Shown here: in pieces, positions 1 to 64,000 of the stretch
How positions within the stretch are numbered: position 1 is the first letter of the stretch
How the letters are laid out: each line of letters begins with the position of its first letter
NCBI RefSeq assembly: GCF_030463535.1
Contig: NC_132897.1
Location: 6,565,821-6,629,820 of the forward strand
Reading direction: 5' to 3'
Source: Salminus brasiliensis
Taxonomy: Eukaryota; Chordata; Actinopteri; Characiformes; Bryconidae
DNA length: 64,000 nt
Program-made: the position numbers and the translations under genes
Notes under the pieces: generated by a model
Told to the model about the DNA's origin: nothing
The model's input: only the letters and a program-made list of their open reading frames with translations
The model's database searches: none

Positions 1-272
1 AGAGGGAGAAATCAGGCCGAGTTAATGGCCAGGAACTTCGCTTCTTTACTCCTGTACGCCGCTCACTGCGAATCGAGAAAACTGCTCCTCGTTACCCAGC
101 GGCCCTACAGGAGCACGACCCCTGCGTGACTTCTCTCCCAGACCTTCTGACCGATGGTGAATGCGATGTGGGCAGCAAATGTGCAACAGAAAATAAAGAC
201 TCCCCGCTCTATGTGTATCGTGAGAATGAAGCCCTTAAAGATCATGTGGCAATTGAGCTGGTGTATGAGTAG
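1..272 (+). CDS. ckap2l: ckap2l-like protein, C-terminal end (partial)
   Basis: An open frame runs from the window edge (codons start at position 3) to a TAG at 270-272 and gives about 89 residues. It carries FFTPVRRSLRIEK near residues 14-26, then EHDPCVTSLPDLL and, near the end, VYRENEALKDHVAIELVYE. The TPVRRS-x-RI motif followed by 'DHDPCV.SL..L' and 'YRxNEAL' is what I recall of the CKAP2/CKAP2L C-terminus. That family consists of microtubule-associated proteins of the mitotic spindle. The 5' part lies outside the window. A likely polyadenylation signal (AATAAA) lies at 671-676. In mammals CKAP2L is the neighbour of the IL1A/IL1B genes, and an IL-1-family gene follows here on the same strand, which supports the assignment. 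CKAP2 itself is the alternative. No database comparison was made. Confidence 0.7.
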   Translation, partial: REKSGRVNGQELRFFTPVRRSLRIEKTAPRYPAALQEHDPCVTSLPDLLTDGECDVGSKCATENKDSPLYVYRENEALKDHVAIELVYE

Positions 273-1000
273 ACGTAATTGATTACTACATAAATGTCTT
301 CTGGCTTTTTCTTGGAACATTCTGTCTGCACAGGGATATCTGCAGTCAGTGCCTTCTAAAAATGATTCATACTTTCAAATAATTCACTTTCATCCAACTG
401 AGTATGTGAATTGTGATGCCTTACTGCTTATCCACTTGTTTAGGTTTCATGTTGCTTTAGGCAATAGTGGAACATGGAAGCAGTAAGGGGCGTCAGAAAT
501 GATTTATTTATGTAAATCTTGGCTTTCTGTAGAAAGCCTTGAGTTGACTTTCCCTCTTGTAGATGATCCAAAAAAAACAAGTTGTTGCCATTGTTTGTAC
601 ATATTATCCTAGATTTACTTCACGTAGTGAAGGAAGGAAGGAATGAAGGAGAGTGCACATTTTTAAAGGAAATAAATAACCATTTTATGGTAATTGCAGT
701 GTTTACAATTTTTTGTGATGTTCTGATCTGCTGTTTGAGTGCATGACTATTTTAATAGTCCATAATATGATGTCCCAATCAGATCCACTGCAATGGAATG
801 GGGCTAATCCAGGCATATTTTAATGGATCGGGTATCTGCTTTATTTATATATAATTTTATTTGCACATGAAGTCAGACTCACGATATAGGAGTACAGACT
901 CCTAGTTATCAGTTTACATGACAAAGCAGGAAAACAAACAATTTCTAAACATGTACATGAATATAATTAGCATTTATAAATATATATATATAATATTTCA
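273..1000 (+). other. probable ckap2l 3' UTR and AT-rich flank
   Basis: This is noncoding sequence after the ckap2l stop codon. The best polyadenylation hexamer is AATAAA at 671-676, so the 3' UTR probably ends near 690. Beyond it the sequence is AT-rich and no gene is visible. Confidence 0.45.
671..676 (+). promoter_or_regulatory. candidate poly(A) signal of ckap2l
   Basis: AATAAA lies about 400 bases after the ckap2l-like stop codon, on the same strand, in AT-rich sequence. It is the first canonical hexamer at a plausible distance. An earlier 'aaaataaag' at about 190 is inside the coding frame. Confidence 0.4.
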
Positions 1001-1135
1001 TCTGATTTCAATTTCTCCCCAACGTGGACTGCCAATTACCCAACACGTACATCCTCTCCAAAAAGCGCACCATCTTGTGTCCCTGCGGCACTATTAATAA
1101 ACATAGTCCAGCCTGCAGCAGCAGTGCGGACCTTG

Positions 1136-1723
1136 AATAAATAAAAGAGTTGAGGTTCTGCAGTGTGGAGCTATTTTACTGTGGAAAACAGACCATATTA
1201 TCTAAACCTTTATAAAACTCCCGGAAACGCTCTGTTTTACCAGCGGGAGAGCTGGAGAACTGCTCACCTTTCTCTGTTTTTAAACCAGCACTGAAGAACC
1301 CATTCAGAACCAAGTGGCTGTAGAAAACCCCAGCCACAGCACATTCACCCCCTATAAACCAGATATTACACACCAGTAGACCAACAACTAATTACACTGT
1401 AGTGCTGTAAAGGAGCTGGAAGATGAAGGGGAGTCATACTGGATTATAAGATATTAAACCCTATAAAACTGTCATTTTAAGAAAAATCTTGATAAACTAA
1501 GCTTCCAAACGTACTCTGATGGGGCTCATTTGAAATCTAAGTGCAGTTTGAAATCCAAAGACGTCAAAACTACCCAAACACACCGCAAACTATTGTACTT
1601 TCACTGTGTAACTGCTTTGGTACGTGGAAATCTTCTGGCCGGATTTTGACAAGCGGACATATTTCATCATCTTTGTACAAGCTCCAAGGGGGAAATTAAA
1701 GAAGCAGATATTCTTGGCTGAGG
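1136..1723 (+). repeat. long interspersed block, copy 1 of 2
   Basis: From 'gagttgaggttctgcagtg' to 'agatattcttggctgag' this block is repeated with small changes at 2472-3121. Both copies contain the phrases 'gctctgttttaccagcggga' and 'cccattcagaaccaagtgg'. The copies are interrupted by different microsatellites. I do not recognise the family. Confidence 0.75.
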
Positions 1724-1869
1724 CATTTCCTGCCCCTTTAAATTCCTCCATGCGCTCAGACAGCAGTTATACACAGAACATCCGGTCATTTTTAATAAAT
1801 CCACCTACACTCATTGGCCACTGAAACCTGTTTGAGACTGCTTTGGCTTCGTGACGTGGTGCACAATCA

Positions 1870-2330
1870 TGCAGAAAATAGATGCTGGGTATGAGCAAGT
1901 TATAGACATGAAGTAATGCACAAGTACTGATCAGCAACAGTACTGGAGTAGGCTGTGGCATTCAAGCGATGACCGGTGTTAATGTGTCAAGAAAACATTG
2001 CCTTACACTACTACTACCACTTCCACCAGCCTGACTGTTGACACAAGGCAGGTTGGGTGCGTCTCTGTTTACTGTGGCCTCAGTTTTTTATTTTGGTCAG
2101 AAACGGAAACTGACGTGGTTTTCTGCTATTGTAGCCCGTCCACCACACCTGACCGCTTGCATTTTTCCATTCTTCTTTGACATCTCTCATCTCATTTCTG
2201 TCTAGAACTGTAAAACTGTCGCTCACTGGGACTGTTTTCTTTATTGCACAATTCTGAGTAACTCTGAGTAAACACTGCTGTGCTGAAAATGCTGGAGTGT
2301 TTAAACACTGTGTCCACTCACTGTCCACTC
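1870..2330 (-). mobile_element. Tc1/mariner-like transposon relic, internally deleted
   Basis: Read on the minus strand, this matches the teleost Tc1/mariner family whose ends read 'CCTAATAAAGTGGCC', as I remember it. Recognisable pieces are 'aggctgtggcattcaagcgat', 'ttccaccagcctgactgttg' and 'ctgtttactgtggcctcag'. Long parts of the transposase region are missing between them and no open transposase frame survives. Related pieces lie at 3600-3770 and 4190-4330, and a longer copy lies at 15465-16340. Confidence 0.55.
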
Positions 2331-2471
2331 CTGCCTAATTGGTCCACCTTGTAGATGTAAAGTCAGAGACAGAAGCTCATCTGTTGCTGCCAGAGATACA
2401 TAGTAGAACTACGTCACTACAGTACATAAGTACTAAAATGCTGTGTCTGTTCTCTACTGGAGTCTCAGAAG

Positions 2472-3121
2472 GTAAATAAAAGAGTTGAGCGTCTGCCGTG
2501 TGGAGCTATTTTACAGTGGAACATAAAAACAAACCATAATATCTAACCTTTTATTAAAAAAAACCAAACAAACAAAAAAAAACTCACTGTAAAGCTCTGT
2601 TTTACCAGCGGGAGAACCGGTGCTCGCCTTTCTTTGTTTATAAACTAGCACTGAACAACCCATTCAGAACCAAGTGGAGACAAACGCTAATGCTAACACA
2701 CACACAGCACCCACTATAAACCAGATATTACACACCAGTAGACCAACAACTACATATATCAGTCCAGAGTGTGTACCACTACACACACACACACACACAC
2801 AGGAAGCAAGACTGTAGTGCTGTAAAGGAGCTGGAAGATGAAGGAGAGTCATACTGGATTATAAGATATTAAACACTATAAAACTGTCATTTTAAGAAAA
2901 ATCTCGATTAAACTAAGCTTCCAAATGTACTCTGGTGGGGCTCATTTGAAATCTAGGTGCAGTTATGAAATTGCTCAAACACACTGCAAACTATTGTACT
3001 TTCGCTGTGTAACTGCTTTGGTACGTTGAAAGCTCTTGGCAGGATTTTGACAAGCGGACATATTTCATCATCTCTGTACAAGCTCCAAGGGGGGAATTAA
3101 AGAAGCAGATAGTCTTGGCTG
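2472..3121 (+). repeat. long interspersed block, copy 2 of 2
   Basis: This is the second copy of the block at 1136-1723. It differs by substitutions, an A-rich stretch near 2552-2582 and a (CA)n run at 2781-2802. Confidence 0.75.
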
Positions 3122-3599
3122 AGTTCTATAGTAGAACTACATCATTTAAAAAACTACTGTATCTGTATCTACTGGAGTATTATTTTTTACTTTTACTGCA
3201 CTACATATTTTGGATGAATACATCTACTCTGTTACATTGTTTATGTGCTGTTTTGTTACTTGTTACAATCCTAAAAATGGTACGAATCATTTCAAACCCA
3301 CATTATTACGGCCAGAGCGGTTGATGGCACTGTCACCAGGTTTGATGAAGCCGCCTCAACATTGAGCAGAACAGTCGTGAGCGAGCATGCTGCCGTTCTT
3401 CCTCTCACTCTGCTGCTGTAGTGAGAACACTAACACTAGAGCTCTGTTATTTATTCCGAGATGGAAGAGCCACCAGAAGAAACACCATCTTCACCACCTT
3501 AAACTTCCAGTGATTGTGGCACTAATCACTTTTATACATAATAAATACTTGTATGTGTCCAAATGGCCTGAGCCATGGCTCTTTCAGCTGTAGTTGAGT

Positions 3600-4345
3600 T
3601 TACAGAGAGTGTGTCTGGGTGCGTCTCTGTTTACTGTGGCCTCAGCTATTGTAGCCCGTCCACCACACCTGACCGCTGCCTTTTTCCATTCTCCTTTGAC
3701 ATCTCTCATCTCATTTCTGTCTGTAGAACTGTCGCTCAGGGGTGTAAGCTGCTCTCCTCACTGGTTCTACAGATGAAACTCTTGTATTTGTCAGTTCTGT
3801 TCAGAACTGATAACTCATGTTCATGAAGTCTGTCTTCTACAGTCCTGTCATTCAACTACAGCCAGAGGAACTGTGACAGTCCTTAAGTCTGAGCATCTGA
3901 AAAAAAATAAACACTGATACTCAAACTTTTGACTGACTGTAAGAACTACAAAACACAGTACTGTACTTTTACTTCAGTACTTAAGTAGTACATTGTAGAA
4001 TAAACTACTTGCGATACTTAAGTACAAACATGTTGAATACTTTAGTACTTCCACTGAAGTCTGGAGCTTAAAGAACACGTCTATTTAAGTCACTTTTTGA
4101 TAGAGCACTTGTACTTTTACTCAAGTCTGGGTCTCTAGTACTTTATATATGTCTGTTTGCTGCAGTTTGTGTCCTATTCTCAGTCCAGAAGTGACCCTGG
4201 GATGTTTAAAAATTCCAGCAGCACCACCAATCATGCTCAAAATCACTGAGATCACATTTTCCCCCCATTCTGATGGAAACATTACCTGCAGCGGCTGGTC
4301 TGTATCTGCATGATTGCATAGATATGCATAAATGAGTAGTAAACT
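3600..4345 (-). mobile_element. Tc1-like relic fragments split by another repeat
   Basis: 3600-3770 repeats the 'tactgtggcctcag ... tgtctgtagaactgtcgctca' part of the relic at 1870-2330. 4190-4330 ('aatcactgagatcacattttc', 'ccattctgatggaaac') is the other end of the same family. Between them, 3905-4150 is a separate repeat rich in 'tacttaagtac' and 'acttttactcaagt', a motif set common in teleost hAT-like elements. The insertion order is inferred. Confidence 0.5.
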
Positions 4346-5390
4346 CAGGGATAGATATGCATATTTGAGAAAGTAAACTCATCTCAAAAACAACAAATTA
4401 AGGTGGGTGGCACTGTCACACAGCTCCAGGGGCCTGGGGTTGGGAGTTCAATCCCTGCGCCAGTCACTGTCCATGTCAGAAACGTCTGTCTGCACAGGTT
4501 TTTTCCGGGTACTTCAGCTTCCTCCTCTAATTGCCCCGGGTTATGTTTGGTACTGTGCAATTGACTGACGCTCAGTCTGATCCATGGTTGCTGGTTGCAT
4601 GTACATGCAAGTAAGCCCCGCCTTTTTGCACATCACACCTGCCCTAACTACGTACATGCAGGCCTACATGTATATCTAATGCTGTCAATCTGTGCACAGG
4701 ACGTGTGACTACTGTAGAAGCAAGTGCTGGCATGCTTATGGCGGTATCATGTGACACACACCTACACCTAAATTTAGGTTAGTGCAACAGGGGTGAGTTG
4801 GATTGTAATGTCTCTGATTCATGGTGAAAAAATGTTCCCAGTCAGTGACATTATGCTGTTTGGTTTGAACTCATGGCATCATAAATGACTTAATTTTCTA
4901 TACATTTTCAGTGCCTTTTTAAACCCAAAAACATGACTTTAAGATGACTCGTATTTTTAATCAAAATATGAATTAAGTGGCAGCTGTGAACCTGATTTCA
5001 GTGTTGATCCAGCCTTAAAACACATTTAGACACATCTTTAACTGTAAATTTCAACCATAATAACACATACAGAAAATGGAAGCCATGCTTGTAATTTTAT
5101 TGTTATTTGACCGCCTTAGAACAGTTTTTAGCCCTTTAAAAGCGGCTATATATACAAATAGATGCCAGAAAATTCAAATTCTTAAAAACTAGGAGTTTAT
5201 ATGACCTTTTATATGACAATAAATGACAATTTTTTAAGATAGAAATGAAATAACATCAGTTTATTTTTCTCTACAATTCTAAAACTAAAAGCAAGATTTT
5301 TAAACAAACTAAAACATATAGAACACAATATTGTTTAACCCCTTATACTCTTGAGTTGCCTTTAAGATTTTAGTCAAGTAAATTCTTCTA
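4346..5390. other. intergenic sequence with an old tRNA-derived repeat
   Basis: At about 4405-4560 there is a degenerate tRNA-derived repeat, with a B-box-like 'gggagttcaatccctgc' followed by 'tccgggtacttcagcttcctc'. The remainder is AT-rich intergenic DNA with no coding frame that I can support. Confidence 0.45.
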
Positions 5391-5391
5391 A

Positions 5392-5441
5392 TTTTCTGGC
5401 GCCTGCAGTGCACATATAATCCACCAGGGGGCGCCAGAAAA
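5392..5441. repeat. 12-bp inverted repeat around a CTCF-like motif
   Basis: ttttctggcgcc at 5392-5403 is the exact reverse complement of ggcgccagaaaa at 5430-5441. The 26-bp spacer holds most of the CTCF-like motif at 5421-5435. Confidence 0.7.
5421..5435 (+). promoter_or_regulatory. CTCF-like motif upstream of the IL-1-family gene
   Basis: CCACCAGGGGGCGCC fits the CTCF core CCASYAGRKGGCRSY at every position. It lies about 450 bp upstream of the TATA box of the cytokine gene, between that gene and ckap2l. A single motif match does not show binding. Confidence 0.45.
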
Positions 5442-5871
5442 CCGAGTTTTTATTTTTTAATAACTATAAAAATGATGATGTATTAAATACTATGGTTTTA
5501 ACATCGAAATTGTCTCACATTCATTTGAGATATTTATTTTTAATTATCACATTATATATTGCAGAGGTCTCAAAACGTACAGATAAAGATACACTTGGAT
5601 ATAAAGAGTTAAATGGACTCTAAACAGCTGCCAGGTGCTTGATTTGAACATTGGCCTGACGTTTGCTGGGCATTGGGCATCATTTTCAGCCATGGCAGCC
5701 AACTGATTATAGTTGAGTTAGTCTAATAGTTTTTAAATATTTTTTTTCCTGCACAGGTTTCAGTCTATGAGGGAAGTTTTGGATTTCAGTATTTAGTGAA
5801 TTGCTCAATAAAGCGCTTAAAGGAAATTTTTTTTCCCTTCGTTTCCTTCGTGCCCACCCCTTTGCAGGAGC

Positions 5872-5877
5872 ATAAAA
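5872..5877 (+). promoter_or_regulatory. TATA box of the IL-1-family gene
   Basis: ATAAAA is preceded by 'ggagc' and followed about 25-30 bases later by a run that can serve as a noncoding first exon ending in GTAAGT. TATA promoters and a noncoding first exon are usual for inducible cytokine genes. The transcription start near 5900 is inferred. Confidence 0.5.
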
Positions 5878-5899
5878 TGGGAAGGCTGCTGAGCCACAG

Positions 5900-6055
5900 C
5901 TAACAGAGCTCTACAGAGCTGCAGTGTGGGTCGAGAGAAGCGTTTTCGCCTGAGAAACTGCGTTTGTGTGGTTTTACTGCGACGACAAGCAGCCTGAAAT
6001 TCTTGAGGGAGCACATTTCCACTGCAGACCTTCATCCACGTTTGCTACAAACATT
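5900..6055 (+). other. putative noncoding exon 1 of the IL-1-family gene
   Basis: This stretch lies between the TATA box and a strong splice donor, GTAAGTAG, at 6056. The matching acceptor is 'tgattttctag' ending at 6345, which leaves 13 bases of 5' leader before the ATG at 6359. The exon start is a guess from the TATA position. Confidence 0.45.
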
Positions 6056-6358
6056 GTAAGTAGCTAATGAACCTGACCTGTGGTGCCTTCCAGTGCGAAC
6101 TCTGAGCCAGTGCCTTATTCTGTGCAGTGACTCTTAATAGATCTACATTGTGTTTTTCTCTTAAAGTGCTGAAATCCCTTTAGACCTGCAGTTTAGGACA
6201 CCTGCAGGTCTAAAGATTGTCATCTGAAGATCCAGAATATGTCCAGAATACTTGTTTTTCAGTTAAAAGGACAATAAAAGGTTAAACCTCCAAAGTGAGA
6301 TGTGAGAGCAACAGCAAAGTTAACCATTAGTGGTCTGATTTTCTAGCCCACTGGAAGC

Positions 6359-9300
6359 ATGGCTCCTGTGCCTCTGTGTGACCCAATTGAGGGCCAACTG
6401 GAAACCGAAACTGGAAAGTGTGCAAAGATAGAATTCAGTAGGAGACGCTCAAGAAGCCTCAGAATGGTGGTTAAACAGTCACATGGAACTGTCCATAAAG
6501 GTAAGGAGATCAGTTTTCTGGCTCTGTGTAGATAGAGTTGCTATGTCTGTGATCAGGTGCTACACACTGCTTGTTTTCTGCAGCAATGCAGTGCTTCAGG
6601 AACAGCCAAGTGAAAAAAGAAAAGCCAAAAAGCAAAACCTTGTTGAAAGTAAAAGTGAATAATATTCAGTTCAGTTCAATTTTAATTTATTAATATAGGC
6701 TTTTCACAAGGAATGTTATCGCAAAGCAGCTTTACAGAGATCCGGGTCCTTAGTGGAGAGCCAGGTCTGGCAGTGCCAGGACAGAGCAGTTGGAACAGGG
6801 CATCTCAATACATCACAGTGACAGCAGAACAGGCTGATCCAAAGCATAGGCATCAGTACCCAACCACAAATGGACTCGCATCAGCAGCGAGTAGACAGCT
6901 GTGTTAGTATGGAAACAGGCTACATCTGCAAGGAAAACAGTAAAGTACACTGCTGGATTATCTGAAAGCTTGAGCAAAAAGGTGGGTTCGAGAGAAAGAA
7001 AGGAACCTTCCTTGAGAGGAAACAGTCCTCCTCGGGTCGATGGAAGATAGCACAATAATAGGTGTTAATGTCCTTTTGCCAGCAGGATGTGCCAAACTGT
7101 TCTTAGCTATAAAATCTGATAAGCTAAATTTACAGGCGGTTCTATTGGAAATGAAACAAATTGTAATGTAAATGATTTTAAAAATGTATGTGAACCAATC
7201 ACATCATGGAGGAAAAAAATCTAAGTGAACTAATATAATGGCAAACATTTTTTTAAGTAAAAAAAAAAATCATTATGCATTATCAGGCATTTTTTTTTTT
7301 TATATACAAGGGATATAAAGTCTTTGTCAGATTTGTTATGTTAACACTCAGACCAAGATTAATCATTTGAGATGTGTTCCCACATTCAGTGTGACCCAGA
7401 ATCTGTAGTTTCATTAACAACCAAACTGAAATTTTTTAGGGGAGGGAAAATAAAAAAAACCACATAAAAACTACAATCATATTGTTGCACCCTTAATTCA
7501 TAAATATGCACCCTTTGTGGCTTTATGACAGTATTCAGTCTTTTTGAGTAGGAGTTTATCAATATGACACATCTTGCACAACTCTTCCTTGTTCCTAGCA
7601 CTCCAGATAAGTCAGAAATGCGTGGGCATCTCCTGCGTACAGCCTCTTCAGGTCTACCCACAGATTTACTGCTCTGGCTAGGCCATTTGTAAAATTTTGA
7701 TCTTCTGGCAAAGCCATTAATTTTTGATTTGGAGGAATGCTTTGGGTCATTGTTGTGCTGAAAGGTAAAATTCCTTTTCAGCTTCTATTTTTTATTTTAT
7801 TTTTTTAATTTAATCTTTTTGGTGATGCAAAATGTTGCCTTTACATCAAGCATATCTAAAAGCTAAAAAGTTCAACCTTGGTCTCATCAGAGCATAACAT
7901 ACATTTGACAGTCTTGGATGCTCGTTTTGTAACACATAGCCGGACCTGGGTGTTTTTCTTTGTTAGAAAAGGCTTGTTAGTCTTCCCACCCGACCCCACA
8001 GCCAGACACTCAAACAATTCTGGAGATTGTCCCTGCACTACACAACCAGTGCTTGCCAAGCATTCCTGCAGCTCCTTGAATGTTGCTGTAGGCCTCCTGG
8101 CAGCCTCTCAGATACATTTTCTTGACTTCATCAATTTGACAACTGCTGTACCACATCCTGATGGCGGTTCTCACTGTGTTGCATGGTATATCCAGTTAAA
8201 TGTTGATACCTTTCAGCAATCAGCTCACTTTGTGGACAATGGCTTTTGCTGTAAAACGCAGCTGAGAAAATGTACTACATTTACATGTAAGGCATTTAGT
8301 AGACACTCTTAGCTGAATTAGAACAGCTGAACTTTATATAGGGTTAATCTGAATCACATCAGATGGTGGCAGCTGTGTACTGACATGAGTTTAGATGTGA
8401 TTGGGCTAATTCTGAACATTCCCATACCCTTGTATGTATGCATGCACATCCTGCTCGATAGACAGAATACTGGAGGAATGTAAGGATCTGCCCTCACTAG
8501 TTTAGATCCTATCTCACTCATCGCCATTTAAATAATATTTAAATAATAAATACTCTTTTATTACACAAAAGTAAATTACAGTGTCAATCTTGGTCAAAAA
8601 TAGGTCAGTCTTTAAGCATCACAGGTTCCATTGCTATGCTGATGACACCCTGCTTTACTTACTATGAGATAAATCAAATGAGACTTTGTTTAAATAAAAA
8701 AACAGACTTAATATCTCAAATTCAGAAAAGACAAAGGTCTTACTTTTGGATCCTAATATTGATCAATGCAAAAATGGCAATACTTCTCTAAATCTAGATG
8801 TCTGAGTCTCAGTCACACCCAGCAGCACTGTTTAAAAACCTAGGGGTTGTTTTTGACTCTGTCCTCTCGCTTGATGGACACATCTATTACATAGTTCAAA
8901 CTGCCTTCTTCCATCTATGTAATATTGCCAAGGCTGCATGGCTAGGTGCCTGATTTCTGCTTGAGGTCTCTTAGTAGTCTCTGTAGGGAATCCAGCTAAT
9001 GTGATGTTTTCTCAGAGTGAGAACATAGTAAATGTCTCTGGATTTTAAGGACAGTATCCAGGAGCTCAAAGGATGAAAACTTGCTGATGGAAGTGTCCGT
9101 ACAGTTTAAGCAGTAGCAAACCCAGGAAATCTGACATGCATGGCACATAGTTATAGCACATGAGTAATTGAATTTGTTTTGTCATTTTTCTCAGTGAGTT
9201 TGTGGATGTGGAATTTGGAACAAAACCATGTGTACTTGTCCTTCTGCTTTGAACTGAATAATAAGAAGTACTTTGCTGCAGTGAACCAAGAAGAATCCAA

Positions 9301-9679
9301 CATTCAGGTAATGAAGATCTCTGTATCAATAACAATAAAGCTACCATAATAATGATCATTACATTTTATAAACATTTAAAATGCTTTTTTTCCATCTTAA
9401 AAGGTTGTACCACTGAAGGAACCCATCAAAAATCAGATCGACACCAAGTTCCTGTTTAAGTGGAACTCAAGTAATTCAGAAGAATGGAGAAGCCTGAGCT
9501 CTGTGGCAGAACCCAGCAAGTACCTGTCTATCTCAGACAATGCCTTCACTCTCAGTACCTCACCAGAAACTCTCTTCAAATTTAAAAATGACACGAAAAT
9601 GTGCAATGTGAGGACGCGTAAGCTGCTTCCAAGACGTCGACGAACCAGTAGACCAATGTGCAGCAATTTAGCCTTCTGA
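6359..9679 (+). CDS. short IL-1-family (beta-trefoil) cytokine, 3 coding exons
   Basis: Coding exons are 6359-6500, 9195-9307 and 9404-9679. All have GT-AG borders, the phases join (1, then 0), and the protein is 176 residues. Exon 2 gives NHVYLSFCFELNNKKYFAAV. Exon 3 gives DTKFLFKW, then LSSVAEPSKYLSIS. That last stretch fits the IL-1 signature [FC]-x-S-[ASLV]-x2-P-x2-[FYLIV]-[LI]-[SCA]-T-x7-[LIVM] except for Leu at position 1 and Ile for Thr. The exon breaks match those of IL1B exons 5-7. The neighbour on the left is ckap2l, as in mammals. Family members are secreted or alarmin cytokines that bind Ig-domain receptors. There is no signal peptide, as usual, and only about 35 residues precede the core, so a classical long prodomain is absent. 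Odd features are RRRSRS near residue 28 and RKLLPRRRR in a C-terminal tail of about 22 residues beyond the normal end. It could be il1b-like, a teleost 'novel IL-1 family member', or a diverged IL-18/IL-33 relative. I cannot choose between these. Confidence 0.68.
6663..6915 (+). repeat. otophysan-type interspersed repeat in cytokine intron
   Basis: The phrase 'aaagcagctttacagagatc' with its surroundings belongs to a repeat I know as widespread in catfish and characin genomes. It lies inside the intron between coding exons 1 and 2. The class is not known to me. Confidence 0.4.
7386..8310 (-). mobile_element. Tc1/mariner transposase relic in cytokine intron
   Basis: Minus-strand translation, broken by stops and frameshifts, gives CSDETKVELF near 7865-7895 and HNNDPKHSS near 7735-7760. 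These resemble the first and second catalytic Asp blocks of Tc1-like DDE transposases (typically SDETKIELF and NDPKHTS). No intact frame spans the element. It sits antisense to the cytokine gene in the 2.7-kb intron and is dead. Confidence 0.65.
8270..8312 (+). repeat. fragment of the teleost 'TTTAGCAGACGCT' repeat
   Basis: 'tacatttacatgtaaggcat' followed by 'ttagtagacactctta' is a short degenerate piece of the family seen at 37293-37530 and 38622-38805. Confidence 0.35.
8600..8945 (+). mobile_element. L2/CR1-like LINE reverse transcriptase fragment
   Basis: Plus-strand translation near 8625-8665 gives HCYADDTLLYLL, the YADD catalytic box of reverse transcriptase. Further on, FKNLGVVFDSVLSLDGHI and FFHLCNIAKA match the segment after the catalytic box in L2/CR1-clade fish LINEs. 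Frameshifts and stops separate the pieces. It is a 5'-truncated dead copy in the sense orientation within the cytokine intron. Confidence 0.7.
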
Positions 9680-11890
9680 TTCATTGAGTCATTTGTTGCT
9701 AATCAGCACAGCACTTTGAGGTTTCCAACCCAGCCTTGTGAAAGCAGTTAGCACATCTTTACATGTAACCATGTAACAGCATTGTCTAAACTACACGTTT
9801 AGAATAACCTGCCAGCATATAGACCAGATATGGGTCTTCATTTAGAGGAGTCTGCTAATTAGTACTTTAAGATGCACCCATTGCTGACACATGTATTATA
9901 TTGTGTTCAGACAGCCTGTATAATCTTGATTGACAAACACTGACTATACAAAATGAGGCTCTAGTGTAATTAATGTATTTAATGAGAATCTGGGTCAAAT
10001 TGCGCATGCATTTACATTTTAACATGATAGCACTTGTAATTCCAAAGGGATTAGGTATAATCTGGATTCAGTTTCATGTGCACCTTTAGATCTACTTGCT
10101 TAAAATGTGTGGCTCCCCTAGTGCCCAATTCTTTTGAAAATTCATAGTGTAATTATGTGTCCCAACATAGACATACAAATCATTGTGGATTTGAATTGAG
10201 AATATTTACCCCGTTAAATACTTGCTGAAACCTGGTTGGTTGATAGTTGAATAACATTATTGAGGTTAAGGCTCTTAAGAAAATTCTGTCTCCCGTTTTA
10301 TGAGGATTGTATGACCAGCTTAGTACTACTTCGAAAAAGTATGATTCCTAGTTGGAGTTGTATTTTGTTTTTCTGTGATTAATCTTGCATAATGGATAAT
10401 AATGTTTGTAGGCCTCACAGCGTAGGAGGTAGGGGCTTAAATGCCCTTGAGCACTACATGAGTAGTGGGAGGTAGTACAGCTTATTGACCAATTTTTATA
10501 CCTATGGACTGTTTCAATTGAGACAAATACATAATGTGAGTTTGTGTGCAGCAGCTCAGTGCTTGGACCCCTTTAGACATGGCATTAAATAATACATTTA
10601 CTGAAGACTCTTGAATTACTGAACCAACATTTCCCTCCCCAAGGTTAGTCATTTACCCAACCCACTTGTTAGTTTTCTCCCAATCACATGTAATGCTCCC
10701 GCCACTGGCAGGGTGAGGACTGACACATGCTTCCTCTGACACATGTGCAACCAGCCACCGCCTCTTTTTAAACTGCCGCCGAGGCATCGTCTCCAGGCAG
10801 TCAAATCACTTTGTCTTGGCTGGCCTGACTGGCTTTCACTGAGGTGCTTTAAAGACTTGTTACCTTTACAGTGACCAAGCCCAGGCTTTGTCTGAATTGT
10901 GTAACTGAATATTACATAACTTTGTTGTTATTTTACAGCAGTGTTTTATTTGCTTTGCAATCTTGATGGTCAAAATATATGTTTAATGAATTATTACAGC
11001 AGCATAGAAAAGTAAAAAATCCACCCCAAGATTTAGTTTCAGCTGTCCAGGATGTTTACTTTCTGGACCTACATTTTCTAGACATAGTAGCTAAGCTGAC
11101 ACAAAACCTTGTGTGTTTTAAGGTGGTAGTAACTTCAGGGTCCTGCAGATGCTGTTGCACAAGGGTTATAAATACCTGTAGGATGTGTAATGGGATTCAC
11201 AGATTGAGTAGAGGTGGGACAGTGCAGTCAATGTCTCGTTGGATGTGTGGAAAAAGGGATGTTGATGGGGGAGGGGGGGCAAAGTGTATGGTCATATGGG
11301 TCTACCAGCAGTGGCAGGAGTCCCCGTCTGCCGGAAATTCTCGTTAAGTTTGTGGCCGAAAAACAAATCGGACAGACGGGGACTGTGGTCAGGTTTCACA
11401 GCTTGTGAATGAATGTTCGGCACAATCAAATGCAATCACTCCTTTTTGTCAAACATTAACATCTGCTTTGCTCCCTTTTCCACACATCCAATGAGACCTT
11501 TACTGCACTGTACCACCTCTTCTCAATCTATGAATCCTGTCACACACCCCGCAGGAATTTACAGCCTGATCATCCTCTTGCCAGCTAATTTATCTATGCT
11601 CATTACTTTAAGTATCTCTATGTATTAAATTGTAAGCCTCTAAATGTGTTTAGATAAATATTATATTGGGTTTGAATATTAATCCAATTAATCTGAGTCG
11701 ACTGACAGGCCTGTAGTAAGGCCCAAAGGTCAAAAGGTCACCAGATACTCTAACTTGAACAATATGCTTGTGTATTTCTGTTTTATGTCATATTTTGTAG
11801 TTGAATATGTAGTTTCACAATTTCTAGTGCCTTCTATGTGTATGTAGTAAAATAAATGTCATTTACAGCACTGACTCATTGTCTTTTACA
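9680..11890. other. cytokine 3' flank / possible long 3' UTR
   Basis: No further coding exon is visible. The first clean AATAAA on the plus strand after the stop is near 11850, so either the 3' UTR is about 2.2 kb or a weaker signal is used. The stretch contains a repeat fragment near 10680-10810 ('caaccagccaccgcctc') and the inverted repeat at 11319-11384. Confidence 0.35.
11319..11384. repeat. 66-bp imperfect fold-back, 12-bp perfect ends
   Basis: agtccccgtctg at 11319-11330 is the exact reverse complement of cagacggggact at 11373-11384. Weaker pairing continues inward. No TA duplication is clear at the borders. Confidence 0.55.
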
Positions 11891-11892
11891 AA

Positions 11893-11950
11893 GTGTGTGT
11901 CTGTGTGTGTCTGTGTGTGTCTGTGTGTGTCTGTGTGTGTCTGTGTGTGT
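11893..11950 (+). repeat. (CTGTGTGTGT)n tandem repeat
   Basis: About six copies of a 10-bp unit, almost perfect. Confidence 0.9.
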
Positions 11951-12129
11951 ACTTCTGTTACTAGGAATACTTCCAGCAGAGGGGGTTATCTTTTTCCTCC
12001 ACATATTCAATACAGGAAAAATGGTGTGTGTGTGTGTAAGCAGTGTGTGTGTGTATGAACACATGGGCATATCTTTAGCTTCCTATAGCAACATGGCAAC
12101 ACTGAGGCTAAATATAGCACTGGAAACCC

Positions 12130-12250
12130 AGCACACACAGAGGTCTCCCTCTCTCTCTCTTTTCTGCTGTGAGTCAAACCATTCTGCCTGCAAAATCCCC
12201 CTCTGGCGCCCCCTGCTTCTGCTCGCAACATCCTTCATCCTTTTTATTTC

Positions 12251-12306
<56 letters not shown>

Positions 12307-12710
12307 ACCTGCATGTCTCTCTTTTGAGTTCTCTGCTCACCATTACTACGCTTGTCTTCATGTTTTCAGTTGCTCTATTATTCAGTCCTGTATTTTTCTG
12401 TATCCTCTCACCCCCATTCCCTCTCCATTTTCCTCTCTCTCTCATATGCCTCCCTCTTCTGCTCTATCTCTATCCCTCTCTCTCTGCCTCGCTCTCTCAC
12501 TTCGTCTGTTTCTCTTTATCTCTCTCTCCTGCTCCCTCTTACACTCTCCATTTTCTGTCTGCCTCGCCTCTCCTACTTTTGCACTATCCCTCTCTTCCCC
12601 TCTCTTTGCCTCTTTTTCTCTCTCACTCCCCCTTATTTTGCTTGTCCTCTCTGTCTCACTTTGTCTATTTTTATGTCTCTCTCTCTCTCTCTTGCTCTCT
12701 ACAGAGTGTG
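12130..12710 (+). repeat. polypyrimidine tract with (TTTC)n core
   Basis: This is strongly strand-asymmetric CT-rich DNA, including (TC)n and (TTTC)n at about 12249-12306. It is open in several frames only because C/T-only codons include no stop. A further CTCF-like core on the minus strand (AGCAGGGGGCGCC, reading down from about 12215) lies beside the tract. Confidence 0.85.
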
Positions 12711-12719
12711 GATTGGTGA

Positions 12720-13070
12720 CCTTGTTGCCATGGGTAGCTTTAGATTTATATGTGCTGTAATGGGGGGGGGTACACACAAACGACTCAGCAGGGAAACCTC
12801 TCTGCTCTTTCACTCGCTCCACCAAACGGAACAGCTTCCCAGAAACGAGTAGTTCATGTCACTAGACCTTTCTTTCCTTTCACGGATGCTGAGAGGTACT
12901 CCCATTCTCATAACTCGCAATTCTTACTCCTGTATCTCGGTTTGATCAACGAAGATATATTTGAGCCTCAAAATTAATAATTAATGATAATAAATGTTTC
13001 AGCTGCAGCTAAAACTGATTAAATACTCTATAAGATGTTTGGTCTGTGGCTCTTTCACCTTAATTTGTTA
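12720..13070. other. intergenic, nothing recognised
   Basis: Apart from a G9 run near 12761 I see no gene, repeat family or tandem structure here. Confidence 0.3.
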
Positions 13071-13075
13071 ATTCC

Positions 13076-13205
13076 CATCTGCAGGCTAGAACCACTTCTA
13101 ACACACAAGGGAGGCCTTCCTAATCTAAGACTCCTGAGGCTGAGATGTTGCCAAGGTTTGAACTTATGATCTCCTGTCTCTTGACAGGCAGGCAGTTAGA
13201 CAGTT
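13076..13205 (-). repeat. tRNA-derived SINE-like copy, inverted partner 1
   Basis: This copy contains tttgaacttatgatctcc and attcccatctgcagg. Both occur in reverse complement at 13312-13450. A B-box-like phrase followed by a short body suggests a tRNA-derived SINE. Confidence 0.5.
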
Positions 13206-13311
13206 GTGCCACCCCAGAGCTGTGAAAAACTGCAGATTTCTGTGTTCAAGAAAGTTGGAGATTGAACTGTGTTTTGATGTAGTGGACTTTCACAACTCTA
13301 ATTCTCACAGT

Positions 13312-13450
13312 GCTTTCACTGTTGCTCATCAAGTGTAAGGAGATCATAAGTTCAAATCCCAGCAAGGGCTTAGTGATCCACTGTAAAAGCCTCCCAGTCT
13401 GGGCAGGTCATGTGGTCTGGGGGAATTCTAACCTGCAGATGGGAATGACA
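13312..13450 (+). repeat. tRNA-derived SINE-like copy, inverted partner 2
   Basis: ggagatcataagttcaaat (B-box-like) through aacctgcagatggga. It is opposite in orientation to 13076-13205, with about 107 bp between them. Confidence 0.5.
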
Positions 13451-13948
13451 GTAAACAGATTGAGGGGGAGAAGCCACATACTAAACATCTTACACATTAT
13501 TTTATGGGTTTCAGCTGCAGCTTGTTTTATTAAAGTTTCTGATGTTTGACTCAGTATCGTTGACCAACTGACATCTGACTTAACTCTGTGATCAGTTAAT
13601 GCATCATTATAAGTTGACGTGACCTAAAGGTTTACAGTGATGAGTGTTCACTTTTTTGTGAGCCTTTTTGAGCCTTGGAGCACGTTCAGCATAAATGCGC
13701 ATAGCGCTAGTAACAGCTCGTTTTACTACTGACTATTTATAGAAAAACTATTGACTTGGACTACATTAATAATGGATACAACAGAGTAGTTGCAGCACCT
13801 GCTCAGTGATATCCAGAGGCATTCTACAAAACAGGTGCCATTTCTATCCTCAATGTTTGATGAGACGCATTAAGCCCAAAAATTATGCCAAAGTGTGTTT
13901 CCAAAGCTCAAAGCTATTAATTAAAAGTGTTCTTGTTATCACGGCATG

Positions 13949-14372
13949 CAATGATCAGCAATAACATTTGCACCACCTGACTAATATTGAGCCACAAAAG
14001 ATATGAGCATTTGAGGCATAGACTCCACAACACAGACCCCTGAAGGTGTCCTGTGGTGTCTGGTACCAAGACATTAGCAGGAGATCCTGAGACAAAGCAC
14101 TTTTGGTAGATACTGACCACTGCATACCAGAAAAAAACTACAAGACCTGCCTGTTGTTTTGGAGATGTTCTGCCCCAGTAATCTAGCCATCAGTCTGGAC
14201 CATGTCAAAGTGGCCATATGCCCATTTTTCCTGCTTTTAGCACACATCACCTTCAAAAACTGACTGTTCACTTGCTGCCTAATGCATCCATTCATTGGCA
14301 GACGCCACTGTGGATGAAGATAATCAACGTTTTTTACTTCACCTGTAGGTGGTGTTAATGTTATGGCTATTT
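13949..14372 (-). mobile_element. MITE family M1, copy 1
   Basis: It is bounded by degenerate ends 'atgatcagcaataacat' and 'gttaatgttatggct'. The interior carries the family phrases 'ctgcctgttgttttggagatg' (with changes) and 'ttcacttgctgcctaat'. Other copies are at 17879-18290, 49722-49976 and 63159-63511. Confidence 0.65.
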
Positions 14373-15460
14373 CTTAAACAGTAACATACTAATTTTAATA
14401 ATTGTTCATTAGTACATGGCCATTCCCACATGCCCACATTTGTATCACCAAATACATTTTTATTATTATTAACTTTTATGTTTGTCTTACCACCCCGTCA
14501 CACCAACTTGTTTTGTCTAGAAATACTGTACTGTTGGTTTAAATGATATCACAAAGAGGAAGTGACATAATTTGACTCTTTGGAGCAGCCAGGAACAAAA
14601 ACGTCCAGTTCTGCGTTGTTTATTTTTTGCATTCTTATGTTAGACAGGGTCTATCAAGCTCAACCCAACCACCCTGTCATGGAAAAATACATAGGGGAAA
14701 CAAATAGTTTATGCACTATTAAGGCCAAGGTCAGAAACATGGCCACATGAAGAACTGCAGCCAATTTAGGATCAAATGTACCACCCCGTCACATTTTTTT
14801 ATTGAATATGGCTTATTTTGAATATGTTTTAGCTTTTGATGAGACTGTTGAGGTGGAAATGCCACATATTTGGTAGAATGCTGCAGATTCATCAGGTAGA
14901 GATCAGGTTGAACAGCTGTTCCTTTAATGTGTAATGTTAGAACTGGCTTGGTGAAAGCTGATCCTGGATCAGACAGTCTCTAAACCGCTGTGCAAGAGCA
15001 AACCTCTGGGTCTGTATCTGAATGAACGAGTAAGTGACAGCTGTGCTGGTCAGTTCGTATCTTGTCCTCATCTCGGCGGGAGGCCACAGAATGTGAAATA
15101 ATCTCCTCTGCCACTGGCACACTGCCCAGGACGGTATTACACGCCCTTGAACTGTCCTCTCCCCTGTAGCCTCTCCGGCAGTGGATATGGGATGCTTCGT
15201 GAGCGTGGCTATGCACTGTCCTCTGAATGTGAAAGCATCTCAGTAGAGGAGATTACACAGGCCATTGGGTTTCTCTGCAGAGAATAAGCTGTATGCAGTC
15301 TCTCACCACTGAATTAATGTTTCTGTTAGCATTAGCAGTATACAGGGATGTTCCAGTGATGCAGAGCTGGGTAATAGTTAGGACCTCAATCTTATGTTGA
15401 ACTGTTACGTGACATAATTTAGTTCTTATATTCATTTAAAAAAGCAAAATATTCTTATAT
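14373..15460. other. intergenic, no gene seen
   Basis: Unique-looking sequence. The short phrase 'accaccccgtcaca' occurs near 14510 and, in slightly changed form, near 14780. No coding exon or recognised repeat is seen. Confidence 0.3.
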
Positions 15461-15462
15461 AC

Positions 15463-16340
15463 CTACCAGGCAGTTTATTAGGAACACTGATACTAATGCT
15501 GGGTACCGCCTCCGTCTGTTCTCAAAACGGCATCAACCCATGGCATGGATTCCACAGGATCAGGAGCCCTTTTTTGCTGCGAATCTCCTGTTCTACCACA
15601 TCCCAAAGGTGATGGTTATTGGGTCCAGATCCAGTGACTAGGAAGGCCACTGAAGAACACTGAACCTACGGTCATTGTCATGAAACCAGTTCTCTGAGAC
15701 TTTTTCTTTCTGCCAGGGCGAATCATCATGCTGGAAGTAGCCATTAGAAGGTAGGTTAATTGTCATGGTTGGTCATGTTGGGATTGGTCATGATGGGATG
15801 CACATGGTCAGCAACAATACTCAAATAGGCTGTGGCATTCAAGCAATCATTGACTGGTATGAATGGCCCAAAATCTGCCGAGAAACCTCACAGCACCTTC
15901 AGTAGCCTAGACGGATCCATGGGTTCTTGCTGCTGATACCAAATTCTTACCCTCAGCAGATATCGAGAGTCATCAGGCAAGGCTACGTTTCTACTGCCGG
16001 TTCTCACTGCAGCCTCAGCTTTCTAGTCTTGTCTGACAGAAGTGGAACTTGACACAGTCGTCTGCTGTTGTAGCTAATCTGAGATGCTTTTATCTGAGTT
16101 ACTGTCGCCTTTCTGTCAGCTCCAACCGGTCTGGTCATTTTCTGTTGACCTCTTTCATTAACAAGGTGTTTCCGTGTGCAGAACTGCTGCTCACTGGATG
16201 TGTATTTTTTACTGTGCCATTCTGACCACGCTCAAAATTACTGAGATTATATTTTGCCCCCCATTCTGATGGTTGGTGTAAACATAACCTGAAGCTGCTG
16301 GTCTGTGCATGAATGAGTAGGGGTACCGGTGTTCATAATA
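15463..16340 (-). mobile_element. Tc1/mariner-like transposon relic
   Basis: It begins 'ccaggcagtttattaggaac', a degenerate end of the teleost element with 'TTTATTAGGAACAC' termini. Read on the minus strand it then shows transposase-gene remnants in order: 'aacagaagtggaac' region, 'ccactgaagaacactgaac' and 'catgctggaagtagccatt'. No intact frame remains and the copy is shorter than the roughly 1.2 kb I expect for the family. Confidence 0.6.
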
Positions 16341-17395
16341 CAGAGCTTGGTGAGTGTATATAAAACTGGATCTACACATGTAACAGTTTAGTTGTCGCTT
16401 TGGTAGTTCGGACCATGGCATATGGTGATTTGGAAGGAGACTGAAGAGAAGGGTGAGAACACTGAGAACTTTGGGCTGGAGTTCAGGCGGCTTTTGCTTG
16501 TGGTTGGGAGCCAATCCCCCCCACTCTCTTAAGGAATTAGATGAGCTAAGGAGATGACGGGGTGGTGGAGGGTTGCGAAATCAGGGCTTTAGGGAGAAAT
16601 GTTTAGAAGTTTAGATCCGCTACATGATCTTGCGTTTCTATCCTAGTTTGATGTAGCTACACTTAACAAGGTTAACTGTAAGTTACTATGGTATAGAGAT
16701 CATATGAACATGAAGGATCTTTATTTGCATATGACCTCTATTATGTAGGTTGAACAACATAGATAAAGAATAAGCTGTTTGATGTCCTAATATATTGCCC
16801 AGTAATATACACACATATGGTCCCTCCACATCTAATTCTTCTATTAGAACTTTCAGCTGTAATGGAAACCTTGTTGAAGTCTTGTGGCCCTCTCCAAAGT
16901 CCACACATGTTTGGAACAGACTCATGCTGGATTTGTCAATGACCTATTTTGCTTGTTTGTTCAAATACTCACATTATGCAGATTAATTACAAATAAATTC
17001 ATAAAAAAGATGCTTTTACTCACATCCAAATATCTTTTTCTCAGCCATGTTGGCCAGAGAGCTGTAAATCCTGACTGGATGTCAGCTGTATCTCAAGAAA
17101 TATTGGGTGAAAGGCCGCTGCTGAGTCTGCAATGTTGAAGTCCTTCCAGAAGGCCGTAGTGAAGGCACATAGAGGGCCCCAGTGATCTCTTTGACTGCAG
17201 GACCTCTAGTGCACCATTTGTGACCAAGCATATGTCTTGGGACATCTTGTGACGTCTTTGTGACCTTTGTCCTCTTTCTTAAAACCGATAACCAACAAGC
17301 AATTTCTCCTCGATTTATTTTTTTCCCCATGAACTGTATTTACATTTTAGACTGAACTAGGTCCTTTTCAGACTGGACAAGGACCAGTCCGGCAA
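16341..17395. other. intergenic, no gene seen
   Basis: No coding exon, tandem repeat or recognised transposon is visible. Short frames here have no recognisable motif. Confidence 0.3.
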
Positions 17396-17565
17396 GGTCA
17401 AATGTATGCATTCAGCTCCTTTAAGTTGCAGCCATTCCTGGCACAGATGTGCATATGCACACATATAGCTTGTCTAGTCCCTGGAGAGAAGTACTGCCAA
17501 TACAATAGAACTCTCTGGAGCTGATAAACATGAACTTGTTGGCACTATGCCTAATGCCAGGTGTT
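17396..17565 (-). mobile_element. MITE family M2 fragment
   Basis: It shows 'atgcattcagctcctttaag', 'cttgtctagtccctggagag' and 'actatgcctaatgccagg', the subterminal part of the M2 family. The outer ends are missing or strongly diverged. Confidence 0.5.
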
Positions 17566-17878
17566 CATTCACCCTTCCCTTTGAGAAACAGTAACAGTAA
17601 CTGCTGTTGTTCACTGAGCAGGCTGAGCTTGCTCAGAAGGTTTCAAATAGGTCAGATTTACTACAGACGTTCATTTGTTGTTCATAAGTAAACACATAAA
17701 ATCCTTCATGGATTTGAAAATTGCAGTGCTTGGCACTACAGAGCCAGGGTAGGGTTGTCCGGTCTGGGCACTACATGTGTTTTTTCCCTTCATAAGACCT
17801 CATAATACATTGACTTCGTATGTTAGTGTCTTCAGCCATAACTACAGTATCTACAATGTCTACAGTAGCATCTGTCAA

Positions 17879-18290
17879 ATGATGGGATATACACATCAGG
17901 CAGCAAGTGAACAGTCAGTTCCTGAAGGTGATGTGGTGTTAAAAGCAGGAACAATGGGCAAGCTTAGGAATCTGAGCCACTGTGACTCAGGAACAAACTG
18001 TAATGGCTAGACGACTGGATCAGAACATCTCCAAAACATCAGGCAAATGTTGTATTGTTTTTTTCTGGTATGCAGTGGTCAGTACCTACCAAACGTGCTC
18101 CAAGAAAGGGCAACCGCTGAGCCAACGACAGGGTCACGGGCACCTATGGCTCATTGATGTGATTCATGGAGACCCCACGTCTGCTAACGTTAGTCTTTGT
18201 GCCACATACCACAGGACGCAGTGGAGCCCATGCCTTGAATGATCGGATCTGTTGTGGCATCACAAGGCGGCTTTACTCAGTATTAGTCGG
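17879..18290 (+). mobile_element. MITE family M1, copy 2
   Basis: 'caggcagcaagtgaacagtc', 'cagaacatctccaaaacatc' and 'gtgctccaagaaagggcaac' align with the M1 copy at 63159-63511. The terminal repeats are worn away. Confidence 0.6.
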
Positions 18291-19117
18291 CGAATTCACC
18301 CGTATTCAGTCAGCTGAACTTTACAGTTAATCTTTTCGCCGTTTTTGCGCAATGCTATTTTGTCGTCCTCATGCTTTTCATTTTCTCTCAATCTATGAAT
18401 CATCACAGCTCAGATCAAAGTGTTAGGTACTATTTCCTTTTGCCTGATTGCAAAATGCAGTTTACTGGCTTCACCGCTTGTCATCATCAGCTGTTCTTTG
18501 GCAGATGAACATTATGCATATTGAAAGTGCTCCTCTGACTGGACTCTTGACCCCAGCAGGCCCAAAGAAAGCCCTGGACGGGCGTGCTGTTTCAACACAT
18601 TTAACACACACTAACACTGCTTGCACATCAGCATCATACTCAGCTCCTGGTGACTCACAAACCCGGTAAATCTATCAGCCTCCAGATGTCAAATGATGAC
18701 ACCACTCAAAAAGTACAGGTTTCTATTCCGGACAAGCTGAGAGACACACTGTAACACAGCGGCTGTTATGCAATCACTAATACAGCAGACCTGCTCTGCT
18801 GTCCCCGACATGCTGCTCATGTCTGTGGACACTTTTGCTTGGCTAGCATTAGTTGTCTGTGTGTGCAGTGATGTAATTATACATAGGAGTTCAAATCACA
18901 TTTCCATTTATCACAGTTACACCTTTCAGGACCTCTGATTTACTCTCTTTTTAGGAAACCGCTGTCAGTGATCAGAAACACTAGGCAGCTTGGTGGGTCC
19001 TATGATGGGGAAGGCAAGGGACCAATGCTACATGCACCCCCATTTCTCCTAAAGTAGCTTATTTCCAGACTTGTCTTGTGATCAAATCAAAATATAGTGA
19101 CAATAATTGATCAAATG
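18291..19117. other. intergenic, no gene seen
   Basis: Nothing recognised between the M1 copy and the next M2 element. Confidence 0.3.
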
Positions 19118-19119
19118 TA

Positions 19120-19594
19120 CACTATATGTCCAAATGTTTGTGGACACCCCTGCTAATGAATGCATTCAGCTACTTTAAGGTGCAAATGCACACACACACA
19201 GCTTGTCTAGTCCATGTAGGGAAGTATTGTCAATGTGACTCTCTGGAGAAGAGGGATTAACCTATTCTCACCATGTCTAATGTCACATGTGGGCCAGAGG
19301 GGTAAAAACACCCCCAAGCATTGAACTGTGGAGCGGTGGAAGAATCTAGAATGATGGTGGTGCTCCTTTTGGAATTTGGAAGTTGGGGAGTTGTGGATGA
19401 GGTGGGGTGGTGATCATCCAACATCCTGACCTCACTAACACTCTTGTTGCTGAATGCAAACAAGTCATAGAAAGCCTTGTCTGGAGAGTACAGACATTTT
19501 TGGGATCATGTGAATCTTACAGTTGTTCTTTACATTGTGTCAGAATTTCATGATCAATGGACCAGGGTGTCCTAATACTTTTGCCCATATAGTG
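19120..19594 (-). mobile_element. MITE family M2, full copy with TA flanks
   Basis: The ends cactatatgtccaaatg and catttt..ttgcccatatagtg form terminal inverted repeats of about 28 bp with mismatches. TA dinucleotides flank both sides (19118-19119, 19595-19596), the target duplication of Tc1/mariner elements. At 475 bp with no transposase it is non-autonomous. Confidence 0.75.
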
Positions 19595-19596
19595 TA

Positions 19597-20098
19597 TGTA
19601 CGTTCAAGTTGGTGGAAAAATAACATTAAATTTGTAAGTTTCATATTGTCCCAGCAACCTTATATACAACCTTCTCAATACTGTAGGTGTTATAAATATA
19701 AATATTCAGGTGAAAATCAGAAGCGAGCTTAACCCAGTTACAGTAGTAAATGGTAGATTTTGGGGGTGGTCATGTATCAAAGCCTATTACAACACACTGA
19801 TGATTAAAAAAATAAGATGCTTACAGAATGTTCATACATTCAGCACAGCTGTTACACATTAAGGTGCTTGCGATGCCTTGGCCACTTTTGGTTCCATAAA
19901 GAAGCTTGTTTGTAAAAGAGATGTGAAGGTGATCTTCATTACAATCATGGTTCTTCTATGGTGTTGCATAAAGAACCCTTTGAAGCACCTTTACTCTTAA
20001 GAGTGTGCTGTACAGTCTGCTTGAAAGGTTCCATGCTCACAAAAACAGTTTTATGAGGATTAACATTCAGCACTTTTTCTTAAGTGGGATCTGTTCAG
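19597..20098. other. intergenic, no gene seen
   Basis: Contains 'ggttctt...taaagaaccctttgaagcacc'-type text common in fish repeats near 19890-20000. No coding exon is seen. Confidence 0.3.
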
Positions 20099-20099
20099 T

Positions 20100-20381
20100 A
20101 AAAGGTAAAGGTGCACGTATTTGTCACTCTACAGTATACACACACACAAATGTGTCCTCTGCATTTAACCCATCTGTGGTAGTGAACACACACACTAGTG
20201 AACTAGGGGCAGTGAGTACACACACACCCAGAGCGGTGGGCAGCCAACTCCAGCGCCCGGGGAGCAGAGAGGGTAAAGGGCCTTGCTCAAGGGCCCAACA
20301 GTGGCAGCTTGCCAAGCCCAGGAATCGAACGTACAACCCTGTTATCGATAGCCCGGCGCTCTAACAGCTCTCATGGAGCCC
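20100..20381 (-). mobile_element. tRNA-derived SINE S1, copy 1
   Basis: Reverse complement of the S1 family. The A-box region ('gagctgttagagcgccggg' when read on minus), a B-box 'ggttcgattcc'-like stretch, the body 'ggcccttgagcaaggcccttt' and the tail 'gtgcacctttaccttt' are all present. Other copies are at 28629, 29456, 37737 and 58266. Confidence 0.75.
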
Positions 20382-20800
20382 ATCATGATAAGAGCTGAGC
20401 TGTGAACAATTCTGCAGTAAAAAAACATTAATGTGACGTAGACTTCCTGTTAGGACTTGATGAAAAACAAATGTAACAGAATTCTCAGGTGGGTATTGCA
20501 GAATGATTGCCGTTGTTTTTTTATTTTTGGTAATAAGTGTACACTAGGAGGTACTAGATTTGGGACACATCTTTAGCCGTCCTTCGGACTCAATGAGCAC
20601 CAGGGTCGATTCCATCTTCTTGGATTGCAACCCAGAAAGGGCTGTGGGATTATCACCATCATCTTCTTCTTCCAGTAAGTATCCCCTACCCAAGAGCTGG
20701 CCATACGTAAGCCATTAGCTGAAGGTTCCAGTAACATATTGGCACATCTTTTATTTCTTTTCCACCCACCCCCAACTCGAATGAGAGTCATTTCCTCAGC
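20382..20800. other. intergenic; unidentified low-copy-looking segment
   Basis: 20573-20791 is open on the minus strand for 72 codons, containing GDTYWKKK and CNPRRWNRPWCSLSP. It looks like it could be a retroelement fragment, but I do not recognise it and do not call a gene. Confidence 0.25.
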
Positions 20801-20808
20801 AAAGAAAT

Positions 20809-22837
20809 TTTATTTATTGTTGAAAGGTCTGTGGAGAATTAGGTACAGCAGAACGATCTCGACTGAACAGCTGCCTTTGTCACAGGACACGGTACAGAAA
20901 AGACTAAAGTCAAAACTCAAAAACAGCGTTTAAAAGTAGTAGAAAATTACTATTGCTCCCCGGTGGTGTGTAGTATGACAAACTCTTTGCTGTTTCAAGG
21001 GCTTAAAACTAAAAAAAAACAAAAACAAACAAAAGAAAAAGGATCAAGGAAGATTTCACACACTGGATCTGACAAATGTGCAAATACAAAGTGTCACATT
21101 TAGGAAATTAGGTAACAACTTGCTCCTTATTCTCTTGAGAAAAATAAAACTTATGATAATAGATCATACAGTAATCCAAACAGGTAAAACAAAAACAAGG
21201 GAACAGAAGGGTGGGTGGTTGTAAACTGTAACAGGCATGCACTTTAATATATCATGGTAAAGAGCAGCGGACTGATGAGACTAGGCTGTTCTGGGAGGTC
21301 AAACATTGTGTGACTGTTGAAATACAAGTAATAAAAATGGAAAACCTTATGTTTTCTCGGGGGGTGACAAAAAAAACAAACAAAAAAAAAAAAAAAAAAA
21401 ACATCTGCTGGCAGAAAGACAGGATACAAACTAAACTGAATTTAAAGCATCTTAAATACGGTGTCTATTTGTATTCTATAATTTTCTATTCTTATGGCCT
21501 TTCGTCCATAAGGAACATAGTAAAAGTTAAGGAAACAACAGTAAGAAATATCCCACCGGATAATTGCATCTGAGATTGGTTTAAATAAGCCTGTTCAGGA
21601 AGCATTTATAATTGATTCTATATTCCTATATATAAATATATTTCTATATATATATATTTCTGTATATCGTTTTTAAAAATAAGTCTTTAACCCCTGCTAG
21701 GTGTTTAAGTTTAATCTCATCTCGTTTCGTTTCCAGTTAATGCCTGAAAGCACTCAGTATATTCAATTCAAAAACTTCTAATTTGACAATCAATCGATCA
21801 ATCAATCAATCAAAGACTGATATTGAACGACCAGTGCTTTGTACACAAATCTCCGAAACAGGCCAATGTCATTCCCTTTAAACACAATGAAACCCAGTAT
21901 CCATGCTAACCTTTGCAACTTAAGAGCAAGGTCTTAGGGCATCGGTATCTTCTGAATCAGCGCAGGTTACGGCCAACTCGAGGGCTTGGTGTGCTTTGTC
22001 AATCCCCCACCATCTCTGTAAGCACACTCTCCAATAATTTAGTAAGCACGTTGATCCCTATGACAGGTCTGAATCCTGTCCTGTTCTGTTCTGTTCTTTT
22101 CTTTTCGTTCCTGACAAGAGAAAACAAGGATTTAAAAAGAGAACATAAGAAACCTCTGCTGATGCTTAAGGGAGGTGGTGAGAGTTTCATAGCACCTTTT
22201 TCTGGTTGAAATGTTCCACATTATGTGGCTTTATATACTGCAAGTGTCCAAGCTGAGGCTTGAACTGCACCCAAGAGTCCAACTTACGACTTTTAATTCA
22301 GTAATTTGATCCAAAATATGATAAATACATTAGCAAAACAAACCTGAAGAGGCTTTCTATGGAGTCCACATGTCTCTTTAACCAACTCTGGTCTTCTGTC
22401 CCATTATGGTAACACACCACAAGCACACTAAATAATCTCTTACCTTTTTTTTTTTTTAATTTTTTAATTTTTTAAGTAATACTGTACGCCCATTTGAGCT
22501 CATAAGCACACTAAGAACAGTTTGAGGGTTTTTTTTAAATGGGTAAGGGGGGTCTCCATAACATTTAAAACCGGGTTGCACCAAAAGGATCTCTCCAGAC
22601 GACTAGGCCCTACTGCAGCGAGCTAGCTAGCTATAGCCAACCAGCTCATCTAGCTACACTGCTTTAAACAAGAATATTTTTTGTTTTTATTTAAGACAGT
22701 TTCTGTTTCTCAGTCATACAACTTTATTCCCCATATTTTTAGCACTAAAGTTCGTCATGCACAATTTTTTTTTTTTTTTATTATTTTTTTTTTCTTGCCT
22801 CTTGCTTGTCAAAAACACAACAGACCAGCTGACTGGA
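20809..22837 (-). other. probable long 3' UTR of purb
   Basis: About 2 kb of AT-rich, largely repeat-free sequence follows the purb stop codon on the minus strand. PURB genes have long, conserved 3' UTRs in vertebrates. A minus-strand AATAAATAAA at about 20809-20818 is a possible end. Homopolymer runs lie at 21379-21400 and 22447-22465. The boundary is inferred. Confidence 0.4.
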
Positions 22838-23794
22838 TCAGTCATCGTCAACCTCGTCGCCCTCCGACTCTTCTCCTCCTCTCCTCTCGTACATCTTATC
22901 CCGCTGCCTCTCCTGTATCTCCTTCATCTCCTCGGCGTAGCGGCAGAAAGCTCCCCCAAACTTGCTCCAGGCTTTGAACGGTATCGTGATGGAGTTCCTG
23001 TAGCTGGGTTTGACCTCGCTCACCCTCAGAAACACTCCATACTTGTTGGAGCCCACGTCGAAGAAAAAGCGCTTCGAGTCCACCGTGATCGACGTGCCCT
23101 CGGGGAGCTCCCCGTAGCCCCCGCCGCAGCCCCCGCCGACCAGCTCGTCGTCCTCGCCGCCGTAGTCGTCTATCAGCTTGGCCAGCGCGTCGCGGAACTC
23201 TATTAGTCCCTGAGCCGGGAGGGCGATCGTCTGTCCGGACTGCATGCCGCCGCCGCCGCCGCCGCCGCCACCGCCACCGCCGCCGGGCACGCCTCCTCCG
23301 CCGCCGACCCCGAACCCAGGCCCGCGGTTGACGGTCTGGCGGATCCTGAGGAACCTCCCCCGCTGGTTCTCCTTCAGGTCGAGGTAGTATTTTCTGTTTT
23401 CCCTCACCAGAAACTCGCTCTTCAAGGCCCGTCGAGGCCCACCGTCATCGCCGCCTGAGGACTGAGCGATTTGCTCCGGGGTGCTGGGCCCCAGCTGGGC
23501 GTAGTGCTCTATGAAATCTCCCAGGTAGTCGCGAAACTCCGCTGCGACCGACATGGAAAGTGTCAGCCGACTTTTGGAGCCCCCGGCGCCGACCTCCGCG
23601 ATCTTGATGAACCGGCCCTTGGAGTTTTGCTTCACGTCCAAGTAGAAGCGCTTGTTCTGGATGTCCAGGCGTTTGGAGGCCAGCTCCTGGGTCTCCTGAT
23701 CCCGCTGGAAGTGCGGAAAGCCGCTGCCTCCACCCCCTCCGCCGCCGCCGCCACTGCTTCCACCGCGCTCACTCCCACTGTCCCCATCCGCCAT
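22838..23794 (-). CDS. purb: Pur-beta single-strand DNA/RNA-binding protein
   Basis: A single-exon frame of 318 residues from [11 protein letters not shown] to [11 protein letters not shown]. Vertebrate PURB is also intronless and slightly over 300 residues. Three PUR repeats are visible: about 34-100 ([17 protein letters not shown]), 122-210 ([18 protein letters not shown]) and 227-290 ([18 protein letters not shown]). They are followed by the acidic end. PUR proteins bind purine-rich single-stranded DNA and RNA and act in transcription repression, mRNA transport and muscle gene control. A second ATG lies in frame four codons upstream (23804-23806). I chose 23794 because MADGDSG is the conserved start and its context (aagATGG) fits Kozak. 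Fish-specific glycine runs at about 15-23 and 164-183 come from GGC/CCG repeats. YGELPEG before repeat III favours PURB over PURA or PURG. Confidence 0.97.
23247..23285 (-). repeat. (GGC)n repeat encoding polyglycine in purb
   Basis: A GCC/GGC-type trinucleotide run within the CDS that encodes an uninterrupted polyglycine between PUR repeats II and III. The frame is kept. Confidence 0.85.
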
Positions 23795-23887
23795 CTTCAC
23801 CATCACCAGGAGCTGCTCCTGCGTCCTGCGCAGCTTTACCGCTCTCCCTCCCTCACGGTCTAAAACGAGCGCAAATTCCCTCTATCT

Positions 23888-24145
23888 CATTGGATAAACA
23901 GCTGTCAGTTATTCAATCCAACTGCGGTCATTGGACGAGCTGGGATGTCAATCAAATTCGCAGTCCCGCCTTCCCTGTCCCGAGTAGCAGCCGATTGTCT
24001 TCATCCCATTGGATAAGCAGCTGTCCGTTACTCGAGCGACGCGCTGTCATTGACCGAGCCGTAAGCCAATCAAAGGGAAAATCCCGCCCTCGTTACGCTG
24101 TCAACGTTTGCTGACAAGGCGATTGGCTCGCTGCTCTGTCAATAG
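23888..24145 (-). promoter_or_regulatory. purb promoter with duplicated CCAAT/E-box/GC module
   Basis: Two direct copies of an 82-83 bp module start at 23888 and 24007, about 119 bp apart. Each runs cattggata(a/g)..., then CAGCTGTC, a second CATTG(G/A) with 'CGAGC', then '(g/c)tcaatcaaa' or 'ccaatcaaa', and ends with TCCCGCC. A further ATTGG lies at about 24122-24127. ATTGG/CCAAT is the NF-Y site, CAGCTG an E-box, and TCCCGCC an E2F/GC-box type site. The region begins about 95 bp upstream of the purb start codon and is CpG-rich. Confidence 0.6.
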
Positions 24146-24149
24146 GGTT

Positions 24150-24600
24150 AAAAATAACAACATGAACTATAGTAAATACCCTAAATTTATGCATAATAAT
24201 AAAAACCTTGCGTGAAGGCACCCTAAATTATTACATTAATTGTATTTTCTGTTTATTTTTTCATAGTTATTTATTTTCAAGCCGTGTGTACGTGTTTTAT
24301 CATTTTCGTTTTACATTTTAATTCAATGAAAAAAAAAAAAAACAACTCCGGATTAAACCTCACATATTTGATCTTATCTTTAGTACAATAAGATTACTCA
24401 ATTTAGCTGGATAATTTGAACCCGAAGTCAAGCCTGTTCTGTAGGGAAATAGCTGAGGAAGATTTCTATTGGACAACCCTCAACTTTGGGTTCGGGGTAT
24501 CTGGCTAACGGAGAAATCCTGCGTTGTGAAATGCTTCCATATCTAGGGATTATATAGCTGGAAATAATGCAATAAGAATGAGAACTGAAATTAACATATT
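24150..24600. other. purb-h2az2 intergenic, AT-rich
   Basis: A-rich runs (24328-24342) and AT-rich DNA. No gene or recognised repeat. Confidence 0.3.
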
Positions 24601-24655
24601 TTAAATATTTTATTATTTTATTATTATTATTATATAATATTGTTATAAAATATAC

Positions 24656-24686
<31 letters not shown>

Positions 24687-24690
24687 GAAA
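24600..24690. repeat. (TTA)n ... (TAA)n fold-back microsatellite
   Basis: ttattattattattata-type text at about 24613-24636 is followed by (aat)n at about 24653-24683. The two trinucleotide runs are reverse complements and can pair. Confidence 0.7.
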
Positions 24691-24989
24691 ACACGTCACT
24701 CTTTCTCCACAACATGGAAAATAGCTAAATCGTCTGCAAAACACACACTACCGAACAAGTCCTCACCACAGAAAAAGTGCCAATACATACAAGAATGACC
24801 TTATATCCAAGTTTAATGGCTAAACACTCTAGCTGTAGGCTAGTAACTATCACACACCCCCCAAAATAAAGTTTGTAGCCCTTCTTTTTCTGTACATTTT
24901 GGCAGTTGTAGTAAGACCCGCCTACGTGCCTGTGTGTGCGAGTGCCATTCATCGGTGGGGGGATGGTAAAGGACTCTTTAACAAGGCCT

Positions 24990-25045
24990 CATTTGATTGG
25001 TCTCGCAGGAAATTCGAAACAACAACGTCGCTTGCCATTGGCTGT
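24990..25045 (+). promoter_or_regulatory. h2az2 proximal promoter, paired inverted CCAAT boxes
   Basis: ATTGG occurs at 24996-25000 and 25037-25041, about 41 bp apart, 120-170 bp upstream of the start codon. Spaced inverted CCAAT boxes (NF-Y) are typical of proliferation-linked histone-variant and cell-cycle promoters. No TATA box is obvious. The start site is probably near 25070-25110. Confidence 0.45.
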
Positions 25046-25164
25046 CGTCTCTGCTCGGTATGCTTTGAGTGTTCTCTCCTAAAGGGGCTTTATTGTTCCT
25101 CTGTGTTTGAGGCGAAATTGGGTTTTAGCTCCTGAATCCACCTCCTAAACGTCAAACCGATAAA

Positions 25165-27885
25165 ATGGTATGTTTATGGGCTTTCTATCTGTACATCTAT
25201 GCGTTTTTTTTTTCTTTTCTTCCTACGGATCGCCGAGTAGTGCTTGCATGCGTGTCTGTTTTCTGTGTTGTTATAGCTAAATGTTTTAAAAGGCGTAAAA
25301 CAGTTGGTTAGCTTGCCTGCTGCTGAATTCGCCGATATGGAGAACCGCACGGTTTAAAGTACGATTAATAATAAATAAAAAAAAATTAAAAAAATTAAAA
25401 AAACGTTTCAATGCTAATTTCTCGACATTTTTAAAACGGCGTAATCTCCCGTTGAGATTAGGTTAAAATATATAACGTGGCTCTCTTTTCTAGCCGTAGC
25501 TCCAGATTAGTGCGGATAGATGAGCTACAAAGAGGATGTCAATAATTTTGGCAAATCCAGGTCCGGGAAGTCAAAATCCGCGCCAGGATTTTGCTCCAAC
25601 TGCCTGGACGGCTCCGCGCAGCGGAGCCGTCCAGGCAGTTGGAGCAAAATCCTGGCGCGGATTTTGACTTCCCGGACCTGGATTTGCCACCTCGACTGAG
25701 TAAATAAACGCCGCAAAGTTTGTGCTTTTCCCTTGAAAACAACTATGCTATGCTGGTTTATTGGGCCAATAATACACCCAAGTTGGTGCTAATTCAGAAT
25801 AAACATGGTTTAACATCTTTACAAACGTTTGAACGTATTTTTCTCTTGGATTTCAGCAAATGCAGTTTTCTGAGCGGGAGTTGGAGCTTAACCGTAGGCT
25901 GCTGATTTAGTTATTTCATTCATTGGGAGCCAGAAAGAGGTCGCTGGTCTTTCAGTAAGCGCTGGCATATTTTAATAGGTGGCAAACTAAATGTCTAAGT
26001 AGATATTTTAAGCACTTTTAGCCCATTTTAGGTTAATAAAGGGGGGATTCTCGGAGTAGTTGCGACCCTACTCGGCGGGAAACACCGCAGTGTGAATGAG
26101 GGACAGGGGGACTGTTTGCTAAACAGACTGACTTGCTGAGCTTCGCCTACTTTAACCCATTAGTGTCTGTAAACTTTTTAAAAAGTTTTTTAAAAGATCA
26201 TTTTGGGTCAAATGCTTGCTGAACTTGTCTGGGGACTAGCTTGAATATATTCTTTAAAATTTAACAATCAATATGGCTTAAAAAAGTAAGTTTGTAACGT
26301 TTGCTGTTATGTTAAATAGCTCCTTATATGGGGTTTCTGATTAAAAACAACATAGTAAATACTAAAATTCTTAAAGAAATGATAAATTATGTAATTTGTT
26401 AGAAATTTGATGCTTTTTAAAGCAATAACTACAATAACTTTTTCTGTTTACAACTTCCATATGGATGTTTTTTCTTTTTTCTTTTGAGAAAATAAATAAA
26501 TCTGGGTATCTTCAGTTAATAATGCATAATAGATAATTAACACCAACAGGTTTGGTTAACTCCAATAAAAAGTAGTGCAAAAATGACTTTAGCATGTTTG
26601 CTTATTTGCAGCTGACTTATATAAACAGGTCCGATACATAAGTTGCAAAAATATCATGTCTCACTTATTTAAAGCTTATTGCTTAAATTTGAGACATTAC
26701 CTGCGTTTGTTTTTGAGTGCATTTGTCATTCAGAGAAGTTTTGACTGCTACACCTGACGCCCCCTCTCTGTGTTTTAGGCCGGTGGCAAGGCAGGAAAAG
26801 ATAGCGGCAAAGCCAAGGCGAAAGCAGTGTCTCGCTCACAAAGGGCTGGACTTCAGGTAAGCTGTATGACCGTGCAGTTTCCCCTACTTCCTAGAATATG
26901 TAATGTTTAGGTGTGGACCATTTAGATTACTGGAAAGTTGTGAAGCAGTGGTTGAAAAGCAGGTTTGTCGCGATTTCGGTTGACTGTCTCTTCACTTCAG
27001 CCTTTTTGTAGTTTGTGTGTGATGTGACGGTTTGTTTTTGTAATGATGCAGGCATTAAAATCGCAAGTTAGTATGATAAGAGCATGAGTTGCTGTTTGGG
27101 ATGCTAGTAGTTATGATATATATACTGCTGCTGTCACATTTTTATATTTATAAATTATTTTTATAATTTATTATTGTTAATTTAAATGACATGCATCTGT
27201 TAGATTTTGCACCTGTAGTAAATGGGTTGGCTGTCTCTCCACCTGTTTGCAGTTCCCTGTGGGTCGTATCCACAGGCACTTGAAGACCCGTACTACCAGC
27301 CATGGGCGCGTGGGGGCTACAGCAGCGGTGTACAGTGCTGCCATCCTTGAATACCTGACAGCTGAGGTAAAGTTGGACACTTTTTACAGGGCTGTTTTTT
27401 TTTTTTTCCTCCCTAAACCGGATTGGCTTCCATAGTTGATTGACGTTATATATATCCTTAGGTGCTGGAGTTGGCAGGGAATGCCTCCAAAGATCTGAAG
27501 GTGAAGCGTATCACTCCCCGCCATTTACAGCTGGCCATCCGTGGAGATGAGGAGTTGGACTCCCTCATCAAGGCTACCATCGCTGGTGGCGGTGAGTTGG
27601 GATGCTTTCGGGCTTGGAATTGTTACTACTGTTGTGGAGCATTTATATACATATTAGTTAATGCACTGAGGAGTAATGGCTCTGTGTTGAACTCGGTTTG
27701 GCTCAGATGTTTTTTTCCATGGTTTTATTAAAAAAAAAAAGAAGTTAATTTTCTTTTAAGAGAAATGAGAATATGTCCTATTAAAGAGGATGGAGAGTAA
27801 TCTTGGATGTTTTGCTTCTGTAGGTGTGATCCCTCACATCCACAAGTCTCTGATTGGCAAGAAGGGCCAGCAGAAGACTGCATAA
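25165..27885 (+). CDS. h2az2: histone variant H2A.Z.2 (5 coding segments)
   Basis: Coding segments are 25165-25167 (ATG only), 26779-26856, 27253-27366, 27462-27591 and 27824-27885. All have GT-AG borders and give 128 residues. The protein has the H2A.Z N-tail [16 protein letters not shown], the [11 protein letters not shown] start of the fold, [21 protein letters not shown] in the second helix, and the H2A.Z docking end [16 protein letters not shown]. Three positions separate the paralogues: Ala14, Thr38 and final Ala identify H2A.Z.2 (formerly H2A.V), where H2A.Z.1 has Thr, Ser and Val. It matches my recollection of the human protein throughout. It replaces H2A in nucleosomes at promoters and enhancers, deposited by SRCAP/p400. 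The ATG-only first segment is the usual architecture. Divergent from purb, as in human. Teleosts may have two h2az2 copies, and I cannot tell which this is. Confidence 0.98.
25168..26778 (+). other. h2az2 intron 1
   Basis: A 1.6-kb intron between the ATG-only segment and coding segment 2. Donor GTATGT, acceptor 'ctgtgttttag'. It is AT-rich and free of recognised transposons but carries the large palindrome at 25550-25688. Confidence 0.85.
25550..25688. repeat. 139-bp perfect palindrome, 68-bp arms, 3-nt loop
   Basis: 25550-25617 is the exact reverse complement of 25621-25688, with loop GCA at 25618-25620. The arms are GC-richer than the surrounding intron and pairing stops abruptly at both outer borders. 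It lies in h2az2 intron 1, about 385 bp after the donor. No target-site duplication is clear at the borders and no coding meaning is seen. In RNA it would form a 68-bp hairpin. Confidence 0.97.
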
Positions 27886-28628
27886 TCACCATCGTCATTG
27901 CCGTGGTGACCTGGACTCAAGGACTCGCGTTTGGACTGTGACCAGATCAGCTTACGTTCATTTATTCATCCTTTTTTGTTTTGTTTTTTTCTTTACATTT
28001 TTTTCCTTTATTTTCTTTTAAATTAATGTTAATGTTGTACTAGCTAACCACCAGTGATTTTGTTAGGTTGTGTTATTGTTCTCTACAAAATTAGTTTAAA
28101 ACAGTTCTTCTACCCCCACCCAACCCCCCAAAGCTATTTTAGAGAGACGTGCAGGAATTGTGATCGTCCTGTTGTGAAAGTGAAATTAATTTGTTTGATT
28201 GGCCAGAGCTATGGAAGTGTTTTATACTGAAAAATGGAACCGATAAAAAGTTTTTTTACAAAACTGCTTCTTGTCATGTTTCGTATAATTCCAAGAAACC
28301 CCAACCCCAACACCCTACAGTTTCTCCCACTATCCTCACTGGTGGCTTGTGTGTACTATGTGCTGTCTTATGCTTATTGTGTGCAGGAACACAGGCGCTG
28401 GGTTATTGCCAGCTTTATCTAAACTAACAGGGGATTAGGACTTGGGTCCAGGTCTAACATGTGTTTTATGTGTTCAGCCAGGAAGTGTTTGGTGTCCAAA
28501 GTGTGCTTCTTTAGTTTTTCACTGGAGTTACAAGCCATTGACCCAGACCTCTAGGATATTGGCTCCAACCCAAAATTAAAGAACCAAGCATGTCTTGGCT
28601 GATTAATTATATAAGTAAGGGAATATAA
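27886..28628 (+). other. h2az2 3' UTR and flank
   Basis: Follows the stop codon. It is T-rich at 27970-28020. A possible polyadenylation signal ATTAAA lies at 28575-28580; no AATAAA is found before the SINE at 28629. H2A.Z mRNAs are polyadenylated, and no histone stem-loop is expected or seen. Confidence 0.5.
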
Positions 28629-28917
28629 GTGGTGGTTCAGCGGTTAGAGCGCCGGGATATCGATAACAGGGTTGTGGGTTCGATTCCCGGGTTTGGCAAG
28701 CTGCCACTGTTGGGCCCTTGAGCAAGGCCCTTTACCCTCTCTGCTCCCCGGGCGCTGGAGTTGGCTGCCCACCGCTCTGGGTGTGTGTGTGTGTACTCAC
28801 TGCCCCTAACACATGTGAGTGTGTGTTCACTACCAGATGGGTTAAATGCGGAGGACACATTTCGCTGTACAGTGTACAGTGACAAATACGTGCACCTTTA
28901 CCTTTTTTTTACCTTTA
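28629..28917 (+). mobile_element. tRNA-derived SINE S1, copy 2
   Basis: A-box-like 'ggttagagcgccggg', B-box 'gggttcgattcccgg', body 'ggcccttgagcaaggcccttt', an internal (GT)n run, 'gatgggttaaatgcggagg' and the tail 'gtgcacctttacctttt'. Near full length. Confidence 0.85.
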
Positions 28918-29127
28918 TAAGGGAATTTGCATACAGTTGATATGTCACGGGATACGTCCTTTCAGTTCAGTGTTTGTTTTACCCCTTGTGATGTTTTAAG
29001 GGACAAAAATGACCAGCCGAGTTTAATGATTAGTTGATCTTGATGGGGTGTGTTAAGAGAAGGAATGCTTGAACCTGCAGTGTTGTAGGTCACCATGAGC
29101 AGGGATCGGAAACCTTGATTATAGACT

Positions 29128-29430
29128 AGTACTCTATGTCCAAATGTGCTTAAGTTGTGCCCATTGCTGACACACAGCTTGTCTAGTCCCTGTAAAGAGG
29201 TACTGCCAATAGAATAGGACAAAAAACATGAACCTATTGACACTATGCCCGCTGTGGAGCAGTGGAACTGTGTTCTCCATGCAAACATTACATGCATGTA
29301 TCTCCTCCATCCAATACTTTAAGGATTAGGTGGGGTGGTGATCATCCAACATCCTGACCTCACCAAATGCGCTTGTTGCTGGATGCAATCAAATCCTCAC
29401 AGCAATGCTTCAAAATCTAGTTGAATTGGA
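29128..29430 (-). mobile_element. MITE family M2 fragment next to a SINE
   Basis: 'ctatgtccaaatgtgctta', 'cttgtctagtccctgtaaag' and 'gtggtgatcatccaacatcc' are M2 phrases on the minus strand. The far end is lost at or near the S1 insertion at 29456. Confidence 0.6.
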
Positions 29431-29455
29431 GTCTCTAATTGGAGATTTTTTTTTA

Positions 29456-29752
29456 TCCAGCAGTTAGAGCTCCGGGCTGTTGATAACAGGGTTGTGGGTT
29501 CGATTCCCGGGCTTGGCAAGCTGCCTCTGTTGGGCCCTTGAGCAAGGTCCTTTACCCTCTCTGCTCCCCGGGCGCTGGAGTTGGCTGCCCACCGCTCTGG
29601 GTGTGTGTGTGTGTGTGTGTATACTCACTGCCCCTAGTTCACTAGTGTGTGTGTGTGTGTTTTCACTACCACAGATGGGTTAAATGAGGAGGACACATTT
29701 CACTGTACAGTGAACAGTGACAAATACTTGCACCTTTACCTTTACCTTTGGA
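29456..29752 (+). mobile_element. tRNA-derived SINE S1, copy 3
   Basis: Starts slightly inside the family head ('agcagttagagctccggg'), has the B-box 'gggttcgattcccgggc', an expanded (GT)n and the 'acctttaccttt' tail. Confidence 0.8.
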
Positions 29753-30100
29753 TTGACCATGTTATGCAGGTAGGAGAATGAAGAGTGTGGAGGTGTACTT
29801 GACAGCTTTACCCCCAGTGCAACCCCCAACACAGAAGTCCACAAGAGTGGTTTGGTGGGAGATCTCCTTCCCTTAGGATTTTTACAGAGGTGATGATGGG
29901 AAGTACATGTCAGTACCTGCACTGTTTTACCATAGTTTTAAAATTAAGTTGTGGCCTAAATACACACAGACTTTCATGCAGGTAATTGTAAGAATATTGC
30001 AAAATGGAATAAAAAATTTAACTCTACAGAAAATACAGAACCAGGTGGGATCCACCTTGGAAAATTGATGCCATCAGTCAGTGGTTCAGACGAGCGGCGC
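29753..30100. other. intergenic upstream of tRNA-Pro
   Basis: No gene seen. The CTCF-like motif at 30105 follows. Confidence 0.3.
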
Positions 30101-30104
30101 TTTA

Positions 30105-30119
30105 CCGCCATCTAGCGGT
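30105..30119 (-). promoter_or_regulatory. CTCF-like motif 5' of tRNA-Pro
   Basis: The minus strand reads ACCGCTAGATGGCGG, one change from the CTCF core CCASYAGRKGGCR (G for A at core position 3). It ends about 170 bp before the tRNA. Confidence 0.35.
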
Positions 30120-30291
30120 CAGTCGCCGCAATGGCCTCAGTTCTATGAGGAGTTTGTTAAGCGTGTCTAAGGGGCTAGAAGTGAAGCGCTGGTGTTGTAG
30201 CCAGCTGTACTGGGACAGGAGCAGTGGAGCTCTGGTGGTTGTAGAACTCTAGATATTTGTAGCTGTGATGGGGAGCAGTGTTCATACATCT

Positions 30292-30363
30292 GGCTCGTTG
30301 GTCTAGGGGTATGATTCTCGCTTAGGGTGCGAGAGGTCCCGGGTTCAAATCCCAGACGAGCCC
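30292..30363 (+). tRNA. tRNA-Pro (anticodon AGG)
   Basis: A 72-nt cloverleaf. The acceptor GGCTCGT pairs with ACGAGCC, followed by discriminator C. The D-arm is TGGTCTAGGGGTATG, the anticodon arm TCTCGCTTAGGGTGCGAGA with AGG, and the T-arm CCGGGTTCAAATCCCAG. The internal promoter boxes A and B are intact. A T4 terminator lies at 30367-30370. There is one C-A mismatch in the T stem, where the usual gene has CCCGG. No intron. It is probably functional. The sequence right after the terminator is related to the S1 SINE body. Confidence 0.9.
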
Positions 30364-30366
30364 TGC

Positions 30367-30370
30367 TTTT
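30367..30370 (+). terminator. RNA polymerase III terminator of tRNA-Pro
   Basis: TTTT four bases after the tRNA 3' end; a minimal Pol III terminator. Confidence 0.6.
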
Positions 30371-30374
30371 GTAG

Positions 30375-30465
30375 GGCGGTGGTGGCTTCAATCCTCGGGC
30401 TCGGCAAGCTGCTACTGTTGGCCCCTTCACCCTCCCTGCTCCCTGGGCGCTGCAGCAGCAGTAGA
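30375..30465 (+). repeat. S1 SINE body fragment after tRNA-Pro
   Basis: 'cgggctcggcaagctgctac', 'tgttggccccttcaccctcc' and 'tgctccctgggcgctg' match the middle of S1 with deletions. The SINE's own tRNA-like head is missing and the true tRNA gene stands in its place. Confidence 0.6.
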
Positions 30466-30525
30466 TGTCTTGTCCTGTTGAGTGTACCTGTGATGATGGC
30501 AAGGTGAGCCCTGGGCGTCGTATAT

Positions 30526-30539
30526 TGCCCTCTGCTGAC
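30526..30539 (-). promoter_or_regulatory. CTCF-like motif 3' of tRNA-Pro
   Basis: The minus strand reads TCAGCAGAGGGCAA, close to the CTCF core CCASYAGRKGGCRS with mismatches at the first and last positions. Same orientation as the motif at 30105. Confidence 0.3.
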
Positions 30540-30559
30540 CAAGATCTGCCTCAGCATCC

Positions 30560-31600
30560 TATCAGGGTGACATTTCTCCCAGGTCTGGGTTAGCTGGACG
30601 TTGGGTATTGTTGGACAGTATCCACAATATCCTTTTGCTGATTATCCAAGGCCTAACAAAACTAGCCTCATCCTAGAAACACTCAAAAGTGTTGAGGAAC
30701 AGGGAGGAGATGGTGTGGTGGTCCCCAGCATGCTTGCTGACCAGCGTGATTCTTTATGTTAACACCACATCACATCCCTGAATGGACAGACTAAAGGCTA
30801 GCACCTACTGAGCTACAAGAGCCACTCAGTCCAAGTAACCAGAAGCAACATTAGTGAGCGCCCTGGACCCCACAACTAGCAAAGAGACACAGCTATGTAC
30901 GTCTACATTCAGCCCTGCGTCTCTTTTTACTGGTTTTATTGGTAACCTGGTTCAAAATGACCATGATGAGCTTGTTGAGTTGTCCTATGGACGTTGGTGG
31001 TCAGCTGAGTAGGATGGAAAACGGTCACAGGAAGCAGATAGGGAAATTTACAGGACATTGGATTGACAGGTTGGAGGAACTTCAGACATGGTCCTTGTGT
31101 GTTTTGTGATCTCGGACACATAAACACACAGTTCTTATTGGGACTACAGTGGTTTTAGTATCTCAGACCTTTTGAACACTGGTCCGTCCCATTTCAGGAC
31201 TTACTGATTGACTTGAGAGAGAAGTTGATCCAAAGAAAAAATGTCTTTAATTACAAAATCAGTTGATGTTTGCTTACACTGGGTCCTGAATTACAGAGTA
31301 GACTGCATTGGTTATCCATTACTGGAAGAGTTAAAGATGGTAAACAGTTATTGTGTGTATTAGAGTTCTTACATTAGTCTAATATTGAAGGATTATGTAC
31401 AAACATTTACTGAATAAAAAAAATATTTTTTGTGCTGAACCGATGTCTTAAAATAACCCATTGTAAGAGACAGTTAAAAAATAGAGATCTCTATTCAGAA
31501 CGTCCCAAAGAAATATTCAAGTACAAATTATTAGGATTATGAACAGCGAATATGAAAAACAGCTATTGGACTATGGATTATGGCTCACTCGTACTATTTA
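30560..31600. other. intergenic, no gene seen
   Basis: No coding exon, tandem array or recognised transposon. Some of it may be the far 3' UTR of the minus-strand sulfotransferase gene. Confidence 0.3.
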
Positions 31601-32147
31601 CAACTTTTCAGAGAGCTTCATAAAGCACACAAGATACACAGAAAGCACAGGTTAGCTCTGTGAGGAGGGCATCTCGAGGACCACCCCGCCGATGACATTA
31701 TCCTCAATGACCAGAGAGAGTTATATATATATATTTTTACATATTTAGCAAAGTGAAGGCTTGCTTGTTTGATTGATGTATCGTACATAGTGCGCAAAAT
31801 GAAGGCTTCCAGTCTTCTGAACATTTACACTTTAAACATACAGTCTACGAAATGTGTCCTACTACAGGTCTGAATTCACACAGCAGTCTGCCGCAGTTCT
31901 GCACATCTAACACCTGGAGGGACCAAGTGTGGACCAGAGATGTGATCCTCATGTGTGCTCTCACAGTTTTTCTTCTTCGGCTCCTGGACTCGAACAGCTT
32001 GAAACGGGACCAGCTTTTATGCAGACTGGTATTCAATCAAATAACAACTACTGTGTGAGGTTCTGAGGAGCCTGAACGTTTTAAAGGAATCTTCTCTGCA
32101 GTTCTGAAACCCTGCCCTGCAGTTCAGACAAATGCTGTGGCCTTCCA
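31601..32147 (-). other. probable 3' UTR of hs3st1-like gene
   Basis: Noncoding sequence after the stop codon on the minus strand, with a short (TA)n at about 31722-31732. No clear polyadenylation hexamer was found, so the end is not placed. Confidence 0.4.
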
Positions 32148-33068
32148 TCAACACCACTTGAAGGTCCGGCCCACCATCCTGAAGAAGATCTGATTGGGCA
32201 CCCAGAGGTATCGACATAGCTTTTGGAATACTTCATTACTGAGTGGCGCGTGTGGTCTTCCTTTGGATTCATCAAGGCACTTGTCGTGTCCTTCAGACAG
32301 CAGGCAGTAAAACCCTTTGGTGGTGTTGAAGTAGAAGTTGTCTTGCGTGATCCGGGGTGGTAGCTCTAGGAACTTCTCGGCTTTCTGAAGCTCAGGGAAT
32401 GGGTCCCGGATCAGTGCCTCCCCGTCCACGATGTGGATCTGCTCTCTGGGGAAGAGCTCCAGCCACCTAGCCAGGTGTTGGTGGTACAGGCTCCTCTGGA
32501 GGGCCTTGTAGCTGGGGTTGATTCTGCCTTTGCGCAGCAGCAACTCTTCTAGAGGCTGGTAGGGCTTGTTCTGCTGGAGGCGGTTGTGAAGAACCTGCGT
32601 GTAGTCCGACACAAGTCTCTCAGCCGGATCGCGGACGATTAGCAGAAGCTTCACCGCAGGATTTGTTGACCACATCCTGGATGGAGCCAAAGGTGCTGTG
32701 AAGTAGCCGGGTGTCTTTTCCACAGTCACTTGTCCTGGCAGGGTGAGAGGCATCTGTGCACGGTACCAGTCCAGGCCTTTGCGGAAGTTTTCGTCCAGGT
32801 TGAAGTAGTGGACTTCGGCTTTGGCGACCTCGATGTCTGGATGAAGGTTAAGCATCTCCAGCAAGGCCCTGGTGCCGCCCTTTCGCACCCCGATGATGAT
32901 GGCCCCTGGCATTCGGCGCGAGGCTGTGGCATTTGGAACCTGAGCCGGGGGTACTGAGGTATCAGAGGTCACTGAGGTGGCGGAGGATCTGAGCTCACGC
33001 AGGCACACACACAACTGGGCCTGGAGCACCAGCAAGAGGATCAGCGCCAACACAAGAGTCCACAACAT
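32148..33068 (-). CDS. hs3st1l: heparan sulfate 3-O-sulfotransferase 1-like
   Basis: A single-exon frame of 306 residues; human HS3ST1 has 307 and its coding region also lies in one exon. A hydrophobic leader at about 3-20 fits Golgi targeting. The PAPS 5'-phosphosulfate loop is GVRKGGTRALLEML (60-73, with KGGTRAL at 63-69). Glu85 in AEVHYF corresponds to the catalytic base. VEKTPGYF is at 116-123, and RDPAERLVSDY at 146-156 is the 3'-phosphate-binding segment. Cys255 and Cys264 in GFYCLLSEGHDKC form the family disulfide. N-glycosylation sequons lie at Asn46 and Asn248. The enzyme moves sulfate from PAPS to the 3-OH of glucosamine in heparan sulfate, as needed for antithrombin-type sites. The upstream minus-strand acceptor 'ttcatccacag' at about 33199 shows a spliced 5' leader. 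Overall similarity is to HS3ST1 rather than the longer HS3ST2/3/4/6 group. Teleosts have hs3st1 and hs3st1l paralogues, and which one this is stays open. Confidence 0.93.
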   Translation of the reverse strand: MLWTLVLALILLLVLQAQLCVCLRELRSSATSVTSDTSVPPAQVPNATASRRMPGAIIIGVRKGGTRALLEMLNLHPDIEVAKAEVHYFNLDENFRKGLDWYRAQMPLTLPGQVTVEKTPGYFTAPLAPSRMWSTNPAVKLLLIVRDPAERLVSDYTQVLHNRLQQNKPYQPLEELLLRKGRINPSYKALQRSLYHQHLARWLELFPREQIHIVDGEALIRDPFPELQKAEKFLELPPRITQDNFYFNTTKGFYCLLSEGHDKCLDESKGRPHAPLSNEVFQKLCRYLWVPNQIFFRMVGRTFKWC

Positions 33069-33198
33069 GGCGACACTTCAGTCAGGTCAAGGGTAGCACA
33101 CTCAGCAGGCAGGGGACGTACACACGGCTGGGGGGCACGGTCAAGCTGGTACACAACAGCTGTTGATGGTGACCGCTTCAGATCTCTGCTGTAAACAT
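33069..33198 (-). other. 5' leader of the hs3st1-like coding exon
   Basis: Minus-strand sequence between the splice acceptor and the ATG. A short upstream frame begins at once after the acceptor (ATG at 33198-33196, six codons, then TGA) and could limit translation. Confidence 0.5.
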
Positions 33199-33229
33199 CT
33201 GTGGATGAACAGGAAAAGAGTTCAAGCAA

Positions 33230-35090
33230 GAAAGTATTTTACCAGCATTCTGTGTAAAATGTAAAGTTTTAAAGACTGAAAATAACTTATTCACAAAATA
33301 TTATTCACTGCGTCCAAAAACAACCATACCCAGCACCAGTAATGAACATGTCTGACGTGTTACACATGGTCAATGAGGTGCGAGGGACTGATGTTGGATT
33401 CAGTTTGTGTTGATATTAAAAGTCTCTCTATGGTTGGACCATATTCCGTCCTCAGTGGTGTAAGCTGGACATTATGCTAAGCTAACTGAAGGCTGCAGGA
33501 GAAACTGTACCATCCAAAGTAAAAACCTGGTACTTAAATGTCTGTTACAAGCTGCAAATATCTTTGCTTAATCTAGGGTGACCATATTTTGCTTTTCAAA
33601 TATAGGACACTGTAGAAACACAGGCGTCTATCGTGGTTAGGATGTTGTGGCTGGGGGACTTCAAGTAGGCCTAAGTTGTAGGGCCATGGAAGTGTGTTTG
33701 TAAGAGGGTAGGAGGGAATTAGCCACCTCCAAATTCACACAGCTTTGCTAATGAACAATAATACATAAGCATTTATTAATTTACCAAAACTAATATATAG
33801 CCTTAATTAACCAAATTTTATAATTATATAAATTATATAACCAAATGATAGCTTTAATTTCAACTTGAGTATCTTAAAATAAGTAAAAACACATTTTACA
33901 TAATATTTGTCATGCTAAATAACTAAATTAATTAATTAATTAAGGAATGTGTTGTAACACCACATTACACCATGGCTACGATAATCTAGATAAACAATCT
34001 AATAGCAGTAGGGTGAATTAGCCTAATGCGGGACATTTTTGGGTTGGGGTGTTTCCTGTTCAAAGACTGCTCCATTCAAATTCCAGATTGGACATTTTTG
34101 AGACATCATGTGGTTTAATTGACTTTAAATTTCTTGAAGATGACCTACACCCAATAAGGCTTATGTGTCAAGCTGCTGGCATGATTCAGGTGTGTGCACC
34201 AGTTTCATTACTGTGTAGGACTCTGAATCAGTTCATGGGGAAATGGGGTGTTGCTTCAATCTTGTATTGAATTTCAGCTTTTAACTGTTGGATAAAAGTG
34301 ATTATTTTTAGCTTTTAAATACTAGCCTGTAAAACCAAGAGAATTTCTGGAAAACTGTTCACAGTAAAGAAGGGATTCCCCCTTAGCATCCGACTCCCCT
34401 TTGTGTTATATTAATGAAGTGAACAGAGGTCTGTGTAACTGTGTGCAGTAGAAATAATATTCTCTTTGTGTGATTTAATTAACATTGCTATTAAAACACC
34501 GCCAGAGGAGGCACATTAAACATTCATGCTGAAAGCAGCACTTGCACTTGCAGAAATCCCATCAGAGAAGCCCTCTATGGGTTTTATTTTCTACATCTGG
34601 GATACTTCTACAGTTGTCTCCGTCTAGTGGTGAACAATAGAACCACACCCAAATACAAATACCACCACTGATACAAAAGAGGCCTCTCATCACACTGTAA
34701 AAAAACAAAACAAAAAAAAGGGTAGTCACATAGAAAATCAAGATAAAAACATTAGATATCAAAAATAGAAAAAATGTCATTTAAATGAACTATAAAAAAG
34801 AATAAAAACTTTTAAAATATTAGCCAATCATCATGTTTATTTTCATTTACCCCTACATAGCTCCCTGTAATCAAGAGAAAATTATTTTAGCTTTTCATAA
34901 AAGCTAAAATAAGAAACCTTGGCTTCTTCATAAGGACTAAGACTAGGGAAATTCAGCTTTTTCAGAAGAGCTAAAATTAAGAAACCTCAAAACAGCTAAA
35001 AACAGAAACAATAGATTCATAAAGAATAAAATAAAAACATTCAGCTTCTTCATATATTTCAGTTGTTAAGAGCTGAAGAGGAGGAAGCTC
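33230..35090. other. probable hs3st1-like 5' intron / intergenic
   Basis: AT-rich sequence with no coding exon. It contains (TTAA)n at about 33928-33944 and a perfect 14-bp hairpin with loop CAT at 34882-34912 (ttattttagctttt / aaaagctaaaataa). Confidence 0.35.
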
Positions 35091-35109
35091 AGCTCCTATG
35101 CTGAAGTGC

Positions 35110-35900
35110 ACCATATACTCAAGGTAATAGCGCAGTTAGTTCCGGCCACGCAAGCTGATTGGTCGAGACGCGCTCTAACCGTTCCGCTATTTCTCACAAC
35201 CACTGTATCACTCCGCTGAACGCTGTCGCTGTCCATCATACAGTGAACCAAGAATTAGGTAAATATCCTCAGCTAAAAACAGGAATGAGCTAAACTTCAA
35301 GGATTAAGACAAGAATACCCAAATAACTAACAAACAAGCAGGGAGGAGACGCGTGTTGGTCTGTGTAAAGAGCGGAAGAAGGGGCTGCAGGCTGCGCGGT
35401 GAGGGGAGGTCGGTGATGCGGCCTAGCAACTCGCCCCTCGTTAAGGAACTAGCTAGCTGGCACTATAATTTGGCGTAAAAATAGGAACAGAAGAAACTTC
35501 AGTATTATATATATATATATATATTACACTGAAGTTTCTTCTGTTCCTATTTTTACTTCTAGTCGTTATTTCACTTATGTCACAATACTTGTACTTCGGA
35601 GCGGCTACTTTAACCACTCTCCACCTCTGCTTTCCTCCCTGTTGAGTCGGGGTTATTAATTTGCTCCATCTCCGGTCTGGAGCAGAGAGGCGGTGTAAAC
35701 AAGCTGCTCTTCCTCATGCTGTCTAATTGCACCGCTGGGAGTCGCTATGAAGCCACTCCGCGCATGCGCGACAGCGCGTGAAGATCATCATCATCATCAT
35801 TACCGCTACAAGCATCATCAACTTCCGTCATTACAGAGCGAGCTGTCCGCAGTAATGGCTCTCGCTTTATCCCCCAGGCAGACGGCGGTTAACCTGAAGC
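35110..35900. promoter_or_regulatory. CpG-rich promoter-like region
   Basis: CpG density rises sharply against the AT-rich surroundings. It contains an inverted CCAAT box (gattggtcg, about 35157), a palindromic NRF1-type site GCGCATGCGC at about 35760-35769, and 'acttccgtca' (ETS/CRE-like) near 35820. It may be the promoter of the spliced hs3st1-like transcript on the minus strand, or of an unannotated noncoding RNA. A donor-like 'ttaggtaaat' occurs near 35258 on plus. No first exon can be fixed. Confidence 0.45.
35475..35556. repeat. 82-bp fold-back, 29-bp perfect arms with AT loop
   Basis: 35475-35503 is the exact reverse complement of 35528-35556. The 24-bp spacer is mostly (AT)n. It lies within the CpG-rich promoter-like region. 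Confidence 0.95.
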
Positions 35901-36130
35901 ATCGCAGGCTATCATTATATGACTGATGCTTTCAGGCCAGTGGTCTGAGTCACTACTAACGCTGCTTTTTTTGGTGCTGTGGTTCAGCAAAGTGGGAGAT
36001 TAGGCTGATATGGGACATTAGGGGGTGCTTTCATAAACTCTTTTATTATTCCAGTTTCATCTGATGCTAAAATAATGTTTTTTGTTAATGAACAAAAGGA
36101 AATACAATACTTATACTGATTTAAAAATAT

Positions 36131-37192
36131 ATACACTACACTATATATATATATATACTACACTATAAATATATACACTACACTAATATATATATATTAC
36201 ACTATAAATATATACACTACACTATATATATATACTACACTATAAATATATACACTTCACTAATATATATACTACACTATAAATATATACACTTCACTAA
36301 TATATATACTACACTATAAATATATACACTACACTAATATATATATACTACACTATAAATATATACACTACACTATATATATATACTACACTATAAATAT
36401 ATACACTACACTAATATATATATACTACACTATAAATATATACACTACACTATATATATATATACTACACTATAAATATATACACTACACTATATATATA
36501 TACTACACTATAAATATATACACTACACTAATATATATATACTACACTATAAATATATACACTACACTAATATATATATACTACACTATAAATATATACA
36601 CTTCACTAATATATATACTACACTATAAATATATACACTACACTAATATATATATACTACACTATAAATATATACACTACACTATAAATATACTACACTA
36701 TAAATATATACACTACACTAATATATATATACTACACTATAAATATATACACTACACTATATATATATACTACACTATAAATATATACATTACACTAATA
36801 TATATATACTACACTATAAATATATACACTTCACTAATATATATACTACACTATAAATATATACACTACACTATATATATATACTACACTATAAATATAT
36901 ACACTACACTAATATATATACTACACTATAAATATATACACTACACTATATATATATATACTACACTATAAATATATACACTACACTAATATATATATAC
37001 TACACTATAAATATATACACTACACTAATATATATATATACTACACTATAAATATATACACTACACTAATATATATATACTACACTATAAATATATACAC
37101 TACACTAATATATATATATACTACACTATAAATATATACACTACACTAATATATATATATACTACACTATAAATATATACACTACACTAACA
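36131..37192 (+). repeat. AT-rich minisatellite, about 37-41 bp unit
   Basis: About 27 tandem units of the type cactataaatatatacac followed by tacacta(a)(ta)nctaca. Units differ mainly in the length of the (TA)n part and in 'acactacac' versus 'acacttcac'. Nearly every unit carries TATAAATA. Confidence 0.97.
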
Positions 37193-37292
37193 TATAACCT
37201 GCAGCTCCAAGTCAGGTGAAGCTTTCACGTGAGCCGTCTATCACGCAACACTTGGATTCTGATGCTGTTGTGGATTTGGGTCTGTCAGACCT

Positions 37293-37530
37293 GTTACATT
37301 TACATTTATGCCATTTAGCAGACGCTCTTATGCAGAGCGACTTACAAGGTGACTCGTATTACACAGGTGGGTCAGTGTAGTGTTAGGAGTCTTGCCCAAG
37401 GACTCTTATTGGTGTAGCGCAGCACCACAGTCACCCAGACCAGGAATCGAACCCCAGTCTCCCACAGGTTGTGGTAGCTCAGTGGCAGGTAGTGGTGTTA
37501 TCTGTTGCGCCACACCAACCACCTGTTTCT
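37293..37530 (+). repeat. teleost 'TTTAGCAGACGCT' repeat, copy 1
   Basis: 'catttagcagacgctcttat' then 'agagcgacttacaaggtgac', ending '...gaatcgaaccccagtctccc'. This is a repeat found across teleosts, with a second copy at 38622-38805 in the same orientation. Confidence 0.7.
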
Positions 37531-37736
37531 GTACTAGAAATCTTTTCAGTTTTCTCCAGTTTATAAGAGTCTTTTGCTGGTGTGGGAAACTGTGCTTATT
37601 TCACTCTGGCTTTATCTGTAATTTCTAGATCTGTAAGATCGACATGGTTAAGAGTCAGAATACTCCACCCCTAAAAGCCCTGGCTGCTCACTGCTTACCT
37701 TTGTATCATTTGAGGACTCAAATGACTTAATGGGAG

Positions 37737-37969
37737 CAGTGGTGGCTCAGCGGTTAGAGCACCGGGATATCGATAACAGGGTTGTGGGTTCAATTCCTGG
37801 GATCGGTAAGCTGCCACTGTTGGGCCCTTGAGCAAGGCCCTTTACTCTCTCTGCTCCCCGGGCGCTGGAGGTGTGTGTGTGTGTGTGTGTGTGTGTTCAC
37901 TACCAGATGGGTTAAATGTGGAGGACACATTTCGCTGTACAGTGACAGATACGTGCACTTTTACCTTTA
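37737..37969 (+). mobile_element. tRNA-derived SINE S1, copy 4 (internal deletion)
   Basis: Head 'ggtggctcagcggttagagc', B-box region, 'gggcgctggag' joined directly to (GT)n, then 'gatgggttaaatgtggagg' and the tail. The 'ttggctgcccaccgctctgg' part of the family is missing. Confidence 0.8.
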
Positions 37970-38620
37970 AATTACTGAAATGTCAATAAAAGCCAGGAAA
38001 ATTGGGGGTGTTCTGAAACTTTTGACCATTAGTGTATATTTAGAGGGAAAGGGAATCCCTCTTTAAAGAATAGCTTTTCTGGCTACCATGCAAAGCCTGT
38101 GATCATCATGTAAAACTAACTTGCAAAAGTTAATGTAAGCTTTGACGACCACAACTGCTGGAAGTATGTTAGTAACACTAACATGATTGCCTGGCTCACC
38201 CCCATTTATGTTTTCGCACTTGCATGCACCATTTTAATCAGTTTTCAATTAGGAAACTCAGTAGTTAGGACTCAATGCTAACATCTACTCCCTTCAAACA
38301 GGAAGACGGACGGCCATTCTACCCACCCAGAGAGTGCAAGGCCAGTTAGACTCTTCGGGACTCCTAGTCACGGATGGCTGTGGCATCACTAGGGATGGAA
38401 CCTGTGACCTACCGATGATGGAGCCAATAAGGTAAGTTAGCAGTGTTGTAGTCGAGACCACTTGGGTTAAGACAGAAAAATATATATTTGTTTGTAGTTC
38501 ATTTACATACAGATGGTGTTCAGGTAACACCCCTAAAAGGAAGGCCTTCTGTATAATTGTTCTTTTCCAGGTCAAAAATCTTAGTCTAATATAAAAAGCA
38601 TAATATCACCATAGCATAAG
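37970..38620. other. intergenic, no gene seen
   Basis: Nothing recognised. Confidence 0.3.
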
Positions 38621-38621
38621 T

Positions 38622-38805
38622 CCATACATTACATTTATCTTATCCAGAGCGACTTACTTGGTTACTCAAATTACAGAGGTGGACCAGTGTAGTGTCAGGA
38701 GTCTTATTGGTATAGCGCTGCGTAGTCACCCAGATCAGGAATTGAACCCTGGTCTCCCACATGGTGTGGCAGCTCACTGGCAGGTAGTGGTGTTGTCTGT
38801 TATCT
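38622..38805 (+). repeat. teleost 'TTTAGCAGACGCT' repeat, copy 2
   Basis: 'tatccagagcgacttactt' through 'ggaattgaaccctggtctcc'. More degenerate than the copy at 37293. Confidence 0.65.
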
Positions 38806-41450
38806 GTGCTCTGAGTGTGATAATGAGTGTATGTAAACATCCCATTTAAATTCTGCTTGTGCTTGGGGGTCTTATAAGACCATTAATCTATCCTTGTTTG
38901 TGTCTGGTCATTTTGCATGTCAGTCAAATGCCCCTTCCTGTCAAAGAAAGTGGTTCTTTGCCACACTAGGCGTCTGAACCCATGAGGCTATAGTCCTACA
39001 AGACTTCATGTTAACTAGGAGACATAATCTGACAGAGGATTAAATCCACTTTAGGCCTATATGCCTTATATTTTTCACTGTGAGCGAGTCCTAAATGCCA
39101 AAAAGTGATTGTGCTGATGTAGTTTTGAAGGCTGAAGCTCCACCACTCCCTCTGCCAAGCACCCAACCCTGAGCTCAGCTGTACTTATAAAAAAAGATAT
39201 AGGATGAATAAGAAAGTGCATAAATATAGTCAACTGTAATGTGTTTAAAATATTAGCCCCTCCCACACCAAATGCTGGCTGAGCATTAACCCACTTGCAT
39301 GTGTGTGTGTTTGACATGAGTGTATGTATGTACAAAAACAGATATCTTGTGTTAAGTGGGGCGCATGAGTCCCTTGTGACTCTTTTGCTATGACAGCATA
39401 TCCTCCCCTGCTCTCTCCCTTTTCACTCCTCACTAGAACACACACACACACACATTGTACCTTGTCTGTAGCCACCTAAGGCCTCTAATGCGTCTTAATT
39501 TCCGTCATCTACAAGCCCATATATATTTTATTCACTGTTGGATGCCAGATTATGCTGTCTCTCTGACCAAACCAGCAGAAGGAAACCTTTGCATCTTTCT
39601 CCAGTGTGATATAAGCTGCTGTACACACTGCTGACGTCGTATTAAAGTCTTAATTATGCTGAATGAGTTTGATGGTTTACAGATGGAAGCGAACTCAGCT
39701 TCTTTGGTAAATGAACCCTGAAACAAACGTGACAGATAAGGCTTTTCTCCTCTTCGCTGACGGAGTGACTCTGTTTTTAGCCAATAAGCAAAGACAAACA
39801 ACTGTGAGTCCGACAGAGCCGAGCCTGTCACTGAGGCACATATTGGCTTTAATGAGGCACAGAAGGTGGAATCTGTCTGAAGCAACTGTGCTGTTGTAGC
39901 TTTAAAACTAGAGAAAAAAACTTGTGTCAGTTTGTCTCCATGTCACTGTATGTGCAAAGACTCTGTATTCTCTAGTGTTTGGTGTTCAGAGGGCCGTAGC
40001 ATACATTTTTCTTGTAGTTTCTTTCCCCACAGAAGTCCCTTTATGATGTTTGTTGATGTGTGTTTATGTACCGAAATCAGCCATAAAACAAATTCCTCAT
40101 TCATTCTGTAGTGGCTTTAATGGCTGGGACTTTAACTCTTTAACCACCTATGAGATCTGAACATTCGGCTTCGAATATATTGCAACGTTCAGCTTTAACT
40201 CAACTGATTCATCAAATCTGTCTACTAACATAATAACTACAACATACAGCACAGCCCTAAAATTGAGGAATCTTAAATTGACTCTCACTCTCGGCAGACC
40301 ATTACAGGTAGGCAGGCCTTACTTGCGAATGGGTTCAGTCCAAGGCTGAGTGGTAAAGCACTTTATACCTTATCCTTTTCACTGTTCCGACTGTGATCCA
40401 GGCTGGTTCGTCAAGCTTACCAAGCCCCTAACCCTGAGCCTAACTGTGCTTTAATAAGCTCAATGAACCAGTCTGGATGAACTAGTCTACTAAATGTGCC
40501 TGAAAACACTCCTAAGACGATTCCCTCCACTTTGTGCTCTCAGATATGAGGATTTATCCCTAAATGAGTGTGATTTGAGCCTCAGTTAGCTGGACGTTCC
40601 TTGCTAACAGTTACACATTGATGTCCATGGACCATTGCTTCTTTGGTCATTTGGATGGATTGCTGTCGAGTCCAACTGCCATTAACTTGAGCAGATAGCC
40701 GTTTTCCCTAATAAACGCAGCCGTGTTGCAGAGGGGTTTGCCACTTAGACTGGATAAAGAGGGTGTGCTCCAGCAGGAACGTGGCGTCAATGCATATCCT
40801 CTATACAGGGTGGCCAATCAGTGCAGAGCTAATTTATATATATCAGTCTTTAAGGCACAGTAACAAAAGCAGCCTGTTTGTCTGTATGGGATTAAGAGAG
40901 ATTGGACAATAGTAATGATGAAATGAATTATTAATGTTTTTGTAACAAAAAAATCAGACAAATGACATTATTAGAGTAAAATGTAAAATGTAGCTCACAC
41001 ACTCTTTTTTTTTTTTTTACAAGCATATCCCCTATCATGGCTCTAGAAAGCAGTGGGTTCATAAATTTGAACTGAAATGCCCTACTTTATGCTGTTTTTG
41101 GTCTAAAATGGGAATTCTTAATCACTTATTTGTCATTTGCGCATCCTTGTAGCTGCTGACATTTCATTCGCACAGAGATGTAGATATGCTAAGCAGCTGT
41201 ATTTTAATGAAAAATTTAAATGTGTTTTCTAAGCTGAAAGCTCTATGCCTGTTCCTTCATATTTTATCGACCAGTCCTCCTTCAGAACCATCCAGCTCGA
41301 TTCTTGCCGTCTCTATCTGTTCCACCACATCGCTACAAAAAGGGGGCGTGTCTAAGAATGTGACATCATTTTAGACAAGCTGGCCCTCACATACCCCTGC
41401 AACTCATCCAGAATAAACCCTGTCAGTAGTACTGCACTACATCTGTTGTA
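38806..41450. other. intergenic, mostly unique sequence
   Basis: 2.6 kb with no coding exon. Short (GT)/(CA) runs lie at about 39299-39312 and 39438-39454. 39660-39900 has mixed composition and no repeat features, so it could be a conserved noncoding element. Confidence 0.3.
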
Positions 41451-41452
41451 TG

Positions 41453-41864
41453 CACTATATGGGCATAAGTATTGGGACACCAGCTCATTCATTGTTTTTT
41501 CTGAAATCATGGGTATTTAAAAAGAGTGCATCCTGCTTTATTGGAGTAACTGTCTCTACTGTCCAGGGAAGGCTTTCTACTACAAGACTTTGGAGTAATG
41601 CTGTGAGGATTGGATTGCATTCAGCAACAAGAATTCCCCAACGTTATCCCACAAGTATTGGATGAGACACATCATGAGGCACCATCCAGAGAGCACAGTT
41701 CCACTGCTCCACAGCTCAATGCTGGGGGTCTTTTTACCCCTCTAGCGCACGTCTGGCATTAGGCATGGTACCAACAGGTTAATGTTTTAGGGCACAGCGC
41801 GCAACTAAAAGTATCTGAATGCATTTATTAGAAGGGGTGTCCACAAACATTTGGACATAGAGTG
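41453..41864 (+). mobile_element. MITE family M2 copy
   Basis: Ends 'cactatatgggcataagtat' and 'catttggacatagagtg'. The interior includes 'gggtctttttacccctctag'. A TA flanks the right end and TG the left. Confidence 0.75.
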
Positions 41865-42017
41865 TACAAGGTGTGTGTATGTGTGTGTGTGTGTTGTTTG
41901 TCTGCTCATATATATTGGGCTTTATCAAAGACATACAGACCTAGTGATACAGAAAGCCACTTTCCCAGACTCAGCCAATCTCTCTTTCCTTCTTTCTGTC
42001 TCACTTTCTCTCCCTCT

Positions 42018-42018
42018 G

Positions 42019-42052
<34 letters not shown>
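42018..42052 (+). repeat. (CA)n microsatellite
   Basis: About 15 perfect CA units. Further CA-rich runs lie at 42181-42228 and 42344-42372. Confidence 0.9.
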
Positions 42053-42058
<6 letters not shown>

Positions 42059-42609
42059 ATACTCCCCTACTGAGAACACACAGCATACCCTGATACACAC
42101 TCCACCATCTCACACTGTGACGTTTAATCCTCTTTTATGAATACCACTACCCATCAGAAAAGGAGCTCAGTGACTGTGATCACACACACAGACACACACA
42201 CACACGCACACATACGCACACATACACACTTCCCCTATCACCCTTCAAACCACACTTTTGCTGACTTTGGGTCTCCTTTGCTTTGTAGTAACTTAATTCT
42301 GATTGCAGGGGTTCAGTAATCCTTACATGCTGTTATAAGGAGATACACACACACACACACACACAGACACACAGTGGAAATACATATCGTCGCAGTCATA
42401 TGAAAACCTTGGTTTCCACCATTTGACATCTTCAGCTGTGCTTTCAATTGTATTAATATTTATTTATAAATGGACAAACAGCAAAATGGGGTAAAATGAT
42501 CATGCTATAATGCAGTAGTTTTCTATTGCGTAAAGGGGTCCGTTTAGAGACTTTTCATTAGAGTTTTATTATATAAATAAATGAATAACCTGTAATAAAG
42601 TTTTATTAC

Positions 42610-42715
42610 AACAGCTATAGCGTTGCTATGGGGTTGCTATGGTATTTCAGGTGGTTGCTATGGTATTTCAGTTGATTGCTATGTTGTTGCAAGATGGTTG
42701 CTATGCAGTTGCCGT
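42610..42715 (+). repeat. GTTGCTATGG-type degenerate tandem repeat
   Basis: Repeats of gttgctatgg / gttgctatggtatttcag. The same unit family fills 43715-44175. Confidence 0.75.
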
Positions 42716-43714
42716 GATATTATATCTATCGACTATTTTATCGATTAGTGGATTAATCTGAACAATTAATTTTCCTCCAAAACAGTTAAACTGAGCATTT
42801 TAAATTCCTTTTATTTTGACATAAAAAACGTTGTCATTGTTTAATGCAGCATGAAACAAAAAGTAAACGAAGGTTTTTATATTAAAATAACAAAACAAAG
42901 GGAACACCAGTGTGATAGTCAGCAGTGCATTGGAGTATTTATATCCCTAGTCAAAGTGTATTTAGCATTCCCTACACAAAGAAAGGTGCTTAAAATAATG
43001 GCCGGAATAAAACAATTCCAAATTCCAAAGCGTATAAACACACACCAGCACATAAAAGCCCAGATTCTAGCCATGACATTTTCTCTTAGTCCTGTAGGTA
43101 CTGAAAATTCTTAGGGTGGCAGGCAGACGGATTCATCGCTTTAATAAGGAGAGAAGCTTCCCTTGATTGATCATAATTAATAAGCATTACTAGACATTTC
43201 TGGTGGTCTATCACCCAAAACAGCACCTGTGTGTTTTCTCCTCAGGCGAACGTGCATTGCGCTGGTGCTGCTGTGGTATGACAGTGATACCTGGCCCAGT
43301 GTACTAACCTCCTATTTGTTTCATGCTAATTTCAAGTACGCCTGTACTTTGAAGGCTTTTGATCTTTGGAAAACTTATAAAAACCTTTTTTGCAGAGTCA
43401 GACTCTGCTGCAGCCGCCAATATTGTTAATTTTTTAATATAGTAGCTCGGAATGGAGCAGACTGATGACTGGAGCAAAAATGACTGACCTCAGTCAAATG
43501 ACTGACCTCCTGCAGTAATTACGTAGTGTTAATAAGGAAACGAGGAATAGTTTGTTATTCGAGCTAAAGTCTTTTAGAGATCTAAAAGCTACAATTTCAA
43601 TAATAGAAATATGTAGTAATAATATGATGCATCTGCTTAACATATTGACACATTTTCAGTATCCATATCGTTATAGTTATGTTGACCAGTTGTACCAGCC
43701 CTATATGATATTCC
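42716..43714. other. intergenic with a 'TATCGATTAG' repeat piece
   Basis: 42716-42780 includes 'ctattttatcgattagtgga', part of a common fish interspersed repeat. The rest shows no gene. Confidence 0.35.
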
Positions 43715-44175
43715 AGGTAGTTGCTATGCAGTTTCAGGTTGTTGCTGGAGTGTTGCCAGGTGGATGCTGCGCTGTCCTGTGTGGTTTATTTGGATGTTCT
43801 TGGTGTGTTTGTATCATCTGCACAAACCTTTGCACCTTGCTATGGTGCGTCTGTGTGGTTCCTGTGACATGAAGGTGGTTACTGTGGTGTTGCTAGGTGA
43901 CTGCTATATTTTTCCTAGGTGGTTGCTATAATGTTGCTATGTGTTTTTTGTGATAATAAGGTGGTTACAGTAGTGTTGCTAGGATGCTGCTTAGTGGTTG
44001 CTAGGATGTCGCTATGGTATCCTAGGTGATTTCTGTGGTATTCTGAATGGTTGCATTGGTGTTGCTAGGTGGATGTTCAGCTGTTGCTCAGTGGCTTCTA
44101 TGGTGTTTCATTGCTGTGATATCCCAGGTGGTTGCTTTGGTGTTGCTAGGTGGGTGCTATAGTGTTGCTAGCTTC
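43715..44175 (+). repeat. degenerate GTTGCTA(G/T) minisatellite
   Basis: Many imperfect units such as 'gtggttgctatagtgttgct' and 'gtgttgctaggtggatg'. Open frames across it are a by-product of the repeat. Confidence 0.8.
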
Positions 44176-44459
44176 TTCCTCCCCATAGAAACAAAAAGGA
44201 ATCCATTTATAACAGAAGCCAACAGACAGCTTCTTCAACATCTGCCCGCTGGCTCCTGTTCGGCGTGTGCTTTTCTAGGTGAATGGTTCTTGTGTGTGTG
44301 TGTGTGTGTGTGTGGAGAGTGTTCCTTTAAGACCCGGCCCTCCTTTCCTCCTGAAAAAGCAACAACAGTGAATGTGGATTATAGCACATGTGTGCAGATC
44401 TGATTGCTCTGTCTTATGACTGGAGTGTGTGTGTGTGTGTGTGTATTGGGGGGCACGAA

Positions 44460-45078
44460 GAGGGGAAAAGAGGACAGGGAGAGGGAGGGAGATAACAAGA
44501 CCGAAAGAGAGAGAGAGGGTGAGAGACAGAGAGGAGAGTGGAGAGGCAGAGGGACTCTGTAGATAAGTCTTTTATGAGCCCCCTGTCCCAGCCCGAGCCA
44601 CACACACTGACCTGCACCGCCCAATCTTCACAACCATTCACACACACACAGACACCCAGCCGTGTTTCAAATTAGCCTATTTATGAAGCTTAGCTCTATT
44701 CTCCCCCCCTCTTCCTCTCTCTTCAGTGTATATTTATTTGTCTCTTTGTGTGATTCTCTCTCGCTCGCTTCCATTTCTCTCTTTCTCTTGCTGACAGAGT
44801 CCTGTCTGTCTGTCACTCTTTCTCTCTTTCTCTCTGCCTCGCATTGTCCCTGTATACCCTCCTTTTTCCTCTCTCTCTCTGATTCTGTCGAACCTTTATT
44901 ACTGTCTATCAGTCTGTCTGTTTGTCTGTCTATCTATCTCCTGTCCCTGTATGCCCTATTCCTCTCTTTCTCTTACTTACAATTTCTCTCTCTCTCTCTG
45001 ATTCTGTCACACCTTCATTACTGTCTGTCTGTCTGTCTGTCTATCATTGTCCCTGTTTACCCCCCTTTCCTCACCCCC

Positions 45079-45125
<47 letters not shown>

Positions 45126-45130
45126 CATTA
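44460..45130. repeat. GA-rich then CT-rich tracts ending in (TA)n
   Basis: Purine-rich 44456-44560, pyrimidine-rich about 44700-45100 with (TCTG)n pieces, then (TA)n at about 45100-45125. Confidence 0.85.
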
Positions 45131-45924
45131 TCATAGTTCCAGTATACTATCAAATCCTGTGTACCATCAGATATAAATTGTGTCCAAAAATATATATATA
45201 TAGGAGATAGGAGAAGCCCTATAGATGATAGGAAAATCCCTATATTATCTCTCTCTCTGTCTCTCTCTCCTCTGTTCACTCACGCTTGAAGATCTGGGTC
45301 AATCGTATCAAGAGCTCAGAAGTCCCCTCTGCATGTTCCTTGCATTGATAATGAGATGTGTGTGTGTGTGGTGGGTGGGTTGTCTGGATGTTTGGGTTGG
45401 TTTGGAGTTGGGGGAAGGGTATTTGATGCCAGGGGATGGTGTGCGTGTGTGTGTGTGTGTGTTGGGGGTATGCTCTAACTAATGGGGTTGCTGGCATGAA
45501 GAGCATGGTACCATGACTGGCACACTGCCGCCTACCTCATACAAACTCTGTCTGTCTGTCTGTCTGTGTATGTCTGCTGTGTGTGTGTGTGATCGCAGCC
45601 GTTCAGTGACCACTGTATCTGCTGATTCAGGAGAAGGACAGAGATTTAGGAAATGTTGAAGACGTAGGAAAGGGAGAGAGTGTACTTTATGTAATGTGTG
45701 TGAGAGAGAGGAAGAAAGAGGGGGGGAGGAGGAAGGGATAGAAAGAGACAGGGTATACTGTATTTAATGTGTGCGTGTGTGTGTGGGAGAGAGAGAGAGA
45801 GTATACTGTACATAACATGAGGTAATTAAATCATGTAAACAGAGAGAGAATGAAGTGTAGGTAGAGAGAGAGAGAGTATATGTATGCAATGTGAGAGAGA
45901 AGGAGGGAGAGATAATGAAATTAT

Positions 45925-45964
<40 letters not shown>

Positions 45965-46640
45965 ATAAGTATGTAATGTCAGTGGGGAAAATCAGATAGA
46001 GAGACATTCGGATGTACTGGGGGAGAGAGAGTGGGTATGAATCTCCGTCATGCCGCCTCTGTAGATTGATTTTTGATCTCGCATGCTTTTTGTATCGACT
46101 ACATCATTCGCTCTACCTGGCATGAAGGACTTCAGTCTGGGGTCAAAACGTAAGGACGAAAGGACCTGATAATGTGTGTGTGTGTGTATGTTTTAGCATG
46201 CTAACAGTGTGTCAGAATTGGTAATACAGTCTTATATTTTCACTGCACTTCAGTTTAACTGACAGACAATGACCCCAGAGCCATCAAACTGTCACTCACA
46301 CAAACTCACAGTCACCAGCCACCCATTCCAGTGTGGCTCTGGCTGTGGGGGGGGTTTGAAAGGATTTAGTTTGTGGTTTGCACTCTTCTTTTGTGTGTGT
46401 GTGTATGTGTGTGTATGTGTGTGTGTAAGAAATGCAGTATGGGAGAGTAAGCCTGCGTGTTTGTGAGCATACTGTCGTGTCACATCAACACCTCATAACT
46501 CATAACAGCTCATAAAGTTTTTGGTTTATTTTTTTTGAGAACACCAGCCGCCCTGTGTTAGGGGTGAGAATGTCACAATAAATCAACCAACAGAAATGTT
46601 TTTCCCCTCATTCTCTTAACATTAATAAGCTAAAAACAAG
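45131..46640. other. microsatellite-rich intergenic DNA
   Basis: (GT)n at 45357-45370, 45444-45460 and 46387-46427. (TCTG)n at 45548-45567. GA-rich 45640-46035 with perfect (GA)n at about 45931-45962. No gene. Confidence 0.6.
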
Positions 46641-46642
46641 AT

Positions 46643-47213
46643 CCTATATATGGACAAAAAGTATTTGGACACCTGCTCATTCATTGTTCCTTCTGAAATC
46701 AGCAGTATTAAAAAATGATCCTGCTTTTGTTGGAGTAGCTACCTCTACTTTCCTGGGAAGAAGGCTTTCCACTAGATTTTGGAGGAGCATTGCTGTGAGG
46801 ATTTGATTGCATTCAGCGACAAGAGCGTTAGTGAGGTCAGAATGTTGGATGATCACCACCCCGCCTCATCCCCAGCTTCCCAAAAGTACTGGTTGGAGAA
46901 CCATCCATCATTCCAGATTGTTGGCGCTTAATACTGGGGGCTTCCACAGCACCACAGCATTCCACAGCTCAGTGCAGGGGGGCTTTATACCCCTCTAGCT
47001 CACACCTGGTATTAGGCATGGTGCCATTAGGTTCATGCATTAGGTTACCTGCTCCAGAGAGTCCTATTCTTTTGGCAGTACTTTTCTACACATGAATCTA
47101 GACAAGCTGCGTGTGTGTGTATATTTGCACATCTGTGTCAGCAATGGGTGTAACTTATAGTAGCTCAGTGTATTCATTAGAAGAGGTGTCCACAAACATT
47201 GGGACATCTAGTG
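46643..47213 (+). mobile_element. MITE family M2, long copy
   Basis: Starts 'ctatatatggacaaaaagta' and ends 'cattgggacatctagtg'. The interior shows a local duplication ('cattccagattgttggcg' area and a second 'ccacagctcagtgc'). Confidence 0.7.
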
Positions 47214-47561
47214 TATTTCCTACACGACAGAATGGTGTTTGAGTGTCTGTGTGTGCACTGCAAAGTGTTAGGGCTGCATATGCAATAGACTGTGCCATAT
47301 TTACCACAGTATATAAGAGGTGGAGGTAATATAACTAAACACATACAACTGGTGAAATGTCTTTAAAATCATTAGGAAAATATAATTAATAGAATTTTTA
47401 TTTTCTTATGAGGAAAAACTTGTATCCCACATGTATTACTACTTGGAATCAGGTGCAGCATAACAGCTGGTTAGCGAGGATTCTGGAGGAGCCTGTCCTA
47501 TTTAAAGCTCAGACATTTAGTCTGGTCTGCTCTTGACTGTTAAAATTAGTGCTATCACCAT

Positions 47562-47690
47562 GGCCAGATCCAAAGAGCTCTCTCAGGCCTTCAGAGAAAA
47601 GGTTGTAGCTGCAGAAGAGTCTGGAAAGAGGATAAGTTAGAAATCAGCCGTCCCACTGTCCGCTAAATCATTTACAAGTGGAGAAGGTGC
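47562..47690 (+). pseudogene. Tc1-like transposase N-terminal fragment
   Basis: Starts with ATG and gives MARSKELSQAFREKVV, then AAEESGKR, before a stop; ISRPTVR follows after a disruption, then a stop and YKW. This is the paired-like helix-turn-helix start of Tc1 transposases ('MAKSKELSE...' type). Upstream 47350-47560 is probably the element's 5' noncoding part. Nothing of the catalytic domain follows. Confidence 0.7.
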
Positions 47691-47699
47691 TTTGAGTGA

Positions 47700-48300
47700 C
47701 CTTCAAGGAACCTTCTTCTTCTGAACATCTTTTCTTAAAGGTTTCTTAAAGATTCAAACAGAAGAATCTCTAAATGTTCCTCAAGAATCTTATACTTTTA
47801 ACAGTGTATAATCACAATACTAGTTTTTCGGCCAGATCATGCAGCCCTAGTGAGTAGGTCTACTGTATTGTGCAGTGAGGGCAATGTCAATAAGGTCTGG
47901 AGGGGAGCCTGTGCATGTCTGTGGTAATCTGTTTCTCAGCAGGGGTTTGTGGGTAAATAGGCGCGAATGGCAGATGGAGGTTGGACTGTTTCGGTCGATG
48001 TGAACAAGCGTCAGTGAACTTCACTGCTTCTGTTGGGTCAGGGGGGTGTGAAGAGTGACCTGGTTTGAGGTTTCCTTTGGGGGAATAGCTGCACACTGTT
48101 TGGAGAAGTGATGTGGAAAATGTGGCGAATAGTAAGATTGCAGCATCAGGACTTGTTGCTAGGGTGGCTCTGAGGTTCTACAGACAATTTCAGCTTACCG
48201 AAGGCTGCCGGAAATCTGGAAATGAAAATGTCAGTTCCAGGCTGACAGAAGCGGCCTTAGAAGTCACACTAATCACGGGTGATAACAAAACCATCTGATA
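47700..48300. other. intergenic, no gene seen
   Basis: 'ggttccttaaagattc'-type repeat text near 47710-47790. Nothing else recognised. Confidence 0.3.
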
Positions 48301-48701
48301 CTCTATATGGACAAAAGTATTGGGACACACCTCTCAGTCATTGAATTCAGGTGTTTCATTCAGTCTCTATGCCACAGCAATGCACCTAGCACCTAGCCAT
48401 GCAGTCTACCTTTATAAACATTAGTAAAAGAATAGGTGGTTCTAAAGAGCTCACTGAATTCTAGCACAGTACTGTAATAGGATGCCACCGATGCAACAAG
48501 ACAGTTTGTGAGAATTTCCTTTCCCCTCTGCATCCTTGAAATCTCTGCTGACTCAATAATTGCAGAGGCCCAAGCTTACTGTTAGCTTACTGCAAAGGGG
48601 GACCAACTCTGTATTAATGCTTATAGATTTAGAATGGGTTGTCAAAAAAAATGTCCTGTAGATTAAATGTGTAGGTGTCCCAATACTTTTGTCAATATAG
48701 T
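48301..48701 (+). mobile_element. MITE family M2-related copy
   Basis: 'ctatatggacaaaagtattg' at the left and 'ccaatacttttgtcaatatag' at the right form inverted ends. The interior ('gccacagcaatgcacctagc') differs from other M2 copies, so it may be a subfamily that shares only the ends. Confidence 0.65.
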
Positions 48702-48774
48702 ATAGCGTCTTCATACGTGATCGGTTGAGGAGAGAGTTATTGTTATGTCAATTAATTTAGTCATTTATCTTATT

Positions 48775-49085
48775 ATCTGCTGTTTGTGGGTCAAGGTCAC
48801 GGTGAATCTGGACCTGACCCAAAATGTTTGGGCACAAGGCAGGAATTCCCCCTGGACAGGGTGTCATTCCATTGCAGGGTACCACACATTCCCATTTACT
48901 GACACACTCACATGTAGGGGCAATTTAGCATATCCAATTCACCTGTTATGTGTTTTTGAGGAGTAGGAGTAGGATGAAACCAAAGACCCAGGAGAAACCA
49001 ACACGGACGTGGAAAGAACACAGCAAACTCTTTAGAGACCTCTGGAGTCGTACAGCAGGCACACTACCTGCGGTGCCAGCATCAG
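48775..49085 (-). repeat. tRNA-derived interspersed repeat ('GGGGCAATTTAG' family)
   Basis: 'gtaggggcaatttagcatat', 'caggagaaaccaacacgg' and 'acacagcaaactctttagag' are landmarks of a repeat common in fish genomes, read here in its usual reverse orientation. Confidence 0.55.
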
Positions 49086-49482
49086 CAGACTTGTTTTGTT
49101 TTTGTCATTTTTCACAGTAAAACTAACTAACTAAGTGCAGAGAGTGCAGACTCAAACCTAGATACATGTACTCCATTCATTAATCATGAAATTATGCAGT
49201 GGAATTACACAATTCTATTTCAGTAAAAAAAACTCAAAGATAAATGGCTGACATGCTCAGTAGTGCCATGAAATTGTGAGAAAGCAGCAGTAATGTAAAA
49301 TACATGATAAGGGTATCTGTAGGTTTTAGTTCAATACGTATAGTTGTTTTTTATGCCATAAGGTGAAGAAAAATATTTAATACTTTTTTCATGTTGTCAC
49401 AGCTGTTTGATACTGGAATACAACAGTGCTTCAGGTAGCCTAAGAAACTAAGGAGTAGTTGAACCTGAGTATCCTGCATTAT

Positions 49483-49506
49483 CAGAATATGAATGTAATA
49501 AATGTA

Positions 49507-49564
<58 letters not shown>

Positions 49565-49588
49565 TACATTTATTACATTCATATTCTG
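49483..49588. repeat. 106-bp perfect palindrome centred on (AT)25
   Basis: Unique-looking arms at 49483-49510 and 49561-49588 are exact reverse complements, and the 50 bp between them are (AT)25, itself self-complementary. The whole is one perfect palindrome without a loop. Confidence 0.96.
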
Positions 49589-49721
49589 TTAATATACTAT
49601 ATATATAATATTATAAGATTTATAATATAATATTATAAATTAAACTTTTAAATTTTACGTTTAAGAGGTTAAACAAGAACTTAAATATGTAATAAATAAA
49701 TAGGTCGTCCTTTCTTAATAC

Positions 49722-49976
49722 ACTTTTGCTAGGTACTGACCACAGCATATCGGGAACACTTCATAAAGCCTGCCTGATGTTTTGGAGATGCTCTAATTTA
49801 CTAGCCATCACAGTTTGGTTCTTGTGGCTCAAGATGGCTCAGATCCTTAAGCTTGCCCATTTTCCCTGTTTTTTCTTAAACCTTACTATAAAGAACAGAC
49901 TGGTCACTTGCTGCCGATGTTTTTTCCCCACTTCACCCACTCTCTAGTGGTGCTAATGTTATGGCTAATCGGTGTA
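49722..49976 (-). mobile_element. MITE family M1, copy 3 (truncated)
   Basis: 'gctaggtactgaccacagca', 'gcctgatgttttggagatgc' and the end 'ctaatgttatggctaatcgg'. One end is missing. Confidence 0.65.
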
Positions 49977-52970
49977 TGCCTGCAGCCTTGTAGAGAACCT
50001 TCAGACTGCTGGACATGACTGTATAACAAGGTGCAGATACTCTGTTCATCAGTCGAACTGTAAGCCAACTCACAGAGAACCATGATTTTAAAGTAATTGA
50101 TTAAAATCGAGATATCCCTAATTACACACAATTATACTTACTATACTAATGAGGGTACTGCTAATGGTGGATGTACTGTTTAGTACTGGCACATTTAGTG
50201 TGCAGTCCATGTTTTAAACACCACTTTATAATGAAGCGTTAAACGCTAAGCCAGATAACGATCAGCCTAATTCTGTTGTTTCTGCTCATCAGTTGGAAGT
50301 TACCGTTACACCAGGTGTTCAGAAAGTATTTTGCTCTAACAACCATTCATTAGAACTAGCTCAGCTGAGACCTTCTCCACAGGGAGAGAGAGACACCGAG
50401 ACAGAGACTTGTATAGATCTCTATTGAACACCATATCTGCAGATGATGCCACAGTTGGTGCCTTGTTACAGCCAAATGAATGAAGCCCACAGTGATGATA
50501 ATGGCACTGTCTAATGCTTCAGCCATAAACGTGGAAGTGAAACATTTGGCAATTGGTGAGAAATGCATGGCCTGCAGCTCAGTGTGTTTAGTAACCAGCA
50601 TGTTTCTTGCCATTTTCCTAGTATGTCTGGGATGTGACCTGCTGGGGAGCAACACTGAAGGCCACGCTGAATGTCAGACATGCAGGTACATGCACACAAA
50701 CACACACACACACTGTCCATCAAACGGTAGGGTTGTTAATGCAGTTGTGTACAACTGGGGTGGAAAATGCTGAATTTCTGGGTATCAGTGCAAAGCAGGA
50801 ATCGTGATGTCACCCCATCAAAACAGAGTGTCTGAGAGATATGTGTCTGACTGCTACCACAAACTCAGAGAGTCAACAGATACACTGGAATATTTAACAC
50901 ATTGAATAGATTCGGTTCCTGAAATGGAAATCTAAAAAATGGCAATATATAGATTATATATAGAAATTATACTACATATATTAGAATATATGGAATATAT
51001 GAAATTTCCATATATCCAACAGAGGTGTATTTGTCACATATGTGAAATATGAAATATGTAACATACAGTTTTTATGCCAAATTGGCCATTTCGAATGTGG
51101 GCCATGAACTTTTAGCCATACATCAGCATATGCAGACATATACAGTACTGTGCAAAGGTACCTGTGAAAGCTCCTCATCTGAGCAGTAAGTGTTTATTTA
51201 CTCAGTAAAACATTAACATTAGAATAAATACTAATAACATTCATACAAAACATCATACATTTACATCTCTGTGTTCATTAAAACATCTCCAAAGTGCTCC
51301 TCATGGGAGTCTAGTATTATTTATAGTCATCATCCAACATCTGGTTTGGTAAATCAGTGCTTAATGATGGTAAATCAGGTGAACTGCTGCTGATGGAGCT
51401 GAACACATCCACACTGTACTGGCTGATGGGGGCGTCTAGAAGAAATCTGGAGCCAAGCTCTGTTCTTCAGACTAGTTTACAAGATCTCAACTACTCTCTT
51501 CAGAATTCTTGTTACTTTTTACTGTATTTATGTTTCCCTGCATCTGTTCTAATGAGATCTGGGGTTAAATACGTATTACTGAGGGAAATTATGTTATATG
51601 GTGTCTGTATATGTAACAAATCTATGTGTGCATTCATCAAACATACATTTCGTGTGTACTATATCTGATATTTACCAAGGTTTATCACACATATGTACAT
51701 ATACATGTATATACCTACTAAAAAATATTTGTATAATCCAGATGTTATGCATAATATATGGATTATACATATGTTCCAATAATATGTACACTTAATGATG
51801 AAAAATATGTATTACATCAGACAACTGCTGCTGAAAGTAAGTAAAAAATTGTTGCAGTCATAATAAATTGTCATAATTTGTCATAATCTTTTACCTTTTA
51901 TCTTTTTATCTTTATACCATTTAAATCACCACTTGCTGCCCTCTATAGCTTTTCTTGACGTGACCATCTAAAACACTTCTGAATAAAATTTTACAATTGT
52001 AACGTTCATTAAAGTTCATTTTTAAATTCTCCTGCGCAGCTAACATGCTGCAGAAACAGTAGTTTTACGAGAAATGCTCAATATCTTACAGTTTCTAGTG
52101 TTTCATTTTTTCTCCTTTTGATTTCTTATGCTGTCTGTGTGGGTTCATCTACCAAATTGCTTTACAAAACCACTTCTAGTCTTTAGGACTAGACTGTGGC
52201 TGTGGGCTGAGAGGCCAAATAAAGGTAAATGTTAGGGATGCGCTGTCGGAAATGGCCAAGATCGGACTATTTTTGCCCCATACAAGTATTGATTTTTTTT
52301 TTTCCAGATAAACGATTACTTAAATAAAAGGTGTAATATAGCAACACTTGCATATTAGTAAAAACTGAAAGTGGATATAAATAATTCAATGTGATTTTTT
52401 TTCGGAGACATGCATTTTTTGTTTGTTTCTACTGGTGACTTGAAAAGGAAACTGGTGCTTTCACCCATCAAATTACAGGAAGAGTATTGAGTGGCTGAGT
52501 ATTGAAGAACGATCTATTTTAATAGCTGTAGTTTAACTGGACAAAGCTGCTTCAGTGCAGGACGTCCGTAGGCTTATTTCAATTTACTGGTAGAGTCACT
52601 GGGGGAAAAAATATATAAATATATATATATATATTATATATATTATATTATATTATAATATATATATATGCAAAATATTAGCAACTATACAGGGGAAGGA
52701 AAAAAGTCTTTACTTCCAGGGAAAGTCAGTGTAAAAAGATTTAATTCCAAGTCACTTGGGAGCATTTCTATTGGTCTATTTAAATTATGTCAAAAAAAAT
52801 TGCAATATAAGTCAAATATAAGTTAAATCTATATATATATATATATATTCAATATAATTAAAAGTAAGAAATCATCAATGACCATCATAATCTATCATTA
52901 ATTAAAAGACATATAATGTCATAATGACATTTTTATTGTTTGATTTTAAATGAGGTTAGAGAAACATGCT
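49977..52970. other. intergenic, largely unique, AT-rich
   Basis: No coding exon. AT-rich (TA) stretches lie at 50940-51010, 52612-52672 and 52831-52850. A 'gatcggactatttttgcccc' repeat piece lies near 52250-52310. 50450-50680 has balanced composition and no repeat features and may be a conserved noncoding element. Confidence 0.3.
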
Positions 52971-52974
52971 TTGG

Positions 52975-53175
52975 ACTGGAAGGTTTGACCCCAGTACACG
53001 GCTGAGGTGCCCTAGAGGAAGGCACCTAAGCCCCAGGTGCTTCAGGTGTGTTCTTACTGCCCTATTCTCTAGTGTGTTTGTGTGTGTGTGTGTATGAGAG
53101 AGAGAGTTCATTGCGACGGATGTATTAAATGTGGAGGTTAAATTCTGTTGTACTGCTGTGCATAAGTGATAAAGC
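52975..53175 (+). repeat. old tRNA-derived SINE related to S1
   Basis: 'gaaggcacctaagccccagg', a (GT)n run, 'gtattaaatgtggaggttaa' and 'tgtgcataagtgataaag' follow the same order as S1 (body, GT run, 'gggttaaatgcgga', tail) but are strongly diverged. Confidence 0.45.
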
Positions 53176-54127
53176 CTGATTAATCTGTTTAATGTAAGCT
53201 ATTTAAGTTAGTCTGAGAAAATCCTCCATGTACGAGCAATCGGCCCTGCTGTGTAGGCCACACACAGTACATACATGCGACTTTTAGGGGGAAATTCCTG
53301 ACATGAGCTCCCTTTGCCTTTAGCATCCGTTACTATAACAACCACTCAATCCGAGACATTCCCATTGATCCATTCACCCTGATCTGTTTAAAGAATGTAA
53401 ACTGGTGATGGCGAACGGACCAATAGAAACGTAAAGAGTCATATAGCCGTGACGATATACAGAATTACATCACCATGATTTTGCGTTTGGCTTGTAATGT
53501 GCTGATGTAATACATTATTTTCATGTGGAAATGATGCCCACAACTGAATCAAGCGTGCTCAAAACATCACTTTTTTCAGTGTGGGAGTGAAATTGATTTA
53601 ATGAAGAGAACAGTCGGAGGGTGAGAATCCATCAGCGCCCAAACAAGCGTTTCTGTCTCGTCTCGCAATGCCAATTAGTGCTGCGCCCAGAAAGAGTTGT
53701 CTAGAAGAAAGACGAATAGTGCTGTCAGTCTGCGTGCAGGTGCCATGCATTGTGTGTGTGTGTGTGTTTTGCATGTGTATGAGTGTGTGTGGTGTGTTTG
53801 TCTGCGAGACGGTCTTTTCAGTAACTTTGTAATCTTGGAGCTAATGTCTTTGGTTCCACTTCTTGGCTCCGCTTGTGCTGCTGTGTTTTCTGTGCCAGTT
53901 CGCTGCTTTTGTCCTCAAATCCCCTCCCCATTAGACAACTCCAAAAAACAACTTACTGCCTTCTTTGTCATTAGGAGCGTTCCCTAAGGTTCTCATCCAC
54001 GATTATTTACTGACTTCAGTCTGAAATGAAAGTGATGCCGTGGTTTCTGTAAGACCACTCTTAAAAAAGGTGCTACAAAGGGGTTCTTTGGGTGATTGTC
54101 AGATATTAGTTAGTTTTTTACAAACAA
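53176..54127. other. intergenic, no gene seen
   Basis: A (GT)n run at 53750-53768. No coding exon or recognised transposon. Confidence 0.3.
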
Positions 54128-54132
54128 ACACA

Positions 54133-54172
<40 letters not shown>
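54128..54172 (+). repeat. (CA)n microsatellite
   Basis: About 20 near-perfect CA units. Confidence 0.9.
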
Positions 54173-54174
<2 letters not shown>

Positions 54175-54244
54175 TGCATTTTACAAAAAAAAATTTTTTT
54201 GACCACTCGCTTCCATGACTGACGCTGACATCAGAAGTTTTTAA

Positions 54245-55300
54245 CAGTGAAGTGTTTTTCCCTTATTATATTGTGTTTCATTGTGTAGTTTGGCTATATT
54301 GTGTTGTGTGGCTGTGTTATATTGTGTTATTGTGTAGCTTGATATATTGTGTTGTGTTATATTGTGTTGTGTGGCTGTGTTATATTGTGTTATTGTGTTC
54401 TGTGGCTGTGTTATATTGTGTTATTGGGTTGCGTGGCTGTGTTATATTGTGTTATATTGTGTTGTGTGGCTGTGTTATATTGTGTTATTGGGTTGCGTGG
54501 CTGTGTTATATTGTGTTATATTGTGTTGTGTGGCTGTGTTATATTGTGTTATATTGTGTTGCGTGGCTGTGTTATATTGTGTTATTGTGTTCTGTGGCTG
54601 TGTTATATTGTGTTATTGGGTTGCGTGGCTGTGTTATATTGTGTTATTGTGTTCTGTGGCTGTGTTATATTGTGTTATTGGGTTGTGTGGCTGTGTTATA
54701 TTGTGTTATTGGGTTGCGTGGCTGTGTTATATTGTGTTATTGTGTTCTGTGGCTGTGTTATATTGTGTTATATTGTGTTGTGTGGATGTATTATATCGTG
54801 TTGTGTGGCTTTGTTTAAATTGTGTTGCATGGCTGTGATATATTGTGTTTTTGTGTTGCGTGGCTCTGTGTTATTTTGTGTTGCATGGCTGTGTTGTTGT
54901 GTTATTGTATTGCGTGGCTGTGTTATGTGTTGCGTGGTTCTGTTTAAAATTGTGTTGCGTGGCTGTGTTATATTGTGTTATTGTGTTGCATGGCTGTGTT
55001 AAATTGTGTTATATTGTGTTGCGTGGCTGTGTTATATTGTGTTATTGTATTGTGTAGCTGTGTTATATTGTGTCGTGTGGCTGTGCTATATTGTGTTATT
55101 GTGTTGCATGGCTGTGTTATATTGTGTTATTGTGTCACATTGTGTTGTGTTGTTTTGTCTTGTGCTGTATTATCTGACTTTGTTATATTGTGTATATGTT
55201 GTGTGGTTTTCTGTTGTGCTGTGTTGTTATATTGTGTTGTATTGTATTGTACGATTGTGTTGTGTGGCTGTGTTGGGTTGGGTAGTATTGTGTGTTACCA
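54245..55300 (+). repeat. GT-rich minisatellite, 31-33 bp unit
   Basis: Units of the form 'ggctgtgttatattgtgtta' plus 'ttg(t/g)gttg(c/t)gt' are tandemly repeated, regular to about 54790 and degenerate to 55300. All three forward frames stay open over long stretches because the unit lacks stops in any frame. Confidence 0.95.
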
Positions 55301-55514
55301 TGTTTTTGATGCTGTATTGTGCTTTTTCTATATGTGTGTTGTGCTGTGTTGTGCTATACTGCACAGTGCTGTGTCATGTGACATCATGCTGTGTTGTGTT
55401 GTTGTGCTGTGCATGCTGAGCTGCGACACTGAGGTCAGTCAGCGTACTGTAGCTTGTCATCTTAATGGAGCGCAGACTGAGACTTCGAGCACTAATGACC
55501 CAAAAAATGAGTCC

Positions 55515-55632
55515 AACACACACACACACACACACACACACATGCGTAGGTTAGAAATACACACACACACACTTCCACACAAACATTGCTGCCTATGCTG
55601 CCGTACACACACACACACACACACACACACTT
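55515..55632 (+). repeat. clustered (CA)n microsatellites
   Basis: Three CA runs at about 55516-55541, 55559-55571 and 55604-55631. Confidence 0.85.
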
Positions 55633-55639
55633 ATATTTG

Positions 55640-57030
55640 GTTTCTGATTTTATCTTTTATAAGTTAAATAAACAATAATATCCCGGGAGTTTCTGAGGAC
55701 ACGGTTGGTCATAAATAGTGCGTATGACGTATGTAATGATCGCTGCAGCCTGGCGTCTCCGTCTCCGTACAGCCTGAAGCCTCTCGGTTGGCCATCAGAA
55801 GCGCAGTGTCGGAACATTAGGCTCGTGGCGGGGGTCGTGATTGTGACTGAATGCTTATGAGTCTAAAATGCTCTCACATCGGCCCCCTCCCACTGTCTGC
55901 AGGCTCCATGTCATACAGCTAATCAGGGTACGTGCTCCAGCCGGAACGACGAGTTACCTCAACAAGCTGCCTTCACATGCCTCACCAAGGTCAGAGAGAA
56001 AGAGAGAGTCAGCACCTCAGCCCTGCCTCACCTGTTAAAGGAACAGTCCCATGTTTTTCAGCCTGATCAGCCGGGTCTGTAGCACATAGCTGATTCGTTG
56101 GTGTGGACTTGCTTTCGTAAAAGAATGGAAAAAAATTGCCAAACCATCATTAGAATAGAAGCCAATGGACAGGTGCATCAGTATCGTCCCATTGCAGTTT
56201 ATTATGTTTTTTTTAGGACAGTGACGGGACGGATTCAGGAATATTAATTTAAAAATGATAAGAATAATTTGTTATTTTCACAGTGCAAACCTAAACCAGG
56301 CTAGAACAGGCTAGACTATTTGGCTGTGGGATGCTGTAAACCAGCCAATACAACCAGAGCGTAGCATTTTTCCTTCTAATGCAAAATAACAGGGTGGTAA
56401 ATAGGCTTGTTTAACAGTATCTAAGTATAAGTGTAGTGAGTTTGCCTAAGCCTTTTTGGGGTGTCCCCAGTTACTGACACTGTTCTGAAACATATGGATC
56501 ACGCCCCTGACACAAGCTCATGTCCAGTGTCCAGTCTGAGTGAGGGAAAGCACCCAGGGTCAGCCCATCTGTCAATCAATGGGGTGTCTGAGCTGTCCAG
56601 CTCTGCATCACTTCAATGTGTGTGCGTCTTTAGCGAACCAACCCGGTTTGTGCCGCTCTCTCAGACTGTTAGCTGAAGGAAAACTCCACAGTTTCTTCAG
56701 CCTAACCTCTGTCAGCTGTGTCTGTAATATACGGTTGTCAATCATAGACAATCATCAGCATTCAGAAAACAGCAGAAAGCTGCAGTGACGGCCCGTTGGC
56801 TTCTGCTATTTAGTCAACTGCTTTTCTGCTCCTGCTTTTATTTTATTGCATGTGGGCGACCATATTGTTCAGATTCAGCACAGAGAAATGATAAGGGGAG
56901 GGGAATTTCACTGCTTTTCAAAATGTCTGTCTATTTACATGGTTAAGATGTGACGCCCATGGAACCAAATTAATTAATGACCCTGAGAGCGCCCTCACAG
57001 AAAACTATTACGTGAAATAATCTGGAATAC
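55640..57030. other. intergenic, no gene seen
   Basis: Mixed-composition sequence. 56820-57000 is repeat-free and could be a conserved noncoding element. No coding exon. Confidence 0.3.
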
Positions 57031-57039
57031 TCAACCTGT

Positions 57040-57115
<76 letters not shown>

Positions 57116-57174
57116 CATATATAACATGTATACTATATATTGTATAATATATGACAAAACATACAATATTTTTT

Positions 57175-57215
<41 letters not shown>
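57040..57215. repeat. compound (TA)n arrays
   Basis: Three (TA)n blocks (about 57042-57070, 57075-57110, 57180-57214) with short unique breaks such as 'agttacatat'. Confidence 0.9.
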
Positions 57216-57217
<2 letters not shown>

Positions 57218-58138
57218 CTGGTGTCTTCTGTATGTTTCTCTACAATACACCATTTCACATCAAACCACTCTAATAACATCCCATTGACTAAAATACGGCG
57301 ACATTTGGAAATATTGGTGGAATTTCAACATTTTATCTACTCTTAACTCTATCAGCTAGTGGTGTTGAGCACTGGTCATTTGCCCAGCTATTATAGACCT
57401 ATTTTAGGTGATTGTGGTGAAGAAAAATTCAATCTGTTTTTGTATCTGGCTGTATTTTTAAGCCATCTAACAAAGGCAAGGAAAGTATGTTAATTGAGGC
57501 AACAGTGCTTTGCTTCTAAACCACATCAACTTGATTAATTTTTGGGCGACACATTAACCCACTGTCCTGAGGCCCTTTAGGTTAATTAATTACTAATTAC
57601 TTCATTAAAACAAAAGACAAGAGAAAATGCAAATGTGTAACACTGGAGATGTTCCAGTTAGAGTAGATTTTACAGGTTTTATACACAAGTACTCGCTATT
57701 AATGACACTAATAAGATATTAGAGGTGTACTGAAGTTCATTTGTGCTTACAGTTGTCATAAATAAGAAATATGAGACTTAGGTTGGGGTGGAAAATGCTC
57801 AGATGTCATTGGCTTGTTTATTACCCTCTCATTATTATTAATATTCCTGAGTCTTAACAGATAGTGCTGCTGTCTTCTCATTGAGTCCTCTCAGCATAAT
57901 GTGCCGACTATCTTTTAAACTTGCTTTAATCGCTTGAGTCAAACCAGTAAAACGTTAGCCAGTGCTTTCCTCTCTGATGTGAGTTTGGTTCAGCTAAGGC
58001 AATTCAGCTGAGTTTGTTTTGGAGGGAGCAGACGATGCCAGTATGCAAGCATTAAATTTTAGCATAGCACAAATCCTTGTTTTCTGTCTCTGGCTTTGGC
58101 CTTTGAGTTTGAGCTAGTCTTAACATCCCATTAAAAAT
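57216..58138. other. intergenic, no gene seen
   Basis: Nothing recognised. Confidence 0.3.
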
Positions 58139-58139
58139 A

Positions 58140-58909
58140 CACTATATGGACAAAAGTATTGGGACACCTACTCATTCATTGTTTCTTCTGAAATCAAAGG
58201 TAATAATTAAGGGTTGATCCTGCTTTTGTTGGAGGAACTGTCTCTACTGTCCAGGGACAAAGTGGGCAGTGGTGGCTCAGCGGTTAGAGCGCCGGGATAT
58301 CGATAACAGGGTTGTGGGTTCGATTCCCGGGCTCGGCAAGCTGCCACTGTTGGGCCCTTGAGCAAGGCCCTTTACCCTCTCTGCTCCCCGGGCGCTGGAG
58401 TTGGCTGCCCACCGCTCTGGGTGTGTGTGTGTACTCACTGCCCCTAACACGTGTGTGAGTGTGTGTTCACTACCAGATGGGTTAAATGCGGAGGACACAT
58501 TTCGCTGTACAGTCCACACTGTACAGTGACGAATACGTGCACCTTTATCCTTTTACCTTTTATCCTTTATGAAGGCTTTCTACTAGATTTTGATGGGGCA
58601 TTGCTGTGAGAATCTGATTACATTCAGCAGCAAGAGCGTTAGTGAGGTCGGGATGTTGGATGATCACCATCCCACATCATCCCTTCCCAACTCCCCAACA
58701 ATTCCACTGCTCCACAGCTCAATTCTGGGGGGCTCTATACCCCCTGGCACACGTCTGGCATTAGGCATGGTGCCTATAGGTTCATGTTTATCTGCTCCAG
58801 AGAGTCTTATTTTACTGGCAGCACTTCTCTACAGGGACTAGACAAGCTGTGTTAAGTAACCGAATGCATTCATTTGAGGGGGTGTTCACAAACATTGGGA
58901 CATGCAGTG
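58140..58909 (+). mobile_element. MITE family M2 copy interrupted by a SINE
   Basis: Ends 'cactatatggacaaaagtat' and 'cattgggacatgcagtg' enclose the M2 body, which is split by an S1 SINE between 'tgtccaggga' and 'aggctttctac'. Confidence 0.8.
58266..58567 (+). mobile_element. tRNA-derived SINE S1, copy 5
   Basis: The cleanest copy. Head 'ggtggctcagcggttagagc', 'gggttcgattcccgggctcg', body, two (GT)n runs, 'gatgggttaaatgcggagg' and a tail of repeated 'acctttatcc/accttt'. Confidence 0.88.
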
Positions 58910-59645
58910 TATATCAGTCACTTAAGCTTAACATGGCAGCTCAGTGGCTTGGTACAGTTTTTAGGACTACCTTTTAGTTGTACAGCTCACTTTTCTTTTC
59001 TAAATTATATAAGTAGCATAAATATTAAATGTGTGCTTATTTTACACACTTCATTTAACTTATTCAAAGCCTACGGTGCCGTGAACAATTCACCCCTGAT
59101 GATTAAAGATTCATAGCGAAGTGTCCACAGGTCGTTTCCACTTGTCTCTTTCGGCAGATACAGGGGATGGTGTTGGGAACGGGGGGATTGAGGAGAAGTG
59201 CTGCACGAAGGAGTGTTATTCAGGTGAAATAAAGCCCCCGACTGATCACTGAACGTCTGTCTTGTGACTCAGTTAATCCTGACACTATGGAGTGTGTTTT
59301 TAGTTATCCTCCCCTGCAGCTGCTCTGTGAACCCTGCGTTTTTAAATTTGACTCCCCCCCGTTGCCCCACTCCCGCTTGAGTAAATACGGTTCATTGCAT
59401 TTCACCAGAGGAGCAGTTCCTCACTCATAAATTATGATATTTATTATTAACATCCCCCGCTCTCTAATGCCCCATAGTGTACTGATGGGTCCCCCGTAAT
59501 GCACTGCAGTGGCACAAAAAGAACCCTTAAAGAGGTCACGCAGGCCGACGAACACGACATACTCAAAACCCTGATCTGCAATTTTTTTTTTTATCTCCTT
59601 CACTCACAGTCGATCAGAAACACATGGATAAAGACGAGCCTGATC
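58910..59645. other. intergenic, no gene seen
   Basis: Nothing recognised. Confidence 0.3.
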
Positions 59646-59974
59646 CACTATGTGGACAAAAGTATTAGGACAGCTGCTCGTTTATTGTTTGTACCAAAAT
59701 CAATGGCATTGCAAAAAGGATATGATTGCATTCAGCGATTACAAGAGTGTCAGTGAGGTCAGGATGTTGGATGATGATCACTACCCCACCTCATACCCAA
59801 CCTCCCCAGCTTATCCGAAATGTATTTGATGGAGCACCAACCATCATTCCAGAGAACACAGTTCTACTGCTCCACAGCTCAGTGCTGCATGGGTCAGCAA
59901 TGGATGAAACAACAATGAAAGTAGCTGAATGTATTCATTAAGCAGGATGTCCACAAACATTTGGACATATGGTG
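59646..59974 (+). mobile_element. MITE family M2 copy
   Basis: Ends 'cactatgtggacaaaagtat' and 'catttggacatatggtg'. A shorter interior than the other copies. Confidence 0.7.
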
Positions 59975-59999
59975 TATATGATAAAGGATAGCCTACTGG

Positions 60000-60275
60000 A
60001 CACTCTACTTCTCCATATTCCTCTCTTTCTCTATCTTTCGTTCTCTCTACCTCGCTTTCTCACTCACTTCCTCCCTCTTCCTTTTTCCATCCCTTGCTTT
60101 TCTCTCCCTCACGTTCTGTCGTTCTGTCTGTCTCGCCTCCTTTTTCTATTGTTTCTTTTCTTCCTTCTATCTCTTTTTTTCTTTCTTGCTTACTTCATTT
60201 CACGCTTTCCTTCTCCTGCTTTCTCTTGCTTCTGTTTTCCTTTCTCTTTTCTTCTCTCTCTCTCCCGCATGTCTG
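60000..60275 (+). repeat. polypyrimidine tract
   Basis: CT-rich with no regular period. Open frames on it are compositional. Confidence 0.8.
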
Positions 60276-61335
60276 CTCTTCTAGTGCTGCTACTGATTTC
60301 CCTAATTCAAGCCAACTGTTCTTCAAAGTAAAATGTAAGTCTTCAAGGTATTTGTGTGTGTGTGTATGTGTGTGTATGTGTGACATCACTCTTCAACCCC
60401 TGATCATGGAAGCTTAAAGCATGAAAACCACCCATATATACCTCCTTAGTCCTCCAGCACCTCAGATAAGGCTGCTGACTGACTGATAATATTTCAGGAC
60501 ACATACACACACACAGCTCCATACAGTCATACATACATACTGTATACCATATATATATATATACATTGACTTCCATTGAAAGTTTAGAAGGTTGGTTCCA
60601 CTTGATATTAAGTGTAAATACTCAAAGTGGGCCAGAGCTCACCGATACTCAGTACCAGCACTTTTACATTTTACTTTTCTCACAAGCTTCTGGTTCATCA
60701 AAAATGTGGCAGATATCTGGGATTTCACATCGATTGCGTGTCAGTGTTTGTGTGCAGATGTTTACAACTTTAAACGCAACAGTTCTGAGCTCTGCCTTCT
60801 CACCGCATCTATTAGTCTACATGTACCTCCATCTACATCTGCCATTCTCTTCCCAGAGAAAAAAAAAGAGAGAGAGTGGGAAAGCTTTTTTTTTTACTAG
60901 GACAAGGTGGAAAAGATAGAATACCGCTAAAGCCTAAATGCCAAAAAAGTGATGGAAAAGGGCTTTTCAAATAAACCATATCAAGAGGTGGCTTGGAAAA
61001 ACAGCTCTGTGCTCCAAGATGTCTGGTGGACATATTCGGGGTGGCACTGAGATTTCAGCCCTCGGCCTGCCCAGTTTCTCTGAAGCCAGGTTGCAAAAGT
61101 AAAGATGCTGTAAAGATCATGCTGCTAAAAGCAAAGACAGAGTTAATTGCCTGGGACTTTTCTTACACCTTAAGGATTACTAATCAGTAAATACATGCAA
61201 AGCAGTGCAACCTGGCTGAGTTGTTCCTAAGTTAAAGCAGTGGGGGAGAAGCTGTGCTGGTTCTGTGGTGTTTCAGAGGTTAAATCTCTCCATTTAGCTT
61301 TTTTTTGATGCCGATACATCATTTAGTTGTTTAGT
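60276..61335. other. intergenic, no gene seen
   Basis: (GT)n at 60353-60381. No coding exon recognised. Confidence 0.3.
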
Positions 61336-61339
61336 TCTT

Positions 61340-61340
61340 G

Positions 61341-61382
<42 letters not shown>

Positions 61383-61396
61383 TGTTATATATATGG
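61340..61396. repeat. (TA)n microsatellite
   Basis: About 20 perfect TA units at 61341-61382, then 'ctgttatatatatgg'. Confidence 0.9.
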
Positions 61397-63155
61397 TAAT
61401 GTAATGTTGTTACAGATGGTTCAGTAGTCTCTGTATAGACTGTAGTAGAGACTTGTGCATCTGAACGGCTGTACATTTACCGAGCCGTGACGTAGGTTCG
61501 CTTTGGGTTATACCGGCACCTTCACGCCCTGCCTGGGTTTTAGCAGCTATTTTAACAGCGTCTGTGAAGAGTTTAGCAAGAACTCAGTATGAATGTTGGT
61601 GTGAGTTGTTTTTTTTTTTTCCAGAGGCGTGAAGGGGGTGCTTCAGAGTAATGTTCTGTACCACTTTGCTCTGTATTGTCAGGATATAATTCAGTAGGGA
61701 ATTTTCCTTCTTTCCCTGAGGATGAGGGAAACCGGCGCTCTGCAGATTTGTTCTATCCATCAATATGTATTGCTTTATAGCTCTGCGCATGCGTGGACCC
61801 CCAGTTTTTAATGTTTTTGTGTTTTTTAGGATAATTGTTTTTAAATTCCTATGTGTGCATTTTAATTTATCAATTTAAATTTGATTTTTTTAACATATAT
61901 AATTTCTTCTCGCCTCTAATACCTTCTCTTTACCCTCTGATACAGTAGTTTAGGCAGTCCAAATACCCTGCCTATACTTCAGCTTGATGCCTTTAGCCTA
62001 TCAGTATCCACCCTACTGTATTATTAAAACAGCTTTACCTATAATTTTTCACCATAGTAGCACGCTTTGACAAGGTAGCCACTCTCAAGAGTTTACCGGC
62101 ATACACAAATCAAGACGCGACTCTGTATTTGGGAAAGAAGAGAAAGACCGTCAAGTTTTCCGGATGATAGTTCAGGAACGGAGCTAATGGACATATCGCT
62201 TTAGCTCCAGGGTTGCAAACTCCAATCATGGAGGGTTGGGAAAGAGTTGGGAAACACTTCTCTAGCTAACTTGTTGCTGTGTTTGATTAGATTGTGTCTC
62301 AAAATGCTCCCTACTCCCTACATAGTGCACTAAACAGATTACAAAAGTACCGCTGTCCGCAATCACATAGCGCACTTATTGTCCAGTAGGGAAATGTGCA
62401 GCTTGTGCCTCTTGGAAACACTGTGCGTAAAACGTGGTTGTTGCCATCATCTGCCATCTGGTCTCTTAGCTAACCGGAAAAGAAAATTCTGGTAAAGGCG
62501 AATGTGGAAGCGCTACATGCACAAAGCGAATAGCCCTCATCTTATTACACATGTATAACCAAAAAAGAGAGAATATTGTCGCTGTCACACAAAACCCTTG
62601 CATCTCCGTTTTTGACAGTTTCACTTTGTTGATGTAATGAATCATTCAGTTGCTCTTTATGTTGTGTGAAAATTTCAGGACAATTCCACCAATAGAAATG
62701 CTCCAAAATGACTACCATTGACGTCCATTGAAAATTCAGAAGGTTTTTCATTCTACTGTAAAGTTTTCGGGGTAGTGTTTTTGGGTGAGTGTTTGAGTAA
62801 TTCTATGCTGTAACAGGTATTAAAATACACTGTAATGATTTGCAACAGTGAATACCTCACCTGTACTCACATTGCTGTTATTAATGGGTTATTAATATGT
62901 AATTACACAAATGTTAGAGATGCTTAATATAAAGCAGGGCCAGTTTTTTTATCCCTCTCCTGTAAAGTGGACAATTTTGGAGATACGTGACAGCGACGAT
63001 ATAAGTATAAATCTGTTAATCTTTTATATAACCTATAATATAATAGATCTGACCCAAATTTGAACCCTATACCTGACCACTGTCTGCATTATGTTTATTT
63101 TACTGCACTTGTATTTCTGTATTTCTCTGTAATGCTGTAACACTGTGTGTACACT
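61397..63155. other. intergenic, no gene seen
   Basis: Nothing recognised in about 1.75 kb. Confidence 0.3.
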
Positions 63156-63158
63156 GAT

Positions 63159-63511
63159 CAGCCATAACATTAGTACCACTGACAGTGGCTTCTGTTAGGG
63201 GTTAAATATAGTAGGCAACAAGTGAACATATCTATCAGAACATCACTAAAGCATCAGGCAGGTCTTGTGGGGTGTTCCTAATATGCAGTGGTCAGCGCTT
63301 ACCAAAAGTGCTCCAACAAAGGACAACCTTTGAACTGTTGACAGGGTCATGGGCACCTGAGGCTCATTGATGTGATCCATGGAGAACCCACCTCACAACT
63401 TACAGGATCTGCTGCTAACGTTAGTTAGTTGCCAGATACCACAGACCTGTTGTGGTGGGGTCCTACTCAATATTAGGCTGGTGGTACTAATGTTATGGCT
63501 GATTGGTGTGT
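63159..63511 (+). mobile_element. MITE family M1, complete copy
   Basis: Terminal inverted repeats cactgatcagccataacat (left) and atgttatggctgattggtg (right), with TA just outside the left end and 'tgta' on the right. At 353 bp with no coding capacity, it is the best-preserved M1 copy in the window. Confidence 0.8.
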
Positions 63512-63779
63512 ATACCTTCGGCACAGTATACAAGTCCTGAAAATGTAAGAAAACAAACACACACACACACAAGCACTCACACCTCTTTGTTCACTCCTGA
63601 CTTAATTTGGCTGATTTTCAGTAGCACAGCTGGATCCTCCACTACTTCACCACCTCTGGTTAGAAGAAGCCCTTTAAACCAGGGAATCCCGCCCACATCA
63701 GCCAGATACAGTACCATCTGAAACTAAGTCTAAACACACCATTCTCTTTACTGCGTCACTACATTCCTCACATACAGCA

Positions 63780-64000
63780 TAAGAGCATACTAGGCGTGTA
63801 AGAAAATATCAGTATATCGAAGTATCACAATATTATGTTTCTCAGTACTGTATCGATTCTCAAAACACAGTATTGATTTTTAACTAATAGTTTAAATGTA
63901 GAGATTGCTGACAGACAGTGGATCATTCTGTATTGTTACAACCCTGACCAATACCGATACTGCAACCTTGTGTATCTGCTGATACCACTAGCAGTCCAAA
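63780..64000. repeat. 'TATCGATTCTCAAAA' interspersed repeat (cut by window end)
   Basis: 'gtactgtatcgattctcaaa' and 'gaccaataccgatactgcaa' are phrases of a common fish repeat. The copy continues past the window. Confidence 0.45.

Follow-up and report, generated by a model that had tools for sequence, protein, structure and literature searches.

The window analysed here was a stretch of 64 kb of the Salminus brasiliensis genome, in which a perfect palindrome was located inside the first intron of an H2A.Z gene. The features at this locus were as follows.

25549..25617, plus strand: left arm of the palindrome, 69 bp (inverted-repeat comparison)
25618..25620, no strand: loop GCA, between the arms
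25621..25689, minus strand: right arm of the palindrome, 69 bp, perfect reverse complement of the left arm (inverted-repeat comparison)
about 25168..26778, plus strand: intron 1 of the H2A.Z (h2az2-like) gene, hosting the palindrome (exon matches, and splice sites by eye)

Matches to H2A.Z began at 26779, 27247, 27447 and 27808. Read by eye, a GT donor came directly after an ATG at 25165-25167, and the codons A-G-G-K were preceded by an AG at 26777-26778, which together placed intron 1 at about 25168-26778. A purb-like coding region, also recognised by eye, was found upstream of the H2A.Z gene in divergent orientation (22900-23795, minus strand).

The inverted repeat covered 141 bp in total and its arms were 100% complementary, with zero mismatches. 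The first-pass annotation had reported a perfect palindrome at 25550..25688; its perfection and its GCA loop were retained, while the arms were 69 instead of 68 bp long and the whole structure 141 instead of 139 bp. The sharp edges, the GC-richer arms and the placement in intron 1 that it had also described were borne out: complementarity was confined to 25549-25689, GC content amounted to 59% in the arm versus 39.5% in the 500 bp on either side and 35% in the remainder of intron 1, and the placement agreed with the exon matches and splice sites. Among hairpins with loops shorter than 60 nt, the palindrome was the longest perfect one of the window, the runner-up (53 bp) being centred on an AT repeat. 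Folded as RNA, positions 25530-25708 reached -156.4 kcal/mol versus -54.3 (sd 4.3) in 200 dinucleotide shuffles (z = -23.9), none of which attained this energy (0/200), and the palindrome was likewise the strongest fold of the window when 300-nt stretches of the plus strand were taken at 75-base steps. A chance origin of the palindrome is excluded.

At the gathering threshold, the window's only Rfam matches were UnaL2 and a tRNA, with nothing at the palindrome. A distant search of phage records returned six weak matches, none with 80% coverage, and an exact 22-mer had no match among viral contigs; a literature search with pieces of the arm yielded unrelated work only and no fish paper. The window displayed further repeats. 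A second hairpin at 49478-49593 had 58-bp arms of 98% complementarity around a (TA)n run, and another at 35475-35556 had perfect 29-bp arms around a TA-rich loop of 24 nt. A probable SINE, a dispersed repeat that includes a tRNA-like stretch, was present at 28628-28905, 29448-29743, 37738-37975 and 58268-58545, and in inverted orientation at 20218-20369; a weaker relative was seen at 30378-30427, after the Rfam tRNA match (30292-30363). The UnaL2 LINE 3' element (37305-37358, minus strand) lay just past a 39-bp tandem array at 36125-37196.

No second copy of the palindrome was found within the 64-kb window, a lack which would by itself mislead towards a one-off origin. In a whole-genome search of the 1.07-Gb assembly, which placed the window at G000:C20:6565821-6629820, 40 places with 80 matches were scored from 289 candidates, and the closest other copy among the matches listed was 88% identical to that of the window. 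An exact 21-mer of one arm, a pattern not selective for palindromes, matched the genome 140 times (73 forward and 67 reverse), and its reversed control gave 0 matches. A one-off inverted duplication at the H2A.Z locus was considered and rejected, as the sequence belongs to a multi-copy family. The arm had thus been searched against its own genome, as the first-pass annotation had proposed; many copies of the same palindrome, it had added, would make this an ordinary fold-back MITE. A many-copy family was indeed recovered, but its listed copies each differed from the palindrome of the window. Among the origins that the annotation had put forward, the fold-back element is supported by these copies and by the ends and target duplications described below, at the expense of the inverted duplication and the assembly artefact.

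Sequences were fetched for the 39 other places of the whole-genome search and for the places behind 100 listed of the 140 one-arm matches. Leaving out L021 and L029, in which the anchor was not found, and L040 reduced the 40-copy set to 37 copies. Of these, 34 were short-loop copies (loops of 0-4 nt), L028, L043 and L044 (loops of 11-21 nt) being set aside. The one-arm sample comprised 75 places behind the 100 listed matches, 28 of them one-armed and 47 two-armed. Scans for loop size, distance to consensus and private blocks left out six places that were already in the 40-copy set (L009, L011, L013, L018, L022 and L038); these were added back for the count of centre dependence, which covered 75 of 75 places. 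For L117, only the first of two arm pairings entered the counts.

The consensus of the 37 copies started with CAGAGGTGGC, a family end that both ends of one copy (L033) matched exactly, and an 8-bp direct repeat lay immediately outside the consensus ends. Of 38 copies, 9 matched at seven or eight of the eight positions of this duplication, against 0.03 expected from cross-paired flanks, and 14 matched at five or more positions (1.4 expected). CAG ends (CAGNG terminal inverted repeats) and 8-bp target duplications characterise hAT transposons. As judged from its ends CAGAGGTGGC and its 8-bp duplications, the family is a hAT-type palindromic (fold-back) MITE, a known kind of element; like such MITEs, it was short (141 bp) and dispersed in many copies. 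The outer parts of the window copy were the following.

25690..25698, minus strand: decayed right outer end (aligned by eye with the family end)
25538..25545, no strand: weak candidate left target-site duplication GTCAATAA, matching 25700-25707 at 7/8 positions
25700..25707, no strand: weak candidate right target-site duplication GTAAATAA, matching 25538-25545 at 7/8 positions

Read from the outside on the minus strand and together with the first arm bases, the right end was CAGTCGAGGTGGC, to be compared with the family end CAGAGGTGGC, and the left outer end was unrecognisable past GGC. The 7/8 match between GTCAATAA and GTAAATAA lay at unequal distances from the arms and, about 0.2 such matches being expected per copy across the offsets tried, it was not significant.

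The arms were far more alike within copies than between them. In the 37 copies, they mismatched at 49 of 2152 positions (2.3%) versus a mean of 20.1% between copies; 23 copies displayed no difference at all between their arms, and in 33 no other sampled copy was as close to the arms as they were to each other. Departures from the consensus were mostly found in both arms, as in repeats homogenised by template switching, with 256 mirrored versus 51 one-sided departures in all 37 copies and 247 versus 24 in the 34 short-loop copies. States private to a single copy were mirrored in 26 cases and one-sided in 13 (37 copies), and all four departures within the arm of the window copy were mirrored. 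In the 34 short-loop copies, CpG column 37 read CG/CG 22 times and CA/CA 12 times and was never mixed. Counted from the outside inwards, the CpG columns 22-23 and 37-38 of these copies showed CG or CA and never TG; this polarity may be relative to the hairpin centre, or subfamilies explain it equally well.

One might attribute the matching arms to selection for a function of the hairpin, pairing being kept by compensatory substitution. The very stable fold within a transcribed intron would agree with this; the pattern was, however, seen across dozens of dispersed copies, and even CpG column 37 was without a mixed copy (0/34), so that selection appears extremely doubtful. Perfect arms together with differences among copies would also be accounted for if the insertions were recent and derived from varied master palindromes, each arriving perfect and having had no time to diverge. 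The 230 mirrored departures that were shared with other copies may be inherited as mirrored states and are in keeping with such masters. Against them stands the similarity among the 54 palindromic copies compared, for which the best non-self identity over at least 100 bp had a median of 89.8% and a maximum of 96.0%, with the reservation that closer relatives may exist elsewhere; the sole identical pair proved to be one place fetched twice. Short-loop copies were also farther from the consensus than long-loop copies (26.6% versus 22.0%; Mann-Whitney p 0.046).

The edges of the insertions pointed in the same direction. From the outer end inwards, mismatch between left and right fell from 61% in columns 1-5, which is the level found between copies, and 30% in columns 6-10 to 4.9%, 3.8%, 1.6% and 1.6% (37 copies). 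A target duplication could be recognised in 14 copies; it mismatched at 19 of 112 positions (17%, a low estimate since these copies were selected for at least 5/8 duplication matches) and the outer 10 bp at 47 of 140 (34%). The arm interiors of these same 14 copies mismatched at only 26 of 824 positions, 23 of which belonged to L028, L037 and L043. Duplications and outer ends had thus decayed in the very copies whose arms agreed, which makes recent insertion from varied masters improbable. As an observation apart, the outer end was more diverged than the adjoining duplication, as though the hairpin base mutated with particular frequency.

The arms could instead have been equalised once, before insertion, if amplification passed through a hairpin intermediate that underwent fill-in or mismatch repair; Izsvak et al. 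reportedly proposed a hairpin-based model of amplification for Angel in 1999. One step per copy would then provide both perfect arms and private variants. After insertion, though, the arms should have diverged like the target duplications, which they have not, and neither the gradient from 61% to 1.6% at the edges nor a copy with three arms (L117, see below) would be explained. Equalisation before insertion is accordingly regarded as quite improbable.

Likeness of the arms depended on the centre of the hairpin. Where the centre was intact, as defined by the original motif spacing of 24 or 35 bp (24 copies), the opposite arm mismatched the motif at 5 of 504 positions, versus 66 of 463 in 23 copies with an altered centre, defined by any other motif spacing (Fisher 4.5e-17). 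Zero motif mismatch was encountered in 21 of the 24 intact-centre copies versus 5 of the 23 altered-centre copies. Short spacers were favoured, as in repeats homogenised by template switching; the five exceptions indicated that a short centre is not strictly required. In the adjoining 25 bp outwards, intact-centre copies mismatched at 52 of 597 positions because the perfect core ended sharply at varying places, and the arm-matching effect was thus limited to a core of variable length. An altered centre could be a consequence instead of a cause of arm divergence. By local alignment in the first sample, L028, L043 and L044 (loops of 11-21 nt) displayed an arm divergence of 10-18% versus at most 6% elsewhere. 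Loop size from local alignment (Spearman 0.68) was rejected as a measure, as it depends on arm divergence, and the spacer between arm motifs was used in its place.

Identical inverted arms can mislead short-read polishing, and the perfection of the palindromes might be ascribed to an assembly in which reads from one arm corrected the other. The altered-centre copies retained their 66 arm mismatches in the same assembly, however, and base polishing could not produce mirrored private blocks as long as those described next (18-28 bp); an artefact of assembly or polishing is therefore held to be very improbable.

Both arms of L100 had an outer half that was foreign to the family and mirrored, a single mismatch being found in 73 bp. 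Smaller private blocks, perfectly mirrored, were present in L076, L093, L110, L116 and L082. No full private block recurred outside its own copy, either in the fetched loci or in the window; the block of L116 had a partial match in L035, with which it has family sequence in common. In L117 (G000:C17:31812057-31812757), which had three arms, the right arm was present twice in tandem and carried identical private changes. The private blocks and the three-armed L117 suggest that a foreign stretch may enter one arm and then be copied to the other. A different arrangement was seen in L073, where three altered-centre copies with shared flanks stood in tandem over about 650 bp on G000:C6 (5283659-5284307).

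Taken together, we consider it likely that these palindromes are old hAT-type insertions whose arms were kept identical after insertion through hairpin-dependent copying, probably by template switching during replication. We infer both the rewriting in place and its replicative mechanism. A strand would fold at the short centre into a hairpin, in which one arm would serve as template for rewriting the other. The most likely route would be template switching in DNA replication (quasipalindrome correction); a possible second route would be fold-back repair once the extruded hairpin had broken, and repair following such cleavage would fit copies that lost the outer end on one side. A change in one arm would soon be erased or copied across to the opposite arm, the outermost bases and the target duplication would lie outside the rewritten core and decay, and once the centre was altered or lost, rewriting would fail and the arms would drift apart. 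Template switching between inverted-repeat arms predicts all four features: arms alike inside each copy, an effect of the centre, sharp edges and copied blocks. The ratio of mirrored to one-sided departures, from 2:1 for private states to 10:1 in short-loop copies, would imply, if one-sided changes are those awaiting copying, that rewriting is several times faster than base change, as a relative and not a clocked rate.

The first-pass annotation had concluded from the perfect identity of the arms that the structure was very recent, homogenised or selected. Homogenisation is the likely alternative, and recency is not required, as most variants were mirrored. Dating palindromic MITEs by the identity of their arms may thus mislead, since perfect arms do not have to signal a young insertion. 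The persistence of stem pairing and the frequency of template switching at hairpins of the vertebrate germ line are hard to measure at single loci. Palindromes of varied age, loop, edge and mirrored variants would make it possible to read from genome sequence alone how fast copying proceeds, how it depends on the loop, how long its tracts are and in which direction it runs. Somewhat more tentatively, we favour the view that the family works as a genome-wide natural assay, in which rewriting proceeds at many sites several times faster than mutation, carries private blocks along, ceases with loss of the centre and leaves an edge rich in mutations. As a natural record of hairpin-dependent rewriting in vertebrate DNA, the family is unusually good, owing to how closely its arms match, to the centre dependence and to the mirrored private blocks. 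Among the matches listed in the open-access literature, no earlier description of arm homogenisation in MITEs was found.

Angel elements of zebrafish are described as imperfect palindromes, the inverted-repeat structure of which was kept despite strong divergence. The family reported here differs from Angel so described by its many perfect copies and its copy-private mirrored blocks. Both are found in fish and are short, non-coding, palindromic, of class hAT, present in many copies and able to form dsRNA; this resemblance is one of features. Angel is a palindromic MITE of RepBase class hAT (PMC8096273) with a copy number of 10^3-10^4 (PMC2579443). ANGEL RNA is heavily edited in zebrafish, at 62 of 63 adenosines in the most prominent copy (PMC8096273); the h2az2 pre-mRNA would carry a perfect RNA duplex of 69 bp and would likewise be a likely ADAR substrate.

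Parallels to the proposed mechanism were encountered in studies of template switching. In yeast, template switching homogenises the arms of inverted repeats and favours shorter spacers (PMC8604942), and elsewhere it was inferred to create, repair and maintain stems and to transfer insertions from one half of a stem to the other (PMC8794818). These systems and the present family have in common that arms turn identical, that short spacers are favoured and that changes or insertions are copied across the stem. Long perfect inverted repeats were likewise reported from mitochondrial genes of nematomorphs (PMC6649704), but these are organellar, coding and non-mobile. The template-switch systems concern short repeats in yeast genes and RNA stems, whereas the arms described here are about 50-80 bp long and belong to a dispersed vertebrate repeat family.
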